Below are positions 1 to 64,000 of a stretch of 64,000 nt of DNA, one piece after another. Every line of letters begins with the position of its first letter. Positions within the stretch are counted from its first letter, which is position 1. Made by a program: the position numbers and the translations under genes. The notes under the pieces were generated by a model that worked only from the letters and a program-made list of their open reading frames with translations, was not told the origin of the DNA and searched no databases. This DNA comes from an uncultured Holophagaceae bacterium (lineage in GTDB: Bacteria; Acidobacteriota; Holophagae; Holophagales; Holophagaceae), in NCBI GenBank assembly GCA_903884655.1, contig CAISFO010000060.1, positions 62,001-126,000 on the forward strand, given 5' to 3'.

Positions 1-138
1 GTGCAGGTAGCCGTTGGGCTCCGGTGGGAAGCGGGTGAGCACCCGGCCTCCGTGCTTGCCCGAGGCGAGGTCCGCCTCCACGATCTCCTCAATGAAGTGG
101 AGGCTGCGGGGTTCCTGCGTGGTGCCTTCATTCGCCAT
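1..138 (-). CDS. glnS: Glutamine--tRNA ligase, N-terminal part (runs off window edge)
   Basis: Reverse complement of 1-138 reads [46 protein letters not shown], the GlnRS N-terminus with the class I synthetase motif; not in the ORF track because it is truncated. Confidence 0.9.
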
Positions 139-440
139 GGGGTTCTTCCATTCCGTTTCCGGGGGTTCCAGCCGGAATAGCGCGAACTCCACTACGGGTG
201 GACCGCGCCTTCCGGGCTAATCGAGCATTCTAGCGGGTTCCGACCCTCGATTCCCCGATGATCGACAGCTTTGAGGAATCGACGGACCTGCACCAGGGAC
301 GAACCGCCCGCCTGGATCCCAGAATCACGAACCATCCGGTTTCTGGTTGAAGGCCTGTATTCAAAAGATGACGATAAGGTCTCCTTTTGGGGGTATTCCC
401 CTGCAGGTTCTTCCCACCGGACTTTTTCACGGGGAATCCC

Positions 441-3004
441 ATGCGCCTGTTCCGCCTGTTTGCGCTTCCTGTGGCAATCCTCCTGCTTCTGTCCTGTGGG
501 GGCGGTGGAGGCGGCGGCAACACTCCGCAACCCTCGGGGGTTCCAGCACCAGCCAACCTGCACACCATCCTCGGGCCAGGTCCCAGGGATTTCACCCTCG
601 CCTGGAACCCTCCATCCACGACCATCGATGGCTACAACCTGGAGGCCCAGCAGGGCAGCGGCAGTTTCCAGCAGATCAACACGGGCCTCATTCCCTCCTC
701 CTACACTTCCATGTCGTTCAACTTCCAGGATACCGCCCCGGAAGATATGACCTTCTCGTTCCGGCTCAACGCCGAGAAGGGTACCCAGACAAGCCCCTAT
801 TCCAATACGGCCACAGCCAATAGCGGTCTGGGTACACCCGGCCAGCCTTCCGGCCAGTACGATTGGAACCAGCCGGGTGTGTCCATCAGCTGGTCCCGCA
901 ATTCCACCCTGAGCACCGGACTACTCCTCGAACGCGCCCAGTCGGATGCCTATGGCAACCCCACCGGGAGTTGGACCTCGCTCACGGTGGCCGACCCACT
1001 GGCCTCGTCCTACCTCGACACGACAACCACCATGGGCACCTACTACACCTACCGGGTGACCAACACGAGGGGCAAAGTCTCCAGTTCGACCAGCCCCGCA
1101 TCAGGCGCCATCTTCACAGGCCTTCCTGCCCCCAGCCAGCCCACCGCCACCTATGATTTCGCCCGGGCAGGCATGAGCGTCACGTGGACCAAGAACACCA
1201 CCTTCAATGACGGGGTCAAGATCGAGCGCATTGAAACGAACAGCTACGGCACCCAAACGGGGGCCTGGACCGAACTCACCCCGACGGATCCGACGGCGAA
1301 TACCTTCCTCGACACTGGCGTCGTTTCCAACACCTACTATGCCTACCGGGTCTCGAACCTGCGAAATGGTTTTTCAAGCCCGACCAGTTGGTCCTCCTAT
1401 CCCGCCTTCGCCGGCCTGCCGGCCCCCTCCTTTGTCAGTGCCTACTGGGACTCGAACAAAGGTGGCGTCTACCTCTACTGGTCCGCCTATGGGACCTACG
1501 ACGCCTTCAGCATCGAGCGGGCCACCTGTGACTCCTCGGGTCAGCTCAAGGGCACCTGGAGCACTGTGGCCACCCCTTCCGGTTCAACCACCAGTTATAT
1601 CGACTTCAGCACCCAGGAACTCACCTACTACCTCTACCGGGTCTCGGGTGTGCGAGGCCAGACGAACAGCCTGGCTGTGTCCTCCTACACGGTGAACACC
1701 CCCATGGCCGCTCCCACGGGCCTGACGGCGACCGCTGCGGCTGGTGGTGCCCAGCTGACCTGGCAGAACCATAGCACTTCCGCCACCCAGATCGTGGTGC
1801 GCAGGGGGCCTGCCAGCAACACCTACACGTACACAGATGTCGCCATCCTCTCGTCGACCACCACCAGTTATGTCGACCCGCTCGCGCACCTTGGGTACTA
1901 CCACTACACGGTCGTGGCCAAGGCCGGATTCAGCGAGGCAGTGAGCGCCAGCACAATCTTCGCCACCCCCAATCCACCCGATGCCTTGACCCTCACCAAC
2001 TCGACCAAGGCCTTTCCTGACGCCGCGGATGCGGCCTTGACGCCCACGGGCACCTGGGCCCTGGCGACGACCTCACCCTTCGGGATGCTCTCCAACAACG
2101 ATCCTTGGACCCCTTACTTCCCGAACAACAGCCTCCGGAGCGCCGGCAACATGGTGCAGATGGATGCCCTCGGCACCCGCACATCGTCTATCTGGTTCTC
2201 AATCCCCAGAACAACCAGGAGGCCCTGCTGCGCCATGCCTGGTACGACGGAACCACTTGGCAGACGGAGAACATGGGGCACACGCAACTCCTCTACGCAT
2301 ACTCCGGCGTTGGCTACGACTTCAGGCTCGACAGCTCCGGGGTTCCCCAGGCGCTGCTGGATCAGGCGCCGTATGGGGGCTATACCAACACCATGACCTA
2401 TGTCCACAAGGTCAAGGGATCCTGGGTCCAGGAATCCATGGGGGACATCAGCCCAACCCTCTACGTTTCAGCCTACCGATTGAGGCTGGATGGTTCCGAT
2501 GCTCCCCATGTGTTGATCAACTCCTCCAACTCGGTTTATGAATGCACGCGGAATTCCCAAGGACAATGGAGCGCATCCGTTCTGGCCACTGCCTCCAACA
2601 ACACGACCGGGTTCCTGGATGGGTTCTGGTCGGATGGCGACAATGCCATCGTGCTGTACTCCGTCTATGAGTCCTACCCAAGCTACGGATCAGACTTCAT
2701 GGCCGTCACTAAGGTCGCCGGGGTCTGGCAACTGCCCGCGGTCATCGAGCGTTCGGATTCGACCAACCCGAGCATCCAGGTGACCCAGTCCCCGGACCGC
2801 GCCAGGATCGCCATGATCTGGGCCGATGCCTCCGGCTTCAGGGCGCTCCACCTGGATGGCACCGGCTGGCATCCAACCCTGCTCCTGAATCCGACCTCCA
2901 CCTACAACTTGACGTATCGGGTTGGTTTCGACAGCTCGAACAAGGTCCACATCCTATTCAAGAACCTCTCCCCAGAAGTCGGTTATACCGAATTCAAGGA
3001 GTGA
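441..3004 (+). pseudogene. Fibronectin type III-repeat lipoprotein with C-terminal propeller-like repeats, interrupted by an apparent -1 frameshift near 2175-2180
   Basis: Lipobox (LLLLSCGGGG) after a signal peptide; repeated fn3-like modules in frame 441..~2177, continuing in frame 2105..3004 (PHIVYLVLNPQNNQEALLRHAWYDG...). Confidence 0.7.
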
Positions 3005-3061
3005 TGCGACACGGTGGAGGTTCGAGTCGCACCCGCGGCTTCCCCTGAATCGCCTGCTATC

Positions 3062-3877
3062 TCACCCCAGCCCCCCCGCCACCTGGGCGGCGCGCTCGAT
3101 GCCGCGGGCGACGACGGAGCGGATGCGGCCGTCCTCCAGGGCCAGCAGGCCGGCGATGGTGCAGCCGGCAGGGGTGGTGACCTCGTCCTTGAGGGCCGCG
3201 GGATGCCGACCGGTCTCCAGCACCATGGATGCCGCCCCTAGGGTCGCCTGGGCCGCCAGCTCCACGGCCACGCCGCGCGGCAGGCCGCACTGGACGCCGC
3301 CCTCGGCCAGGGCCTCGAGGATCACGAAGATGAAGGCGGGGCCGCTGGCGCTAAGGCCCGTCACCGCGTCCATGTGCTTCTCCTCCAGGTCCATGACCCG
3401 GCCCAGGGGTTCGAAGAGGGCCCGGGCCGCATCCAGCTGGGCCTCGGTGACGCCCTTGCCCGGGGACAGCACCGTCATCCCCTTGCGGATGGAGCAGGGC
3501 GTGTTGGGCATGGCCCGCACCAGGGGCGTGCCGGCTGGGGTGTGGGCGTCGAGGAAGGCCAGATTGGTGCCAGCGGCGATGGACACCATGAGCGGCTTGT
3601 GGTCCAGGACCCCGGAGGCCGTCAGCCCGGACAGCAACTCCTTGAGATCCTTCGGCTTCACGCAGAGCAGCACCACCTCGGCCTCCCTGGCCGCGGTCTC
3701 CACATCCTTGGAAAGCCGGATGCCCAGCGCATCCGCCCTGGCCTTCATGGCCGCCGGGTGGACGTCGACCGCATGGATGAGACTGGCGGGATAGCCCGAG
3801 GCCTCCACCAGTCCGGCGCAGATGGCCTGCCCCATGGTGCCGAAACCGATGATGGCGAGCTTGGGATGGTGGCTCAT
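3062..3877 (-). CDS. proC: Pyrroline-5-carboxylate reductase
   Basis: MSHHPKLAIIGFGTMGQAICAGL... Rossmann motif and CVKPKD, SIAAGT, MPNTPC, TGLSASGPAF motifs. Confidence 0.95.
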   Translation of the reverse strand: MSHHPKLAIIGFGTMGQAICAGLVEASGYPASLIHAVDVHPAAMKARADALGIRLSKDVETAAREAEVVLLCVKPKDLKELLSGLTASGVLDHKPLMVSIAAGTNLAFLDAHTPAGTPLVRAMPNTPCSIRKGMTVLSPGKGVTEAQLDAARALFEPLGRVMDLEEKHMDAVTGLSASGPAFIFVILEALAEGGVQCGLPRGVAVELAAQATLGAASMVLETGRHPAALKDEVTTPAGCTIAGLLALEDGRIRSVVARGIERAAQVAGGLG

Positions 3878-3894
3878 GATGGCTCCTGTGGTGA

Positions 3895-4239
3895 CTACTG
3901 GTCCCGCCCCTGCCCCAGGGTCCACCAGGGGCACTCCTTCAGGTCCGAGATGACGAAGCCCTGGTGCAGCTCCGAGATGCACTGGACCTGCATGTCCACG
4001 GCCGTGTGGTGGCCCGTGGTGATCTCACCGGGTCCGGACCTTACGCCAAAGAAAAAATCGGACTGCTCCAGCCCGAGGCGGAGGACCGTTTCCTGCAGGG
4101 CCGCCCGGTGATCCAGTCCCTCGGGAATGCCCTGGATCACCTGGACGGTGTCATCCGCGATGATGGTGGGCGCATAGGTGGCCGTGCCTTGGTCTTCCAG
4201 CACGGCGAGGGTGAGCTGGGTGAATTCCTGGAGGTCCAT
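3895..4239 (-). CDS. Hypothetical protein in gltX-proC operon
   Basis: ORF starts at ATG overlapping the gltX stop (TGATG) and is followed closely by proC. Confidence 0.6.
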   Translation of the reverse strand: MDLQEFTQLTLAVLEDQGTATYAPTIIADDTVQVIQGIPEGLDHRAALQETVLRLGLEQSDFFFGVRSGPGEITTGHHTAVDMQVQCISELHQGFVISDLKECPWWTLGQGRDQ

Positions 4240-5711
4240 CACAACCACCTGCTCAGTCGCGCGGCCACTTCCTCGCGCCCCACGAGCATGAGGGTGTCAT
4301 AGATGCCAGGGCTGACCGGCTTGCCGCAGAGGGCCACCCGGAGGGCCTGGGCCAGGTCTTTGGTTTTCAGGCCATGTCGCTCCAGGATGCCCGTGAAGGC
4401 TGGTTCCAGAGCCTCGTGGCGATAGTCGGTCAGGGCCGCCACCTCCGCCAGGGCAGGTCTGACCGCCGGCGTCATGAACTTCTCCACTGCCTTCTCGTCG
4501 AAGGCTTCGGAAGGCTCGAAGGCGAAGCGCAGGGCCTCGGCCATCTCGGCGAGGGACTTGCCCTTCTGGGTGCACTGGATGGCCTGGGCCTTCCAGCCAT
4601 CGGGCTTGGCAGACCATGCCTCGGGCAGGAAGGGCCGCAGGTGCGGCTCCAGTTCCTGCCAGGAGGACCGCTGGATGAGCTTCTGGTTGATCCACTGCAG
4701 CTTGTCCATGTCGAAGCGGGCGGCGCTCTTCTGGCAGTCCGCCAGGTCGAAGAGCTGGATCATCTGCTCATCCGTGAGCAGTTCCTCCTCCGCGCTCTCC
4801 ACGGCCCGGCCGTCGATCTTGGGAGTCCAGGAGAGCCGGGCCAGGGCCAGCCGCACGGCGGAGGGCAGCAGGCCCATGGCCTGGTACTCAGTGATGCTGG
4901 TGGCGCCGTGGCGCTTGCTGAGCTTGGCGCCGTCCGCGCCCAGGATCATGGGCACGTGGGCGAAGGCGGGCAGGTCGTAGCCGAAGGCCTCGAACAGGGG
5001 CACCTGCTTGGGGGTGTTGTTGAGGTGATCGTCCCCGCGGATCACATGGGTCACTTCCATGTGGGTGTCGTCGACCACCACGCAGAAGTTGTAGGTGGGC
5101 ACGCCGATCTCGCCGGGGCCGTCGCCGGTGCGGGCGATGATCCAGTCGTCCAGACTGTCCGCCGGGAACCGCGTGTCACCCTTGATGAGGTCGGCCACCA
5201 GGATGTCGCCCTCGGTGGGCATGCGGAAGCGGATGGCGGCGGGCTGGCTGGCGTCGTGGTCCGCGTCGGCGCAGCCCTTCCCCCGGTCCATTCCACGGTT
5301 GTACTGGAAGACCTTGCCGGCGGCTTCCACCGTCTTCCGGCGCGCCTCGATGGCTTCCCTGGAACAGCGGCAGCGGTAGGCCAGGCCCTTGTCCAGCAGC
5401 TCCTGGATCTTGGCCCGGTAGAGGTCCATGCGCTGCATCTGGCGGTAGGGACCGTGGGGACCCACCCAGGCCCCGGGGTCACCCTGCACCGGCCCCTCGT
5501 CCCAGTCCAGGCCGCACCAGGCCATGCCCTCCTCGATGATGCGGATGTTGTCATCGGTGCTGCGGGAGAGGTCCGTGTCCTCGATGCGCAGGATGAAGTG
5601 GCCGCCGTGCTTGCGGGCGAAGAGCCAGCAGAAGAGCGCCGTCCGCACCCCGCCGATGTGGAGCATGCCGGTGGGGGACGGGGCGAAACGGGTGACGACC
5701 TGGCGGGACAT
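4239..5711 (-). CDS. gltX: Glutamate--tRNA ligase
   Basis: RFAPSPTGMLHIGGVRTALFCWLFAR and KLSKRHG signatures. Confidence 0.97.
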   Translation of the reverse strand: MSRQVVTRFAPSPTGMLHIGGVRTALFCWLFARKHGGHFILRIEDTDLSRSTDDNIRIIEEGMAWCGLDWDEGPVQGDPGAWVGPHGPYRQMQRMDLYRAKIQELLDKGLAYRCRCSREAIEARRKTVEAAGKVFQYNRGMDRGKGCADADHDASQPAAIRFRMPTEGDILVADLIKGDTRFPADSLDDWIIARTGDGPGEIGVPTYNFCVVVDDTHMEVTHVIRGDDHLNNTPKQVPLFEAFGYDLPAFAHVPMILGADGAKLSKRHGATSITEYQAMGLLPSAVRLALARLSWTPKIDGRAVESAEEELLTDEQMIQLFDLADCQKSAARFDMDKLQWINQKLIQRSSWQELEPHLRPFLPEAWSAKPDGWKAQAIQCTQKGKSLAEMAEALRFAFEPSEAFDEKAVEKFMTPAVRPALAEVAALTDYRHEALEPAFTGILERHGLKTKDLAQALRVALCGKPVSPGIYDTLMLVGREEVAARLSRWL

Positions 5712-5751
5712 GGTGGGGCCTCGAGAACGAATACTCCAGTCTGCCTCAAAT

Positions 5752-5878
5752 AGGCTTCAGGCCCCAGGCTCCAGGAAAGCAAGCTCCGTGGAATCGGAAA
5801 TGACCGCTCCGAGGACCACGGCCCTGAAGGAGACAGATCGGCGTGGCCCCAGGCCGCCAGCCATCGAACCTGAAGCCT
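5752..5878. repeat. Intergenic palindromic repeat, copy A
   Basis: Perfect 10-bp inverted arms AGGCTTCAGG (5752-5761) / CCTGAAGCCT (5869-5878); core GGCGTGGCCCCAGGCCGCCA shared with copies B and C. Confidence 0.75.
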
Positions 5879-5884
5879 GATTCC

Positions 5885-6754
5885 CTACCTGATATACAGC
5901 TTCAGGCGGATCTCGACGGGTGACTCGCCGCTGAAAAGGCTCCGGTCCAGCACGATGGGAACTTCGACCACGCTGCTATGGGGCATGTGGCCCTCGGCCA
6001 CAGTCAAGGAGGTTGGGCTGGATTCAAGGGGGATCTCGTCGATCTCCTCCAGCAGCTCTCCGGCGGACAGCTCCTCGACTTCCAGCGGCTTGGAGGACTC
6101 CTTGGCCACGGGTGGCGGCGCGAAGGGCCCGCTCATCAAGGCCGCAGGCTCTTCCACAACCCCGCCGCCGTACTTCTCCGCCAGGCTCTTGAGCACCAGC
6201 TTGGCCACCCCGGTGAGGGTCTCTTTCACACCCTCGCCGCGCATGGCACAGGCCTCGAACGTGGGGGCGCCAAACAGGTTGATCTCCCGATCCAGCACCT
6301 CCACCGGCAGGGCATTGGGCGTATCCCGCTTGTTCCACTGGATCACGTGGGGGATCTTTTCCAGCTCCCCGCCCTGGTCCCGGAGGTTCACGATGAGGTT
6401 CTGGAAACTCTCCTTGTTGCTTTCCAGGGCCGGGGCCTGGGAATCGGCCACGAACACCACGGCATCGGCGCCCCGGAGCACGAGCTTGCGGGTGGCGTCA
6501 TAGAAGACCTGGCCGGGCACCGTGTAGAGCTGGATCCGGGTCTTCATGCCGCGAATGGTGCCCAGATCGATGGGCAGGAAGTCGAAGAACAGCGTGCGAT
6601 CGGTCTGGGTGGCCAGGGACAGCATCTTGCCGCGGCCATCGCCGGGCAGCGTGTCGTACACGTGCTGGAGGTTCGTGGTCTTTCCACACAGGCCAGGGCC
6701 GTAGTAGACGATCTTGGCCGTCAACTCCTTGGTGGCCGCGTTGAATAGCACCAT
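5885..6754 (-). CDS. mglA: MglA-like small GTPase (gliding/polarity family) with ~100-aa C-terminal extension
   Basis: MVLFNAATKELTAKIVYYGPGLCGKTTNLQHVY P-loop and QWNKRD motif. Confidence 0.85.
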   Translation of the reverse strand: MVLFNAATKELTAKIVYYGPGLCGKTTNLQHVYDTLPGDGRGKMLSLATQTDRTLFFDFLPIDLGTIRGMKTRIQLYTVPGQVFYDATRKLVLRGADAVVFVADSQAPALESNKESFQNLIVNLRDQGGELEKIPHVIQWNKRDTPNALPVEVLDREINLFGAPTFEACAMRGEGVKETLTGVAKLVLKSLAEKYGGGVVEEPAALMSGPFAPPPVAKESSKPLEVEELSAGELLEEIDEIPLESSPTSLTVAEGHMPHSSVVEVPIVLDRSLFSGESPVEIRLKLYIR

Positions 6755-6890
6755 GCCTGCACCCTCTGTCCGTGGGGGAAGATTGGCGGGTCGGCTTCTA
6801 CCCGTCAAGAAAGAACCGAGATCCGCAGGCTATCCCGGTGGATCTAGGATGCGCTACACTTCCGCCAATCCTATCTTCCCGAGGGTCTCC

Positions 6891-8030
6891 ATGGCCAAAC
6901 TGCTGGTGCACGAAAGCGCGGGTGTTCGAGAGTTCGAGATCATCGACAACGAGGTCCACATGGGGCGGGAGCTGGACAATACGCTCCGCCTGCCCGATCC
7001 CAGCATCAGCCGGCACCACTGCGTGCTCCGCAAGGTGGGCGGGGGCTTCGAGATTCAGGACCTCCAGAGCAGCAACGGTGTGCTGGTGAACGGCAACCGG
7101 GTGCAGTCCTCCCCCCTGAGGGACGGAGACCGCATCACCCTGGGTCAGGTGCAGCTCACGTTCCAGGATCCTCGTCAGGAGGTGGCTGCCACGGTGGCCA
7201 TCAACATCCAGGACAGCCCAGCGCCGCCCAGCGGAACGGTTCGGATGTCCGCCGACCAGCTGGCGGCCATCCACACCGGCAAGCCCCCCTCGGAGCCCGA
7301 ACCCAACATCCAGCTCCAGGACCAGGTCGCCACTGGCCCGGTGCCCACCGTCAAGCCCCCCATGCCGCCCGTGGCCCCTCCCCCCCAGGGCTTCATGCCA
7401 CCGCCACCCGCGCCAGTCCCCGGGAGCCCCGCGCCGGCCTTCCTCGCAGGCATCCTGCCGTCTGTCCCGGATGAGGCCGTACCCACGGGGGAACGGGGCG
7501 ATTTCGTCACCCGCCTGCTGGCGGCCCTCATCGACTACTCCCCCATGCTGGTCCTGCAGCTCTTGTCGATGCTGCTCATGCCCGCCTCCCTCTCGATGGG
7601 CGGCATGGGCGCGGGCTTCGGAGCCCTGGCGGCACTCGGCTGCCTCTCCTTCCTCCTCTGGCTGGGCTACCTCTTCTTCGTCCCCTGGTGCTGGATCCGG
7701 TTCGGCGCCACCCCCGGGAAGAAGATCATGAAGCTGAGGGTCGTCCCGGAGGCGAACCCCACCGGGCGGGTCGACCTGGGCATGGCCGTGCTGAGGATGC
7801 TTGGCTACCTCCTCAATGGCATCATCGCGTGGGTCATCACCCTGCCCTTCACCCTCCTCTTCGTGGTCGGCGCCATGAGCGGGGGTGGCTTCGGGACCAC
7901 CATGCCGCTCATGAAGGTCGTCAGCCTGGCGGCCAACCTGGTGCCCTACCTCCTGATCCTGTTCACGACGGGGCGAAAGGGTCTCCACGACATGATCAGC
8001 AAGACCGTGGTCATCAAGGTCGACCGCTGA
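6891..8030 (+). CDS. FHA domain + RDD-family membrane domain protein
   Basis: N-terminal FHA (MGRELDNTLRLPDPSISRHHCVLR...SSNGVLVNG); C-terminal RDD-like TM domain (FVTRLLAALIDYSPM...GATPGKKIMKLRVV). Confidence 0.85.
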   Translation: MAKLLVHESAGVREFEIIDNEVHMGRELDNTLRLPDPSISRHHCVLRKVGGGFEIQDLQSSNGVLVNGNRVQSSPLRDGDRITLGQVQLTFQDPRQEVAATVAINIQDSPAPPSGTVRMSADQLAAIHTGKPPSEPEPNIQLQDQVATGPVPTVKPPMPPVAPPPQGFMPPPPAPVPGSPAPAFLAGILPSVPDEAVPTGERGDFVTRLLAALIDYSPMLVLQLLSMLLMPASLSMGGMGAGFGALAALGCLSFLLWLGYLFFVPWCWIRFGATPGKKIMKLRVVPEANPTGRVDLGMAVLRMLGYLLNGIIAWVITLPFTLLFVVGAMSGGGFGTTMPLMKVVSLAANLVPYLLILFTTGRKGLHDMISKTVVIKVDR

Positions 8031-8051
8031 AGGCCCACTGATCCTGGCACC

Positions 8052-8076
8052 GGCGCCCGCCTCCGCGGGCGCCTTT
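8052..8076 (+). terminator. Intrinsic terminator-like hairpin
   Basis: GGCGCCCGC-CTCC-GCGGGCGCC followed by TTT, just after the FHA-RDD gene stop. Confidence 0.6.
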
Positions 8077-8091
8077 CACATCGGAGCCGAC

Positions 8092-8619
8092 TTGATCCTC
8101 ACCGGCAGGCAGATCCTCGCGGCCAGGGCCGAGGGCCGCATCCGCATCGAGCCCTGGCAGGACGCCCAGCTCAATCCCAACAGCTACAACCTGCGTCTGG
8201 CGGAGGACCTGGCGGTCTACACCGACCATGAGCTGGACATGGCCCGGCCCAATGGCATCGAGTTCCTGAAGATCCCTGCCGAGGGCCTGCTGCTGCAGCC
8301 GGGCCGCCTCTACCTGGGCCGCACCCTGGAGTACACGGAGACCCAGGGCATGGTGCCCATGCTGGAGGGACGCAGCAGCGTGGGGCGCCTGGGCCTCTTC
8401 GTCCACGTCACCGCCGGCTTCGGCGACATCGGCTTCTGCGGCTACTGGACGCTGGAGATCAGCTGCATCCAGCCCGTGCGCATCTATGCCGGAGTGGCCA
8501 TCTGCCAGATCTTCTACCACACGGTCAGCGGCGAGTACGACACCTATGACTCCGGCAAGTACCAGCGCAACTCCGGCCTCCAGCCTTCAATGTTGTGGAA
8601 GGATTTCGTGAAGGAATGA
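8092..8619 (+). CDS. dcd: dCTP deaminase
   Basis: LNPNSYNLRL, MLEGRSSVGRLGLFVHVTAGFGDIGFCGYWTLEI motifs; TTG start. Confidence 0.9.
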   Translation: MILTGRQILAARAEGRIRIEPWQDAQLNPNSYNLRLAEDLAVYTDHELDMARPNGIEFLKIPAEGLLLQPGRLYLGRTLEYTETQGMVPMLEGRSSVGRLGLFVHVTAGFGDIGFCGYWTLEISCIQPVRIYAGVAICQIFYHTVSGEYDTYDSGKYQRNSGLQPSMLWKDFVKE

Positions 8620-8674
8620 GTGACCCGGACGTCCGGAGCGCCTACCATTCAGCAGACTTCCCATGAGGTAACCC

Positions 8675-8944
8675 GTGTCCCTGGCCGCTTTCCTTCCCCT
8701 TGCCGCATTGCAGACCAAGCCGGACGAAGCGGCGCTGGCCGGCCTGATGGCGGTCGGCTGTGTGTTCTGGATCTTCCTGATCCTCCTCGCGGTCGCCTTC
8801 CCCATATTCTGCTTCTGGCGCATCTTCACCAAGGCGGGCTTCAACGGTGCCATGGCCCTGATCTGGCTGGTCCCCGTCATCGGTCCCGTCGTGGTGCTGT
8901 GCATCCTCGCCTTCGGCACCTGGCCAGGCGGACAGAGGAGCTGA
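8675..8944 (+). CDS. Small membrane protein (89 aa)
   Basis: Two hydrophobic segments; GTG start preceded by GAGG-like RBS. Confidence 0.55.
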   Translation: MSLAAFLPLAALQTKPDEAALAGLMAVGCVFWIFLILLAVAFPIFCFWRIFTKAGFNGAMALIWLVPVIGPVVVLCILAFGTWPGGQRS

Positions 8945-8987
8945 AACCCCGCGTCATCCTCGTCAGGCATCCAAGAAAAAGCCCACC

Positions 8988-9048
8988 ACCAAGACGCCAT
9001 GGCACCAAGAAAAGAAAGGCCCTACCAGGCAGTTCTTGGTGTCTTGGT
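8988..9048. repeat. Intergenic inverted repeat ACCAAGAC...CACCAAGAA / TTCTTGGTGTCTTGGT
   Basis: ACCAAGAC (8988-8995) and CACCAAGAA (9003-9011) complementary to TTCTTGGTG (9033-9041) and GTCTTGGT (9041-9048). Confidence 0.65.
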
Positions 9049-9087
9049 CGTGTTCCCATTGCTTCGAATGCGTGCTGGCTCGTAGGC

Positions 9088-9387
9088 TCAGTTTGTGCCG
9101 CCCAGGTTTCCCACGGCTCCTACATGGTCGATGAAGATCATTTTCATGATCCAGAGGGTGTACACCAAGAAACCAATGATTCCCAGGACCCTGGCGGTCC
9201 TGGTGACACGCTCGCCACCCCGGTCCATCTTCCCGGCGGCCATGGCCTTCAGGTCGTTGCTGCCCATGATCCAGGCCATGAGTCCCAGGATGAACGTGGG
9301 GGCGGGCACGAGACTCAGGAGGCCGAAGACCAGGAGGAGCGGACCCCGGGGGGTCCTGGTGGTAGCGGTTCGCGGGACATCGTTCAA
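9088..9387 (-). CDS. Small two-TM membrane protein (DUF4190-like)
   Basis: LLLVFGLLSLVPAPTFILGLMAWIMGSNDLKAMAAGKMDRGGE... typical DUF4190-like layout. Confidence 0.6.
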   Translation of the reverse strand: MNDVPRTATTRTPRGPLLLVFGLLSLVPAPTFILGLMAWIMGSNDLKAMAAGKMDRGGERVTRTARVLGIIGFLVYTLWIMKMIFIDHVGAVGNLGGTN

Positions 9388-9479
9388 GGCTGCTCCGGCA
9401 GTGGACCGGCCGGGGGGTGGTCGGCGATGGGCGTATCAGGCCAGTGTACGGGCTACCCGCCAGGGCTGCCTAGAGGCCC

Positions 9480-11102
9480 CTACTTCGGTCCATGCACTGC
9501 GGTCGGCGTGTCCTGGGACCACAGCACTTCGAAGGGCCGCACTTCCTGCTCGATGCCCTTCAGGGAGAAGGCACCCAGCTGCCGCAGGCCCTCCTGACCC
9601 GTCATTTCGGCGGTACGGGGCCCCACCACGATCTGGCCCGGCCTCGCCACCGAGCTCTCCAGCCGCGAAGCCAGGTTCACTGTGCTGCCCATGACCGTGT
9701 AGTCCATGCGCTTCTCGCAGCCGATGTCCCCCGCGAAGGCCTCGCCGCTGTTGATGCCAATGCGCATGCGGAGCTCCGGATAGCCCTCGGGCCGCAGGGA
9801 ATTCAAGGCATAGAGTGCCTCCTGCATGGCGACGGCGGCCTCGATGGCGTGCCTGGCGTGGTCGGGATCGGGATTCGGCGCGCCGAAGAAGGCCATGATG
9901 GCGTCGCCGATGTACTTGTCCAGCGTGCCGCCCCGGCTGAAGATCTGGTCCGTCATGGCCTCGAAGGTGCGGTTCAGGATGCCCGCCAGCACCAGGGGCT
10001 CCATGCCCTCGCTCATGCGGGTGAAGCCGGAGATGTCGGCGAACAGCACGCTGATCTGGCAGCGCTGGGCCTGGAGGGCCGGGGCCTCCTTGTTCTGGCT
10101 GGACTTCAGGATCTGGTCCACCACCGCCGGGCTGTGGTACCGCTCCAGGCGCTGACGGAACTTGGCCTCCCGCTCACGCTGGATGCCCACAGCGGCGAAG
10201 TTGGCCATGGCACTCAGCAGGTGCTCATCCTCCCGCTTGAACCCACCCTTGCTGAGGCTGGTCTCCAGGTAGATCACCCCGAAGGCCTTCTCCTCCACGA
10301 TGAGCGGCGCGCAGAGGGCCGAGGTGATGCCGTGGAGCTTGATGCTTTCCCCAGCACTGAACCGTGGATCCATGCGGGCGTCCGTGGTGAGGATGGCCAC
10401 GCGGTTGTCCATGGCCGTGCGGGCGATGGTGCGGCTGATGGGATTGGTGTGGACGCCCGGCTGCTCCTCCCAGATGAGTTCGGGCACCAGTTCGCCGCTG
10501 GGGTCCACGAGCAGGATGAAGCCCCGCTGGCAGGGGATCTGGGCGGTCACCAGGCCCATCACGGAATCCAGGAGTTCGGCCAGGCCTGCGGCCCGCAGCA
10601 GGGTCCCGGCCATGCTCGCCAGGCGCTGGAACAGGGTGACTGCATCCCCAGCCGGGTGCTGGCCGCTGGCCTGGGCCAGCATGGCCTCCAGGCTGGCATG
10701 GGGCATCAGGATCGAGCCCGAGGCGTCGAAGGCGCGATCTTCCAGGGAGATCCTGGAGGCCACGGCCTTGGGCGCCAGCGTGAGGTTCAGGCCCGCCACC
10801 GGTGGGGGGATGGTCTCTCCCTCAGGAAGCCACATGACCATGGCCTCGCCCAGGAGGATGGGTTCGCCCGGCCTCAGGGGCGCGGGTTCCGCGAGCGTCA
10901 CCCCGTTCAGCGAGGTGCCGTTGAGGGACTTCATGTCCATCACCCAGGGCTGCCCCTCCTTGAGGAAGATCCGCGCATGGATCCGGCTCACGGCATTCGC
11001 CTGGATTCGGATGGTGGCCTGGTCGCCCCGGCCGATGGTCACACCCTCCTCAGTGAGGGTCACGGGGTGCAGGGCACCTTCAACCTGGAGAGTAAGTTTC
11101 AC
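9480..11102 (-). CDS. FHA-GAF-class III adenylate/guanylate cyclase
   Basis: FHA (SRIHARIFLKEGQPWVMDMKSLNGTSLNG), GAF, and cyclase motifs LFADISGFT, GGTLDKYIGDAIMAFFGAP, YTVMGSTVNLASRLE. Confidence 0.9.
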   Translation of the reverse strand: MKLTLQVEGALHPVTLTEEGVTIGRGDQATIRIQANAVSRIHARIFLKEGQPWVMDMKSLNGTSLNGVTLAEPAPLRPGEPILLGEAMVMWLPEGETIPPPVAGLNLTLAPKAVASRISLEDRAFDASGSILMPHASLEAMLAQASGQHPAGDAVTLFQRLASMAGTLLRAAGLAELLDSVMGLVTAQIPCQRGFILLVDPSGELVPELIWEEQPGVHTNPISRTIARTAMDNRVAILTTDARMDPRFSAGESIKLHGITSALCAPLIVEEKAFGVIYLETSLSKGGFKREDEHLLSAMANFAAVGIQREREAKFRQRLERYHSPAVVDQILKSSQNKEAPALQAQRCQISVLFADISGFTRMSEGMEPLVLAGILNRTFEAMTDQIFSRGGTLDKYIGDAIMAFFGAPNPDPDHARHAIEAAVAMQEALYALNSLRPEGYPELRMRIGINSGEAFAGDIGCEKRMDYTVMGSTVNLASRLESSVARPGQIVVGPRTAEMTGQEGLRQLGAFSLKGIEQEVRPFEVLWSQDTPTAVHGPK

Positions 11103-11201
11103 GGGCGGTCCGAGGGGGAGGTGAGTTTAACACGCGGCTGCTGACTCTATCGGCCTCCCGTTGTAACCTATGAGGTTCACCTCAGAAGGGTGCGGAGCTG
11201 C

Positions 11202-12582
11202 GTTGACCAAAGTCGGTTTCATGTCCCTGGGCTGCCCCAAGAACCTCGTGGATTCCGAGGTCATGCTGGGGCACTTGCGCCTCAAGGGCTATCAGATCAC
11301 CCCCATCCTGGAGGAGGCCCAGGTGCTGGTGGTCAATACCTGCGGCTTCATCGACGCCGCCAAGAAGGAAAGCGTGGAAGCCATCCTCCAGGCGGCCTCC
11401 ATGAAGAAGGAGGGCGCCTGCGAGAAGCTCATCGTGGCGGGCTGCCTGGTGGAGCGCTACCGGGACGAGCTGATGGCCGAAATGCCCGAGATCGACGCCT
11501 GCCTGGGCACCCGGGACATCGAGCAGATCGCCGAGATCATCGGCGCCGGGGCCAGCTTCGAATTGAATCCCGACCCGGACTACCTCTACACCGAGGCCAG
11601 CCCCAGGATGCTGACCACCCCCAAGGCCAGCGCCTACCTGAAAATCAGCGAAGGGTGCGACCACAGCTGCGCCTTCTGCGTCATCCCCCAGCTCCGCGGC
11701 GCCCAGCGGAGCCGCAGCATCGACAGCGTGGTGGCCGAGGCCAGGAACCTGGTGGCCCAGGGCGTCCTGGAGATCAGCCTGGTGGGCCAGGACACCACGG
11801 ACTACGGCCGGGATTTTGGCGATCCAGACGCACTTGAAAAACTGGTGCGGGCCCTGGGCCAGGTGGATGGCCTGCGCTGGTTCCGCATCCACTACGCCTA
11901 TCCCAACCGCCTCACGGACGGTCTCCTCCACGCCATGGCGGAAACCCCCAATTGCGCCCGGTACCTGGACATGCCCCTGCAGCATGCCCACGCCCCCATC
12001 CTGAAGGCCATGGCCCGGGGCGGCGGCCGGGCCCAGTTCCTGAAGCTGATCCAGAAGGTGCGCCGCATCGTGCCGGGCATCGCCATCCGCTCCAACTTCA
12101 TCGTGGGCTTCCCGGGTGAGGACGAAGCGGCCTTCGAAGTGCTGAAGGCCTTCGTGCAGGAGGCCCGCTTCGAACACGTGGGCGTCTTCACCTACAGCCC
12201 CGAGGAGGGCACCTCCGCCCATGCCCTGGGCGACCCCATCCCCAGGCGCACCAAGGAGGCCCGAAAGCGCCGCCTCCTGGAGCTGCAGCAGAAGATCGCC
12301 CGGGAGCTGAACCAGACCAAGGTGGGCCAGGTCATCGACGTGCTGGTGGAGGGTGCCCACGAGGACACGGATCTGATCATCAAGGGTCGCCACCAGGGCC
12401 AGGCCCCGGAGATCGATGGCAATGTGCTGCTGGTGGACGGCGCCCCCCAGGCGAACTGCATCCAGCGGGTGCGCATCGTGAAGGCCCACGCCTACGACCT
12501 CATCGGCGAAGTGGAGGCGGGTGGCCTCGACGCGAGTACCGCGGCCTATGAAGCCTCATTCCGCTCCCGGCGGCGGTCCTAG
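11202..12582 (+). CDS. rimO: Ribosomal protein uS12 methylthiotransferase (radical SAM)
   Basis: MTKVGFMSLGCPKNLVDSEVMLG; EGCDHSCAFCVIPQLRG; C-terminal TRAM. TTG 11202 favoured over the track start at 11170. Confidence 0.93.
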
Positions 12583-12624
12583 TCGGGGCCTTCCTGGCGT
12601 CAACGCCCTGCCGGTTGCCCCTCA

Positions 12625-12655
12625 CCTGAGGCAGCCCCGCAGCCCCAGGTGTGAC
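12625..12655 (+). terminator. Hairpin downstream of rimO
   Basis: CACCTGAGGC...GCCCCAGGTG inverted repeat shortly after the rimO stop. Confidence 0.4.
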
Positions 12656-12668
12656 CCGGCAAGGGATT

Positions 12669-12770
12669 GAGGCCCACGCCTACGACCTCATCGGCGAAGT
12701 GGAGGAGGGTGGACTCGAATCAAGCACCCTGGCCTATGAGGCGGCCTTCAAGGCCAGGCACCGGCCCTAG
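12669..12770 (+). pseudogene. Duplicated/remnant 3' tail of rimO
   Basis: EAHAYDLIGEVEEGGLESSTLAYEAAFKARHRP* mirrors rimO end KAHAYDLIGEVEAGGLDASTAAYEASFRSRRRS*: same length (33 aa + stop), 23/33 identical. Confidence 0.85.
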
Positions 12771-12849
12771 GATCCGGCGGCCCCCAGGAAGCTAAACGGC
12801 TCCCGGGGCACCCTCGTAAGTAGAGGCAGTCGTCCCTTCAGGGGATTTC

Positions 12850-15027
12850 ATGCGTCTGCTGGCTTTGCTCCTGGCCTGCCTGTCCCTCCTGGCATCCCAG
12901 GCCCCCAACCCGCCCCACGTGGCCATTCCCAGGCTGGCCCAGGCGCCCTCCATGGCCCGGGACACGGACCTCTCCACCTGGGGGGAAGCCCTGAAACTCA
13001 CGGAATTCGGCATGATCATGCCGGACGACAAGGGTCAGAACCGCTGGCCCACCAGCGTCCACGTGGGCTGGGGTGCGGATGCCCTCTATGTCGCCATCAA
13101 GGCGGACGATCCCGAACCTTCCCGGATCCGTGCGGCCCGCCACATGCGGGACAACAACAGCGGGGATTTCGACTTCGTGGGCCTGGACCTCGATCCCTCC
13201 GGAAAGGGCCAGAGCGTCATCCGCTTCTTTGTGACGCCGCTGGGGGGGCAGATCGACGAGATCATGACCGACAGCACGGGCGAGAATGCCTCCTACGACC
13301 TCCTCTGGGATTCGACGGGCGTGGTGACCCCCACCGGCTATGTGGTGAAGATGCGCATCCCCTACAGCAGCCTGCGTCGCAGGCCCGGCGAGTGGGCCAT
13401 GCGGTTCCTGCGCATCATCCCGCGGGAGCGGCGCTACGGCATCACCTGGCCCCGCATGAGCAAGGACGTGCAGTGCGACATCTGCCAGATGGCCCGGGTC
13501 TCCGGCGCCCCCGTGGACAAGCCGGGCTCGCCCTTCCTCCTCATCCCCTTCACCACCTACAACCGCACCCAGTCCCTGGAGACGGACCCGGGCACCCCGG
13601 CCAAAAGCCAGGCTCGCCTGGGAATGGATCTGCGCTACGCCACCTCGGCCCTCACCCTGGAAGGCACGTACCGGCCGGATTTCGCCACGGCTGACGCCGA
13701 CGTGGACCCCCTGCAGATCAACAGCCGCTTCAAGGTCTACTATCCGGAACGGCGCCCCTTCTTCCTGGAAGGCATGGACCTCCTGGGCGTCCAGGGAGCG
13801 CAGCGCCAGTTTTTCAGCCGCTCCATCCAGAATCCCCTTTTTGGCGTGAAGGCCTCGGGCCAGGCCTCCTTCGCCAGCTGGACCATCCTGAATGCCAAGG
13901 ACCTGGATGGCGGCCAGTTCCTCGGCGCCAGTGGGGCCGCAGGTGTCGAGGCCTTCCCTAGCAGTGACACCGCGGCCTCGGTCAAGTTCCAGACGGACAG
14001 CCGAGGCTCCGGCTTCTCCCTGGTGGGCACGGACAAGTCCCTGCTGGGTGGCCCGCCGCAAAGTGGCGGGCAGAGTGGCGGCCTCTACGTGGATCAATAC
14101 CTGGGCCCTGAATTCCACTTCATCGGCAGCGCCATGACCTCGCACTCACGCCTCCCCCAGGCCGATGGCACCAGACTGTCCCAGCGGGGCACGGCCACCT
14201 CGGCTGAACTGGATTGGAACAAACGCAACTGGTGGGCCTGGATCACCACCCAGGCCACCAGCCCGGATCTCGTGCTGTTATCAGGCTTCATCGATCTCCA
14301 GGGCTACCACCGCCAGAGCTTGGGCTTCGGCTGGCGCGAGAACTGGAACGCAGGCCAGCTGTCCCAGGCCAATGCCAACCTTCGCTGGAGAGACCTCACC
14401 TGGTGGAACGGCGATCCCATGGATCGCGCCGTGGGGCTCGACGCCTATATCGAGACGGCCGGAAGGCTGAGCTTCTACCTCAACTGGGACGCGGCCGGGC
14501 GTACCTGGGCCGATGACCATGCCCGGTCCGCGGCAACCCGCTCCCTCACCCTGGGCGGCAACCTGGACCAGCTCTCCGCCTTTCGGCCCGGATGGTCCGT
14601 CACCCTGGCGCGCACGGTGGACCTGCCCTCGGGCGATCCGGCCAGGCTGCGAGTGGCGGCGCTTTCCGCGAAGGGCACGGCGGGTTCCATCTCCTACAGT
14701 TGCACGGGCCAGCAGTCCGAGCTTGATCGCGAACGGGATGACCTGCGTCTCATCCGGGCCCGGGAGCTCGTCTGTTCCGGGAGCTGGCAGTTCCCCCATT
14801 TCTTCTACGTGAAGACCCAGGCCTTCGTGGTGCGCTACGACGGCACCGAGGAAGAGGGCGTGGACAAGTTCCTCAAGGCCTTCGTCGGCTGGCAGCCCAA
14901 CGCCTTCACCAACGCCTACCTGGGCTGGTCCGGCCAACGGCGGCGCGACCCGGCCGCCATCCTCACGACGGAGCGGATGATCGAGCGGGGCCTCTTCGCC
15001 AAATTCGCCTACGCGGTGCAGTTCTGA
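12850..15027 (+). CDS. DUF5916 / CBM9-like domain secreted or outer-membrane protein
   Basis: Signal peptide; SARFKVYYPERRPFFLEGMDLL-type motif region and CBM9-like N-terminus. Confidence 0.8.
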   Translation: MRLLALLLACLSLLASQAPNPPHVAIPRLAQAPSMARDTDLSTWGEALKLTEFGMIMPDDKGQNRWPTSVHVGWGADALYVAIKADDPEPSRIRAARHMRDNNSGDFDFVGLDLDPSGKGQSVIRFFVTPLGGQIDEIMTDSTGENASYDLLWDSTGVVTPTGYVVKMRIPYSSLRRRPGEWAMRFLRIIPRERRYGITWPRMSKDVQCDICQMARVSGAPVDKPGSPFLLIPFTTYNRTQSLETDPGTPAKSQARLGMDLRYATSALTLEGTYRPDFATADADVDPLQINSRFKVYYPERRPFFLEGMDLLGVQGAQRQFFSRSIQNPLFGVKASGQASFASWTILNAKDLDGGQFLGASGAAGVEAFPSSDTAASVKFQTDSRGSGFSLVGTDKSLLGGPPQSGGQSGGLYVDQYLGPEFHFIGSAMTSHSRLPQADGTRLSQRGTATSAELDWNKRNWWAWITTQATSPDLVLLSGFIDLQGYHRQSLGFGWRENWNAGQLSQANANLRWRDLTWWNGDPMDRAVGLDAYIETAGRLSFYLNWDAAGRTWADDHARSAATRSLTLGGNLDQLSAFRPGWSVTLARTVDLPSGDPARLRVAALSAKGTAGSISYSCTGQQSELDRERDDLRLIRARELVCSGSWQFPHFFYVKTQAFVVRYDGTEEEGVDKFLKAFVGWQPNAFTNAYLGWSGQRRRDPAAILTTERMIERGLFAKFAYAVQF

Positions 15028-15046
15028 AGGCTCCCTGGCCCAGTCA

Positions 15047-15676
15047 CTACTGCGTCGATTCCTGCCCGGAGGAGAAGTCGGGTGGGGCAGCGTTCATCTC
15101 ATCGAGGCTGGCCGCCTCCCGGTGCAGGCGGGCCTCGCAGCTGGGACAAATGCCATGGGTGGCGGCGGCCCGAGTCCTGAGATTGAGGAACTGCTCCATG
15201 GTGTGCCACTCGCCCGCCTCATCCCGGATGTTGTGGCACCACGCGCAGACCGGCAGCAGGCCCTTGAGTTCCCGGACCTTGGCCATGGCCTCCGTGAGCC
15301 GCTCGTTGAGGGTCAGCTGGGCGATGAGCTCCCGGCGCAAGGACCCCACCGCCCAGGCGGCGAGCAGGAAGGAGATCTGCTGGTTCAAGGCATCCCACAG
15401 CCTGAAGTACTCGGAAGTGATAATCCGTCCGCTCAAGAGGTCGTGGATGTACCACCCGGCCCCTGCGATCAGGGCCATGGCCAGCCCTTCCCGGGTACCC
15501 CGGGACCAGGCCAGCCAGATGACGGGGAGCAGGTAGAAGGCCGAGAATTCGACCTCCGGTGGCGAAATGATGTCGACCAAGAGCACGCCCGCAAACAGCA
15601 GGACACCCACGGTCCAGCGGGTCAGAAGGTCGGTTCTCCGGAACTGCCCCTGGTGGTGCGTCGTTCCCTGGATCAA
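15047..15676 (-). CDS. Multi-TM membrane protein with C-terminal CAWCHNIRDEAGEW...GICPSC motif
   Basis: Membrane helices then a Cys motif of the type found at the end of sensor proteins. Confidence 0.65.
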   Translation of the reverse strand: MIQGTTHHQGQFRRTDLLTRWTVGVLLFAGVLLVDIISPPEVEFSAFYLLPVIWLAWSRGTREGLAMALIAGAGWYIHDLLSGRIITSEYFRLWDALNQQISFLLAAWAVGSLRRELIAQLTLNERLTEAMAKVRELKGLLPVCAWCHNIRDEAGEWHTMEQFLNLRTRAAATHGICPSCEARLHREAASLDEMNAAPPDFSSGQESTQ

Positions 15677-15826
15677 GGTGCACCTCCAAGGCTCCCGTAT
15701 CAGATCTCCTCCAGAATCTTGCCATGGCCGCCTCGCCCGCAGTGGCAGAGTTCAATCCGGACGGTCCCTGCGATCAGCGGGTTCCGGCTCCCCACGCCCT
15801 GCCTGGCCCCGGGCTACACTGACTGC

Positions 15827-16495
15827 ATGCTGCAGCTGGACCGCATCACCCGCGCCTACGAACTCGGCGGCGAACGCGCCGGTGTGTTCGGCGTATCGCT
15901 GGTGGTGCCCAAGGGATGCCTGGCGGTGCTGGCGGGCCCCAGCGGCAGCGGCAAGACCACCCTGCTGCAGCTGGCGGGCCTGCTGGACGTGCCCGACGAA
16001 GGCGAGGTGTTCCTGGACGGTCAGCCCGTCTCGGCTCTGCCGGAGAAGGCCCGGTGCGACCTGCGCCTGAGGCGTCTGGGCTTCGTGTTCCAGGCCTTCA
16101 ACCTGGTGCCGGTGCTGTCCGCGCTGGAGAACGTGATGCTGCCCCTGCAGCTCCAGGGCGTGGCCGAGGCGGAGGCCCGGGGCCGCGCCCTGGCTGCCCT
16201 GGAGCGGGTGGGCCTCGCGGACCGCAGCCATCACCGCCCGGGCCAGCTCAGTGGTGGCCAGCAGCAGCGGGCGGCCATCGCCCGGGCCCTGGCACCGGCG
16301 CCCCTGCTGGTGCTGGCGGACGAGCCCACCGCCAGCCTCGACCACGCCCACGGTGGCCCCCTCATGGACCTCATGGCCGAGCTGGCCCAGGAGCGTGGCG
16401 TCACGTTCCTCGTCGCCAGCCACGATCCCTCCGTCATCGCTCGCGCCCACCGCGTCTTCCGCCTCGCCGACGGGAAGCTCGTGGAGGCTTCATGA
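15827..16495 (+). CDS. ABC transporter ATP-binding protein (LolD/MacB type)
   Basis: Walker A GPSGSGKTTLLQ, signature LSGGQQQRAAIARAL, Walker B VLADEPTASLD. Confidence 0.92.
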   Translation: MLQLDRITRAYELGGERAGVFGVSLVVPKGCLAVLAGPSGSGKTTLLQLAGLLDVPDEGEVFLDGQPVSALPEKARCDLRLRRLGFVFQAFNLVPVLSALENVMLPLQLQGVAEAEARGRALAALERVGLADRSHHRPGQLSGGQQQRAAIARALAPAPLLVLADEPTASLDHAHGGPLMDLMAELAQERGVTFLVASHDPSVIARAHRVFRLADGKLVEAS

Positions 16496-16653
16496 GCCTG
16501 AAGCTGGTCACCGAAGGCGCGGAATTTCGCGGAAGCCACGGAATCAACCTTGAGGTGCCCTGCACAAGCACTTCAGGCCTATTTCCCCGATTTTCTGCGC
16601 TCTTCGACGCCTCCTGCGACCCGCTGATCAAAGTTCGAAAGGGGCACGGATGA
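16492..16653 (+). CDS. 53-aa bridging ORF between ABC ATPase and permease
   Basis: MSLKLVTEGAEFRGSHGINLEVPCTSTSGLFPRFSALFDASCDPLIKVRKGHG*; ATGA overlap with ATPase stop (16492-16495) and ATGA overlap with permease start (16650-16653). Confidence 0.4.
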   Translation: MSLKLVTEGAEFRGSHGINLEVPCTSTSGLFPRFSALFDASCDPLIKVRKGHG

Positions 16654-17894
16654 TCCTGGCTCGGCTGGCCCTCCGGAACCTGCTGCGTCAGCGGCGGCGC
16701 ACGGCGCTGACCCTGATGGTGGTGGTGGCGGGGTTCCTGGCCCTCAGCCTGGCGGGGGGCTTCATGGCCCAGACTTTCCAGGGACTCTCCGACGCTGCCA
16801 TCCGCGGCGGACTCGGGCATCTCCAGGTGCTGCCACCGGGCGCCATGGAAGGGGACGAGGCCCAGAGTCTGGAGAAGTCCCTCCCCGACGGCGAGGCCCT
16901 GGCCGCCCGCCTCCGCCTGGATCCGGCCGTGGCCGAAGTGCTGCCCCGCATCCAGTTCATGGGCCTGCTGTCCAGCGGAGCGAAGAGTGTGGCCTTCCTC
17001 GGGACGGCCGTGGATCCAGTCCTCGAGCCAAGGCACATGGCCAGCGCGGAAGCCCTGAAGGGCGGGGCCCTGGCGCCGGGTGGCGCAGGTTCCCGCTGGC
17101 TCTCAGCAGAACCGTCGGCCCGGGACGTGATCCTGGGCGTCGGCCTTGCCCGAGCGCTCGGCGCCACCGTGGGCACTTCCCTCACCCTCATGTCCACGAC
17201 CAGAGACGGCGCCCTGAACGCAGTGGACGTGGAGGTGGCAGGCCTCCAGGATCTGGGCCTCCGCGAGCTGAATGATCGCTTCCTTACGGTGAGCCTCGCC
17301 ACCGCAGGCCAACTGCTGGACGCGGGACCGGCCAGGTCGCGACTCTCGGTCGTGTTGAAGCGCCCCCAGGACACCGCCCTGGAACAGGCCCGGATCCAGG
17401 CCCTGCTGCCAGGTGCGTCCGTGAAGCCCTGGTTCGAGCTGGCCTCCTTCTACCGGCAGGTGAAGCTGCTCTATTTCGCCATCTTCGGCTTCATGGGCCT
17501 GGTGCTCTTCCTGGTGGTGCTGCTGGCCACGGCCAACACCCTGCTCATGTCCGTCATGGAGCGGGTGCGGGAGTTCGGGGTGCTGCGGGCCATGGGCCTC
17601 CAGTCTGGTCAGCTCCTGGCGCTGCTCCAGTGGGAGGGCGCCTTCCTGGGACTCATGGGCATCGCCCTGGGCCTCGCCGCCACGCTGGTGCTGCGGGCGG
17701 GCCTCAACGTTCTCCATCTCCAGATGCCCGCCCCGCCCGGCACCAGCCACGGCTACGAGTTGAACATCCACTTCGTGCCCCTCGTCTACCTCGTCGTGGC
17801 CATCGGTCTTCAGGTCACGATCCAGGTGAGCGCCCTGTTCCCAGGTCTGAAGGCCGCGCGGTTAAGGATCGTGGAGGCGTTGAGACATGTCTGA
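16650..17894 (+). CDS. ABC transporter permease (FtsX/LolC-E family)
   Basis: MILARLALRNLLRQRRRTALTLMVVVAGFLALSLAGG and C-terminal FtsX TM block. Confidence 0.9.
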   Translation: MILARLALRNLLRQRRRTALTLMVVVAGFLALSLAGGFMAQTFQGLSDAAIRGGLGHLQVLPPGAMEGDEAQSLEKSLPDGEALAARLRLDPAVAEVLPRIQFMGLLSSGAKSVAFLGTAVDPVLEPRHMASAEALKGGALAPGGAGSRWLSAEPSARDVILGVGLARALGATVGTSLTLMSTTRDGALNAVDVEVAGLQDLGLRELNDRFLTVSLATAGQLLDAGPARSRLSVVLKRPQDTALEQARIQALLPGASVKPWFELASFYRQVKLLYFAIFGFMGLVLFLVVLLATANTLLMSVMERVREFGVLRAMGLQSGQLLALLQWEGAFLGLMGIALGLAATLVLRAGLNVLHLQMPAPPGTSHGYELNIHFVPLVYLVVAIGLQVTIQVSALFPGLKAARLRIVEALRHV

Positions 17895-17930
17895 GCCCCT
17901 CGGGTGACGAAGCGGGCTGCGGGGCAGCCC

Positions 17931-18240
17931 GCGAAGTCGGGCCCCGAGGAGGCTCAGAATAACCTCAAGCAAGGACGCTCTTCGCCGACCCTCCACCCCG
18001 CGAAGTCGGGCCCCGAGGAGGCTCAGAATAACCTCAAGCAAGGACGCTCTTCGCCGACCCTCCACCCCGCGAAGTCGGACCCCGAGGAGGCTCAGAATAA
18101 CCTCAAGCAAGGGCGCCCTTCGCCAACCCTCCAGCCCGCGAAGTCGGGCCCCGAGGAGGCTCGGAATTACCTCAAGCAAGGACGCTCTTCGCCAACCCTC
18201 CAGCCCGCGAAGTCGGGCCCCGAGGAGGCTCAGAGTAACG
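17931..18240 (+). repeat. 69-bp tandem repeat, about 4.5 copies
   Basis: Unit beginning GCGAAGTCGG at 17931, 18000, 18069, 18138, 18207 (exact 69-bp spacing) with a few substitutions. Confidence 0.95.
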
Positions 18241-18281
18241 AGCAAGTGGGTCGAAGCGGACCGGTGCCGTACCATGTACCC

Positions 18282-18857
18282 ATGGAATCACCCACACTTC
18301 ACCGGCCCACCCACGCCAAGGCGCCGCGGCTCGCCTGGTGGCTGGCCACCGGCTTCGGCAGCGGCTACCTGCGCCCCGCGCCGGGCACCTGGGGCAGCCT
18401 GGCGGGGCTGCTGGCCTGGCTGCTTCTCGCCCACAGCCTGCGACGGGTGCACGCCAGCGCAGCGCCCTGGCTCATGCTGGCGGCGCCACTCCTGCTCACC
18501 CTGATTGCCGTGTGGGTCTCGGACCTGGTGGTGAAGGAGACAGGACTGAAGGACCCCTCCTGCATCGTCATCGACGAGTGGGCGGGCATGTGGTTCGCCC
18601 TCACACCCATGCTCTTCACGGTGGCACCCCAGCCCCTGACGCTCTGGATCCTGCGACTGCTGGTGCCCTTCCTGCTCTTCCGCCTCTTCGACATCTGGAA
18701 GCCGGGCCCTGTGGACGCGGCCCAGAGCCTGCCCGGCGGCTGGGGTGTGGTCCTTGACGATGTGTTGGCGGGCCTGCTGGCCGGGTTGTTCACGCTACCC
18801 CTGGACCGCTGGCTGGGAGCCCAGGCCCTGGCCCATCCGAGTCTCTGGCGGTCCTGA
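18282..18857 (+). CDS. pgpA: Phosphatidylglycerophosphatase A
   Basis: LATGFGSGYLRPAPGTWGSLAGLL, CIVIDEWAGMWFAL, DIWKPGPVDAAQ...GGWGVVLDDVLAG. Frame stays open upstream to 17904 through the 69-bp repeats. Confidence 0.9.
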   Translation: MESPTLHRPTHAKAPRLAWWLATGFGSGYLRPAPGTWGSLAGLLAWLLLAHSLRRVHASAAPWLMLAAPLLLTLIAVWVSDLVVKETGLKDPSCIVIDEWAGMWFALTPMLFTVAPQPLTLWILRLLVPFLLFRLFDIWKPGPVDAAQSLPGGWGVVLDDVLAGLLAGLFTLPLDRWLGAQALAHPSLWRS

Positions 18858-18941
18858 CGGCACGCAATTCATGCCCAGCACTTCGCCGTCCGGATCCTCC
18901 CCAGCGTTCTCTAGAATGAAGGTTCTCTTCGGACCCGTTCA

Positions 18942-19766
18942 ATGCGTTCCAAGCTAAGCCAGCTTCTCGCCGCGATCCTGTCCCTGCTTCTTGGCGTGTC
19001 CATGCATGGAGGAGACACGCTGCGGGTGGGCGGATCGGGGGTGGCCCTCGGGGGTCTGAGGGTGCTGGCGAAGGCCTATGAACGGCGCCATCCCGGCCTC
19101 TCGATTCTGGTCCTCCCGAGCATCGGCAGTACCGGCGGGATCAGGGCCGTGCAGGACGGGAAACTGGACCTCGGTTGTTCCGCCCGCCCGCTCCAGCCAG
19201 AGGAAAGAGCCCAGGGGCTGAACGAGATTCCCTGGGTCACCACCGCCTTCGTGTTCGCCACGCACGCCACGACGGCCTTGGAAGCATTGACGCTGGCCGA
19301 GGTGGAAGCCATCTACGCGGGTCGGCGCACCACCTGGCGGGACGGACGCCCCATCCGTCTGGTGCTGCGGCCAAGGTCCGACACCAGCTTCGCCTACCTT
19401 GCGGAGACCACGCCAGGCATGCGGGCGGCCCTCGCCCAGTCCCAGGCCCGCCAGGGCGTGGCGGTGGGCGTCACCGATCAGGAGGCGCTTGCGGAGCTGG
19501 AACGCACACCAGGTTCCTTCGGCACCACTGTCCTGGGCCTGGTTCTGACCGAAGACCGGCGGGTGCAGATCCTCACCTTGAACGGGAAGAAGCCCACGGA
19601 GCCAGGGTACCCCCTCGCCCTCATGGTGAACCTGATCCACCGGCCCGATGCCTCTGCCGCAGCCCTGGGCTTCCTCGGCTTCCTTCGCTCGAAGGAGGGC
19701 CTGGACCTGGCACTGCGGTCGGGGTACCGGCCCGTCCCCGCGGCGCCCCTGGACGGAAAGAGCTAG
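18942..19766 (+). CDS. PstS-like phosphate/solute-binding protein
   Basis: Signal peptide; GSGVALGGLRVLAKAYERRHPGL...SIGSTGGIRAVQDGKLDLGCSARPL. Confidence 0.85.
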   Translation: MRSKLSQLLAAILSLLLGVSMHGGDTLRVGGSGVALGGLRVLAKAYERRHPGLSILVLPSIGSTGGIRAVQDGKLDLGCSARPLQPEERAQGLNEIPWVTTAFVFATHATTALEALTLAEVEAIYAGRRTTWRDGRPIRLVLRPRSDTSFAYLAETTPGMRAALAQSQARQGVAVGVTDQEALAELERTPGSFGTTVLGLVLTEDRRVQILTLNGKKPTEPGYPLALMVNLIHRPDASAAALGFLGFLRSKEGLDLALRSGYRPVPAAPLDGKS

Positions 19767-19769
19767 CCC

Positions 19770-21773
19770 ATGCCCGGCAGCCGGTCTCCCGTCAGCAAGG
19801 CCGTGCTGAGGCAGCTGAACCGGCTGGCCCTGGTGGCGGCCATCGTGGTGACCCTGCTCATCCCTTCCCTTTATGTCACCCTCTCCATTCGCGCCACCCA
19901 CACGTCTCTGGGCCTGGAAACCGCCCAGACGGCCCGCGCCCTCGAACGGATCGTGATGGACCGGCCCGAGCTCTGGGACTACGAAACCCTGCGCATCCAG
20001 GAGCTCATCGACAAGCCCATCCTGACCGGTGAGCCCGAGGATCGGAGGGCCCTCGCGCTCCAGGGGAGGGAGCTGGCCCGTACGGACTTCAGGGCCCCTT
20101 GGCCGACCCTGCGGTGGACTCTGTCCATCCATGATTCCGGCCGCGTGGTGGGCACTCTGGAGGCTTCCCGATCCATCCGCCCCATCCTGCTGCGAACCGG
20201 GTTGATTACTCTGGTGAGCGCCCTCGTGGGCTGGGGACTCTACCTCGTGTTCCGGCTCCTGCCGATCCGCTCCCTGGGCCAGGCCCTCGCGGACCTCGCG
20301 AACGAGCGCCGGACCATCGCTGCCACCCTGCGGGCCATCCCCGATGGCATCGTTGCTGCGGATGGGGAAGGGCGAGTGATCTTCCTGAACCCCACCGCGG
20401 AGGTGTTCCTGGGCTGGACCACCGAGCGCGCCGCTGGCCATGCCCTCACGGAGGTCTATCCGGTGCTCCGGCCCGGGGAGCCCGGGTGCGGCCTCCAGGG
20501 TGACCGGGCGGAACTCCGGCGGCCTGGTCGCCCCCTTGCCATCCTCGAGGAGCGCTTCTCGCCGCTGCCCCCAGAAGGCCTGGGCCGGGCCGGGCGGGTC
20601 ATCGTGTTCCGCGACATCACTACCCAGCTGAAGTCGGATGCCGAGTTGTTGCGCGGCCGCCAGATCGAATCCCTGGGCGTACTCGCGGGTGGCATCGCCC
20701 ACGACTTCAACAACTACCTTTCAGCCATCCTGGGGAACATCTCCATGGCGCGGCAGGATCTCCCCGAGGATGGCCGGGCCTCCGACCGCCTCGCCGAAGC
20801 CATCAAGGCTACGGACCGGGCCCGCGCCCTGTCTCTGAAACTCCTGACCTTCGCCAAGGGGGGCGACCCGGCAAGGAAGGTGGTGGACCTGGCGCCCCTG
20901 GTGCAGGAGGCGGTCCAGTTCGCCACCCATGGAACGGCCGTTCGCTTCAGCTGCACCATCCAGGAAGGTCTGCTGAAGGCGGAGGTGGATGAGGGCCTCT
21001 TCTCCCAGGTGATCCACAACCTCGTCATCAACTCGGTGCAGGCCATGCAGGGCCATGGCCAGATCCACTTCCGCCTCGAGAATCTCCTGGTCGAGGCCGG
21101 CGAGGTGATGAACCTCCAGCCAGGTCGATATCTGCGGGTGAGCCTCAAGGATTCGGGTCCCGGCATCCCCGAAGCCATCCTGCCCCGCATCTTCGAGCCC
21201 TACTTCACCACCAAGGACGCTGGCCACGGGCTGGGCCTCGCCAGCTGCTACAACATCATGAAGGCTCATGGCGGCAAGATCATCGCCGAATCCGAGCCCG
21301 GCAGTGGGGCCATGTTCCTCGTCTATGTCCCGGCCACGAACAAGGAGCTGGATCCCAGGCCCGCAGCCCTGCCCGCCCCGCTGCCCCAGGGGCAGGGCCG
21401 GGTCCTCGTGATGGAGGACGACCCCGTGCTGCAGGAGATCGCCGCGGAGATGCTACGCCGCCTCGGCTTCACCGCCCACACCTGTGCGGATGGCGAGAGC
21501 GCGATCCAGGCTTATGCCCAGTCCATGAAGGACGGCCACCCCTTTGCCGCGGTGCTCATGGACCTCACCATTCCCGGCGGCATGGGCGGGCGTGAGGCCG
21601 CCACCCGCATCCTGGCCCTGGCACCCCAGGCTCGCCTCATCGTCTCCAGTGGCTACTCGGTGGATCCAGTGATGGCCCGGCCGGGCAACTACGGCTTCCA
21701 GGGTGTGCTCCCCAAGCCCTACAGCCTGGCGGACCTGAGCCGGGTCCTGAGCGAAGTGGTCATCGGAGCCTAG
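19770..21773 (+). CDS. Membrane hybrid histidine kinase (PAS-HisKA-HATPase-REC)
   Basis: H-box GVLAGGIAHDFNNYLSAILGN, HATPase DSGPGIPEAILPRIFEPYFTTKDAGHGLGL, REC VLVMEDDP...LMDLTIPGGMGG. Confidence 0.93.
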   Translation: MPGSRSPVSKAVLRQLNRLALVAAIVVTLLIPSLYVTLSIRATHTSLGLETAQTARALERIVMDRPELWDYETLRIQELIDKPILTGEPEDRRALALQGRELARTDFRAPWPTLRWTLSIHDSGRVVGTLEASRSIRPILLRTGLITLVSALVGWGLYLVFRLLPIRSLGQALADLANERRTIAATLRAIPDGIVAADGEGRVIFLNPTAEVFLGWTTERAAGHALTEVYPVLRPGEPGCGLQGDRAELRRPGRPLAILEERFSPLPPEGLGRAGRVIVFRDITTQLKSDAELLRGRQIESLGVLAGGIAHDFNNYLSAILGNISMARQDLPEDGRASDRLAEAIKATDRARALSLKLLTFAKGGDPARKVVDLAPLVQEAVQFATHGTAVRFSCTIQEGLLKAEVDEGLFSQVIHNLVINSVQAMQGHGQIHFRLENLLVEAGEVMNLQPGRYLRVSLKDSGPGIPEAILPRIFEPYFTTKDAGHGLGLASCYNIMKAHGGKIIAESEPGSGAMFLVYVPATNKELDPRPAALPAPLPQGQGRVLVMEDDPVLQEIAAEMLRRLGFTAHTCADGESAIQAYAQSMKDGHPFAAVLMDLTIPGGMGGREAATRILALAPQARLIVSSGYSVDPVMARPGNYGFQGVLPKPYSLADLSRVLSEVVIGA

Positions 21774-23587
21774 CCTTCCTGCGGGAGCGGGTGGGCCGTC
21801 TCCGTGAGCAGCTGCTTCCAGACGAGGGGCTCGCTGAGCTGGTGGTGCTCGTTGAAGCGGCGGCTCTCGATGAGGTAGCGGTAGCCCTGCTCCGTGAGGA
21901 AGAGCTGGCGGTTGCGGGCGAACTCCTGCTCGGTGGTCTCGCTGCTGATGAGCGAATAGAAGTAGCTCAGGTTCTTGTCGCCCTTGGGGCGCAGGATGCG
22001 CCCCAGGCGCTGGGCCTCCTCCTGCCGGGACCCGAACGTGCCACTCATCTGGATGGCCACGGAGGCGTCCGGCAGGTCGATGGCGAAGTTGGCCACCTTG
22101 CTCACGATGAGCACACGGAGCTGGCCCTCGCGGAACTGCCGGAAGAGCACTTCCCGCTCCTTCTCTGGCGTCTGGCCCGTGAGCACAGGGGCGTTCAGGC
22201 GCTCACCGATGATGCGCAGCTGCTCGAGATACTGGCCGATGATGAGGATGTTGTCCTTGGGGTGCCCCGCCAGCAGCTCGTCCATCACCGCCATCTTCAG
22301 GCTGTTCTCGGAGGCGATGCGGAACCGCTGGCGCTGATCGGCCACGGCGTATTCCATGCGCTCCACCATGGGCAGGGGCACGCGGATTTCCAGGCAGTGG
22401 GCCGTGGCGATGAAGCCGTCCTTCTCCAGCATCTTCCAGGGCACGTCCACGCGCTTGGGGCCGATGAGGCTGAAGACGTCCTCCTCCTTGCCGTCCTCCC
22501 GCACCAGGGTGGCCGTGAGGCCCAGACGCCGCTTGGCCTGCAGCTCAGCCACGGCGCGGAAGACCGGCGCCGGCAGCATGTGCACCTCGTCGTAGATCAC
22601 CAGCCCCCAGTTGGCCGCCTCGAAAAGCTTGAAGTGCTCGAAGGGGCCGGTCTTGCTGCGGCGGTAGGTGAGGATCTGGTAGGTGGCGATGGTGACGGGC
22701 TTGATTTCCTTGGTGTCGCCGGTGTAGAGGCCCACCTGGTCCTCGGTGAGCGTGGTCTTGTCCAGCAGCTCCTGTTTCCACTGCTTCACGGCGGTGCCAT
22801 TGGTGGTGAGCACCAGGGTGTGAGTCTGCAGGCTCTTCATGCAGCCGATGCCGATGACGGTCTTGCCCGCGCCGCAGGGCAGCACCAGCACACCGGCGCC
22901 GCCATCGGGCCCACCCCCGGCGTGGAACACGTCCACGGCAGCCTGCTGGTAGGGGCGCAGGCCGAAGGGCTTGCCGTTCTGCAGGAGGGTCGGCGCCAGC
23001 TCGAAGGGCAGCGGATCCCCGGGCTTGTAGCCCGCCATGTCCTGCACGGGATGGCCCAGGCGGATGAGCTGCAGCTTCACCTCGCCACGCATGCCGGTGT
23101 TCAGGTAGATGCCCTTGTCGTCCGGATAGGGTTCCGCCAGCAGGCCCTGCAGGGATTTCTGGTTCTCCAGTTCCCAGAAGAGGCCCCGGTCATCCATTTC
23201 CAGGGCCAGGCGGTCGCCCTTGGCCACCAGGCGCAGTTTGCCATAGCGGGTGCCGTGGTCCTCGATCTCCTGCAGCAGGTTCTGGGGAACGGGGTATTTC
23301 GACCAGTTGTTGAGGGTGTCGATCATCTCCTCGCAACTCACCCCCGAGGCCGAGGCGTTCCACAAGCTCAGCGGTGTGATGCGGTAGGTATGAATGTGCT
23401 CGGGACTCTTCACCAGCTCGGCGAAGCGGGCCAGCTCGTCCCGCACCTGCTCGAATTGGGGGTGCGCCACCTCGAGCAGCAGCGTGCGATCGCTCTGGAC
23501 GATCAGGGGATTGTCGGGACGGACGGCGATCACGGTGGCGGGAGACCTAAACCTTTGAGCGTAGTGGGGGCGGAGGGGGTGGGTCAA
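21770..23587 (-). CDS. XPB/ERCC3-type DNA repair helicase
   Basis: LPCGAGKTVIGI Walker A, YDEVHMLPA (DEVH), LVREDGKEEDVF (RED motif), QEEAQRLGRILRPK motif VI. Confidence 0.92.
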   Translation of the reverse strand: MTHPLRPHYAQRFRSPATVIAVRPDNPLIVQSDRTLLLEVAHPQFEQVRDELARFAELVKSPEHIHTYRITPLSLWNASASGVSCEEMIDTLNNWSKYPVPQNLLQEIEDHGTRYGKLRLVAKGDRLALEMDDRGLFWELENQKSLQGLLAEPYPDDKGIYLNTGMRGEVKLQLIRLGHPVQDMAGYKPGDPLPFELAPTLLQNGKPFGLRPYQQAAVDVFHAGGGPDGGAGVLVLPCGAGKTVIGIGCMKSLQTHTLVLTTNGTAVKQWKQELLDKTTLTEDQVGLYTGDTKEIKPVTIATYQILTYRRSKTGPFEHFKLFEAANWGLVIYDEVHMLPAPVFRAVAELQAKRRLGLTATLVREDGKEEDVFSLIGPKRVDVPWKMLEKDGFIATAHCLEIRVPLPMVERMEYAVADQRQRFRIASENSLKMAVMDELLAGHPKDNILIIGQYLEQLRIIGERLNAPVLTGQTPEKEREVLFRQFREGQLRVLIVSKVANFAIDLPDASVAIQMSGTFGSRQEEAQRLGRILRPKGDKNLSYFYSLISSETTEQEFARNRQLFLTEQGYRYLIESRRFNEHHQLSEPLVWKQLLTETAHPLPQEG

Positions 23588-23606
23588 TGAAGGCTTGCGG
23601 GACTCC

Positions 23607-23745
23607 AGGCTTCAGGCTCCAGGAAGGAATGGACCGTGGGTTGTTGATCGACCGCCCGAAACACTACGGACCAAAGGAGAACCAGGAGGCGGCCCCGGGC
23701 CGCCACCAACCTTGTCTGGAGCCTGAGGTCAGGAGCCGGAAGCCT
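23607..23745. repeat. Intergenic palindromic repeat, copy B
   Basis: CAGGCTCCAG (23613-23622) / CTGGAGCCTG (23716-23725) and AGGCTTC (23607-23613) / GAAGCCT (23739-23745); inner hairpin GGCGGCC-CCG-GGCCGCC. Confidence 0.75.
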
Positions 23746-23861
23746 GAACCTTCAAATATTCCGCAACACAATGGGTCCGGAGAGACACTAATATCGTGGT
23801 CCCCCCCGGAGGGGACCAGTTTCCTGTTCAGACATCCGGCCTTCCTCGATTGGGATCCGCC

Positions 23862-26800
23862 ATGGGCACGCTTGCCACTCGACTCCTGGCTGCATTCACC
23901 CTGCTGTTCTCCCTGCCACTCCTGGGCCAGGAGACGACCCCCACAGCCCGCTTCAAGATCAACTACAAGCGCTTCACCCGGGGCAAGAACGCCAAAGTGC
24001 AGGACGAGGCCGCAGGACGGCTGGAGTGGTTCCGGGAGCGCATGGGGGGCGCCCTGGGCCCCGATTTCGCGGATCGCCTGCTCAGCCAGGCGGAGCTTGA
24101 GCGCGCCAAATATCCCTCCCAGTTCCCCGTGGCAGGCGGGCCCCTGCGACCCCTGGCGGCCAGCGGCACCACCTGGGTGTCCCTGGGACCGACCAGCTCG
24201 AATTTCACCCAGAACGGCGTCCAGCTCGCCAAGGTGGACAGCGGGCGGCTGCGGGTCATCCTGCCCGACCCATCGGACGGCACCGGCAATACGGTCCTGC
24301 TGCTGGCGGCCGGGGGCGGGCTATGGAAGACCACGGATTTCCTGAATGCCAACCCAGTCTGGACCGCTCTGACGGATTTCGTCGGAAGCAACATGTCCGG
24401 TTCGGCCGCGTTCGGGCGGACCAGCAGCACCCTCTACGTGGGCGCGGGCGACCCCTTCGACGCCGGGGTGGGCGGCTTCATGATCAAGTCGGTCAACGGG
24501 GGGACCACCTGGACCAACCACGTGGCGCTCGGCGCGGCGACCCTGGTCACCGAGGTGAAAGTGGACATCAGCCAGGGCGGCGGCCAGACCAGCGACATCG
24601 TGCTGGTGGGCACGGATGTGGGCCTCTACCGTTCCATCGATGGCGGCACCTCCTACTCCGCCGTGACCAGCGCCCCGGGCCTGGTCTGGAGCATCGTGAA
24701 TACCTCGGCAGGCTGGCTGCTGAGCACCGTCGCCAACAACGGGGCAGGCACCCTGCTGCTGAGCACCAACCATGGAGCCACCTGGTCCGCCATTTCCAAC
24801 TCGGGGTCGGTCTATTCCGGAGCCGGTCGCACCACCCTGGCCGTCGGCGCCCCGGGCGACGCGATCGTGTACGCCTTCGCCGCCACGGCAGGAACAGGCC
24901 CCTTCCAGGAGTCGGACCAGAAGGACCTCTACCGTTCGATTGACGGGGGACAGACCTGGACCGCCAAGGGCCTCAACGCCAAGGTGGCGATCAACGCTGC
25001 GGGCAACGCCGACCAGCCGAACATGGACCTCATGCATGGCCAGGCCTGGTACAATCAGATGATCCTGGTGGATCCCTCCGATGCCTCCAAGAACACCCTC
25101 TACCTGGGTGGCGATCTTTCTTCGGCCAGGAGCACGGATGGCGGCACCACCTGGACCCTCATCAGCAACTGGCTGCCCGACCCCACCAGCGGCACCGGAT
25201 CCTTGCCTTACATCCACGCGGATTTCCACTGTGCGGCCTACTCGAATTTCGGGGGCAGCGCCCGGCTCTATTTCGGCGGAGATGGTGGCATCTTCACCAG
25301 CACCAATGCCGGAGCCAGCTGGGACGACACCAAGAACAAGGGGCTCGTGAACCACCTGCTCTACACCCTGGTGTCGAACCCGGCCACCTCCGGCAGCGTG
25401 CTCACCGGCATGCAGGACCTCGGCATCCGGCTGAGGGAGGGCACGACGCCGGTGTTCAACCAGGTCCAGGGCGGCGATGGCTTCGGCATCGGCTGGAGCC
25501 AGACCGGCAATGCCATGTCCCTGGGCAGCTATGTCTACAACGCCATCGTGGCCTGCACGGCCAATCCTCCGGATGACCAGGCCAAGTTCAACGATTTCAC
25601 CTCTGGTCTCGGACACACCGGGGGAGGCACGGGCTCCACAGTCGACAACGGCGCCAGCTACTACTTCGTCACACCCGTCAATGCGCCCCCGGGATCCGCC
25701 GATCCCAGCGGCCAGGTCTTCTTCACGTACGGGAATTCCAACAATGGCCTGAGCGGCTCCCCCAGCGCGGGCCCGAACAGCGGCAAGATCTTCAGGAGTT
25801 CCGGAACCGGGTGGACCACCATTGCCACGCCCGGCTCGAGCGGCATGACCGCGAACCGCTTTGTCCGCGCGGTGAGTCATGGCATCGGCGTCAGCCCCGT
25901 GGACCTGCAGCACATCGCCGCCGCTGAAAATGGTGGCAACGTGCTCTACACCACCAATGGCGGCAGCTCCTGGACCGAGGTCTACCTCGGCTCCAGCGGC
26001 ACCGACGGCGTGGTCCCGGGCTGGCTCGGGTTCAACGCCAATGTCGCCTGGGCCAACAACAACCTTCTCTACATCTGCTCGGAAGTCGTCACGGCCGGGG
26101 CCATCCGTCTGGCCAAGTCCTCCAACGGGGGTGCCACCTGGATCCGGGCTGACGGGGGACTCCCCGATGTGCCCATCACCAAGCTCGCCGTGGATCCCGG
26201 TGATGCCACCGGCAACACCGTGTATGCCGCCACCTGGATCGGTGTCTACCGCACCACCAACGGCGGTACCGCCTGGTCCCCATGGGGCACCGGCCTCCCC
26301 CAGGGACGGGTCACCGATATCTGGGTGGCCCCCAACAGTGCCACCATACGCGTGGCGACCTGGGGTCGCGGGGTCTGGGAACTTGCCAGCCCTGTCTCCG
26401 GCCCCACTGTGATCCTTGCGCCCACAACCGCGGTCCTGGTCTACAACGGCACCCAGGCCTTCACCCCCACCGTCGCAGGCGGCACCACCAACACCGTGAC
26501 CTGGTCAGCCACCTCGGGGGCCATCGCCGCCGGGCCCACCGGCTCAGGCGTGGCCCACACCTACACCGCGCCCGCCGCCGGCACCACAGACACCGTCACC
26601 GCCACCACCGTGGACACGCCCCAGGCCCAGGCTTCGGCGGCCATCACGCTGGTGGCGCCTGCGGCCGTGACCGTGGCCGTAAGTCCGGCCTCGGTGGACC
26701 TCATGACCACCACGGGGTCCCAGCAGTTCCTGGCCTCCGTCAGCGCCGGTGGCGCCCCCCTGACCAACAGTGCCGTCACCTGGAGCGTCACCGGAGGCGT

Positions 26801-27323
26801 CGGCCTCAGCGGCACAGGCCTCTTCAGTGCGGGCAGTCTGGCGGCCGGCCCCTATACCATCACAGCCACCAGCGCCGCGGCCTCCAGCCAAACGGGTACC
26901 GCTACCGTGACACTGCTGGCCCCAGCTTCCGTCACCGTGACCGTCAGCCCACTCGCGGTCACTTTGGGCACCAACGGCTCCCACCAGTTCACCGCCACGG
27001 TCACCGGTCCTTCGCTGTCCGCCAACAAGGCTGTCGCCTGGTCCACGAGTGGCGGCGGAACCATCACATCCGCGGGCCTGTTCACGGCCTCCACGGCCGT
27101 GGGCTCTCCCTTCACCATCACGGCCACCAACACTTTTTCGGGTGCCGTGGGCACCGCCACCGTCAATGTGGTCACCCTGGACCTCAATGGTGACGGCACG
27201 GTGAGCCCTCTGGACCTGCTCACGTTCGCCAAGTACTACGGCACCACCAATGCCAGCTGCCTCCTCAGCGGAGACAGCACCGTGAGCGATGCGGATCTGG
27301 CCATCCTCCTGGCCGGCATGTGA
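23862..27323 (+). CDS. Large secreted BNR/VPS10-like repeat protein with Ig-like domains and C-terminal dockerin
   Basis: Signal peptide; repeated S-x-DGG-x-TW-type motifs; two Big-like domains; C-terminus LDLNGDGTVSPLDLLTFAKYYG...SGDSTVSDADLAILLAGM. Confidence 0.85.
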   Translation: MGTLATRLLAAFTLLFSLPLLGQETTPTARFKINYKRFTRGKNAKVQDEAAGRLEWFRERMGGALGPDFADRLLSQAELERAKYPSQFPVAGGPLRPLAASGTTWVSLGPTSSNFTQNGVQLAKVDSGRLRVILPDPSDGTGNTVLLLAAGGGLWKTTDFLNANPVWTALTDFVGSNMSGSAAFGRTSSTLYVGAGDPFDAGVGGFMIKSVNGGTTWTNHVALGAATLVTEVKVDISQGGGQTSDIVLVGTDVGLYRSIDGGTSYSAVTSAPGLVWSIVNTSAGWLLSTVANNGAGTLLLSTNHGATWSAISNSGSVYSGAGRTTLAVGAPGDAIVYAFAATAGTGPFQESDQKDLYRSIDGGQTWTAKGLNAKVAINAAGNADQPNMDLMHGQAWYNQMILVDPSDASKNTLYLGGDLSSARSTDGGTTWTLISNWLPDPTSGTGSLPYIHADFHCAAYSNFGGSARLYFGGDGGIFTSTNAGASWDDTKNKGLVNHLLYTLVSNPATSGSVLTGMQDLGIRLREGTTPVFNQVQGGDGFGIGWSQTGNAMSLGSYVYNAIVACTANPPDDQAKFNDFTSGLGHTGGGTGSTVDNGASYYFVTPVNAPPGSADPSGQVFFTYGNSNNGLSGSPSAGPNSGKIFRSSGTGWTTIATPGSSGMTANRFVRAVSHGIGVSPVDLQHIAAAENGGNVLYTTNGGSSWTEVYLGSSGTDGVVPGWLGFNANVAWANNNLLYICSEVVTAGAIRLAKSSNGGATWIRADGGLPDVPITKLAVDPGDATGNTVYAATWIGVYRTTNGGTAWSPWGTGLPQGRVTDIWVAPNSATIRVATWGRGVWELASPVSGPTVILAPTTAVLVYNGTQAFTPTVAGGTTNTVTWSATSGAIAAGPTGSGVAHTYTAPAAGTTDTVTATTVDTPQAQASAAITLVAPAAVTVAVSPASVDLMTTTGSQQFLASVSAGGAPLTNSAVTWSVTGGVGLSGTGLFSAGSLAAGPYTITATSAAASSQTGTATVTLLAPASVTVTVSPLAVTLGTNGSHQFTATVTGPSLSANKAVAWSTSGGGTITSAGLFTASTAVGSPFTITATNTFSGAVGTATVNVVTLDLNGDGTVSPLDLLTFAKYYGTTNASCLLSGDSTVSDADLAILLAGM

Positions 27324-27334
27324 GGGAGACGACC

Positions 27335-27931
27335 ATGACCACTTCTGCGCGATTCCTGGGATTGGCCGCCCTCGGGCTGGTGGCCATCCTGGGCTGCAAG
27401 GACACCGGCAGCACCTCGGCCTCGTCGAACCCTTCCACGCCCACCGCCACCACTCTTGCCTATGTGGACCCCACCGCCGGCACCTACCTGCTGAAGAAGA
27501 ACACCACCCTGTCGACCACCTCCCACCTGGTCCTGGATCTGGTGGGCCCCGCCGCCACCACGGGGTCCGGCATCAGCGCCACCTTCAGCGCGGACACGGC
27601 CAAGGTCACCTGGACCAACGTATCGGCCCTCGATCCGGCCAATACTTTGGTCCAGGGCGGTGGCACCTTCAACCTCGGCTCCGCCCCCCAGATCCTGAAG
27701 GGCAAGGTCGTAGGCAGCACCCTCCAGGTGGCCGCCGCGCAGAAGGGCATCGGCAGTCCGGTGTCGCTCAATGGCCCTCTGCTCCGCATCGCCCTCGACC
27801 TCAAGGCTTCCCAAGCCACTGGAGCCGTGGCCTTTTCGGCGCCCTCGGCCAACCACCAGAGCCAGCTCCTTGACGCCACAGGCAACCTGGTGGATATCAC
27901 GGTGACCGTCGGTACACTGACGGCCCAGTAA
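27335..27931 (+). CDS. Lipoprotein, putative cohesin-like domain
   Basis: Lipobox LVAILGC; single beta-rich domain ending LLDATGNLVDITVTVGTLTAQ, resembling cohesin C-termini; starts 11 nt after the dockerin gene. Confidence 0.6.
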   Translation: MTTSARFLGLAALGLVAILGCKDTGSTSASSNPSTPTATTLAYVDPTAGTYLLKKNTTLSTTSHLVLDLVGPAATTGSGISATFSADTAKVTWTNVSALDPANTLVQGGGTFNLGSAPQILKGKVVGSTLQVAAAQKGIGSPVSLNGPLLRIALDLKASQATGAVAFSAPSANHQSQLLDATGNLVDITVTVGTLTAQ

Positions 27932-28006
27932 CACACCCAAGGCGAGTGTCTGGACCCAGTCGGGGCCGGGTTGACCTGTGTGGGCAGCAGGTTTGAGGTA
28001 TGGTGA

Positions 28007-30562
28007 GTGGATCACTATCCACGAATCCGCTGCACTCCCAGGGGTGTAATCGCCGGAGTCACCTTGAGCCTGTCGCCGTCCCGAGGCCTCGCCCTTGCCG
28101 CCCTGGTCACTCTGCTCGCTTGTGGCGGTGGCGGGTCCAGTCCTGCGCCGGTCCCGCCTCAGTCCCCGGCCATCAGCTCGATCAATCCCAGCCATGGCAG
28201 CCCGGGGACCACGGTGGTCATCACGGGCACGGGCCTGTCGGCCACCACTGCAGTTGCCTTCGGCGGAGGGGGCGCCTTCTCCTTCGTCGTGGTTGGTGAC
28301 ACCGAAATCGATGCGGTCGTGCCCGCCAATGCCGCCAGCGGAGCCATCCAGGTCACCAAGCCCAGCGGATCGGCCACCTCCCTCCCATTCACCGTTGATC
28401 CCTTCCAGACTCCCACCATCACTGGCTTCACACCTTCTGCCATTGATTACGGTGGGACCCTGGTCAACCTGTCGGGCACGCATCTCATCGGTGCCACCCA
28501 GGTGCAGTTCAATGGCGCCAACGCAGTCTCATTCGGTGTATCCAGCGACACGCAGATCCTGGCCACCTCACCCACGCCCCTTGCGGCGGGAACCATCTCG
28601 GTCACTACCCCTGGGGGGAAGGCGGTCAGCGCGCCGTTCCAGGTTGCCTGGGGCGCCCCCTCGCTCACCAGCGTGAGACCCGCACGGGGCCCAGTGGGCA
28701 CGCCGGTGGTGCTCCGGGGCAGCAACCTGGGCTACCCGAATACCACCATCACCCTGAACGGCACGCCTGCGGCGATCACCTCGCAGTCCGCCTCCCAGCT
28801 CGCCTTCACCGTGCCGGCCGGAGCCACCAGTGGAAGCCTGGTGGTCAGCACACCCGGAGGTGCCATCTCCCAGACCTTCCCGGTGGATGTTGGCGTCGCC
28901 CTGGACCTCCACGTGGACAAGGTGCAGTTCACCCAGAGCACCCAGACCCTGGACAACACCGTGCCGATCGTGGCCGGGAAAGCCGGCCTCGTCCGGGTGT
29001 TCGCCCTGGCCAACCTGGCGAACAGCGCGGCCCCCACGGTGGAGGTCACATTGTTCAACAACGGTGCGCCTGTGTTCGGTTATCCCAAGACCGTTCCCGC
29101 CCCTGCCGGCAGTGTCCCCACCACCCTGAATGAAGGCGTCCTCACCTCAAGCTGGAATCTGGCCATCCCAGGCACGGACCTCACCACGCCCACCGGCAGC
29201 GGCTACAGCGTCATGGCGGTGGTGGATCCCACGGGCAACGTGGCAGAGAGCGACAAGACCGACAATGCGCTCACGGTGCCGCTCACGGCCACCACCGTGC
29301 CCATCTTCAAGACCACCATCTTCCCGGTCGTCCTGGCCAGCGGCACGGGGAACATCACGGCGGCCAACAAGGACGCCTGGGTGGCCCGCCTGGCGAGGAT
29401 GTACCCCGTGGCCAGCACGGATGTCGTGGTGGGCTCGACCTTCACTGGATCCGTCAGTTCCCTGGTCAGCAATGACAGCGACAAGCACTGGGAGACGCTG
29501 CTGCTGGACCTGGCGACCAAGCATTCGGCGGATGGAGCCACTGACCGTTACTATTTCGGCGCCCTCAAGGTGAGCTACACCTCTGGCGTGGCCGGACTCG
29601 GCTACGTTCCCTCCAGCGCCTCGTCCCCGTTCTATTCACGGACGGCCATCGGCTGGGACAAGACGGGCTACCAGGACGGCGGCAACTACCCTGAGGTCTT
29701 CGCCCACGAAACCGGCCACAACATGGGCCGGGGGCACAGCCCCTGTGCACCCAGTGGCCAGCCCCTGCCTTCGGGCCTCGACCTCTCCTATCCCTACGCA
29801 GGTGCCTCCATCGGTGTGTGGGGCTACGACAGCACCGCGAACCAGCTGAAGGACCCGACCACCTGCAAGGACATCATGGCCTACTGCAGTCCCGTCTGGG
29901 TGAGTGACTACGTCTACAAGGGGATCCTCAATTTCCGCGCCGCTTCGGGCGGATTCCTGGTGGTGGGGGCCCTGGAGGAAGCGCCGTCGCTGGCGGCGTC
30001 CGCCACCGTGGATTGTTTGATCGTCCGGGGCATCCTTCACGGTGATGGGAAGGTGGATCTGCGCCCAGCCTTCAGGACCCAGGCGCATCCCTCCGCCCTC
30101 TCCGGCCAGAGCGAATACGTCCTTGAATGCCTTGATGCCAAAGGTCAACCCATCTTCAGCACGACCCTTGAGCTGATGGATCTCGGCTGCTCTGCAAATG
30201 CCCCGACTCGCCACTTCGTCATGGCGCTTCCGCTGGCTGCGAACCTGCTGGATGGGATCACGGGGTTGCGGGTCCTGAAGGCCGGGCAGGTCATGGCCAG
30301 CCTGCAGCCCACCGGATCCGCCCCCCTCAAGCGCAGGGTGACCACCGCTCCGGAAGCCCACCGCCTTGACCCCAGCCAGGTGGAGCTCCAATGGGATGCG
30401 ACAGCCCATCCGGCCGCCCTGGTCCGGGATGGGGAAACGGGCGAAGTCATCGCCATCCTCGGCGGAGGCCGGCAGACCTTCGCGACCCCCGCCCGACAGA
30501 TCGACCTCGTCCTCAGCGACGGCGTGGTGGGCCAGGCACATCGGCTGGCGATCACCGAGTAG
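28007..30562 (+). CDS. IPT/TIG + CARDB-like secreted metzincin-type metalloprotease
   Basis: Lipobox-like LACGGGG; tandem TIG domains; FAHETGHNMGRGH (HExxHxxGxxH) and downstream CKDIMAYC Met-turn-like segment. True start uncertain. Confidence 0.8.
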   Translation: MDHYPRIRCTPRGVIAGVTLSLSPSRGLALAALVTLLACGGGGSSPAPVPPQSPAISSINPSHGSPGTTVVITGTGLSATTAVAFGGGGAFSFVVVGDTEIDAVVPANAASGAIQVTKPSGSATSLPFTVDPFQTPTITGFTPSAIDYGGTLVNLSGTHLIGATQVQFNGANAVSFGVSSDTQILATSPTPLAAGTISVTTPGGKAVSAPFQVAWGAPSLTSVRPARGPVGTPVVLRGSNLGYPNTTITLNGTPAAITSQSASQLAFTVPAGATSGSLVVSTPGGAISQTFPVDVGVALDLHVDKVQFTQSTQTLDNTVPIVAGKAGLVRVFALANLANSAAPTVEVTLFNNGAPVFGYPKTVPAPAGSVPTTLNEGVLTSSWNLAIPGTDLTTPTGSGYSVMAVVDPTGNVAESDKTDNALTVPLTATTVPIFKTTIFPVVLASGTGNITAANKDAWVARLARMYPVASTDVVVGSTFTGSVSSLVSNDSDKHWETLLLDLATKHSADGATDRYYFGALKVSYTSGVAGLGYVPSSASSPFYSRTAIGWDKTGYQDGGNYPEVFAHETGHNMGRGHSPCAPSGQPLPSGLDLSYPYAGASIGVWGYDSTANQLKDPTTCKDIMAYCSPVWVSDYVYKGILNFRAASGGFLVVGALEEAPSLAASATVDCLIVRGILHGDGKVDLRPAFRTQAHPSALSGQSEYVLECLDAKGQPIFSTTLELMDLGCSANAPTRHFVMALPLAANLLDGITGLRVLKAGQVMASLQPTGSAPLKRRVTTAPEAHRLDPSQVELQWDATAHPAALVRDGETGEVIAILGGGRQTFATPARQIDLVLSDGVVGQAHRLAITE

Positions 30563-30664
30563 CGCATCCCCAGGGTCGCTGCATCCAGCCTGCCGGGCGC
30601 TTATTGCGCGTGAGCAAATCGGGTTTTCGTGGGATACTGAAAGATCCTCTGTACCCGGGTGCTC

Positions 30665-32575
30665 ATGCCGCACACGCACTTCCAGCTTCTTTCGAACTGC
30701 TCGGATGAGCAGCTCAGAACCATCTGCGAACGGCGGCGCCTGCCCATTCCCATCCGCTGGGAGGATGGAGGCGAGGGGCGCCTGCGTCTATTGAAGACCA
30801 TGGTCTTCCACCTGGAGGACCACAAGCGGCTGTCGGACACCCTGGCGGACCTGGCCAGCGCCTCCCTGGTGGCCTTGAAGCAGTTCGTGAATGACGGAAG
30901 CGAGCCCGAGCCCCAGGTGGTCGAGGTGCTGCGGGAGCTGGGATTGCTCCTTCCCTGCGGCGCCGGCTGGGCTGTGGCGGAACGGGTGGCCGATGCCCTC
31001 GAGGATTTCGACGAAGGCGCCCTGAGCTTCCAGGCCCCCACCGAGGTGAAGCTGAAATCCGTGGAGCCCTTCCGGTTCTCCCTGGCCCTGACCAGTGTGC
31101 TGCTGCGCTGCGTGTCCGGCCTGCGCGTGCTCAAAGGTGGTCTGCCCGCCAAGAAGGAACTCGGCCAGCTCATGCAGCGCAATGCCATGCTCCAGGAGGA
31201 GCAGGACGCGACGCTGCTCTTCACTCTGCTGCACCGCCTGGGCCTGCTCTGGAACCGCGATGGCCGCGTGGAGACCCTCCTGCCGGCCGTCACCAGCCAC
31301 CCGCCCCGCTGGGTGGCCGAGCGCGCCTTCGCCAGCCTGCTGGAGCACGACCTCAAGGCCTGGGGCATGCCGCCGGCCGAGGACCGCCACTTCCTCATGC
31401 AGCACCTGCTGGAGCGCCGGGGCCAGACCCTGGCCGTGGCCTCCTTCCTGGGTTTCCTGAAGACCCTGCATCCCCTCGACGAGGAGCGCACCCGCACGGT
31501 GTTCCTGCCCTTCCTGGGTCGCATGGGCATCATCCAGGGCGATGCGGGCCTGGCCCACGTCCGCCTGTCCGAGCATGGCGAGGCCCTGGCCCACGAGTAC
31601 CTGCTCCGTGACCTGAAGGGCACGGCGGCCCACTGGCAGCCTCTGGAGCAGGACCAGCCCATGATCATGCAGCCCACCCTGGAGCTGCTGACCCCCCTGC
31701 TGCAGAACCCCCACCGGCTGCTTCAGCTGGCCCAGCTGGCGGAGGTGGAATCCCTTGATGCCATGGGCAGCTTCCGCGTCAGCCACGCCACCCTCGTCCG
31801 GGCCCTGGATGCCGGTGTGCCGCTCGAGGAACTGGGTCAGCGGCTGGGCGCCGCCACTCAGACACTGCCCCAGCCCCTGCTCCAGCTGCTGGAGGACCTC
31901 TCCCGCCGGGTGGGCGAGGTGGAGGTCCACCAAGGGGTGCGCCTGGTGCGGGCCCGCACGGCCCATCTGGCGGATGAACTGAAACTGAGGCCCGAACTGG
32001 CGCCCCTGAAGCTGGGCTCGCTCTCCGACACCGTGCTGGAGGTGCGCGGGGACGGCAACGCCCACGCCCTGCTCAAGCTGGCGGGCTTCATGCCCAAACC
32101 CGGCCGCTTCCTGGCGCTCAGCGTGGACGGCGACGAGAAGCTCTACCTCTGGGCCCTGGCGGCCCTGGCCTTCGTGGATGAGAAGGGCATGAACCACCAC
32201 CTGGAGCCCGTGCGGCAGATGGTGCGCTCGGCCATCCAGAAGCTCCATGACGAGGATCCCTCCCTCTACCAGGAGGTGCAGCGGCGCATTCCCATGCTGC
32301 ACCTGGGCGGCGAGGACCAGCTGGCCGAGGAGGTGCAGCGCATCCTCGAGTACGCCGCGGGCCACACCCTCATGGTGGAGCTGACCTACCTGCCCCCTGC
32401 GGCCCACCGGACGCAGCTGCGGCGCGTGTCTCCGCGCACCATCCAGGAGGACCACCTGCTGGCCTTCTGCCACCTCCACCAGGAGGAGATGGCCTTCCGC
32501 CTCACCCGCATCCAGGGCGTGAAGCTGCTGAACGAGCGCGGCTGGACCCCGGCGAACCACAGCCAGGCGGGGTGA
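30665..32575 (+). CDS. Helicase-associated (XPB/Ssl2-like, Helicase_C_3) protein with C-terminal WYL-like domain
   Basis: PMIMQPTLELL segment typical of Helicase_C_3; terminal GHTLMVELTYLPPAAHRTQLRRVSPRTIQEDHLLAFCHLHQEEMAFRLTRIQGVKLL is WYL-like. Confidence 0.7.
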   Translation: MPHTHFQLLSNCSDEQLRTICERRRLPIPIRWEDGGEGRLRLLKTMVFHLEDHKRLSDTLADLASASLVALKQFVNDGSEPEPQVVEVLRELGLLLPCGAGWAVAERVADALEDFDEGALSFQAPTEVKLKSVEPFRFSLALTSVLLRCVSGLRVLKGGLPAKKELGQLMQRNAMLQEEQDATLLFTLLHRLGLLWNRDGRVETLLPAVTSHPPRWVAERAFASLLEHDLKAWGMPPAEDRHFLMQHLLERRGQTLAVASFLGFLKTLHPLDEERTRTVFLPFLGRMGIIQGDAGLAHVRLSEHGEALAHEYLLRDLKGTAAHWQPLEQDQPMIMQPTLELLTPLLQNPHRLLQLAQLAEVESLDAMGSFRVSHATLVRALDAGVPLEELGQRLGAATQTLPQPLLQLLEDLSRRVGEVEVHQGVRLVRARTAHLADELKLRPELAPLKLGSLSDTVLEVRGDGNAHALLKLAGFMPKPGRFLALSVDGDEKLYLWALAALAFVDEKGMNHHLEPVRQMVRSAIQKLHDEDPSLYQEVQRRIPMLHLGGEDQLAEEVQRILEYAAGHTLMVELTYLPPAAHRTQLRRVSPRTIQEDHLLAFCHLHQEEMAFRLTRIQGVKLLNERGWTPANHSQAG

Positions 32576-32581
32576 GGGTTG

Positions 32582-32698
32582 GTCCTCAGCCCTCAGGAAA
32601 GACTGGGCCGTGGAGATGTGATCGGCCGTTCCAAAACGCGCGGCCCAAAGTGAAAAATCGGCGCGGCCCTCAGGCCGCCACCGAACCTACCTGAGGAC
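32582..32698. repeat. Intergenic palindromic repeat, copy C
   Basis: GTCCTCAG (32582-32589) / CTGAGGAC (32691-32698); core ATCGGCGCGGCCCTCAGGCCGCCACCGAACCT shared with copy A. Confidence 0.75.
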
Positions 32699-32704
32699 TG
32701 AGGC

Positions 32705-32998
32705 CTACCCCACCAGTTCCTTCATCCTCTTGTCCAGCACTTCCGCCAATTTCTCGACCACTTCCCGGGTTTCGGTGCGGGAGACCTGGACTTCCTTCTC
32801 CAGCTTGCGCTCGGTCTGGAGCACGGATTTCTGCAGCTGGGACAGCATGCCCTTCATGTCATCGATGTCATTGAGCAGGGAGTTCAGCCGGGGATCCGGC
32901 GGGCGACTGTTGCTGAACACGCCCATGCCTGCCATCACGGTGGAGAGGGCTGAAAGCAGGAGGATGAGGAGAAGCAGGGGATTGCTGGCCATGGGCAC
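32705..32998 (-). CDS. Short membrane-anchored coiled-coil protein
   Basis: N-terminal hydrophobic segment then charged helix-forming sequence. Confidence 0.5.
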   Translation of the reverse strand: MPMASNPLLLLILLLSALSTVMAGMGVFSNSRPPDPRLNSLLNDIDDMKGMLSQLQKSVLQTERKLEKEVQVSRTETREVVEKLAEVLDKRMKELVG

Positions 32999-33054
32999 AC
33001 CTTACCGCAGGAGTTGCCAGGACCGTGCCGAACAAGGAGCGTGCCCCAGCCACC

Positions 33055-33573
33055 CTATTGTGGGTTCTGCTTGACCCGTTGGTAGTCGTCAGCCCCAACT
33101 TTGAGCGGTTTTTCCACCGGGATCACCAGATAGGGTTCAGCCCTGCGATTGCTCTTGCGTGATGCCAACTGAAGCTGTTGCTGGACTTCTTCTTTGGCTT
33201 GCCGCTCCCGAGCCACTTCAGTGGCATGGCTGGTGGCCAGGCGGGTGAGTTCCTGCTCCTGGCGCTGGGCCTGGACAGCCAATTCGTCCGCCCGCTGTTT
33301 CTGCTGGACACCCCAGGAGCCCAGTCCGGCCAGGGCCATCAGCAGGGGCAGGGCCGCGGCGGCCAGCAGGCCCCAGGTGGGCCGCTTCCGCTCGGTCCGG
33401 CTGCGGCGCTGGGCCTCCCGGCGGAGATCGTCAGCCAGGGCTTTCAATTCGGGTGTGGGTTGGGTCTCGGTGGGTGCCGCCAGGGGCCCAAGGCCCAGGA
33501 GATCGCGGAGTTCCGATCGAAGCTGAACATCCTCGGCGGGTTCGAAACGCCGGGCGGGATCAGACCAGGACAT
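33055..33573 (-). CDS. Single-TM putative anti-sigma-like partner of the ECF sigma factor
   Basis: Overlaps the 3' end of the sigma gene; single TM (GLLAAAALPLLMALAGLGSWG) and coiled coil. Confidence 0.5.
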   Translation of the reverse strand: MSWSDPARRFEPAEDVQLRSELRDLLGLGPLAAPTETQPTPELKALADDLRREAQRRSRTERKRPTWGLLAAAALPLLMALAGLGSWGVQQKQRADELAVQAQRQEQELTRLATSHATEVARERQAKEEVQQQLQLASRKSNRRAEPYLVIPVEKPLKVGADDYQRVKQNPQ

Positions 33574-34075
33574 GCACGCCTCCAGAAGGGTTGAGCTGAT
33601 CTTTGAGTTGGGCCTTGGCCCGGTGGATTCGGGTCTTCACGGTAGCCTCAGGGATATCGAGGATGTCCGCGATCTCACGAATGGAAAGGCCTTCCACCAC
33701 GAACAGCCAGAGGGCTTCGCGGAAGGTGGGCGAGAGCATCCGCATGCGCTCCCGCACCTCCTGGTTGAGCACCTGGTCGTCGGCCCCCCCGGCAAGGCCG
33801 GGTTCGGACACGGATTCCAGACTAAGGTTCTGGTTCTTCATGGGTCGGCGCTCGGTCAGGGAAAGGGTTCGCACAGTGCCGTAGAGGAAGGCGGTGGGAT
33901 GCTCCACCCGCACTTCCCGCTGCATGAGGATGACAAAGGCCTCCTGGGCGATGTCCTCCGGGAAATTGGCCCCGTAACGACGGGCGTAGCTCACCAGCCT
34001 TGGATAAAGCTCGGCAAAGGCGGCATGGAAGGCCTCCTGAGTGCCGAACGGGGTTTCGAGTTGGGACTGCGCCAT
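33560..34075 (-). CDS. ECF-type RNA polymerase sigma factor
   Basis: Region 2 (AFAELYPRLVSYARRYGANFPEDIAQEAFV) and region 4 (LSPTFREALWLFVVEGLSIREIADILDIPEATVKTRIHRAKAQLK). Confidence 0.88.
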   Translation of the reverse strand: MAQSQLETPFGTQEAFHAAFAELYPRLVSYARRYGANFPEDIAQEAFVILMQREVRVEHPTAFLYGTVRTLSLTERRPMKNQNLSLESVSEPGLAGGADDQVLNQEVRERMRMLSPTFREALWLFVVEGLSIREIADILDIPEATVKTRIHRAKAQLKDQLNPSGGVHVLV

Positions 34076-34139
34076 GCATGGGCTCCGACACCCTAGGATG
34101 CCAGGAACCCCGTCAAGGTTCCGGCTAGGCTGGAAGGGT

Positions 34140-34964
34140 ATGGAGAACCCTCTGGAAGCCTGGCGCGACACCCTCCTGGAACTGGGGGTGATGGGACTGG
34201 TGCGCGAGCCCTCCCCTGTCGTCCAGGAACCCTCCCTCCGGGCGCCTTCGGTGGTACCGCCCCCCCGCCATGCCGAGGACCGGCCCGCGCCAAGGCTCGC
34301 AGCCTCGCTTCCGCCAGCCTATGTCCCCCCAAGTGACGCCATCGGCTGTCCCCGGCCCGCATCCGTGGCCGCTGCGACCGACCTGGCCGGACTGCAGCAG
34401 GCCATCCAGGGCTGTCTGGCCTGCCCGCTGGGGCCGGGCCGAATGAAGTTCGTCTTCGGCGAAGGCGACCCCGGGGCCCGGCTCATGTTCGTCGGGGAGG
34501 GTCCGGGCCGGGACGAGGACCTGCAGGGTCGTCCCTTCGTGGGCAAGGCCGGGGAACTGCTCGACAAAATGGTCGGGGCCATCGGACTGAAGCGCGAGGA
34601 GACCTACATCGCGAACATCGTGAAATGCCGACCCCCCGACAACCGGGCCCCGACGCCCGAAGAAGCCCGGGCCTGCCTTGGCTACCTGCACCGCCAGATC
34701 GAGCTGGTCTGCCCAGCCGTGATCGTCACCCTCGGCGCCACGCCCTTGCGCGAGCTGGTGGGCGTGGGCGAGGGCATCACCCGGGTCCGGGGTCAGTGGA
34801 AGCGAGTCAAGGTCGGCGGACGCGAAATTCCCGTCATGCCCACCTTCCACCCGGCCTATGTGCTGCGCCAGTACACCCAGGACATCCGCCGAGCCGTCTG
34901 GGAGGACCTCAAGGCGGCGAAGGAATGGGCCGATCGCCCGGTCCCACCCGAAACCCGTCCATAG
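34140..34964 (+). CDS. Uracil-DNA glycosylase, type 4 (Fe-S)
   Basis: CLACPLGPGRMKFVFGEGDPGARLMFVGEGPGRDEDLQGRPFVGKAGELLDKM; MPTFHPAYVLR. Confidence 0.92.
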   Translation: MENPLEAWRDTLLELGVMGLVREPSPVVQEPSLRAPSVVPPPRHAEDRPAPRLAASLPPAYVPPSDAIGCPRPASVAAATDLAGLQQAIQGCLACPLGPGRMKFVFGEGDPGARLMFVGEGPGRDEDLQGRPFVGKAGELLDKMVGAIGLKREETYIANIVKCRPPDNRAPTPEEARACLGYLHRQIELVCPAVIVTLGATPLRELVGVGEGITRVRGQWKRVKVGGREIPVMPTFHPAYVLRQYTQDIRRAVWEDLKAAKEWADRPVPPETRP

Positions 34965-35053
34965 ACATCGGACGGCGCAGGCGCCATTTATGAAGCCTGG
35001 AGCCTGGAGCCCGGCCCCCATGTCATGCTAGGTGCAGCTTTAGAGGACCCCCC

Positions 35054-36418
35054 ATGCGTCTTGTCAATGTGTTCTTCATCGTCCTGCTGCTGCTGGTTCT
35101 CATGGTGCTGGGCAACCTGTACCTCACCAACCACGACCTGCTGGTGCGCGAAGTGGTCGTCTTTGGCGAAAGCATCAAGCTGCAAAGCGTCATCCTGATC
35201 ACCTTCCTGCTGGGCTTCCTGCTGAACGTCCTCTATACCGGCATCATGGAGGTCATCCGCCTGGTGCGGGGGCTCAATGACTCGGCGGATACGCGGCTGG
35301 TGAAGCGCATCTCGGAGCGCATGCAGGACGCCCGGGACCTGGTGGCCCACGGGACCCCGCGGGCGGCGAAGGAGATCCTGGAAAGCATCCTCGAGCAGCG
35401 CAAAGAGCACGTCCCTGCCCGGCTCCTGCTGGGCGACATCCTGCTCAAGACCGGCAGCGCCGACGAGGCGGTGAAGCTCTTCCAGGCCCTGTGCGAGGAT
35501 GAACCGGACCTGGTGGAGGCCCGCTACCAGCTGGCGGAGGCCTTGCTGGCCGTCCGGAACCCCGATGCCTCCATCGTGGTCCTGAAGAAGCTGGCCTCGG
35601 ATCAACCCAAAAAGGCCCTCCGGGCCTGGCGGCGCCTGCGGGCCATGCACATGGAAGCCCAGCGCTGGGAAGAGGCCACCGAGGCCCACAAGAAGCTCCT
35701 GTCCCTCTTCGCCAGTGAGCTCACCCAGGGCGAGAAGGCCCAGGGGGCCGCCCTGGCCTACCAGGTGGGCATGGCCAAGGTGGACGCCGACCAGTTCAAG
35801 GATGCCGCCCAGATCTTCCAGCAGGTCATCAAGGACGAGCCCGACTTCGTGCCGGCCTACCTCAGCCTGGGTCGCTGCATGATCCTCCAGGATCAGGAAG
35901 CCCAGGGCCTGGAGATCCTGATCGAAGGCTTCCGGAAGACGGGCGAGGGCACCTTTCTGCAGGAGATGGAGGACTACTTCATCCAGCTGGGCCGGCCCGA
36001 GGATGGGCTCGCCCTCATGCGCCGAGTGGCCGCCACCTCCCAGCACGCCACCACGGCCAAGTTCTTCCTGGGCAAGATGCTCTACCGCCTGGAGATCCTG
36101 GATGAGGCCCTGGAGTTGTTCCAGGAGGTCCGCAGCCAGGTGGTCTACAGCCCGATCCTCTTCTTCTTCATGGCCAAGATCCACAGCCGCCGGGGCCGTC
36201 TGGACGCAGCCCTGAACGAATACCGGCAGCTGCTCCGCAATCTCGGCGTCCTCAAGCAGCGCTACGAGTGCGCCGTCTGCGGACACCGGACCCAGGATTA
36301 CGGCGACCGCTGCGAAAGCTGCGGCAGCTGGAACAGCAGCCACTTCATGTTCAAGGAGAGCGACCTCCCCGAAGGCCCCCTCCGCGCCGAGTCGGGATCC
36401 TGGATGGCGATGCTCTGA
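35054..36418 (+). CDS. LapA-like (DUF1049) N-terminus fused to LapB/YciM-like TPR and zinc ribbon
   Basis: Two N-terminal TMs; TPR array; C-terminal CAVCGHRTQDYGDRCESCGSW. Confidence 0.75.
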   Translation: MRLVNVFFIVLLLLVLMVLGNLYLTNHDLLVREVVVFGESIKLQSVILITFLLGFLLNVLYTGIMEVIRLVRGLNDSADTRLVKRISERMQDARDLVAHGTPRAAKEILESILEQRKEHVPARLLLGDILLKTGSADEAVKLFQALCEDEPDLVEARYQLAEALLAVRNPDASIVVLKKLASDQPKKALRAWRRLRAMHMEAQRWEEATEAHKKLLSLFASELTQGEKAQGAALAYQVGMAKVDADQFKDAAQIFQQVIKDEPDFVPAYLSLGRCMILQDQEAQGLEILIEGFRKTGEGTFLQEMEDYFIQLGRPEDGLALMRRVAATSQHATTAKFFLGKMLYRLEILDEALELFQEVRSQVVYSPILFFFMAKIHSRRGRLDAALNEYRQLLRNLGVLKQRYECAVCGHRTQDYGDRCESCGSWNSSHFMFKESDLPEGPLRAESGSWMAML

Positions 36419-36464
36419 GCGGTGGCAAAGGGTGCTGCAGTGCAGCGCCCTTTGCCGGCACCGC
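36419..36464 (+). terminator. Long near-perfect palindrome just after stop codon
   Basis: GCGGTGGCAAAGGGTGCTGCA / GTGCAGCGCCCTTTGCCGGCACCGC. Confidence 0.5.
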
Positions 36465-36469
36465 TCGAG

Positions 36470-36772
36470 CAGAGCATAACGATCAGGTTGGCCACCGCCA
36501 TGACCGAACCCTCTGCCCGGGCAGTGCCAATTACCGACACCCGGCGGGCTGGCGAAGCCCAGCCGGGTGGCAAGGGACGCGGCAGTGCCACATGCCAGCA
36601 CCCGGCGGGCTGGCGAAGCCCAGCCGGGTGGCAAGGGACGCGGCAGTGCCGCGTTCCGAGCCGGGCACCCGGCGGGCTGAGCATCGCAACCTGGTCGGCC
36701 TCTCTTCCCACCGGAGTCGCCCAACTCCCTGGAACACCGTATGTCCGGGAGCCTAACGACCAGGTAGGCCTC
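36470..36772. repeat. Complex intergenic repeat region (61-bp hairpin units plus a repeated GAGCnTAACGAyCAGGTnGGCC-like motif)
   Basis: CACCCGGCGGGCT... at 36538, 36599 and partial at 36666; motif near 36470, 36679 and 36750. Confidence 0.85.
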
Positions 36773-36835
36773 AATCCCTGACGCCCTCCGGCGACCCCGC
36801 GCCGGGCGGCCATCCGCCCTCCCCGGAATTGGCGC

Positions 36836-36887
36836 TTGACCCCCCGGAATGCATGCCCATAAACTACACCCCACGAGGTGCTAGTTT
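36836..36887 (+). promoter_or_regulatory. Promoter plus inverted-repeat operator of the Rrf2 cassette
   Basis: TTGACC (36836-36841), 18 nt, TAAACT (36860-36865); inverted repeat AAACTACACC-CCACGA-GGTGCTAGTTT (36861-36887) overlapping the -10. Confidence 0.5.
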
Positions 36888-36897
36888 GAATTCGTCC

Positions 36898-37446
36898 ATG
36901 TACGGGGCTGGCGCCGAGTATGCCCTGCACTCACTGCTCACCCTGGCGACTCGTCCCGAGCCGGTCAGTGTGCGGGACCTGGCCACCTTCCAGAAGATCC
37001 CTGAGCGGTTCCTCGCGAAGATCTTCACTCGCCTCAAAAAGGCCGGGCTGGTGGAAGGCATCGAAGGCATTGCCGGCGGCTTTGCCTTGGCCCGCCCGGC
37101 TGCAGAGATCCGGGTGATGGAGGTGCTGGCGGCGGTGGACCCGGACCGGACCCTGTTCGCCTGTGCGGAGATCCGCAGCAAATGCGCCCTCTTTGGCACA
37201 ACGGCGCCCGGTTGGGCCACCGCCGGGACCTGCCGGATCCATGCCTTCATGCTCGACGCCGAGCGGGTCCTGCAGGACTTCCTTGCCTCGAAAACTCTGG
37301 CCGACCTGGTTTGCGAGTTCGAACACAAAGCCCCGAGGACATTTGTCCAGGAGACCGGAACCTGGTTCCAGCAGCGCAAAGACACCCGAACGAGGAAGGT
37401 CGCACCGAGTGCGTTGGCTCCAAGCCTGAAGGCTCGCGGCACTTGA
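36898..37446 (+). CDS. Rrf2-family transcriptional regulator with Cys cluster
   Basis: MYGAGAEYALHSLLTLAT...IPERFLAKIFTRLKKAGLVEG..GGFALARPAAEI; CAEIRSKC...C. Confidence 0.88.
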   Translation: MYGAGAEYALHSLLTLATRPEPVSVRDLATFQKIPERFLAKIFTRLKKAGLVEGIEGIAGGFALARPAAEIRVMEVLAAVDPDRTLFACAEIRSKCALFGTTAPGWATAGTCRIHAFMLDAERVLQDFLASKTLADLVCEFEHKAPRTFVQETGTWFQQRKDTRTRKVAPSALAPSLKARGT

Positions 37447-37500
37447 TGGCCAGCTCCCACTCACTCACACCCACACCACCACACGCACCAGGAGACAGCC

Positions 37501-37875
37501 TTGACCATCCCCGAAAAACTACTGGAAGTCCTGAAACAGGATGGCGTAGTCGCCATCGCGACCCTGGGCCAGGATGGGCCGCACATGGTCAACACCTGGA
37601 ATAGCTACATCCGCCTCACGGAGGATGGACGCATCCTGATCCCGGCCGGCTACATGCAGCACACAGAGGCCAACGTCGCCTTCAACAACCAGGTGCTGGT
37701 CACCCTGGGAAGCGCCAAGGTTGCAGGCCAGCACGGGCCTGGAACGGGCTTCCTGATCAAGGGCTCGGCCACCTTCATCACCTCCGGCCCGGACTTCGAG
37801 GTGCTCAAGTCCAAGTTCGCCTGGGCCAGGGCCACCCTGGCGATCACCCCAAGTTCCATCGACCAGACCCTCTAG
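37501..37875 (+). CDS. Pyridoxamine 5'-phosphate oxidase-like FMN-binding split-barrel protein
   Basis: LKQDGVVAIATLGQDGPHMVNTWNSYIRL...; TTG start. Confidence 0.8.
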   Translation: MTIPEKLLEVLKQDGVVAIATLGQDGPHMVNTWNSYIRLTEDGRILIPAGYMQHTEANVAFNNQVLVTLGSAKVAGQHGPGTGFLIKGSATFITSGPDFEVLKSKFAWARATLAITPSSIDQTL

Positions 37876-37906
37876 GCATCGCCACCACCTTCCCCTGGGA
37901 GATCCC

Positions 37907-38089
37907 ATGCCGACTGAAACCCCGACCCTCTACACCGCCAGCGCCATGGCCAAGCACCTGGGCGCCTCCGAGGCCAAGGTCAAGAAGGCCATCCAGGACT
38001 TGGGACTCGCTCCGACGGCCAAAAAGGGTTGCTGCGCCTACTATGCCGCGGAAGAGATGACGAAGCTGAAGGCCGTCCTCAACAAATAG
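37907..38089 (+). CDS. Small 60-aa helical/HTH-like protein
   Basis: YTASAMAKHLGASEAKVKKAIQDLGLAPTAKKGCCAYYAAEEMTKLK; good spacing after the previous gene. Confidence 0.65.
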   Translation: MPTETPTLYTASAMAKHLGASEAKVKKAIQDLGLAPTAKKGCCAYYAAEEMTKLKAVLNK

Positions 38090-38145
38090 CCGGACGCCCT
38101 TCCTCCGACCAAGGCTGGAGCCGATCCTCCTGGAACCCCATAGCA

Positions 38146-38171
38146 CAGGGGGTGCCCCCCGGCACCCCCTG
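38146..38171. terminator. Bidirectional terminator-like hairpin between convergent genes
   Basis: CAGGGGGTGCC-CCCC-GGCACCCCCTG, perfect 11-bp stem. Confidence 0.6.
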
Positions 38172-38221
38172 GCCTACCACTATCTTGCTGCCTATCAATC
38201 GATAGACACACCATCCTACGG

Positions 38222-38707
38222 TTAAGCAATCGCCTGTCGAATATCGAACAGGAGCCGCTTGAGCTCCTGCTCAGAGAGGTTGAGAGGCACCTGCTGCTTC
38301 ACCTCGTCCTTTCGGTAGAAGGCGATTCGCTTCACCACGATCTTGTTCTTCCCGATGCTGATTTCATTGAACTGGATCTGCGTGTCGTCCTTGTAGGGCG
38401 GAAGGCTGCGCAGCTGGATGTACATCCCGCGCCGGTCGTGGTCCACGATCTCCAGCCGTTCCTTCAGGTAGTTCACCTGCTCCGAAAGCCTTTCCGCCTT
38501 CGTCTTCAGCTTGGCGAAGCTGAGCTTCTTTGGGACATGGCGCTCCAGCACCATCTCGCCCAGCTGCACGCCGTCCCCGCCACGGAGCAGAAAGCCGTCC
38601 AGAGTCCCGTCCAACTCCAGGTCGGTCTGGTGGAAGCTCTCGAATCCCTGGAACTCGCCAGGGAGCACAGAGTCGTCGTAGCGTTTGGCTTTGCGGGACA
38701 GCTTCAT
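38222..38707 (-). CDS. Conserved hypothetical protein
   Basis: ORF MKLSRKAKRYDDSVLPGEFQGFESF...; high-GC codon use. Confidence 0.55.
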   Translation of the reverse strand: MKLSRKAKRYDDSVLPGEFQGFESFHQTDLELDGTLDGFLLRGGDGVQLGEMVLERHVPKKLSFAKLKTKAERLSEQVNYLKERLEIVDHDRRGMYIQLRSLPPYKDDTQIQFNEISIGKNKIVVKRIAFYRKDEVKQQVPLNLSEQELKRLLFDIRQAIA

Positions 38708-38895
38708 GAAACACCTCAGGGGGTCAGTCACCTCCCAGAGCCAGAGCCGTGCCAGGAATTTTCTACCGTAGACAATTAGGCATAGCCTTTGAATTGCCTG
38801 CACTTCCGGACAAGGCTTGCCCTGCTGCTCCTGCCCAGGGGACCTCCAAATCCCTCAGACCCTGTTCGGATCTGGCCAGGCAGGAATGATCCTGT

Positions 38896-39894
38896 TCAAT
38901 TCTGGACGGGCCCCTCCGGCGGCCCCACCCGAGGCCAGCGGGTACGGTAGATCATGCGTTCCAGTGACCGGCTGTAGGGACTCCAGGAACCGCCCCCAGC
39001 CTCATCCTTCTGGGCCCTGAACATGGCTTCGAGTTTGCCATCCAGGTCGTCAAGGTAGTGGACCAGCAGGGCTTCTGGCGTCTTGGGCAGCACCGGGGAG
39101 CCGAATTCCAGGCGGCCGTGGTGGCTCAGGACGATGTGCAGGATCTGCAGGCGCAGCTCTTCGGGGAACCCGGGGATCTTGCCCACCGCCCGGCTGATCC
39201 ACTCGGCCTCCAGGGCAATGTGGCCCAGCAGATTCCCCGCATCGGTGTAACCGAAGCTGCGCTGGTAGCTCAGCTCGGCGGTCTTGCCCACATCGTGGAG
39301 GAGCACCCCGGCCATGACAAGGTCGCGGTTGAGGTCCTGGTAGTGGGCACAAGCCCGCTCGGCCATGCCCGTCACCGAGAGGGTGTGCTCGAGCAGGCCC
39401 CCCAGGTGCGCATGGTGCATGGACTTGGCCGCCGGGGCCAGGGCGAAGGCGGCCCGCAGGTCCGCATCCTCCACGAAAAGATCCATCAGCAGCCGCTGGA
39501 TCCAGGGATCCCGGATGGAGGCGAGGAGCCCATCCAGCTCCGCCAGCATCTCCGGTACGGGCCGGGCACTCACCGGGAAGAAGGCCGAAAAGTCACCCAC
39601 TTCGGCGTCCGCTGCATAGCGGACCTTGTCGAGCTTGATCTGGAGGCGCCCGTTGTAGCTGGTCACCGACCCCTTCACTCGCAGGAAGGCATCGGCCCGG
39701 ATGGCCTCCATGTCGCCCTCGATGGCCCGTACATCCCAGAGGAAGCCCTTCAGGTCGCCGGAGGCGTCGGACAACTTCACCTCGAGGTACTCGCTGCCCT
39801 TGGCGCTGATCTTGTAGGCCGCTTCCTGGGCCAGGAGGAACCCCTGGAAGGCGTCGCCCTCTTTGAGGTTGCGGATGAGGGGCTGGTCGGGCAT
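38896..39894 (-). CDS. OB-fold + HD domain 3'-5' exoribonuclease YhaM-like
   Basis: OB domain KGSEYLEVKLSDASGDLKGFLWD; HD motifs HHAHLGGLLEHTLSV, GVLLHDVGK. Confidence 0.85.
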   Translation of the reverse strand: MPDQPLIRNLKEGDAFQGFLLAQEAAYKISAKGSEYLEVKLSDASGDLKGFLWDVRAIEGDMEAIRADAFLRVKGSVTSYNGRLQIKLDKVRYAADAEVGDFSAFFPVSARPVPEMLAELDGLLASIRDPWIQRLLMDLFVEDADLRAAFALAPAAKSMHHAHLGGLLEHTLSVTGMAERACAHYQDLNRDLVMAGVLLHDVGKTAELSYQRSFGYTDAGNLLGHIALEAEWISRAVGKIPGFPEELRLQILHIVLSHHGRLEFGSPVLPKTPEALLVHYLDDLDGKLEAMFRAQKDEAGGGSWSPYSRSLERMIYRTRWPRVGPPEGPVQN

Positions 39895-39945
39895 GGGAAC
39901 TCCGGGTCTCGCATCAGGATGACTCCCGGGCTGCGACAAGGCTGG

Positions 39946-40269
39946 TCAGTGGTTGCGGGGCACCTTGGGCGGCGGCGCGAAGGGATCCTCGTCGCCGAAG
40001 CCGAACTCCGCGGGAATCCGCTTGTCCTCAAGCACCTCGAAGAGCGACCACTGGTCCCCCTTCTTCACATTGCCTTCGGGCAGGGCCAGCACGCGGACCT
40101 TCAGCACCCGGTTGTAGAGCGGAAACTCCAGCTCGTCCTGGGCCTTCACATCCTGGCTGGCCTTCTGGGGAACGCCGTTCACCCGCACCATCCCCTCGTC
40201 GCAGAGCTGGTTGGCCAGCTCGCGGCGCTTGATGAGCAGGCTCTTCTTGAGGAAGGCATCCAGACGCAT
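39946..40269 (-). CDS. S4-domain RNA-binding protein (Hsp15-like)
   Basis: MRLDAFLKKSLLIKRRELANQLCDEGMVRVNG. Confidence 0.85.
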   Translation of the reverse strand: MRLDAFLKKSLLIKRRELANQLCDEGMVRVNGVPQKASQDVKAQDELEFPLYNRVLKVRVLALPEGNVKKGDQWSLFEVLEDKRIPAEFGFGDEDPFAPPPKVPRNH

Positions 40270-40273
40270 GGAA

Positions 40274-41338
40274 TCATCCCTTCAGGATCTGATCCTTGGA
40301 CACCAGGTAGCGGATGTTGGCGCGCACCCGCAGGTTCGCCAGGTACTGTTCGATGGCGTTCTGGGCCTTGGGTTCCTGGAGCTTTTCCAGGATCTTGGCC
40401 TTCACATCGGCGAAGGATTTCACCGGTGCGTCTTCCATGGCCACCAGCTGGATGAGGTAGATGTCCTTGTCGGTCTCGATGGGCTGGGACACCTGGTCGG
40501 GCTTGAGCTGACCAGCGGCCTCTTCGATGCTGGCCCGGAGGAAGCCCTTGTTCATCCAGCCCAGGTCACCACCGGTGGCCTTGCTGGGGCTCGTGGAGTA
40601 GAGCCGGGCCTGCTCCTCGAAGGACTTGCCGGCCTTCAGGTCGGCCTGGATCAATTCCACCTTCCTGTGCGCCTCCACCAGATCCTCGGGCGTGGCGCCC
40701 TTGGCCAGCACCAGCTCGCGGATGCGGAACCGGCTGGGCAGCCGGTACTCGTCCTTGTGGTCTTCGTAGTAGGCCCTCAGCTCGTTGTCCTCCACGGCGA
40801 CCTTGGAAAACACCTCCCGCTGAAGCACGAACTGCTGGGTGGCCTGCAGTTTCTGGCGCTTCATGAACTCGGGTAGGCCGATGCCCAGGCTCCCCTTGAT
40901 GGCCCGCTCCAGGTCCGCATCCGTGGCGAAGTTGTTCTCCTTCTTGATGCCATCGATGCTGGCGCGCACGTAATCATCCGTGACCGGGGAGCCCAGTTCG
41001 GCCCCCTTGTCCTCCAGGAGGAAGGCATCGATGAGGCCCTGCAGGGTCTTCTCGCGGGCATCCTTCAGTTTCTCGTCCAGCTCCTTTCCGGAGAACTGGC
41101 GGTAGAGGGCCGCGTGCTGCTGCTCCACAGCCTGGTTGAGGCCCCGCCGCGTGATGATGTGCCTGTTGACGGCCACCAGGATCTCTTCGCGGACGTCGGT
41201 CTTGGCTTTGCTTTCAGGCGAGGCGGCCTCGGACTTCCCGGCCGCCGCGGCGGCTGCGCTGCCGGGCAGGGGCTTGACTGCGGGCTTCTTGCAGGCCAGG
41301 GGGAGGACCAGCAGAGGAAGGAGGAGGAGACGCCTCAC
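40274..41338 (-). CDS. SurA/PpiC-like peptidyl-prolyl isomerase lipoprotein
   Basis: Lipobox LPLAC; FRIRELVLAK..., GGDLGWMNKGFL parvulin region. Confidence 0.85.
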   Translation of the reverse strand: MRRLLLLPLLVLPLACKKPAVKPLPGSAAAAAAGKSEAASPESKAKTDVREEILVAVNRHIITRRGLNQAVEQQHAALYRQFSGKELDEKLKDAREKTLQGLIDAFLLEDKGAELGSPVTDDYVRASIDGIKKENNFATDADLERAIKGSLGIGLPEFMKRQKLQATQQFVLQREVFSKVAVEDNELRAYYEDHKDEYRLPSRFRIRELVLAKGATPEDLVEAHRKVELIQADLKAGKSFEEQARLYSTSPSKATGGDLGWMNKGFLRASIEEAAGQLKPDQVSQPIETDKDIYLIQLVAMEDAPVKSFADVKAKILEKLQEPKAQNAIEQYLANLRVRANIRYLVSKDQILKG

Positions 41339-42324
41339 TTGGCACCTTCTTTGGCGGGCTCGGCGGGCTGTGGCGCCGCAGGGGCCTTGGGGAGAGCCGC
41401 AGGCTTGACGATCTCGAAGGGGATCTCCTTGCGGAGGTCGGTCATCAGCTCGTTCCAGACCTTCGCCTGGCGCTCCTGGTAGGCCATCTTCTCCGCCCGC
41501 TCCTTGGCTTCCTCGAAGGGGATCTGTCGGGCCGGCTTGCGGCTCTCCACCTTCACCAGGTGGTAGCCATACTGGGTCTTCACCGGTGCACCGACTTCGC
41601 CCTGGGGCTGGGTGCGGGCCGCGGCCCCGAACTCGGGCACCCAGCTGGAGGGATCGGCATCCGCGTAGAGGCCGCCGTTGTCCTTGCTGCCGGGGTCATC
41701 ACTGTAGGTCTTGGCGAGATCCTCGAATTTCGCGCCGCCCTTCAGCTCCTCCTGCACCTTGGCAATGCGGGCCTTCGCCTCGTCATCGCTGAGACCAGGC
41801 TGGCCTTCGCCCCGCTTGACCGACACCAGGATGTGGCGCACCGAGACCAGATCCGGCTGCTTGAACCGCTCGGGATGCTGGCTGAAGTAGGCCTTCACGC
41901 CGGCTTCGTCCACCGCCAGCTTCTTCTGGAGGGCCTCACCTTCCTTGGCCAGGAACTCCCGGGCGAGCAGATCGTCCTGGGCGCGCTTGAGCGAGGTCTG
42001 GAAGCTCTTGGTCTTGTCCAGACCCAGGCGCCTGGCCTTCACAGACAGCAGTTTGCTTTCCGCCATGCGCTTGATGAACTCCTCCTTGCCCCCCTGGACC
42101 ATGAGGACCTGCATCTGTTCCTGCTGACCCAGCAGCCCGAAGGCGGACTGGAAATCGGCCTCGGTGAGGGTCTCGCCGCCCACCCGGGCCAGGACCGCGG
42201 GCTTCGCTTCAGTCGGGGGCTTGGCGGCCTTGACCTTGGCGGCAGGCTTGGCAGGCTTGGGGGTGGCCGGTTCCTGGGCGACGACACCGAGGGCGAGCAG
42301 GGAGATCAGGGAAGCACGGAGCAT
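41335..42324 (-). CDS. Parvulin-type peptidyl-prolyl isomerase
   Basis: VSVRHILVSVKRGEG..., YSDDPGSKDNGGLYAD..., VKTQYGYHLVKVE. Confidence 0.9.
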   Translation of the reverse strand: MLRASLISLLALGVVAQEPATPKPAKPAAKVKAAKPPTEAKPAVLARVGGETLTEADFQSAFGLLGQQEQMQVLMVQGGKEEFIKRMAESKLLSVKARRLGLDKTKSFQTSLKRAQDDLLAREFLAKEGEALQKKLAVDEAGVKAYFSQHPERFKQPDLVSVRHILVSVKRGEGQPGLSDDEAKARIAKVQEELKGGAKFEDLAKTYSDDPGSKDNGGLYADADPSSWVPEFGAAARTQPQGEVGAPVKTQYGYHLVKVESRKPARQIPFEEAKERAEKMAYQERQAKVWNELMTDLRKEIPFEIVKPAALPKAPAAPQPAEPAKEGAK

Positions 42325-42452
42325 GGTTGTCCTTGGGTCCAGAAGGCGCTAGGCCGCTTGAGGGAAAGTGATCAGGGTTTCAAATGTCTGGGGCAGCATG
42401 AGGGGCCGACGTTGAACAGACCTGGTTGCCCGTGCTTGGTTCCCAACGGCCA

Positions 42453-43133
42453 CTAGCGGCGCCGTCCACCGAGCAGGTTCATCAGGGCGATGAAGATGTT
42501 GTAGAGGCTCACGAAGAGGGACAGGGCGAAGCCGGCGGGATCGCCGAAGTCCTCGGTGCGCAGCATGGCCGAGGTGTCCCAGAGCAGCTTGGCCGAGCAG
42601 GCGATGACCGCCACCCCGGAGATGACGAGGCTGAACGTCTCCAGGTGGAAGATGGCCGCCGCCAGGCTGCCGAAGAACATCACCGCGATGCCGACGATGA
42701 CGAAGTTCCGGAGGAAGCTGAAGTCCTTCTTCGACACGAAGGCGGTCACGGTGAGGGTCATGAAGACCGTGCCCGTGAGGCCGAAGGCCAGGAAGACCGG
42801 CTTGAAGCCGGCACCCTGGGCCACGATGAGGGCGATGATGCCGGCGATGGTGCCCGAGATGTAGGTAAACAGTGCATAGGCGATGCGGTTGAGGGGGCGC
42901 TTGCGGCTGACGGCCGAGGCGAACATGAGGGAACCGAACTGGACCCCGAACAGGATCCAGTGCCAGAACCCACCGGCAACCGAGATCAGGGCCCGGCCCA
43001 CGAAGGGCGCACTGAGGGCCCCCAGGGCGGCCACGGCGAACCCGCCCATGAGCCAGAGGTAGACGCTTCGGACAAAATCAACGCGGGACCTTGTCCCTTC
43101 GGAAGCCCCCTGCCAAGACTGTTGAAGATCCAT
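42453..43133 (-). CDS. Bax inhibitor-1/YccA family membrane protein
   Basis: Seven-TM pattern ending NIFIALMNLLGGRRR. Confidence 0.88.
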   Translation of the reverse strand: MDLQQSWQGASEGTRSRVDFVRSVYLWLMGGFAVAALGALSAPFVGRALISVAGGFWHWILFGVQFGSLMFASAVSRKRPLNRIAYALFTYISGTIAGIIALIVAQGAGFKPVFLAFGLTGTVFMTLTVTAFVSKKDFSFLRNFVIVGIAVMFFGSLAAAIFHLETFSLVISGVAVIACSAKLLWDTSAMLRTEDFGDPAGFALSLFVSLYNIFIALMNLLGGRRR

Positions 43134-43223
43134 GCCACGCTCCAAGGAGGATCCGGACGCGGATCCTTCTTAGATCCTAACATTCCCCCCACCTATCCCT
43201 GCCGTGAGCCCCCCCGAGGTTCC

Positions 43224-44363
43224 GTGATTCCCCCCTCCTGGCAACAACGCCTCCAGCAACTAGCCGCGCAGCGCCGGGCCCTGGGCCGGGACCGGGCCAT
43301 CCACCCGGCCGCCGGAGTCGACTTCTGCTCGAACGACTACCTGGGCCTGCGCCGGGATCCCCGCCTGGCCGAGGCCGCCGCGGCCGCCGCCCGGGACCAT
43401 GGCGCCGGGTCCGGGGCCGCCCGGCTGCTCCGGGGCACGTCTCCCCTCCACGAGGAACTGGAGGCCGCCCTGGCCCAGTGGAAGGGCACCGAAGCCTGCC
43501 TCCTCTTCAACACGGGCTACCAGGCCAACGCCACGCTGCTCCCGGCCCTGGTGGGCGCCGGGGACGCGGTGTTCTCGGACGCCCTCAACCACGCCTCCCT
43601 GGTGGACGGCTGCCGCCTGGCCCGGGCCGGGGGCGCCCAGGTGGGCATCTACCGGCACGGTGAGCCGGGGGACCTGGCCACACAACTCGCCACCTGGCGG
43701 GCCTCCGCCCCGGCAGCGGCCCTGGCCCTGGTGGTCACGGATGCGGTGTTCAGCATGGATGGCGTCGCGGCCGACCTGCCCACCCTGGTGACAGTGTGCG
43801 AAGCGCAGGGGGCCCTGCTGCTCATCGACGAAGCCCACGCCACGGGCCTGCTGGGCGCCGACGGCGCGGGCCTGGCCCAGCGGCAGGGCGTCCATGGCCG
43901 GATCCCCATCGTCATGGGCACCCTGGGCAAGGCCATCGGCGCCTTCGGAGCCTTCGTCTGCTGCAACCCCCTGCTGCGCGAGCACCTGCTGAACACGGCC
44001 CGGGGCTTCATCTTTTCCACCGCCCTCCCCCCGCCGGTCCTCGGCGCCGCCCTGGAGGGCATCCGCCTTGCCCGCGCCGAGCCCTGGCGGCGGCAGCGGG
44101 CCCTGGCCTTGGCCGACCGCCTCCGGGAAGCTCTTGGCCAGCCGGCCCAGCCCTCCGCCATCGTGCCGGTTCCCGTGGGGGCGGATGCCGAAGCCGTGCG
44201 GCTCGCGCAAGCCCTCCAGGGCGCGGGCTATGACGTCCGGGCCGTGCGGCCCCCCACCGTGCCCGAAGGTTCGGCCCGGCTGCGGATCACCACCGGCGCC
44301 CACCTGGAGGATGGCCAGATCGAAGGTCTCATCCAGATCCTCGGGCAGGTGCTGATTCGCTGA
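43224..44363 (+). CDS. bioF: 8-amino-7-oxononanoate synthase
   Basis: VDFCSNDYLGLRRDPRL, LLIDEAHATGLLGADGAGL, VMGTLGKAIGAFGAF. Confidence 0.93.
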   Translation: MIPPSWQQRLQQLAAQRRALGRDRAIHPAAGVDFCSNDYLGLRRDPRLAEAAAAAARDHGAGSGAARLLRGTSPLHEELEAALAQWKGTEACLLFNTGYQANATLLPALVGAGDAVFSDALNHASLVDGCRLARAGGAQVGIYRHGEPGDLATQLATWRASAPAAALALVVTDAVFSMDGVAADLPTLVTVCEAQGALLLIDEAHATGLLGADGAGLAQRQGVHGRIPIVMGTLGKAIGAFGAFVCCNPLLREHLLNTARGFIFSTALPPPVLGAALEGIRLARAEPWRRQRALALADRLREALGQPAQPSAIVPVPVGADAEAVRLAQALQGAGYDVRAVRPPTVPEGSARLRITTGAHLEDGQIEGLIQILGQVLIR

Positions 44364-44441
44364 AGGGAGTCTGGCCAGCCCGGGCGTTCACAGCCCCCGC
44401 TCCTTATTGATCGAGAAGCCCCTGGGCTGACCTGTGGGAGA

Positions 44442-45101
44442 ATGACTGCGGACCGATGGGTCTTCAGGAGGTGCCGCTTGAACCGCAACATAATGTTCGC
44501 CCTGGCAGGAGGCCTCGCCGCGGGATTCCTCGCCGGGTACTTCGTTTTCGGGGGCGAATCCAGGGAGGCCTCTCCTTCGGCGGCTGCCACCCCCGCCGCT
44601 CCGGTAATGCTGGCGCCCTCCCTGGGCGGAGGCATGCCGGGCGCCGCCCCGGGGGCCATGCCCAACGGTCCCATGCTTCCCAGCGCGGAGGCCCAGGCCC
44701 GCATCACCCAGATCGAGGCCGCCGTCCTGGCCGATCCCAAGAACCACGACGCGTGGGTTGCCCTGGGCAATGAATATTTCGACACCCATCAGGCCCAGAA
44801 GGCCGTCACGGCCTACGAGAAGGCCCTGGCCCTCAAGCCCGAGGATCCCAACGTCCTCACCGACCAGGGCGTGATGTACCGCCAGCTCGGCCAGTTCGAC
44901 AAGGCCCTCGCCACCTTCCAGAAGGCCAACAAGCAGCAGCCCAGCCATGTCCAGAGCCTCTTCAACATCGGCATTGTCTATTCCAGCGATTTGAAGAAGC
45001 CCGATGAAGCCGCCAAGGCCTGGAACAAGGTCATCGCCCTCGCCCCCGGCAGCGAGCAGGCCGCCCAGGCCCGTCAGATGCTGAGCCAGGCCAAGCCCTA
45101 A
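44442..45101 (+). CDS. Membrane-anchored TPR protein
   Basis: TM FALAGGLAAGFLAGYFVFG; TPR repeats. Confidence 0.8.
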   Translation: MTADRWVFRRCRLNRNIMFALAGGLAAGFLAGYFVFGGESREASPSAAATPAAPVMLAPSLGGGMPGAAPGAMPNGPMLPSAEAQARITQIEAAVLADPKNHDAWVALGNEYFDTHQAQKAVTAYEKALALKPEDPNVLTDQGVMYRQLGQFDKALATFQKANKQQPSHVQSLFNIGIVYSSDLKKPDEAAKAWNKVIALAPGSEQAAQARQMLSQAKP

Positions 45102-45120
45102 CCGGGCGGACAGCCTGCCC

Positions 45121-45726
45121 ATGCTGAACCTCGACGTGCTTCCCAGCCCCCTGTGGGTGCTCGGCACCGGCACTGGCGTGGGCAAGACCTTCGTCGCGGC
45201 CCGCATCGCCCAGGCCTGGGCCAGGCAAGGTCCGGTGAGCTACCGCAAGCCCTTCCAGACCGGCGTGGACCGGGCCGATCACCCGGAAGCCGATGCCAGG
45301 GCGGTGCGCGGTTCCGGCATCGTCGCCGAAAGCCATGTCCTGCTGAGGGCACCGCTCTCACCCCTGGCCGCTGCCCAGCTCGAAGGCCGGGTCCTGGACC
45401 TGGCGGCGACCGCACGGTGGTGCCAGCGGCCCGCCGAGGGCCGGGTGCTGCTGGAGGGCGTGGGCGGACTGATGGTGCCTCTGGCGCCGCAGGTGCACTT
45501 CCTGGCCTGGGCCACGGAGCTGAAGATCCCCTGCGTGCTGGTGGCCCTGGGCGGCCTCGGCACCCTGAACCACACCCTGCTCTCGGCGGAGGCCCTCATG
45601 CTGCGGGGCTGGCGCATCGAGGCCGTGCTGCTGAACCCGGGCGCCGATGGCACCACGCCTGCCGTCGCCGAGGAGAATGCCGGGCTGCTCCGGGGCTTCC
45701 TGCCGATGCCGGTCGAAGTGCTCTGA
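45121..45726 (+). CDS. bioD: Dethiobiotin synthetase
   Basis: VLGTGTGVGKTFVAARIAQAWARQGPVSYRKPFQTG; EGVGGLMVPL. Confidence 0.93.
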   Translation: MLNLDVLPSPLWVLGTGTGVGKTFVAARIAQAWARQGPVSYRKPFQTGVDRADHPEADARAVRGSGIVAESHVLLRAPLSPLAAAQLEGRVLDLAATARWCQRPAEGRVLLEGVGGLMVPLAPQVHFLAWATELKIPCVLVALGGLGTLNHTLLSAEALMLRGWRIEAVLLNPGADGTTPAVAEENAGLLRGFLPMPVEVL

Positions 45727-45727
45727 G

Positions 45728-46495
45728 CTACTTCTGCGCCACGAGGAAGAGGCGCCGAAAGCGGAAGGGCGTGCGGCCCCGTGCGTCTGGCGGATAGGCG
45801 GCCCGCAGGGCGGCGCGGCAGGCCCTCAGGAAGGGCTCCCGGTCCGCTGTCACCAGAGCCTCCAGCAGCGGCGTGAGGAAGCTGCCGAGGATCCAGGCCA
45901 GCACCGCGTCCTCGCCCTCCAGCAGGTGGAGGTAGTCCGTCTCCCAGGCCTCGACGCGCTTCGCCATGGGCGCCAGCAGCGCCTCGTAGGCCTCCAGGCC
46001 CAGCACCGGGTTCCGTCGCAGCCGGGGCCCCAGCTGCCGCGACCAGTCGGGGTTCCCATCGATGACAGTGAACACGGCCAGATGCGATGGGCGGTCGTGG
46101 TTGCGGGGCATCTGCACCGCCAGGCAGCCGCCCGGTGCCAGGAAGCGCAGCAGCCGGGGCAGGAGGCGCCCGTGGTCATCGGCCCAGTGCAGGGCGGCAT
46201 TGGAAAAGATGAGGTCCACCGGGACTTCGGGTTCCCACCTCGCCAGGTCGGCCGACCGCCAGCTCGCGCCCGCGCAGGCCCGAGCCGCCGCGGCCAGCAT
46301 CTCGGGCGAGGCGTCCACGCCGAGAATGGACGCTGCGGGCCAGCGCTCACCCAACAGCCGCGTGACGTTGCCGGCACCACAGCCCAGGTCCACCACCCGG
46401 CTGGGTGCCTCGAGGGGCACCCGGCTCAGGAGGTCCAGGGCGGGGCGGCTGCGCTCCGAACCGAAGGCGAGGTACTGGACAGGATCCCAGGGCAT
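45728..46495 (-). CDS. SAM-dependent methyltransferase, Tam (trans-aconitate 2-methyltransferase)-like
   Basis: MPWDPVQYLAFGSERSRPALDLLSRV...VVDLGCGAGNVTRLL. Confidence 0.8.
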   Translation of the reverse strand: MPWDPVQYLAFGSERSRPALDLLSRVPLEAPSRVVDLGCGAGNVTRLLGERWPAASILGVDASPEMLAAAARACAGASWRSADLARWEPEVPVDLIFSNAALHWADDHGRLLPRLLRFLAPGGCLAVQMPRNHDRPSHLAVFTVIDGNPDWSRQLGPRLRRNPVLGLEAYEALLAPMAKRVEAWETDYLHLLEGEDAVLAWILGSFLTPLLEALVTADREPFLRACRAALRAAYPPDARGRTPFRFRRLFLVAQK

Positions 46496-46528
46496 GGGTC
46501 ATGGTGCCACGGGTCGTACACTGGCCCC

Positions 46529-47893
46529 ATGCCCACGCCCCTCCCCCCCGACTGGATTGACCGCCTGGCCCTCGACCGCGCCCATGTCTGGCATCCCTTC
46601 ACCCAGATGCAGGTCCACGAGGCCGATCCACCCGTGCCACTCGTCGGCGGCGAAGGCTGCGACCTGCTCCTGGCCAACGGCGAGCGAGTGCTGGACGGCA
46701 TCTCGAGCTGGTGGACCTGCCTCCACGGCCACGGCCATCCCCGCCTGGTGAGTGCCCTCGAACGGCAGGCCGCGAAGCTGGACCACGCCATGTTCGCGGG
46801 CTTCACCCATGAGCCTGCCCTGGAACTGGTGACCCGGCTGCGCCCCAAGCTGCCCGCGAACCTCCGCCGGGCCTTCTTCTCGGACGACGGCAGCACCGCC
46901 GTGGAGGTGGCCCTGAAGATGGCCTTCCAGGCCCAGCTCCAGCGGGGCGAGCAGGGCCGGAACCGCTTCGGCGCCCTGCGCGGCGGCTATCACGGCGACA
47001 CCCTCGGCGCCGTGGGTGTGGGCGAACTGGAGAACTTCATGACCGGGCTCTTCCGGCCCCTGCTGCTGGCCTGCGAGCGGCTGGAGGTGCCAGAGGATCC
47101 CCGCCGCGAGATCGAGCCCGACCTAACGGGCTGGCCCGAGCGGATCGAGACCGCGGGCCAGACCCTGATCGCCTTCTTCGCCACCCATGGCCCGCGCCTC
47201 GCCGCCTTCATCGCCGAGCCCCTCATCCAGTGCGCGGGCGGCATGCGCATGTGGCCCCCCGAGCTGCTGCAGGAGCTGCGGGCCCAGTGCGATACCCATG
47301 GCGTCTACCTCATCCTCGATGAGGTGGCCACGGGCTTCGGCCGCACGGGTACCTTCCTGGCGTGTGAACAAGCAGGCGTGGCCCCGGATCTGCTCTGCCT
47401 GTCCAAAGGTCTTACCGGAGGCACCCTTCCGCTATCGCTGACCTGGGCCACGGATGAGCTCTACGGCCACTTCTGGGGCACGCCCGCCTCGGGCCGCGCC
47501 TTCCTCCACGGCCACAGCTACACGGCCAATGCCACGGCTTGTGCGGTCGCCTGCGCCAGCCTCGCCCTCTTCGATGACGAACCCGTGCTGGCCAACGCGC
47601 AGACCCTCGGCAAGGCCATGCGGGATGCCTTCGCCCGCCTCGCCGCCCATCCGGCCGTGCGCCAGGCCCGGAGCCTGGGCACCATCGGCGCCTGCCGCCT
47701 GGTGGATCCGGCCACCGGACAGGCCCACGCGCCCGAAGCCCGCTTCGGCTGGCGCCTGCACCGCCGCGCGCTGGAGCGCGGCCTCCTGGTGCGGCCCATC
47801 GGCGACTGCCTCTACCTGATGCCGCCCCTCAGCACGCCGCCCGACCGCATCGCCGAGGCCGCGGAGACGCTGCTGGACCTGCTGGATGCATGA
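46529..47893 (+). CDS. bioA: Adenosylmethionine--8-amino-7-oxononanoate aminotransferase
   Basis: HVWHPFTQMQ, DGISSWWTCLHGHGHP, FSDDGSTAVEVALKMA, YLILDEVATGFGRTG. Confidence 0.94.
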   Translation: MPTPLPPDWIDRLALDRAHVWHPFTQMQVHEADPPVPLVGGEGCDLLLANGERVLDGISSWWTCLHGHGHPRLVSALERQAAKLDHAMFAGFTHEPALELVTRLRPKLPANLRRAFFSDDGSTAVEVALKMAFQAQLQRGEQGRNRFGALRGGYHGDTLGAVGVGELENFMTGLFRPLLLACERLEVPEDPRREIEPDLTGWPERIETAGQTLIAFFATHGPRLAAFIAEPLIQCAGGMRMWPPELLQELRAQCDTHGVYLILDEVATGFGRTGTFLACEQAGVAPDLLCLSKGLTGGTLPLSLTWATDELYGHFWGTPASGRAFLHGHSYTANATACAVACASLALFDDEPVLANAQTLGKAMRDAFARLAAHPAVRQARSLGTIGACRLVDPATGQAHAPEARFGWRLHRRALERGLLVRPIGDCLYLMPPLSTPPDRIAEAAETLLDLLDA

Positions 47894-47950
47894 CGATCCC
47901 GAAGGCAGTGTCCTGCGGCACTACACTGGCGATCTGGCTAGGAGTGCGCG

Positions 47951-48970
47951 ATGAAGCTGGTCACCTTCCTGCAGACGGACACGGAGAAGATCGGCGCCGT
48001 GCTGGCCGACGGGCACATCCTCGATTTTGCCGCCGTTGAGGCCCGCCTTGCGGTGGACATGCTGACGTTGATCCGCCGGCAGGATGAATTGATGCCCCTG
48101 GCCCGGGACCTGGAGAGGAAACCGCCCGAAGCAGCCCTCGTCAAAGAAGAATCAGTGCGCCTCCTGGCCCCCGTTCCACGCCCGGTCTCGCTGCGGGACG
48201 GCTATGCCTTTCGCCAGCACGTGGCCACAGCCCGGCGCAACCGGGGCCTCGACATGATTCCCGAGTTCGACCTCTTTCCCGTCACGTACTTCAGCAACCA
48301 CCTGGCGGTGACCGGTCCCGGTGAAGTGCAGGTACAGGACCACCACCTGGAGCGCCTCGACTTCGAACTGGAGGTGGCCATCGTCACCGGCCGGCCTCTC
48401 AAGAACGCCACCCTGGAGGAGGCCGACGAGGCCATCTTCGGGTACATGATCATGAACGACTGGAGTGCCCGCAGGCTCCAGATGGAGGAGATGAAGCTGT
48501 CGCTCGGCCCTTGCAAAGGCAAGGACTTCGCCACCAGCCTGGGCCCCTGGCTCGTCACCAGAGACGAGCTGGATCTCGAACAGACGCCGAAGGGAACGAC
48601 CCTGCACGCCGCCATGACCTGCCGGGTGAATGGACACCCGCTGTCGGAAGGGAATGCCGACAGCATGCACTGGACCTTCGCCCAGCTCCTCCAGCGCACC
48701 AGCTACGGCATCCAGATGAAGTCCGGGGAAGTCATCGGCAGCGGCACCGTGGGGACCGGCTGCCTGCTGGAACTGAACGGCTCCAAGGTCACGGACAACC
48801 TCTGGCTCAAGTCCGGGGACGAGGTGGTCATGGAGGTCGAGGGTCTGGGCCGCCTGGTGAACACCGTGGTCCACGTCCCCGAGCGCCTCAGCGACATGCC
48901 CCCGCACCTGGTGGGCGGAAACCTGCCGGACCTCTACGCCGGCACGCCCTCGGGCGAGGCCGGTGACTGA
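47951..48970 (+). CDS. Fumarylacetoacetate hydrolase family protein
   Basis: YAFRQHV, EFDLFPVTYFSNH, LDFELEVAIVTGR, GTGCLLELNGSK. Confidence 0.88.
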   Translation: MKLVTFLQTDTEKIGAVLADGHILDFAAVEARLAVDMLTLIRRQDELMPLARDLERKPPEAALVKEESVRLLAPVPRPVSLRDGYAFRQHVATARRNRGLDMIPEFDLFPVTYFSNHLAVTGPGEVQVQDHHLERLDFELEVAIVTGRPLKNATLEEADEAIFGYMIMNDWSARRLQMEEMKLSLGPCKGKDFATSLGPWLVTRDELDLEQTPKGTTLHAAMTCRVNGHPLSEGNADSMHWTFAQLLQRTSYGIQMKSGEVIGSGTVGTGCLLELNGSKVTDNLWLKSGDEVVMEVEGLGRLVNTVVHVPERLSDMPPHLVGGNLPDLYAGTPSGEAGD

Positions 48971-49221
48971 TCCGCGGATGAAGATCCGCAGCTGGACCCA
49001 GAGCCAGAAGGCGTGAGGCGGAGGAAGGGCTTCAGGCCGGCACCCAGCACTCGGACGTACTCCACCCTGGCCACCAGCCCAGGGGCGAGCCTGAGCAACC
49101 CCACCCAGGGCAGCGGAACTGCCAGGAGAGGAAGGGTCAAGCGGTCCTGGCGCTTCGGACCCGCCCCTTGTGCGCAGGGGTCTCCACCGCTAGCGTGGCA
49201 CTGACGCCCGTGGGAGGCCGC

Positions 49222-50691
49222 ATGTCCCGTCACCGGAGCACCCCTGTCCTGATCTTGATCCTGGCCATCAGGCTCGGAGCCCAGGCTCCCTCGACGCCGT
49301 CCGCCGAGGTGCGCCAGTTCCTCAAAGTCGAGGCCCCGCTGGTGGCCCTCGTGCATGCCCGGGTGGTGGATGGTACTGGTGCCCCCGCGCAGGAAGACCA
49401 GACCCTCATTCTCCGCGGGGACCGAATCGAGGCCATGGGGGACAGTGCCAGGCTGGTGCCGCCCAAGGAGGCCCAGGTCCTGGACCTGGCGGGCCACACG
49501 GTGCTCCCGGGCCTGGTGGGCATGCACAACCACCTCTTCTACACCCACTCCATCCACCTCGATGAGAAGGGCGCCGTGCCCGCACCCGGACGGATGTTCG
49601 CCGAGATCGCGTACTCGGCCCCCCGGCTCTACCTGGCCTGCGGCGTCACCACCATCCGCACCACGGGCAGCCTGGAACCCTACACGGACTTCAACATCAA
49701 GCGCCAGATCGACGCGGGCCTCCTGCCGGGCCCGAAGATGGACGTGACGGGGCCCTACCTCGAGGGTTTCGAGCCCATGACGCCCCAGATGCACGCCCTG
49801 GGTGGCCCCGAGGAGGCGCGCCGCTTCGTGGACTACTGGGCCGACGCAGGCGTCACCTCCTTCAAGGCCTACATGAACATTACCCGGGCCGACCTGAGCG
49901 CGGCCATCCAGGCGGCCCACGCCCGGGGCCTCAAGGTGACCGGGCACCTGGGCTCCGTCACCTGGCCCGAGGCCCTGGCGCTGGGCATCGACGACTTCGA
50001 GCACGGCCCGGTGTTCACTGACACCGAGTTCACGCCGGACAAGAAGCCGGATGTGGGACCGCCGGTGGCGGCCTCCTGGGGCTCTTGGCTGAAGGTGGAC
50101 ATGGCCGGACCCGAGGTGCGGAAACTCATCCACGACCTGGTAGCGAAGCGCGTGGCCGTGACGTCCACCCTGCCCGTCTTCGAGCTGGGCGTGCCCGGGC
50201 GCCCCCCCCTTCAGGCGCGCATGCTGACCGCCCTGTCCTCCGAATCCAAGGCCAGCTACCTCGCGGCCCGGGGCCGCGTGGCAGTGGCCCCCAACGGCCG
50301 CGCCGAGCAGCTGCTCCGGAAGGAGATGGCCTTCGAGCTGGCCTTCGTCCGGGCGGGCGGACTGCTGCTGGCGGGGCCCGACCCCACCGGCATGGGCGGT
50401 GTGCTGCCGGGCTTCGGCGACCACCGGGAGCTGGAGCTGCTCGTGGAAGCCGGCTTCACGCCGGTGGAGGCCATCCGCATCTACACGGCGAATGGCGCCG
50501 CCTTCCTGGGCCGCCTCGACCGCATCGGCACCCTGGCCCCGGGCAAGCAGGCCGACCTGGTGGTGGTGAAAGGTGATCCCTCCAGGAGCATCCAGGACAT
50601 CGAGAACGTGGTGCTGGTGTTCAAGGATGGCCTCGGCTACGACTCTGCCCGGCTCATCGAGTCCGTGCGGGGCCACGTGGGCATCCGCTGA
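49222..50691 (+). CDS. Amidohydrolase family protein (secreted)
   Basis: HTVLPGLVGMHNHLFY, TGHLGS, LAGPDPTGMGG, GKQADLVVVKGDP. Confidence 0.9.
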   Translation: MSRHRSTPVLILILAIRLGAQAPSTPSAEVRQFLKVEAPLVALVHARVVDGTGAPAQEDQTLILRGDRIEAMGDSARLVPPKEAQVLDLAGHTVLPGLVGMHNHLFYTHSIHLDEKGAVPAPGRMFAEIAYSAPRLYLACGVTTIRTTGSLEPYTDFNIKRQIDAGLLPGPKMDVTGPYLEGFEPMTPQMHALGGPEEARRFVDYWADAGVTSFKAYMNITRADLSAAIQAAHARGLKVTGHLGSVTWPEALALGIDDFEHGPVFTDTEFTPDKKPDVGPPVAASWGSWLKVDMAGPEVRKLIHDLVAKRVAVTSTLPVFELGVPGRPPLQARMLTALSSESKASYLAARGRVAVAPNGRAEQLLRKEMAFELAFVRAGGLLLAGPDPTGMGGVLPGFGDHRELELLVEAGFTPVEAIRIYTANGAAFLGRLDRIGTLAPGKQADLVVVKGDPSRSIQDIENVVLVFKDGLGYDSARLIESVRGHVGIR

Positions 50692-50704
50692 ACCGGAGCA
50701 GGAG

Positions 50705-51586
50705 TCACGCCCCGGAGTCCTGCCTTCCGGTCTGCGGCTCCCCCCGGTGGTGCACCACCTGCTGTGCGTGGGGGATCTCGATGCCGGCCGCGCGGAACGC
50801 CAGGAGGATGCGACGGCGCAGCTCGCGCGCCACTTCCCACTGGGCGCCAGGTGCAGTCTTGGTGAGGGTGCGGATGACGAACCCGTTGGGACCAAGGCTT
50901 TCGATGCCCTTCACGTCAAGGGGCTCCAGCACCTGCGCGGGCTGTTCAACCCGAAGGCTCTGGCCCACCTCCCGCAGCACCTGGAACGCACGGTCCGGAT
51001 CCGTGGCGAGGTCCACTTCCACATCCACCAGGGCCCGGGCGTAGTCCTTGGACAGCACCACCACGCGAACCATGGAACCGTTGGGGATGAAGTGGGCCCG
51101 GCCTTCGGCATCCCGCAGCTGGGTGATCCGCAGGGTCATGCGCTCCACGGTGCCGATGTGCTTGTCGTCCACGTTGAGGATGTCGCCCACGCCGAACTGG
51201 TTCTCCAGGAGCAGGAAGAAGCCGCTGATGACATCCTTCACGAGGCTCTGGGCGCCGAAGCCCAGGGCTACCCCTGCCACTCCGGCGCCCGCCACCAGGG
51301 GGCCGATGTTCACACCGAATTCCTGCAGCAGCATCAGCAGGAAGAAGGCCACCACCAGCACCCGGGCCGCGTTGTTGAGCACTGCGCCCAGGGTCTTGGC
51401 CCGGCGCTCGGCCTCGCTGGTGACGGCCGCCTTGTCGCTCGCCACGACCCGGCGGACGGCCCGCACCACCAGGGAGACCCCCCACAGCAGCGCCAGGCAG
51501 ATGACGAACACCAGCCCGAGGTTCTGCACCCTTTCCCAGACGCCGTGGGCGCCGATGGCCTGGATCATCGCGGTGGCTTCAGTCAT
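50705..51586 (-). CDS. MscS-type mechanosensitive ion channel
   Basis: AGVAGVALGFGAQSLVKDVISGFFLLLENQFGVGDIL. Confidence 0.92.
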   Translation of the reverse strand: MTEATAMIQAIGAHGVWERVQNLGLVFVICLALLWGVSLVVRAVRRVVASDKAAVTSEAERRAKTLGAVLNNAARVLVVAFFLLMLLQEFGVNIGPLVAGAGVAGVALGFGAQSLVKDVISGFFLLLENQFGVGDILNVDDKHIGTVERMTLRITQLRDAEGRAHFIPNGSMVRVVVLSKDYARALVDVEVDLATDPDRAFQVLREVGQSLRVEQPAQVLEPLDVKGIESLGPNGFVIRTLTKTAPGAQWEVARELRRRILLAFRAAGIEIPHAQQVVHHRGEPQTGRQDSGA

Positions 51587-51648
51587 GGGGCGCCTGGACC
51601 GCTAGCCTATCAGGGCCCATGACGCCATGGTCAGGTCCATGGTTCTGC

Positions 51649-51677
51649 TTGACTTGGATTCGATTCACACTTATTTA
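51649..51677 (+). promoter_or_regulatory. Sigma70-like promoter for small ORF
   Basis: TTGACT, 17-nt spacer, TATTTA, inside a locally AT-rich stretch unusual for the window. Confidence 0.5.
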
Positions 51678-51775
51678 AATTTTTTTGCCGTTTTTTTAGG
51701 ATTTGCACTGGCATCCGTCCAGCAACCTCCGCATTCTTAGTTTTCAAAGAATCTATCCATCTGCGGGGAGGGCTC

Positions 51776-51871
51776 ATGAGCAGCATCGACCGGCGCAAGC
51801 ATCGAGGTCCCTTCCGGATCCTCTACATGGACCTGAAGAGCTTCATGCGGCGCTACCTCAACATCGGCTGA
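51776..51871 (+). CDS. Predicted 31-aa basic small protein
   Basis: ATG preceded by GGGGAGGG RBS; MSSIDRRKHRGPFRILYMDLKSFMRRYLNIG*; absent from the >=60-aa ORF track. Confidence 0.6.
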   Translation: MSSIDRRKHRGPFRILYMDLKSFMRRYLNIG

Positions 51872-51872
51872 G

Positions 51873-51893
51873 TCGCGACCCGGTGGGTCGCGA
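51873..51893 (+). terminator. Hairpin directly after the 31-aa ORF
   Basis: TCGCGACCC-GGT-GGGTCGCGA, perfect 9-bp stem; poor U-tract. Confidence 0.55.
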
Positions 51894-51964
51894 AAGGCGC
51901 TCCACTGGTGCGCCGGCAGCGGGGCCCCACAAGCAGCGAATCAGGCCCACCAAGCCTGTACCTC

Positions 51965-53179
51965 CTACTTCCACGACGCCCAATAGTTCGGGTTTTCCAC
52001 CGCCCCCGCCGCCGCCGTGGCCTTCAGGGGCCGAAGGGTATCCACCATGACCGCCACTTCATCGGTCCGATCCTTGGTGCGGCTGAGGGGGATGGCCTTG
52101 GGATGGGGCCCATGGTGGATGCCCTGGGGATGCCAGGTCACCATGCCCGGGCCGATGCCGTCGCGGCTGAAGAAGTGGCCCGCCGAGTAGAACAGCACCT
52201 CGTCGTAGTCGATGTTCAAGTGGAAGAAGGGCACTCGCATGGCGCCCTCCTCCTCCTCGAAGGGCCGCGGCAGGAAGGAGCAGATGACGAAGTTGGTCCC
52301 GAGGAAAGTGCTGTGGGCCGAAGGCGGCAGGTGGTAGCGGGCGCTGAGCACGGGCCGGATGTCCTTCACGTTGATGCGCCACACGGAGAGGTCGCCCTTC
52401 CAGCCCACCGCGTCCAAGGGGTTGAACGGGTAGAACACCTTCGTGATTTCGTTCTCCCGCTTGATGTGGACGGCCCACTCCTTCGGGGTCGCGTCGTAGG
52501 GCTCCAGCTCCGGCGTGTCGATCATCGCCGGATCGAAGATGGCGTTGGGCCCCAGCTGGTGGCGGTCCGGGATGGTGACCTCACTGAAGCTCTCGATGAG
52601 GAGGTACCGCTGGTCGCCTGAGTCGGGCAGAAAACGGTAGGTGGTGCCCCGGGGGATCACCATGTAGTCGCCGGTGGCGTAGGTCAGTGCACCGAAGGTG
52701 GTCTCCAGCTTGCCGCCACCCGCGTGGATGAAGTAGACGTCGTCTCCGTCAGCGTTGCGGTAGAAAAAGTCCATGGCCTGGGGCGCCACCCAGTGCAGCG
52801 CCACATCCGGGTTGTGGAGCAGGCAGATGGGCGCGAAGGAGGCTTCGGTGGATCCGAACATCGAGGCTCGTACCGCCTCTCCAGGGTGCACCACCAGTGC
52901 CCCACCCTCCAGGCCGCGCCCTGCCCGGTGGGCCTCCGCTCCGGCTGCGGCCTCCGCCGAGGGTCGAAGGCCGTTCAGGTCGTAGTTATGGGGCCGCAGC
53001 GGACCTTCGATGCGGGTCCAGTCCGTCACCGGATGCCGGCGGTAGAGGTGGGTGGTGCGGCCGAAGAACCCCTGGCGGGCGTGTTCTTCCTCGAAGGTAC
53101 CCGGGGGCAGGTCCACGTGGGCCTGGCGACTGTGGAGACCCTTGCGCAGGGGGAACAGGGGCGTGTCCTTCTTGGTCAT
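51965..53179 (-). CDS. hmgA: Homogentisate 1,2-dioxygenase
   Basis: GDYMVIPRGTTYRFLP, LGPNAIFDPAMIDTPELEPYD, FFHLNIDYDEVLFYSAGHFFSRDGIGPGMVTWHPQGIHHGPHP. Confidence 0.88.
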   Translation of the reverse strand: MTKKDTPLFPLRKGLHSRQAHVDLPPGTFEEEHARQGFFGRTTHLYRRHPVTDWTRIEGPLRPHNYDLNGLRPSAEAAAGAEAHRAGRGLEGGALVVHPGEAVRASMFGSTEASFAPICLLHNPDVALHWVAPQAMDFFYRNADGDDVYFIHAGGGKLETTFGALTYATGDYMVIPRGTTYRFLPDSGDQRYLLIESFSEVTIPDRHQLGPNAIFDPAMIDTPELEPYDATPKEWAVHIKRENEITKVFYPFNPLDAVGWKGDLSVWRINVKDIRPVLSARYHLPPSAHSTFLGTNFVICSFLPRPFEEEEGAMRVPFFHLNIDYDEVLFYSAGHFFSRDGIGPGMVTWHPQGIHHGPHPKAIPLSRTKDRTDEVAVMVDTLRPLKATAAAGAVENPNYWASWK

Positions 53180-53429
53180 GGCGACCTCGGGATGGACCCC
53201 CATTATCGCGGGAATCTGTGTCCACAGGCTTCATCAATTCCCAGGGCGACAGTACTTATGAAGGGCGAAGAGCCAATATGCGCAGGTTCAGTCGGGCGTC
53301 ATGCGGTGGGGCTGCGCCTGGGAATTAACCAGCGGCCGAGGATCAGCCGATGGAGATCCTGACGACTGCTGACAGGGTCCTACCCCATTCTGAATCCCAC
53401 CCCCGCCTCGTCCCAGCCAGGGAGGTGAC

Positions 53430-54125
53430 ATGGAACGCAACCACACCCAGGAACTTCTCAGCGCCATCCAGCATGCCGACCGGGCGGGCGCCAACGCCGT
53501 GATCGAGGACTGGGCCAGGGGACGGTCCTTCAGCCTCGCGGTCACGGAACTGCTCGCACCGACACTGGAGGCTTTCGGCGAAATCTGGTCCACCGGCCAG
53601 GGTGGCGTTTCCCTGGCCACGGGCTACGTGGCGTCGAAGGTCGCCGAGGATGTCCTCTCGAGAGTCCTCCTGGAATCCGATACCGCGTCCGGCGTCGCCC
53701 CGTCCAGGGGCCCGGTGGTGGTGGGCAATGTCGAGGATGACTTCCATCCCCTGGGACGCAAGATGGTCGCGGCCTTTCTCCGCACCAGCGGCTGGGATGT
53801 GCGGGACCTGGGGGTGGATGTCTCGGCCGCCCAGTTCGTGGACACGGCCGAGGCCTGCGGGGCCCGGGTCATCGGCGCCTCGGCCATGATGTACACCACT
53901 GCCAAGAATGTGAGGAAGATTCGCGAGGAGATCGACCGCCGGGGCTTGCGAGGGAAGCTGCAACTGGCCCTGGGTGGCGCGGTCTTCAAGCTGCGGCCCG
54001 AGCTGGTGGCCGACTTCGGTGGCGACGGCACCGCGGCCAGTGCCGTGGAGGCCGATGCCCTGTTCGAAACCCTCCGCCAGCGGTCCCTCGGCCTTGCGCC
54101 GGCCTGCGGGAGGAGGACGCCATGA
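53430..54125 (+). CDS. Methyltransferase cognate corrinoid protein (B12-binding)
   Basis: VVGNVEDDFHPLGRKMVAAFL (DxHxxG B12 motif) with upstream helical cap domain. Confidence 0.88.
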   Translation: MERNHTQELLSAIQHADRAGANAVIEDWARGRSFSLAVTELLAPTLEAFGEIWSTGQGGVSLATGYVASKVAEDVLSRVLLESDTASGVAPSRGPVVVGNVEDDFHPLGRKMVAAFLRTSGWDVRDLGVDVSAAQFVDTAEACGARVIGASAMMYTTAKNVRKIREEIDRRGLRGKLQLALGGAVFKLRPELVADFGGDGTAASAVEADALFETLRQRSLGLAPACGRRTP

Positions 54126-55147
54126 ACAGCCTCGAGCGGGTCCTCGCCGCCCTCCAGAACCAGCCGACGGACCGGCCAGCCTTCTTCATCAACGCCAGCC
54201 TGTACGGCGCCCGGCTCACCGGGGCCCACCTGGATGACCACTACACCCAGGCCGAGGTCTACGCGGAAGGCCAGATGGCCATCCGGGAGACCTTCTCGCC
54301 CGACCTGCTCATCAGCCCCTTCTTCGTGCCTGCCATTGGCGAGGCCTTCGGCAGCCCCTGGCGGGCCCGCCCGAGCCAGGCGCCCAACACCGTGCAGTTC
54401 GTGGCCCGCAACGCCGAGGACATGCTGAAGCTCCCCCTGCCCGATGTGGACAGCCACCCGCGGCTGCTCTACCTGCGGGAAACCATCCGGATCCTCACCA
54501 GGAAGTACGCCGGCGAGGTGCCCATCTTTGGCGTGCTGGTGAGCCCCTCGGACATCCCTCCGCTGGTCATCGGCCTCGAAGCCTGGATCGACGCCCTCCT
54601 CTTCCAGCCGGAGGTGGCCCAGGCCCTGCTGGACCGGCTGACCCCCTTTTTCCTGGACCTGGGCAAGGCAATGCTCAGCGACGGTGCCACGGGCCTCGCC
54701 CTGACCTCGAACCTGGCCAACACCTTCATCGTCACGGAGGCCATCGCGAACAGCCTGACGCTGCCGGCGCTGCAGCGGGCCCTGGCGGAAATCCCTGGCC
54801 CCGTCATCTTCCACCATGGCGGCTGTCCCCTGGTGGACCAGCTGGCCCGCTTCAAGGGACTGCCGAACGTCGTGGCCTATTTCATCGATGTGGGCGAGGA
54901 CCTGGGCCTGGCCCGCCGGAACCTGGGCCCGGGCCCCATCGTCATGGGCAACCTCAGCGGCCCCGGCCTCCTCCACCTCCGCCCCGAGGAAGTCACTGCC
55001 CTCTGCGAACAGGCTTTCGACCAGCGGGGCGAGGACCGCCAGTTCATCCTGGCCACCTGCAGCGCCGACATCCAGATCGACACGCCCGCCGAGTCCATCG
55101 CGGCGATCACGGAGGCCGTGTGCCGGGCCGGGGGCGCCGAGGCATGA
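54122..55147 (+). CDS. Uroporphyrinogen decarboxylase family (MtaA/CmuA-like) methyltransferase
   Basis: MNSLERVLAALQNQPTDRPAFF...; FHHGGCPLVDQLARF; 4-bp overlap with preceding gene. Confidence 0.85.
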   Translation: MNSLERVLAALQNQPTDRPAFFINASLYGARLTGAHLDDHYTQAEVYAEGQMAIRETFSPDLLISPFFVPAIGEAFGSPWRARPSQAPNTVQFVARNAEDMLKLPLPDVDSHPRLLYLRETIRILTRKYAGEVPIFGVLVSPSDIPPLVIGLEAWIDALLFQPEVAQALLDRLTPFFLDLGKAMLSDGATGLALTSNLANTFIVTEAIANSLTLPALQRALAEIPGPVIFHHGGCPLVDQLARFKGLPNVVAYFIDVGEDLGLARRNLGPGPIVMGNLSGPGLLHLRPEEVTALCEQAFDQRGEDRQFILATCSADIQIDTPAESIAAITEAVCRAGGAEA

Positions 55148-55746
55148 CCCAGGCGAAGCGCCAGCTCTGCATCTCGTGCTCGATCTTCCGGAAGGAGATC
55201 GAGGCACTCCAGGCCTCCGGCCAGCTCGACCTGCCCGTCGAGTTCCTCAACTCCATGCTCCACATGGTGCCCGCCAAGCTGGAAACCCGGCTCCAGGAGG
55301 CCCTGGGCTCGGCCCATGCCCGCCAACCGGACGGGAAGGTCGTGCTGGCCTATGGGGACTGCTGCGGCCACATGGACACCTTCGAGTCCGAGCCGGGCAC
55401 GGCCCGCACTGAAGGGATCAACTGCTGCGAAATCCTTCTGGGCCGGGAAGCCTACCGGAAACTCCGCAAGGAGGGCGCCTTCTTCCTCATGCCAGAATGG
55501 GCGCTGGCCTGGAAGCAGATCTTCGTGGGCCAGCTGGGCCTGCTGGGACCCTGCGCCAGGACCTTCATGCAGGAGATGCACTCGCGCATGATCTACCTCG
55601 ACACCGGGCTGGTGCCCATCCCCCAGGCGGCCCTGCAGGAGGCCAGCGAGTTCCTGGGCCTGCCGGTGGAGATCCTGCCCGTGTCCCTGGATCCCCTCCT
55701 CGCCAGCCTGCAGCAGGCCGCCCGCGCCACCCAGTCCCATGACTGA
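55144..55746 (+). CDS. DUF1638-like Cys-rich protein
   Basis: LCISCSIFRKEIEAL, YGDCCGHM, GINCCEILLGREAYRKLRKEGAFFLMPEW; overlaps both neighbours. Confidence 0.75.
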   Translation: MTQAKRQLCISCSIFRKEIEALQASGQLDLPVEFLNSMLHMVPAKLETRLQEALGSAHARQPDGKVVLAYGDCCGHMDTFESEPGTARTEGINCCEILLGREAYRKLRKEGAFFLMPEWALAWKQIFVGQLGLLGPCARTFMQEMHSRMIYLDTGLVPIPQAALQEASEFLGLPVEILPVSLDPLLASLQQAARATQSHD

Positions 55747-58102
55747 GCCGACCCGCCAGCCCGACAGCGCCGCCATTCAGTTCATGATCGTGGACTTCCT
55801 GGCGGAGATCCTGAAGTTCTCGGAGAGCCCCGGGGAAATGGGGCAGTACCTCACCCGGCAGCTGCGGGAGCTCATGGGCGTGCGGGCCGTGGTCATGCTC
55901 CAGCACGGCGAGGCAGTCGAGAGCGGGTCGCCAAGGATCCTGGCCATCGAACCCCGGCGAGCCCACACGCCCTCCCTTGTCCAGGCCCTCGTGCAGCTGG
56001 CCAGCCTGCAGCCAAGGCTGCAGGAGGCCACCCTGCTCCGCAGGGCCTCCTGCCCCCCCGCCATGGCCGAGATCATGGACGGGCTGTGCCTCGCTTCCCT
56101 CAGCATGACGCCCCTTCGCGTCGGCGAGCTGCGGGTGGGCACCCTCTTCGCCCTGGACCACCTGAACCTGCAGCGATCGGATGATGTCACCCGCCTCCTG
56201 AGCACCCTGTCGCCGGTGTTTGCGTTGATCCTCCGGAACACCTTCCACTTCGCGGCCCAGGAAGAGAAGGTCCTGGCCCAGTCGGAAGAGTACCGGGCCC
56301 TCCTCGCCACCAACCTGGACGGCTTTGTCGTGGTCAGTGGCGCAGGGGCGATCCTGGACGTCAACGAAGCCTACCTGCGGATGACCGGCTACTCGCTCGA
56401 CGAGATCAAGAGCCTCCATGTCTCCGACCTGGATGCCCTGGAGACCAGGCCCGAGACGGACCAGCACACCGAGAAGATGAAGCCGTTCGGTTCGGACCGC
56501 TTCATATCCCGCCACCGGCGGAAGGATGGCGCCACCTTCCCCGTGGAGGTCTCCACCACCTACGTCCCCAACCAGGATGTGGTCATCGGCTTCATCCGGG
56601 ACCGCACGGAGCAGGAGGCCGCCGAGACCGCCCTCCGCGCCAGCGAGGCTCAGCACCGGGAGCTGATGGAGATGCTCGGCGAGGGAGTGTCCCTGGTGGA
56701 CGCCTCGGAGACCTTCACCATGGCCAATCCGGAAGCGGAGCGGATCTTCGGCGTGGGCCCCGGTGAGCTGGTCGGCTTGAACCTCCGGACCTTCCTGGAG
56801 GACCCGGAGTGGGAGCAGGTCAGAACCGCCACCAGCCAGAGGATGCAGGGCGTATCCGACAGCTATGAAATCAGCATCCGGCGCATGGACGGCGTGCACC
56901 GGACCCTGCAGATCACCGTGACTCCCCGGTTCGCCCCAGGCGGGACCTTCATCGGGGGCCTCGCGGTGTGCCGGGACATCACCGACGAGATCAAAACCAA
57001 GGAGGCCCTCAGGTTGGCCCAGAAGATGGAAAGCCTCGGCAACCTGGCCGGAGGTCTGGCCCATGACATGAACAACGTGCTCGGGGCGATCATGGGGCTG
57101 TCGACCACGCACCAGGGCCTGGAGGCCGACGGTTCCCGGTTGCACAGCGCTTTCGAGACCATCACGAAGGCCTGCATCCGGGGCCGGAACATGGTGAAGA
57201 GCCTGCTGGACTTCGCCCGCAAGGACATGGCCGGGGAGCGGAGCCTGTCCCTCAACGCCCTCCTGGAGGACGAGGCCCGCCTGCTGGAGCGGACGATTCC
57301 GGCCAACATCGACATCGTCCTGGACCTGGATGCGAACGCGGGCAGCATCCAGGGGGACCCGGACGCCCTCAGCCTCGTGCTCATGAACCTCTGCGTGAAC
57401 GCCGTGGATGCCATGCCCGAAGGGGGGCACCTCACGCTGAGAACCCGCTGCCTGGCCGACGGCCGCCTTTCGGTGGCCGTGCAGGACACGGGCACGGGCA
57501 TGACCCAGGCGACCCTTGAACACGCCATGGAGCCCTTCTACACCACCAAGCCCCACGGGAAGGGGACCGGCCTCGGCCTGTCCCTGGCCTACAGCACGGT
57601 GAAGGCCCACCGGGGCGAGCTGGACATCCAGAGCAGGCTCGGGCAGGGCACCACCATCGAGATGCGCTTCCAGGCCACCCGGCAGCCTGAAGCACCCGCC
57701 CAGGCCCCGGATTCCGGCACGGACTCGCCGGGAGAATCCCTGCGGGTCCTGCTGGTGGACGACGATGAACTCATCCAGTCCTCCCTCGCCGCCCAGCTGG
57801 AGGTCATGGAGCACCAGGTGACCATCGCGGCCAGCGGCGAGGAGGCCATGGAGCAGGTGCTGAAGGGACTCAAGCCCGATCTCATCATCCTCGACATGAA
57901 CATGCCCGGCTGGGGTGGCGCGGGCACCCTGCCCCGCCTGCGGGGGGCCCTCCCCGGAGTGCCCATCCTCCTCTCCACCGGCCGGGCGGACCAACGGGCC
58001 ATCGACCTGGCCAGTGCCCATGCCGACGTCACCCTGCTCGCCAAGCCCTTCAGCTTCCGGGAACTTCAGGCGACCTTTGCAGAGGTCCTTCTCAGGACCT
58101 GA
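55739..58102 (+). CDS. Cytoplasmic PAS-containing hybrid histidine kinase with C-terminal REC
   Basis: Two PAS regions, H-box GNLAGGLAHDMNNVLGAIMG, HATPase, REC VLLVDDDEL...LDMNMPGWGG. Confidence 0.92.
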   Translation: MTEPTRQPDSAAIQFMIVDFLAEILKFSESPGEMGQYLTRQLRELMGVRAVVMLQHGEAVESGSPRILAIEPRRAHTPSLVQALVQLASLQPRLQEATLLRRASCPPAMAEIMDGLCLASLSMTPLRVGELRVGTLFALDHLNLQRSDDVTRLLSTLSPVFALILRNTFHFAAQEEKVLAQSEEYRALLATNLDGFVVVSGAGAILDVNEAYLRMTGYSLDEIKSLHVSDLDALETRPETDQHTEKMKPFGSDRFISRHRRKDGATFPVEVSTTYVPNQDVVIGFIRDRTEQEAAETALRASEAQHRELMEMLGEGVSLVDASETFTMANPEAERIFGVGPGELVGLNLRTFLEDPEWEQVRTATSQRMQGVSDSYEISIRRMDGVHRTLQITVTPRFAPGGTFIGGLAVCRDITDEIKTKEALRLAQKMESLGNLAGGLAHDMNNVLGAIMGLSTTHQGLEADGSRLHSAFETITKACIRGRNMVKSLLDFARKDMAGERSLSLNALLEDEARLLERTIPANIDIVLDLDANAGSIQGDPDALSLVLMNLCVNAVDAMPEGGHLTLRTRCLADGRLSVAVQDTGTGMTQATLEHAMEPFYTTKPHGKGTGLGLSLAYSTVKAHRGELDIQSRLGQGTTIEMRFQATRQPEAPAQAPDSGTDSPGESLRVLLVDDDELIQSSLAAQLEVMEHQVTIAASGEEAMEQVLKGLKPDLIILDMNMPGWGGAGTLPRLRGALPGVPILLSTGRADQRAIDLASAHADVTLLAKPFSFRELQATFAEVLLRT

Positions 58103-59467
58103 TCAGGCCTGCCGCTGCAGCCAGCGGTTGTAGAGCCACAGGCTGAAGGCACTGCCCAGGCCGAAGAGCGTGAGGATGATCCAGCCCGAGGCCGCGGCTC
58201 TGGGGTCGAGCTTCAGCAGCCCATTCGACTGTTTTACGGCACCCGCGCACATCACCTTGTTGAAGAGCCAGGCACCGGCGGGACCGCCCACCAGGCTGCC
58301 AATGGCCATGGGCAGGTTGGCGTAGCCCAGGAACAGACCCTCCTGGCCCTTGGGAGCCAGGGAGCCGATGTATTCGAAGAGACGGGCCGAGGCGAACAGC
58401 TCGCCGAAGGCGATGAGGGCGACGGTCATCACCACGAAGAGGCTCCCCAGGGGCAGCCAGAGCCTCAGGGTCACGCCACCCGCCATGAACAGCGGGGCCA
58501 CGTTGATGAGCATGGCCAGGCCGATGATCACCGTGCCCACGATGATGGACTTGATGGGGGGCAGCTTGCCGAACAGCTTCGTGATGAGCAGCTGGAACAG
58601 CACGATGGTGATGGGGTTGGCCATGGTGTAGAGGTCCATGGCCGGGGTGAGCTCCACGGTCTTCTTCACGTAGAGCGGCAGCACGTTGTAGACCTGGTTG
58701 TAGATGAAGTAGAAGCCGCTGCTCACCACCAGGAACAGGGCGAAGCGGCCGCTGCCCAGCACCTTGAACATGCCCAGCAGGATCTCGCCAAGGCTGCGCC
58801 GGGGCTTGTCCGGGTCCACCGTGGACTCGGGATCCCGGTACCGCAGCAGCACCGTGAGGAAGGCCAGCACGGCGGCCGCCATGGAGACGAGGAAGATGGT
58901 GTCGAGCTTGCCGAGCCGGGTGCGCACGATGAAGGCCGAGATGCGGCCGAACACGCTGCCGATGTTGATCACCATGTAGAAGATGGCGAAGGCCAGGGTG
59001 GCCTTGCCCAGGTGGGTGCGCTGCACGGTGCCCGCGATGCAGGGCTTCACCATGGAGCCGCCGATGCCGATCAGCAGGATCGCCGCCGCCACCGGCACCA
59101 TGACGCCAGGACCGGCGGTGACTTCCTTTCCGGCCTGCAGCGCCATCGTCTGGCCGCCGAACCAGACCGGATAGCCCATCAGGAAATAGCCCCCCGCCAG
59201 CAGCACGCAGGCCATGAGCAGGCTGCGGCGGAAGCCGATCTGATCCGCCAGAGTGCCGCTGAGGATGGGCAGGAAGTAGACGAGGAACCAGAGCACGCCA
59301 TTCAGGGTGCTGGGCCAGTAGTCGCCCAGTCCCAGGCGCCCCAGGTAGATGACGATGAAGCTGGCCATGGAGTAGTAGGCCGCCCGCTCGAACAGCTCCG
59401 TCAGGTTCGCGTTCCAGAAGCTGTCCGGAAAGCGGTACTTCTCGCGAAAGGAGAGCGGTTGATCCAT
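58103..59467 (-). CDS. POT/PTR2-family oligopeptide transporter
   Basis: FWNANLTELFERAAYYSM..., FFxxF-type conserved TM segments. Confidence 0.82.
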   Translation of the reverse strand: MDQPLSFREKYRFPDSFWNANLTELFERAAYYSMASFIVIYLGRLGLGDYWPSTLNGVLWFLVYFLPILSGTLADQIGFRRSLLMACVLLAGGYFLMGYPVWFGGQTMALQAGKEVTAGPGVMVPVAAAILLIGIGGSMVKPCIAGTVQRTHLGKATLAFAIFYMVINIGSVFGRISAFIVRTRLGKLDTIFLVSMAAAVLAFLTVLLRYRDPESTVDPDKPRRSLGEILLGMFKVLGSGRFALFLVVSSGFYFIYNQVYNVLPLYVKKTVELTPAMDLYTMANPITIVLFQLLITKLFGKLPPIKSIIVGTVIIGLAMLINVAPLFMAGGVTLRLWLPLGSLFVVMTVALIAFGELFASARLFEYIGSLAPKGQEGLFLGYANLPMAIGSLVGGPAGAWLFNKVMCAGAVKQSNGLLKLDPRAAASGWIILTLFGLGSAFSLWLYNRWLQRQA

Positions 59468-59581
59468 GTCGGCCTCTGGGTGGGCCCAGTGTGCCACGAC
59501 ACCCTTAGTGCTTTCGGTCAGGTTGACAATCCGTCAGAGCCGGAAACACTCAGGAATCCAGGGGCTTCCGCGGGAGGACTC

Positions 59582-61072
59582 ATGCGCAGGGTGGACGGGG
59601 TCATCGGAGCGGTTCTGGGGCTCGCCATCGCCTGCGGAGGCGGCCACGGCGCTTCGGCGCCGCCGGTCGTCAGCGTCGCCATCACTCCGCCCGGCGCCAG
59701 CCTGTGGACCGGCGGCACCCAGACCTTCACGGCCGCAGTGAGCGGCAGTACCGACCAGACCGTCACCTGGAGCGTGGTGGAGGGCGGGGGTGGCAGCATC
59801 GATGGCACCGGGCGCTACAAGGCGCCCGCCACTTCCGGAAGCTTCACCGTCAAGGCCGTCAGTGCGGCGGACGCAAGCAAGTCCGCCCTGGCCCCGGTCT
59901 CGGTCTCTGTCCAGCCTCCCCCCGGCGCCTGCAACGGCGCGGCTCTGGGCCCCGGCGCCAGCCTCCAGGGCTTCCTGTCCTTCCCCGCCGACAACGCCTG
60001 GAACCAGGACATCTCGGGCGCCGCGGTGGATCCCAACAGCGCCGCCATCATCGCCTTCATCGGCGCGGGCACGGGTCTGCACCCGGATTTCGGCGCGGGC
60101 CTCTGGCAGGGCGCCCCCATCGGCATCCCCTACAGCGTGGTGGCCTCGTCGGCGCAGGCGAAGGTGCCCGTGACCATTGCATCCACGGGTTACCCAAGCG
60201 AGTGCGATCCCGGCCCCATGCCCATCCCCGCCACCGCACCCATCGAAGGCGGGACTACCTCCACCGGCGACCGCCATGTCCTCGTGATGGACCGGGACAC
60301 CTGCCTGCTCCACGAGCTCTACAACGCCGTCCCGAAGGCCGACGGCAGCTGGACCGCGGATTCCACCGCCACCTGGGACCTGAAGAGCAACGCCCTGCGC
60401 CCCTACGGCTGGACCAGCGCGGACGCGGCGGGCCTGCCCATCTTCCCCGGCCTGGCCCGCTACGACGAAGTGGCCGCCGGGGTCATCACGCACGCCCTGC
60501 GGTTCACGGTGCCAGTCTCCCGCAAGGCCTACGTGCTGCCGGCCACCCACTGGGCCTCGAGCAACACGAACACCAGCGCCCCGCCCATGGGCCTGCGGGT
60601 GCGCCTGAAGGCGGGCGTCGACCTCAGCACCTACCCGGTGCAGGCCCAGGTGGTGCTGGCCGCCCTCAAGCGGTACGGCCTGATCCTGGCCGACAACGGC
60701 AGCGCCTGGTACATCTCCGGCGCCCCGGACGACCGCTGGGACAACACCCAGCTGGCCTCGCTGTCGCGCATCAAGGGTTCGGACCTGGAGGTGGTGCAGA
60801 TGGGCACCGTCTTCACCAGCGATCCCACCGGCACCGCCCCGGCCATCTCGAGCTTCAGCCCAAGCCGGGCCAGCACCACGACGACGGAGGGAGCGCAGCT
60901 CAGCTGGAGCACCACCAACGCCACCCGCTGGTTCATCACCCCGGACCTCGGCTGGGTGACCGGCACCAGCGCCACCGTCCACCCCGCCGCGACCACGACC
61001 TACACCCTGGAAGCAGAAGGGCCCTACGGCAGCGCCACCCGCACGGTCCAGGTCACGATCACCGGACCCTAG
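59582..61072 (+). CDS. Lipoprotein with bacterial Ig-like domain
   Basis: Lipobox LAIACGG; Big-like VVSVAITPPGASLWTGGTQTFTAAVSGSTDQTVTWSV. Confidence 0.8.
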   Translation: MRRVDGVIGAVLGLAIACGGGHGASAPPVVSVAITPPGASLWTGGTQTFTAAVSGSTDQTVTWSVVEGGGGSIDGTGRYKAPATSGSFTVKAVSAADASKSALAPVSVSVQPPPGACNGAALGPGASLQGFLSFPADNAWNQDISGAAVDPNSAAIIAFIGAGTGLHPDFGAGLWQGAPIGIPYSVVASSAQAKVPVTIASTGYPSECDPGPMPIPATAPIEGGTTSTGDRHVLVMDRDTCLLHELYNAVPKADGSWTADSTATWDLKSNALRPYGWTSADAAGLPIFPGLARYDEVAAGVITHALRFTVPVSRKAYVLPATHWASSNTNTSAPPMGLRVRLKAGVDLSTYPVQAQVVLAALKRYGLILADNGSAWYISGAPDDRWDNTQLASLSRIKGSDLEVVQMGTVFTSDPTGTAPAISSFSPSRASTTTTEGAQLSWSTTNATRWFITPDLGWVTGTSATVHPAATTTYTLEAEGPYGSATRTVQVTITGP

Positions 61073-61102
61073 GAACGCCCTCCCTTCGATGGCTCGCCAG
61101 AG

Positions 61103-61489
61103 TTACCGTAGATCCGCACCCCGCTCCCGCAGCAGCTCCCGCAGCACCGAGCGGTGGCACCGGGCTTCGTCCTCGCAGTAGCAGCCCACCGCCAGGTCGG
61201 TCTGCCGGGACAGGGCCGCCAGCAGATCCAGCAGCCGTGCGTGCTCCGGCTGGGCCATCTCGGCCCGGTAGCGGCGGGCGAAGACCAGCCATTCCTGGTC
61301 AGTCAGGGCGCCCTGGCCCAGCTTCCGCAGGTCCTCGCTCGGCGCCACTTCCGGCAGCCACACATCGTAGTAGTCCCGGGTGGCGAACTCGGCCTTGGGC
61401 ACCCCCCTCGGCGGCCTGCGCACGGTACCGAGGCGCAGCCCCTCGCCGGGTTCGCGCGGGCTTCCGAGTCGGACAATGCGGATGGCCAT
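61103..61489 (-). CDS. DUF488 family protein
   Basis: IRIVRLGSPREPGEGLRLGTVRRPPRG...CYCEDEARCHRSVL. Confidence 0.85.
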   Translation of the reverse strand: MAIRIVRLGSPREPGEGLRLGTVRRPPRGVPKAEFATRDYYDVWLPEVAPSEDLRKLGQGALTDQEWLVFARRYRAEMAQPEHARLLDLLAALSRQTDLAVGCYCEDEARCHRSVLRELLRERGADLR

Positions 61490-61547
61490 GGCTCCTCCGA
61501 AGCAGGGATCCTTTGTAGCAGACCACCGATCCTGCTATCACGGTCGC

Positions 61548-62738
61548 ATGTCCCGACCCTGCCTGCGCGTCCTCACTTTGGCCCTGGCCACGCTGCTGCC
61601 TTCGCTGCTGGCGGGCGACCGGTCCGCTGATCCCTACGCCCCGGCCACCCAGACCCTCATCGACCGGGCCTTCGAAGGTCTGGATCCGAACAGGCCCGTC
61701 CTCGATGTCCACGTCCACGCCCTCGGCCTGGGGCAGGACGGCGACGGCGCCTTCGTGAACCCGGCGAAGCTCAGCGGCCGGCATCCCTTCAAGCGCTTCG
61801 AAACAGGCCTGTATTTGAAGGCCACCGGGGTGCAGGACATGGCCAGCTTCGATCGCGAATACCTGGAGGTGCTGGTGGCCCGGGCTCGAGCCTTCCCTCA
61901 CCCCGTGAAGCTCCACCTGCTGGCCATGGACCGGGCCTACCGGGCCGATGGGAGCCCCGATCCAGTACGCACCGAATTCTACGTGCCGAACGACTACGTC
62001 TTCGCCGCCACCGCAAAGCATCCGGACCTCTTCGTGCCTGTCATCTCCATCCACCCGGCCCGGAAGGACGCCCTCCAGGAGCTGGAGGCCTGCGCCGCCA
62101 AGGGCGCCCGCCTGCTGAAGTGGCTGCCCAACGCCCAGGGCATCGACCCCGCGGATCCTCGCTACGACGCCTTCTACCTTCGCATGAGGTCGCTGGGCAT
62201 CACGCTGCTCACCCACGCAGGCGAGGAGAAGGCCGTGGCGGTGAAGGGCGCCCAGGCCCTGGGCAACCCCCTGCGCCTTCGCCGCCCCCTGGACCTGGGG
62301 GTGAAGGTCATCGTGGCCCACTGCGCCAGCCTGGGAAGGAATGCCGATCTGGATCACCCGGGACGGACCTCCACCAATTTCGAGCTGTTCCTGCGCCTCA
62401 TGGATGAGCCGAAATACCGGGGGCAGCTTTATGGCGACCTTTCGGCCATCACCCAGATCAATCGGCTGCCCACGGCCCTGCAGACCTTGCTCGCCCGGCC
62501 GGACTTCGATGAGCGCCTGCTCAATGGCAGCGACTACCCTCTGCCCGGCGTCAACCTCGTCATCTGGACCCGCCGCCTTGTCGAGCTGCGCATGATCACG
62601 CCCGCCGAACGGCGGGCCCTGAACGCGATCTGGAAGCGCAACCCCCTGCTCTTCGACTTCGTCCTCAAGCGCACGCTGAAAGACCCCGGGACCGCCCGGC
62701 GCCTGACGGCCGCCGCCTTCCAGCCAACGGTGCCCTGA
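61548..62738 (+). CDS. Secreted amidohydrolase-2-like TIM-barrel protein
   Basis: VLDVHVHALG; LLTHAGEE; NGSDYPLPG. Confidence 0.8.
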   Translation: MSRPCLRVLTLALATLLPSLLAGDRSADPYAPATQTLIDRAFEGLDPNRPVLDVHVHALGLGQDGDGAFVNPAKLSGRHPFKRFETGLYLKATGVQDMASFDREYLEVLVARARAFPHPVKLHLLAMDRAYRADGSPDPVRTEFYVPNDYVFAATAKHPDLFVPVISIHPARKDALQELEACAAKGARLLKWLPNAQGIDPADPRYDAFYLRMRSLGITLLTHAGEEKAVAVKGAQALGNPLRLRRPLDLGVKVIVAHCASLGRNADLDHPGRTSTNFELFLRLMDEPKYRGQLYGDLSAITQINRLPTALQTLLARPDFDERLLNGSDYPLPGVNLVIWTRRLVELRMITPAERRALNAIWKRNPLLFDFVLKRTLKDPGTARRLTAAAFQPTVP

Positions 62739-62801
62739 GGGCGGGACGGGGCTTCCCGCGGATGTCATGATGTTCGACCCCCACTTGGAGGATCCACGGC
62801 C

Positions 62802-64000
62802 ATGCCAACCTTCTCTGGTAGATCCAGCCGAGCCGTCATCTTCAGCGCCGCAGGCATCCTGCTGATCACCATGGGCATCCGGCAGACCACGGGGCTGCTC
62901 ATCGCCCCCATCAGCGCCTCCACGGGCCTCGGCATCGTCGCCCTCAGCCTGGCCTTCGCCATCGGCCAGTTCGTGTGGGGCCTGGGCCAGCCCATCTTCG
63001 GCGCCATCGCGGACAAGCACGGCTCCTTCTGGGCCCTGGTGGCGGGGGCCTTCCTGCTGGCGGCGGGCCTGGCCTCCGCCCCCTATCTGACCTCGCGCTG
63101 GGGCATGGTGGTCTCCTTCGGGGTCCTCAGCGCCTGCGGCGCCGCGGCGGGCAGCTTCTCGGTGCTCTTCGGCGCCGCCGCCCAGCAGCTCCCCATGGAG
63201 CACCGGGCCTTCGCCAGCGGCTTCATCAACGCGGGCGGCTCCTTCGGACAGTTCGTGTTCGCCCCCCTAGTCCAGTACATGATCTCGGCCCGCGGCTGGG
63301 TTCCGGCGGTGCTGGCCCTGGCCGTGGCGGCCCTCTTCACCATCCCCCTGGCGGCCTGGGTGGGCACCAGAGCACCCGCGGCCCATCCGCCGGGCGCCGC
63401 GCACACCGGCCTCTGGGAGCAGATCAAGCGGGCCTCCGTGGACCGCAGCTACCTGTGCCTGCACGCGGGCTTCTTCACCTGCGGCTTCCATGTGGCCTTC
63501 CTGGTGACCCACCTGCCGGGGGAGGTGGCCCTGTGCAACCACCCGGCCACCGTCTCCGCCGTGTCCCTGGGTCTCATCGGCCTCTTCAACATCGCGGGGA
63601 GCCTCATGGCGGGCTTCCTGGGGATGCGCTACCGCATGAAGTATCTGCTGGCCCTGATGTACGGCAGCCGGACGGTGATGATCCTCGTCTTCCTGGCCTC
63701 ACCCAAGACCGCCCTCACCTTCTACGTGTTCGCCGCCGCGCTGGGCCTCACCTGGCTGGCCACGGTGCCACCCACGGCCGGCCTGGTGGGCAAGCTCTTC
63801 GGCACGAAGTACCTGGCCACCCTCTTTGGCCTCACCCTGCTCACGCACCAGGTCGGCGCCTTCCTGGGCGCCTGGCTGGGGGGCCTGGCCATGGCCCACT
63901 CCGGGAACCTCGCGTGGATGTGGTACGCGGACGCGCTGCTGGCGGCCCTCGCGGCCCTGGTGAACCTGCCCATCCGCGAGGACAAGATCCTCGTGAGCCC
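62802..64000 (+). CDS. MFS transporter (runs off window edge)
   Basis: 12-TM pattern; FAIGQFVWGLGQPIFGAIADKHGSFWALVAGA. Confidence 0.88.
   Translation, partial: MPTFSGRSSRAVIFSAAGILLITMGIRQTTGLLIAPISASTGLGIVALSLAFAIGQFVWGLGQPIFGAIADKHGSFWALVAGAFLLAAGLASAPYLTSRWGMVVSFGVLSACGAAAGSFSVLFGAAAQQLPMEHRAFASGFINAGGSFGQFVFAPLVQYMISARGWVPAVLALAVAALFTIPLAAWVGTRAPAAHPPGAAHTGLWEQIKRASVDRSYLCLHAGFFTCGFHVAFLVTHLPGEVALCNHPATVSAVSLGLIGLFNIAGSLMAGFLGMRYRMKYLLALMYGSRTVMILVFLASPKTALTFYVFAAALGLTWLATVPPTAGLVGKLFGTKYLATLFGLTLLTHQVGAFLGAWLGGLAMAHSGNLAWMWYADALLAALAALVNLPIREDKILVS

Follow-up and report, generated by a model that had tools for sequence, protein, structure and literature searches.

A dockerin-tailed exported protein and a neighbouring lipoprotein with a predicted cohesin fold form a putative docking cassette in Holophagaceae

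Introduction

Many bacterial proteins that do not degrade cellulose carry a dockerin tail for which no partner is obvious. The locus analysed here raises the question of what such a tail binds when its owner is an exported propeller-like protein, and whether the lipoprotein encoded beside it could be the partner. Cohesin-dockerin modules outside cellulosomes are already established, as the preliminary description of this DNA had assumed, e.g., in Archaeoglobus fulgidus (Bayer 1999; Voronov-Goldman 2011; both as referenced by PMC9705933 and PMC9012536). The window, i.e., the whole stretch of 64,000 nucleotides that was analysed, belongs to an uncultured Holophagaceae bacterium, the genome of which comprises 3.92 Mb in 98 contigs. 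A related-locus search with a single protein returned Geothrix species and other Holophagaceae as the named close relatives.

Results

Layout of the gene pair

The ORF coordinates were re-read, and both genes were found where the preliminary description had placed them, with the lipoprotein gene 11 nt downstream of the gene for the 1153-aa exported protein (hereafter, the passenger). The passenger starts with the signal peptide MGTLATRLLAAFTLLFSLPLLGQ. The GGGAG in the gap lies six bases 5′ of the ATG of the lipoprotein gene, and from this spacing, the two genes are likely to be translated from one transcript. The features are listed in Table 1.

Table 1. Positions of the features in the window
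Feature	Position	Strand	Basis
Exported passenger gene, 1153 aa; signal peptide, BNR/Sortilin-Vps10-like propeller repeats, Ig/fn3-like repeats, C-terminal dockerin	23862..27323	+	ORF
Dockerin module, two EF-hand-like segments, residues 1107-1153	27180..27320	+	Dockerin_1, model, PDB matches
Calcium loop 1, DLNGDGTVSPLD, with the canonical ligand positions	27180..27215	+	Direct reading
Calcium loop 2, LLSGDSTVSDAD, degenerate, Asp to Leu at position 1	27261..27296	+	Direct reading
GGGAG, Shine-Dalgarno-like, inside the 11-nt intergenic gap	27324..27328	+	Direct reading
Lipoprotein gene, 198 aa, predicted cryptic single-cohesin protein	27335..27931	+	ORF, model, fold search
Lipoprotein signal peptide, lipobox ILGC, lipidated Cys21	27335..27397	+	Cys21 invariant in the 46-sequence alignment
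Predicted cohesin-fold domain, lipoprotein residues 38-198	27446..27928	+	Model pLDDT at least 89 per 10-residue block from residue 31; Foldseek
Neighbour outside the pair, lipoprotein-like, three TIG domains and a metzincin-type peptidase domain	28007..30562	+	

The passenger ends in a dockerin

The pair of dockerin-like segments that had been noticed at the C-terminus of the passenger is a genuine dockerin. The isolated 65-aa tail matched Dockerin_1 (PF00404) with an E-value of 2.2e-9 and 37.8 bits (curated cut-off, 22.9), and the same match was weak when the full 1153-aa protein was scanned (E 0.005, 17.4 bits). The model of the tail (pLDDT 92.5) consisted of two helices, each after a loop. 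Its best PDB match was 2y3n_B (rmsd 1.4 over 45 columns, prob 1.00), and ranks 1-16 of the fold search were all dockerin-containing chains, with poor E-values (best 0.03, all above 0.01) because the domain is short. The Dockerin_1 family was also matched by 51 of 55 partner tails. The Asp at position 1 of loop 2, which is lost in the copy studied here, is kept by most homologues (DLNGDGTVDDKD).

The lipoprotein is predicted to adopt a cohesin fold

The 198-aa lipoprotein matched no Pfam or NCBIfam family by sequence, and Pfam Cohesin (PF00963) matched neither this protein nor any of its 46 aligned homologues. When its profile was compared with the PDB by sequence, only marginal matches were obtained, the best of them spanning just 21 residues, and the fold was thus not decidable from sequence alone. 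The AlphaFold2 model built from the 46 natural homologues had a pLDDT of 89.6 and a pTM of 0.80. In a Foldseek search of this model against 350,542 PDB chains, all of the 50 listed matches were cohesins (prob 1.00, best E 3.8e-5), and the TM-score against PDB cohesins reached 0.69 by target length. The preliminary description had called the domain cohesin-like and had proposed a comparison of its predicted structure with cohesin folds; this comparison was run and did not refute the reading, a cohesin jelly-roll being what the model predicts. The protein has the features of a bacterial lipoprotein, namely a signal peptide, a lipobox and a Cys21 that is invariant in the 46 homologues.

Cohesins and carbohydrate-binding modules have the jelly-roll in common, and the sequence identity between the lipoprotein and the structurally matched cohesins was only 8-16%. 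A jelly-roll that serves a different function, for example in binding sugars, and whose position next to a dockerin gene is unrelated to that function, would fit these two facts. However, no carbohydrate-binding module was found among the 50 listed matches, the adjacency to dockerins described below is near-universal, and distant homologues exceed the Pfam Cohesin cut-off, so that we regard this explanation as very improbable. These distant homologues are lipoproteins from other families of the Acidobacteriota, three of which scored above the cut-off (27.6, 33.0 and 31.2 bits) and are also encoded next to dockerin genes. Because the matches of the full-length profile in other families of the phylum consisted mostly of signal peptide and poly-Gly, the comparison was redone with the mature domain only. 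The mature-domain profile aligned with the distant lipoproteins end to end over 140 collinear columns with an hhalign E-value of 2e-5 (one comparison), which supports homology of the lipoprotein to accepted cohesins at the profile level. When cohesins were searched for throughout the phylum, the genomes with a match included none from the family studied here.

Dockerin and lipoprotein genes are paired across the family

In the genome of the window, Dockerin_1 was matched exactly twice, and the lipoprotein is likewise encoded twice and no more (at the BLAST level). Both pairs are adjacent, at two separate loci and in opposite gene order, and this side-by-side occurrence shows that the pairing is not due to chance. 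A Pfam cohesin that could serve as an alternative partner was not found elsewhere in this genome.

Among the 78 genomes of the family, the lipoprotein is carried by 70 and Pfam dockerins by 56. A lipoprotein homologue was located within 1.5 kb on the same strand for 69 of the 84 Pfam dockerins in these genomes, typically with a gap of about 50 nt; since both lists were obtained from whole-genome searches, this count is centred on neither gene. Counted from the lipoprotein, a dockerin-tailed neighbour was present beside 104 of 125 copies (dockerin gene first in 98, lipoprotein gene first in 6), a count that is partly circular because the dockerin model was built from 25 of the tails. Two of the 125 copies came from contigs that had been binned into other families and are probably strays. 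The specificity of the model was shown by its matching 106 of 11,429 ORFs and 0 of 11,429 reversed ORFs. Sixteen of the 21 unpaired copies stand in cassettes that alternate with proteins of about 820 aa bearing a degenerate EF-hand tail, which are thermolysin-like where scanned. Of the other unpaired copies, three lie at the end of a contig and two are true exceptions. Dockerins without an adjacent lipoprotein also exist, for example at three loci. Two further matches that appeared to be orphan dockerins were set aside as probably not dockerin tails, and they sit away from the protein C-terminus. Elsewhere in the phylum, at five loci from other families, genes for dockerins and for cohesin-type lipoproteins are also neighbours. 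The adjacency of dockerin and lipoprotein genes is the rule in the family and not a feature of a single locus.

The pairing bears on the possibility that the dockerin-like tail serves as a cap stabilised by calcium, or as a signal for secretion, and does not bind the neighbour. EF-hand-like repeats are also known as stabilising elements, and the degeneration of loop 2 in the studied copy would suit such a role; a two-repeat dockerin fold next to a cohesin-fold lipoprotein in most genomes argues against it, and we consider it very improbable.

The passengers are diverse

The passenger in the window matched Sortilin-Vps10 with an E-value of 1.6e-7 and 30.9 bits, below the cut-off of 33, and further matches were obtained for fn3_6 (E 4.4e-5) and BNR (E 0.005). 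An NCBIfam glycosylhydrolase match of the same protein was far under its cut-off. The earlier reading of this protein as BNR/VPS10-like rather than a glycosidase holds at this locus, on weak Sortilin-Vps10 and BNR matches. By their N-terminal parts, the dockerin-tailed neighbours fell into at least six groups plus singletons, the largest of which included the protein of the window (72/104). The peptidase domains found on the passengers included the thermolysin M4, subtilase S8, immune-inhibitor-A M6, C39-like and weakly papain-like types, and the other domains included the BNR/Vps10 propeller, the pro-kumamolisin activation domain, NPCBM and Ig arrays. These passengers are mutually unrelated and the dockerin is the element common to all, indicating repeated use of one cassette with many different passengers. 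No cellulase domain was found among the scanned passengers.

A cellulosome in the literal sense was weighed as an explanation and dismissed. The lipoprotein has a single cohesin, no scaffoldin with several cohesins was found (nor any Pfam cohesin elsewhere in the genome), and the scanned passengers were a BNR/Vps10 propeller protein, peptidases and Ig-rich proteins, not dockerin-bearing glycosidases for plant cell walls.

The lipoprotein varies with the dockerin

Across 98 pairs, the partial correlation between lipoprotein and dockerin distances was 0.62 when passenger similarity was controlled, whereas that between lipoprotein distance and passenger similarity was 0.19 when the dockerin was controlled. 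Among unrelated passengers within one genus, the lipoprotein-dockerin correlation was 0.53, a value reached by none of 2000 within-genus shuffles. The lipoprotein type follows the dockerin type more than the passenger type, which counts against a role of the lipoprotein tied to the passenger domain. Such a role would be that of a dedicated chaperone or inhibitor of the catalytic or propeller domain, with the dockerin tail incidental. Secreted peptidases often have dedicated inhibitors or pro-domain helpers, and many of the passengers are peptidases. On the other hand, one lipoprotein family accompanies many unrelated passenger folds, including a propeller that is not a peptidase, its sequence follows the dockerin and not the passenger, and its predicted fold is that of a cohesin; we therefore give this explanation very little weight. 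The covariation itself could also stem from co-inheritance of a dockerin-cohesin cassette without contact between the two proteins. When residue-level couplings were calculated from the 98 pairs (effective number, 78), the face expected to bind the dockerin was not enriched: it accounted for 13 of the 50 strongest couplings, against an expectation of 12.1 (p 0.13).

The strongest single residue coupling involves residue 135, which lies in a strand assigned to this expected dockerin-binding face.

Discussion

A putative two-gene docking cassette

We propose, with a probability of roughly 0.8, that the two genes form a docking cassette in which the cohesin, held by its lipid anchor, binds the dockerin-tailed exoprotein from the gene beside it. 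The observations that bear directly on this proposal are both modules (from sequence and predicted fold), the lipobox, the pairing and the covariation, and the tandem arrangement of a secreted dockerin and a lipid-anchored cohesin put forward in the preliminary description is supported as a docking system. In this scheme, the first gene would provide an exported passenger with a terminal dockerin, here a BNR/Vps10-like propeller, and the second a small lipoprotein whose sole folded domain is the predicted cohesin, on a flexible tether rich in Gly, Ser, Thr and Pro. The acylated Cys21 would anchor the lipoprotein in a membrane. The cohesin would then bind the calcium-loaded dockerin, presumably in a calcium-dependent and specific manner, and the bound passenger would be held at the cell envelope, most likely at the outer surface. 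Each passenger, many of them peptidases, would have its own co-inherited cohesin.

The outer surface is the probable location. Docking in the periplasm, with the cohesin lipoprotein facing inwards and keeping the passengers there, would differ in location alone. A signal peptide and a lipobox do not by themselves prove surface exposure, and no export route across the outer membrane was identified, both of which are compatible with the periplasm; the passengers are, however, typical secreted peptidases and exoproteins bearing Ig or propeller domains, and established knowledge of their families favours extracellular action. We consider the periplasmic case unlikely and retain docking at the outer surface.

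Comparison with known systems

The pair of A. fulgidus resembles the docking cassette in that a cohesin and a dockerin occur outside cellulose degradation and without a multi-cohesin scaffoldin, and its cohesin and dockerin genes lie next to each other too. It differs in being archaeal and in having a cohesin that is recognisable by sequence, whereas the predicted cohesin studied here is sequence-cryptic and belongs to a bacterial lipoprotein that has no other domain, and the pair recurs with many passengers. In OlpA and OlpC of Clostridium thermocellum, likewise, an anchored single cohesin keeps a protein with a dockerin on the surface of the cell, and their structures (3ul4 and 4dh2) were both among the structural matches of the lipoprotein. 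OlpA and OlpC are SLH-anchored to the Gram-positive wall and tied to the cellulosome. The present cassette is distinguished by its lipid anchor, its peptidase or propeller passengers and one anchor per passenger; it would work like the single-cohesin anchors of cellulosome bacteria, yet no cellulosome is involved. The NagJ-NagH complex of Clostridium perfringens is also a secreted non-cellulosomal pair, but its cohesin lies within a secreted glycosidase and not on a lipoprotein, and we know of no gene-pair rule for these modules. C. perfringens cohesins (2jh2 and 2vo8) appeared in the cohesin fold search, and 2ozn (NagJ-NagH) in the dockerin fold search. In ANME archaea, dockerins are found on non-cellulase exoproteins, possibly for surface attachment, which is similar to the system studied here; they differ in having scaffoldin-like multi-cohesin proteins and S-layer domains, and PMC9012536 reports no lipoprotein cassette for these archaea.

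A full-text literature search found no paper on such a system, with subscription literature outside its scope and priority not established. Three aspects appear to be new: a cohesin family that neither Pfam nor NCBIfam recognises, a bacterial lipoprotein with such a cohesin as its only domain, and a consistent one-to-one operonic pairing with diverse passengers, many of them proteolytic. Geothrix and its relatives apparently possess a one-socket, one-plug tether for secreted proteins, often proteases, outside any cellulosome. The missing partner of the dockerins of this family would thus be the neighbouring lipoprotein with its hidden cohesin fold, and the targets of non-cellulosomal dockerins become directly testable. 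The arrangement suggests a simple means for Gram-negative bacteria to keep secreted proteases at the cell, and it supplies protein engineering with many modules that are already paired in nature. More broadly, and with about even odds in our judgement, the Gram-negative Acidobacteriota may share a phylum-wide mode of surface display, in which every secreted protein, in many cases a peptidase or a propeller, is matched by a lipid-anchored cohesin specific to it alone; the Holophagaceae version would use a cohesin family invisible by sequence, giving many potentially orthogonal pairs.

Outside the pair, the gene encoding the TIG and metzincin-type neighbour comes after the pair in the main Geothrix locus.

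Gene neighbourhoods of the cohesin lipoproteins

At the main Geothrix locus, the gene for a TIG/metzincin-like protein was conserved immediately 3' of the predicted cohesin-fold lipoprotein gene.

Gene downstream of the pair in the window
Feature	Position	Strand	Remark
Lipobox-bearing protein combining three TIG domains with a metzincin-like peptidase domain	28007-30562	+	M66/reprolysin matches

The lipoproteins of five loci (L047, L048, L049, L050 and L051) carried an additional segment between the lipobox and the cohesin, which starts with YTVTFVAG and is possibly a stalk. At eight loci (L071, L074, L090, L091, L180, L182, L184 and L185), a lipoprotein gene was followed by the gene for a protein of about 820 amino acids, thermolysin-like where scanned, then by another lipoprotein gene and a second protein gene; the protein tails of these cassettes contained a degenerate EF-hand, unrecognised as a dockerin.

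In three other Acidobacteriota genomes (L112, L113 and L116), a cohesin-like lipoprotein gene at about position 7000 adjoined a peptide deformylase-like gene and, in L113 and L116, also a cysteinyl-tRNA synthetase-like gene; dockerins were absent among these neighbours. Dockerin-tailed genes were found in one genus (L125, L130 and L131) at apparently the same locus but with no adjoining lipoprotein gene, and these genomes carried other lipoprotein copies elsewhere.

The phylum-wide search also detected Pfam cohesins and a dockerin in a single open frame in three other Acidobacteriota (G371, G378 and G429), and these frames, with two cohesins in G371 and G378, resemble small scaffoldins.
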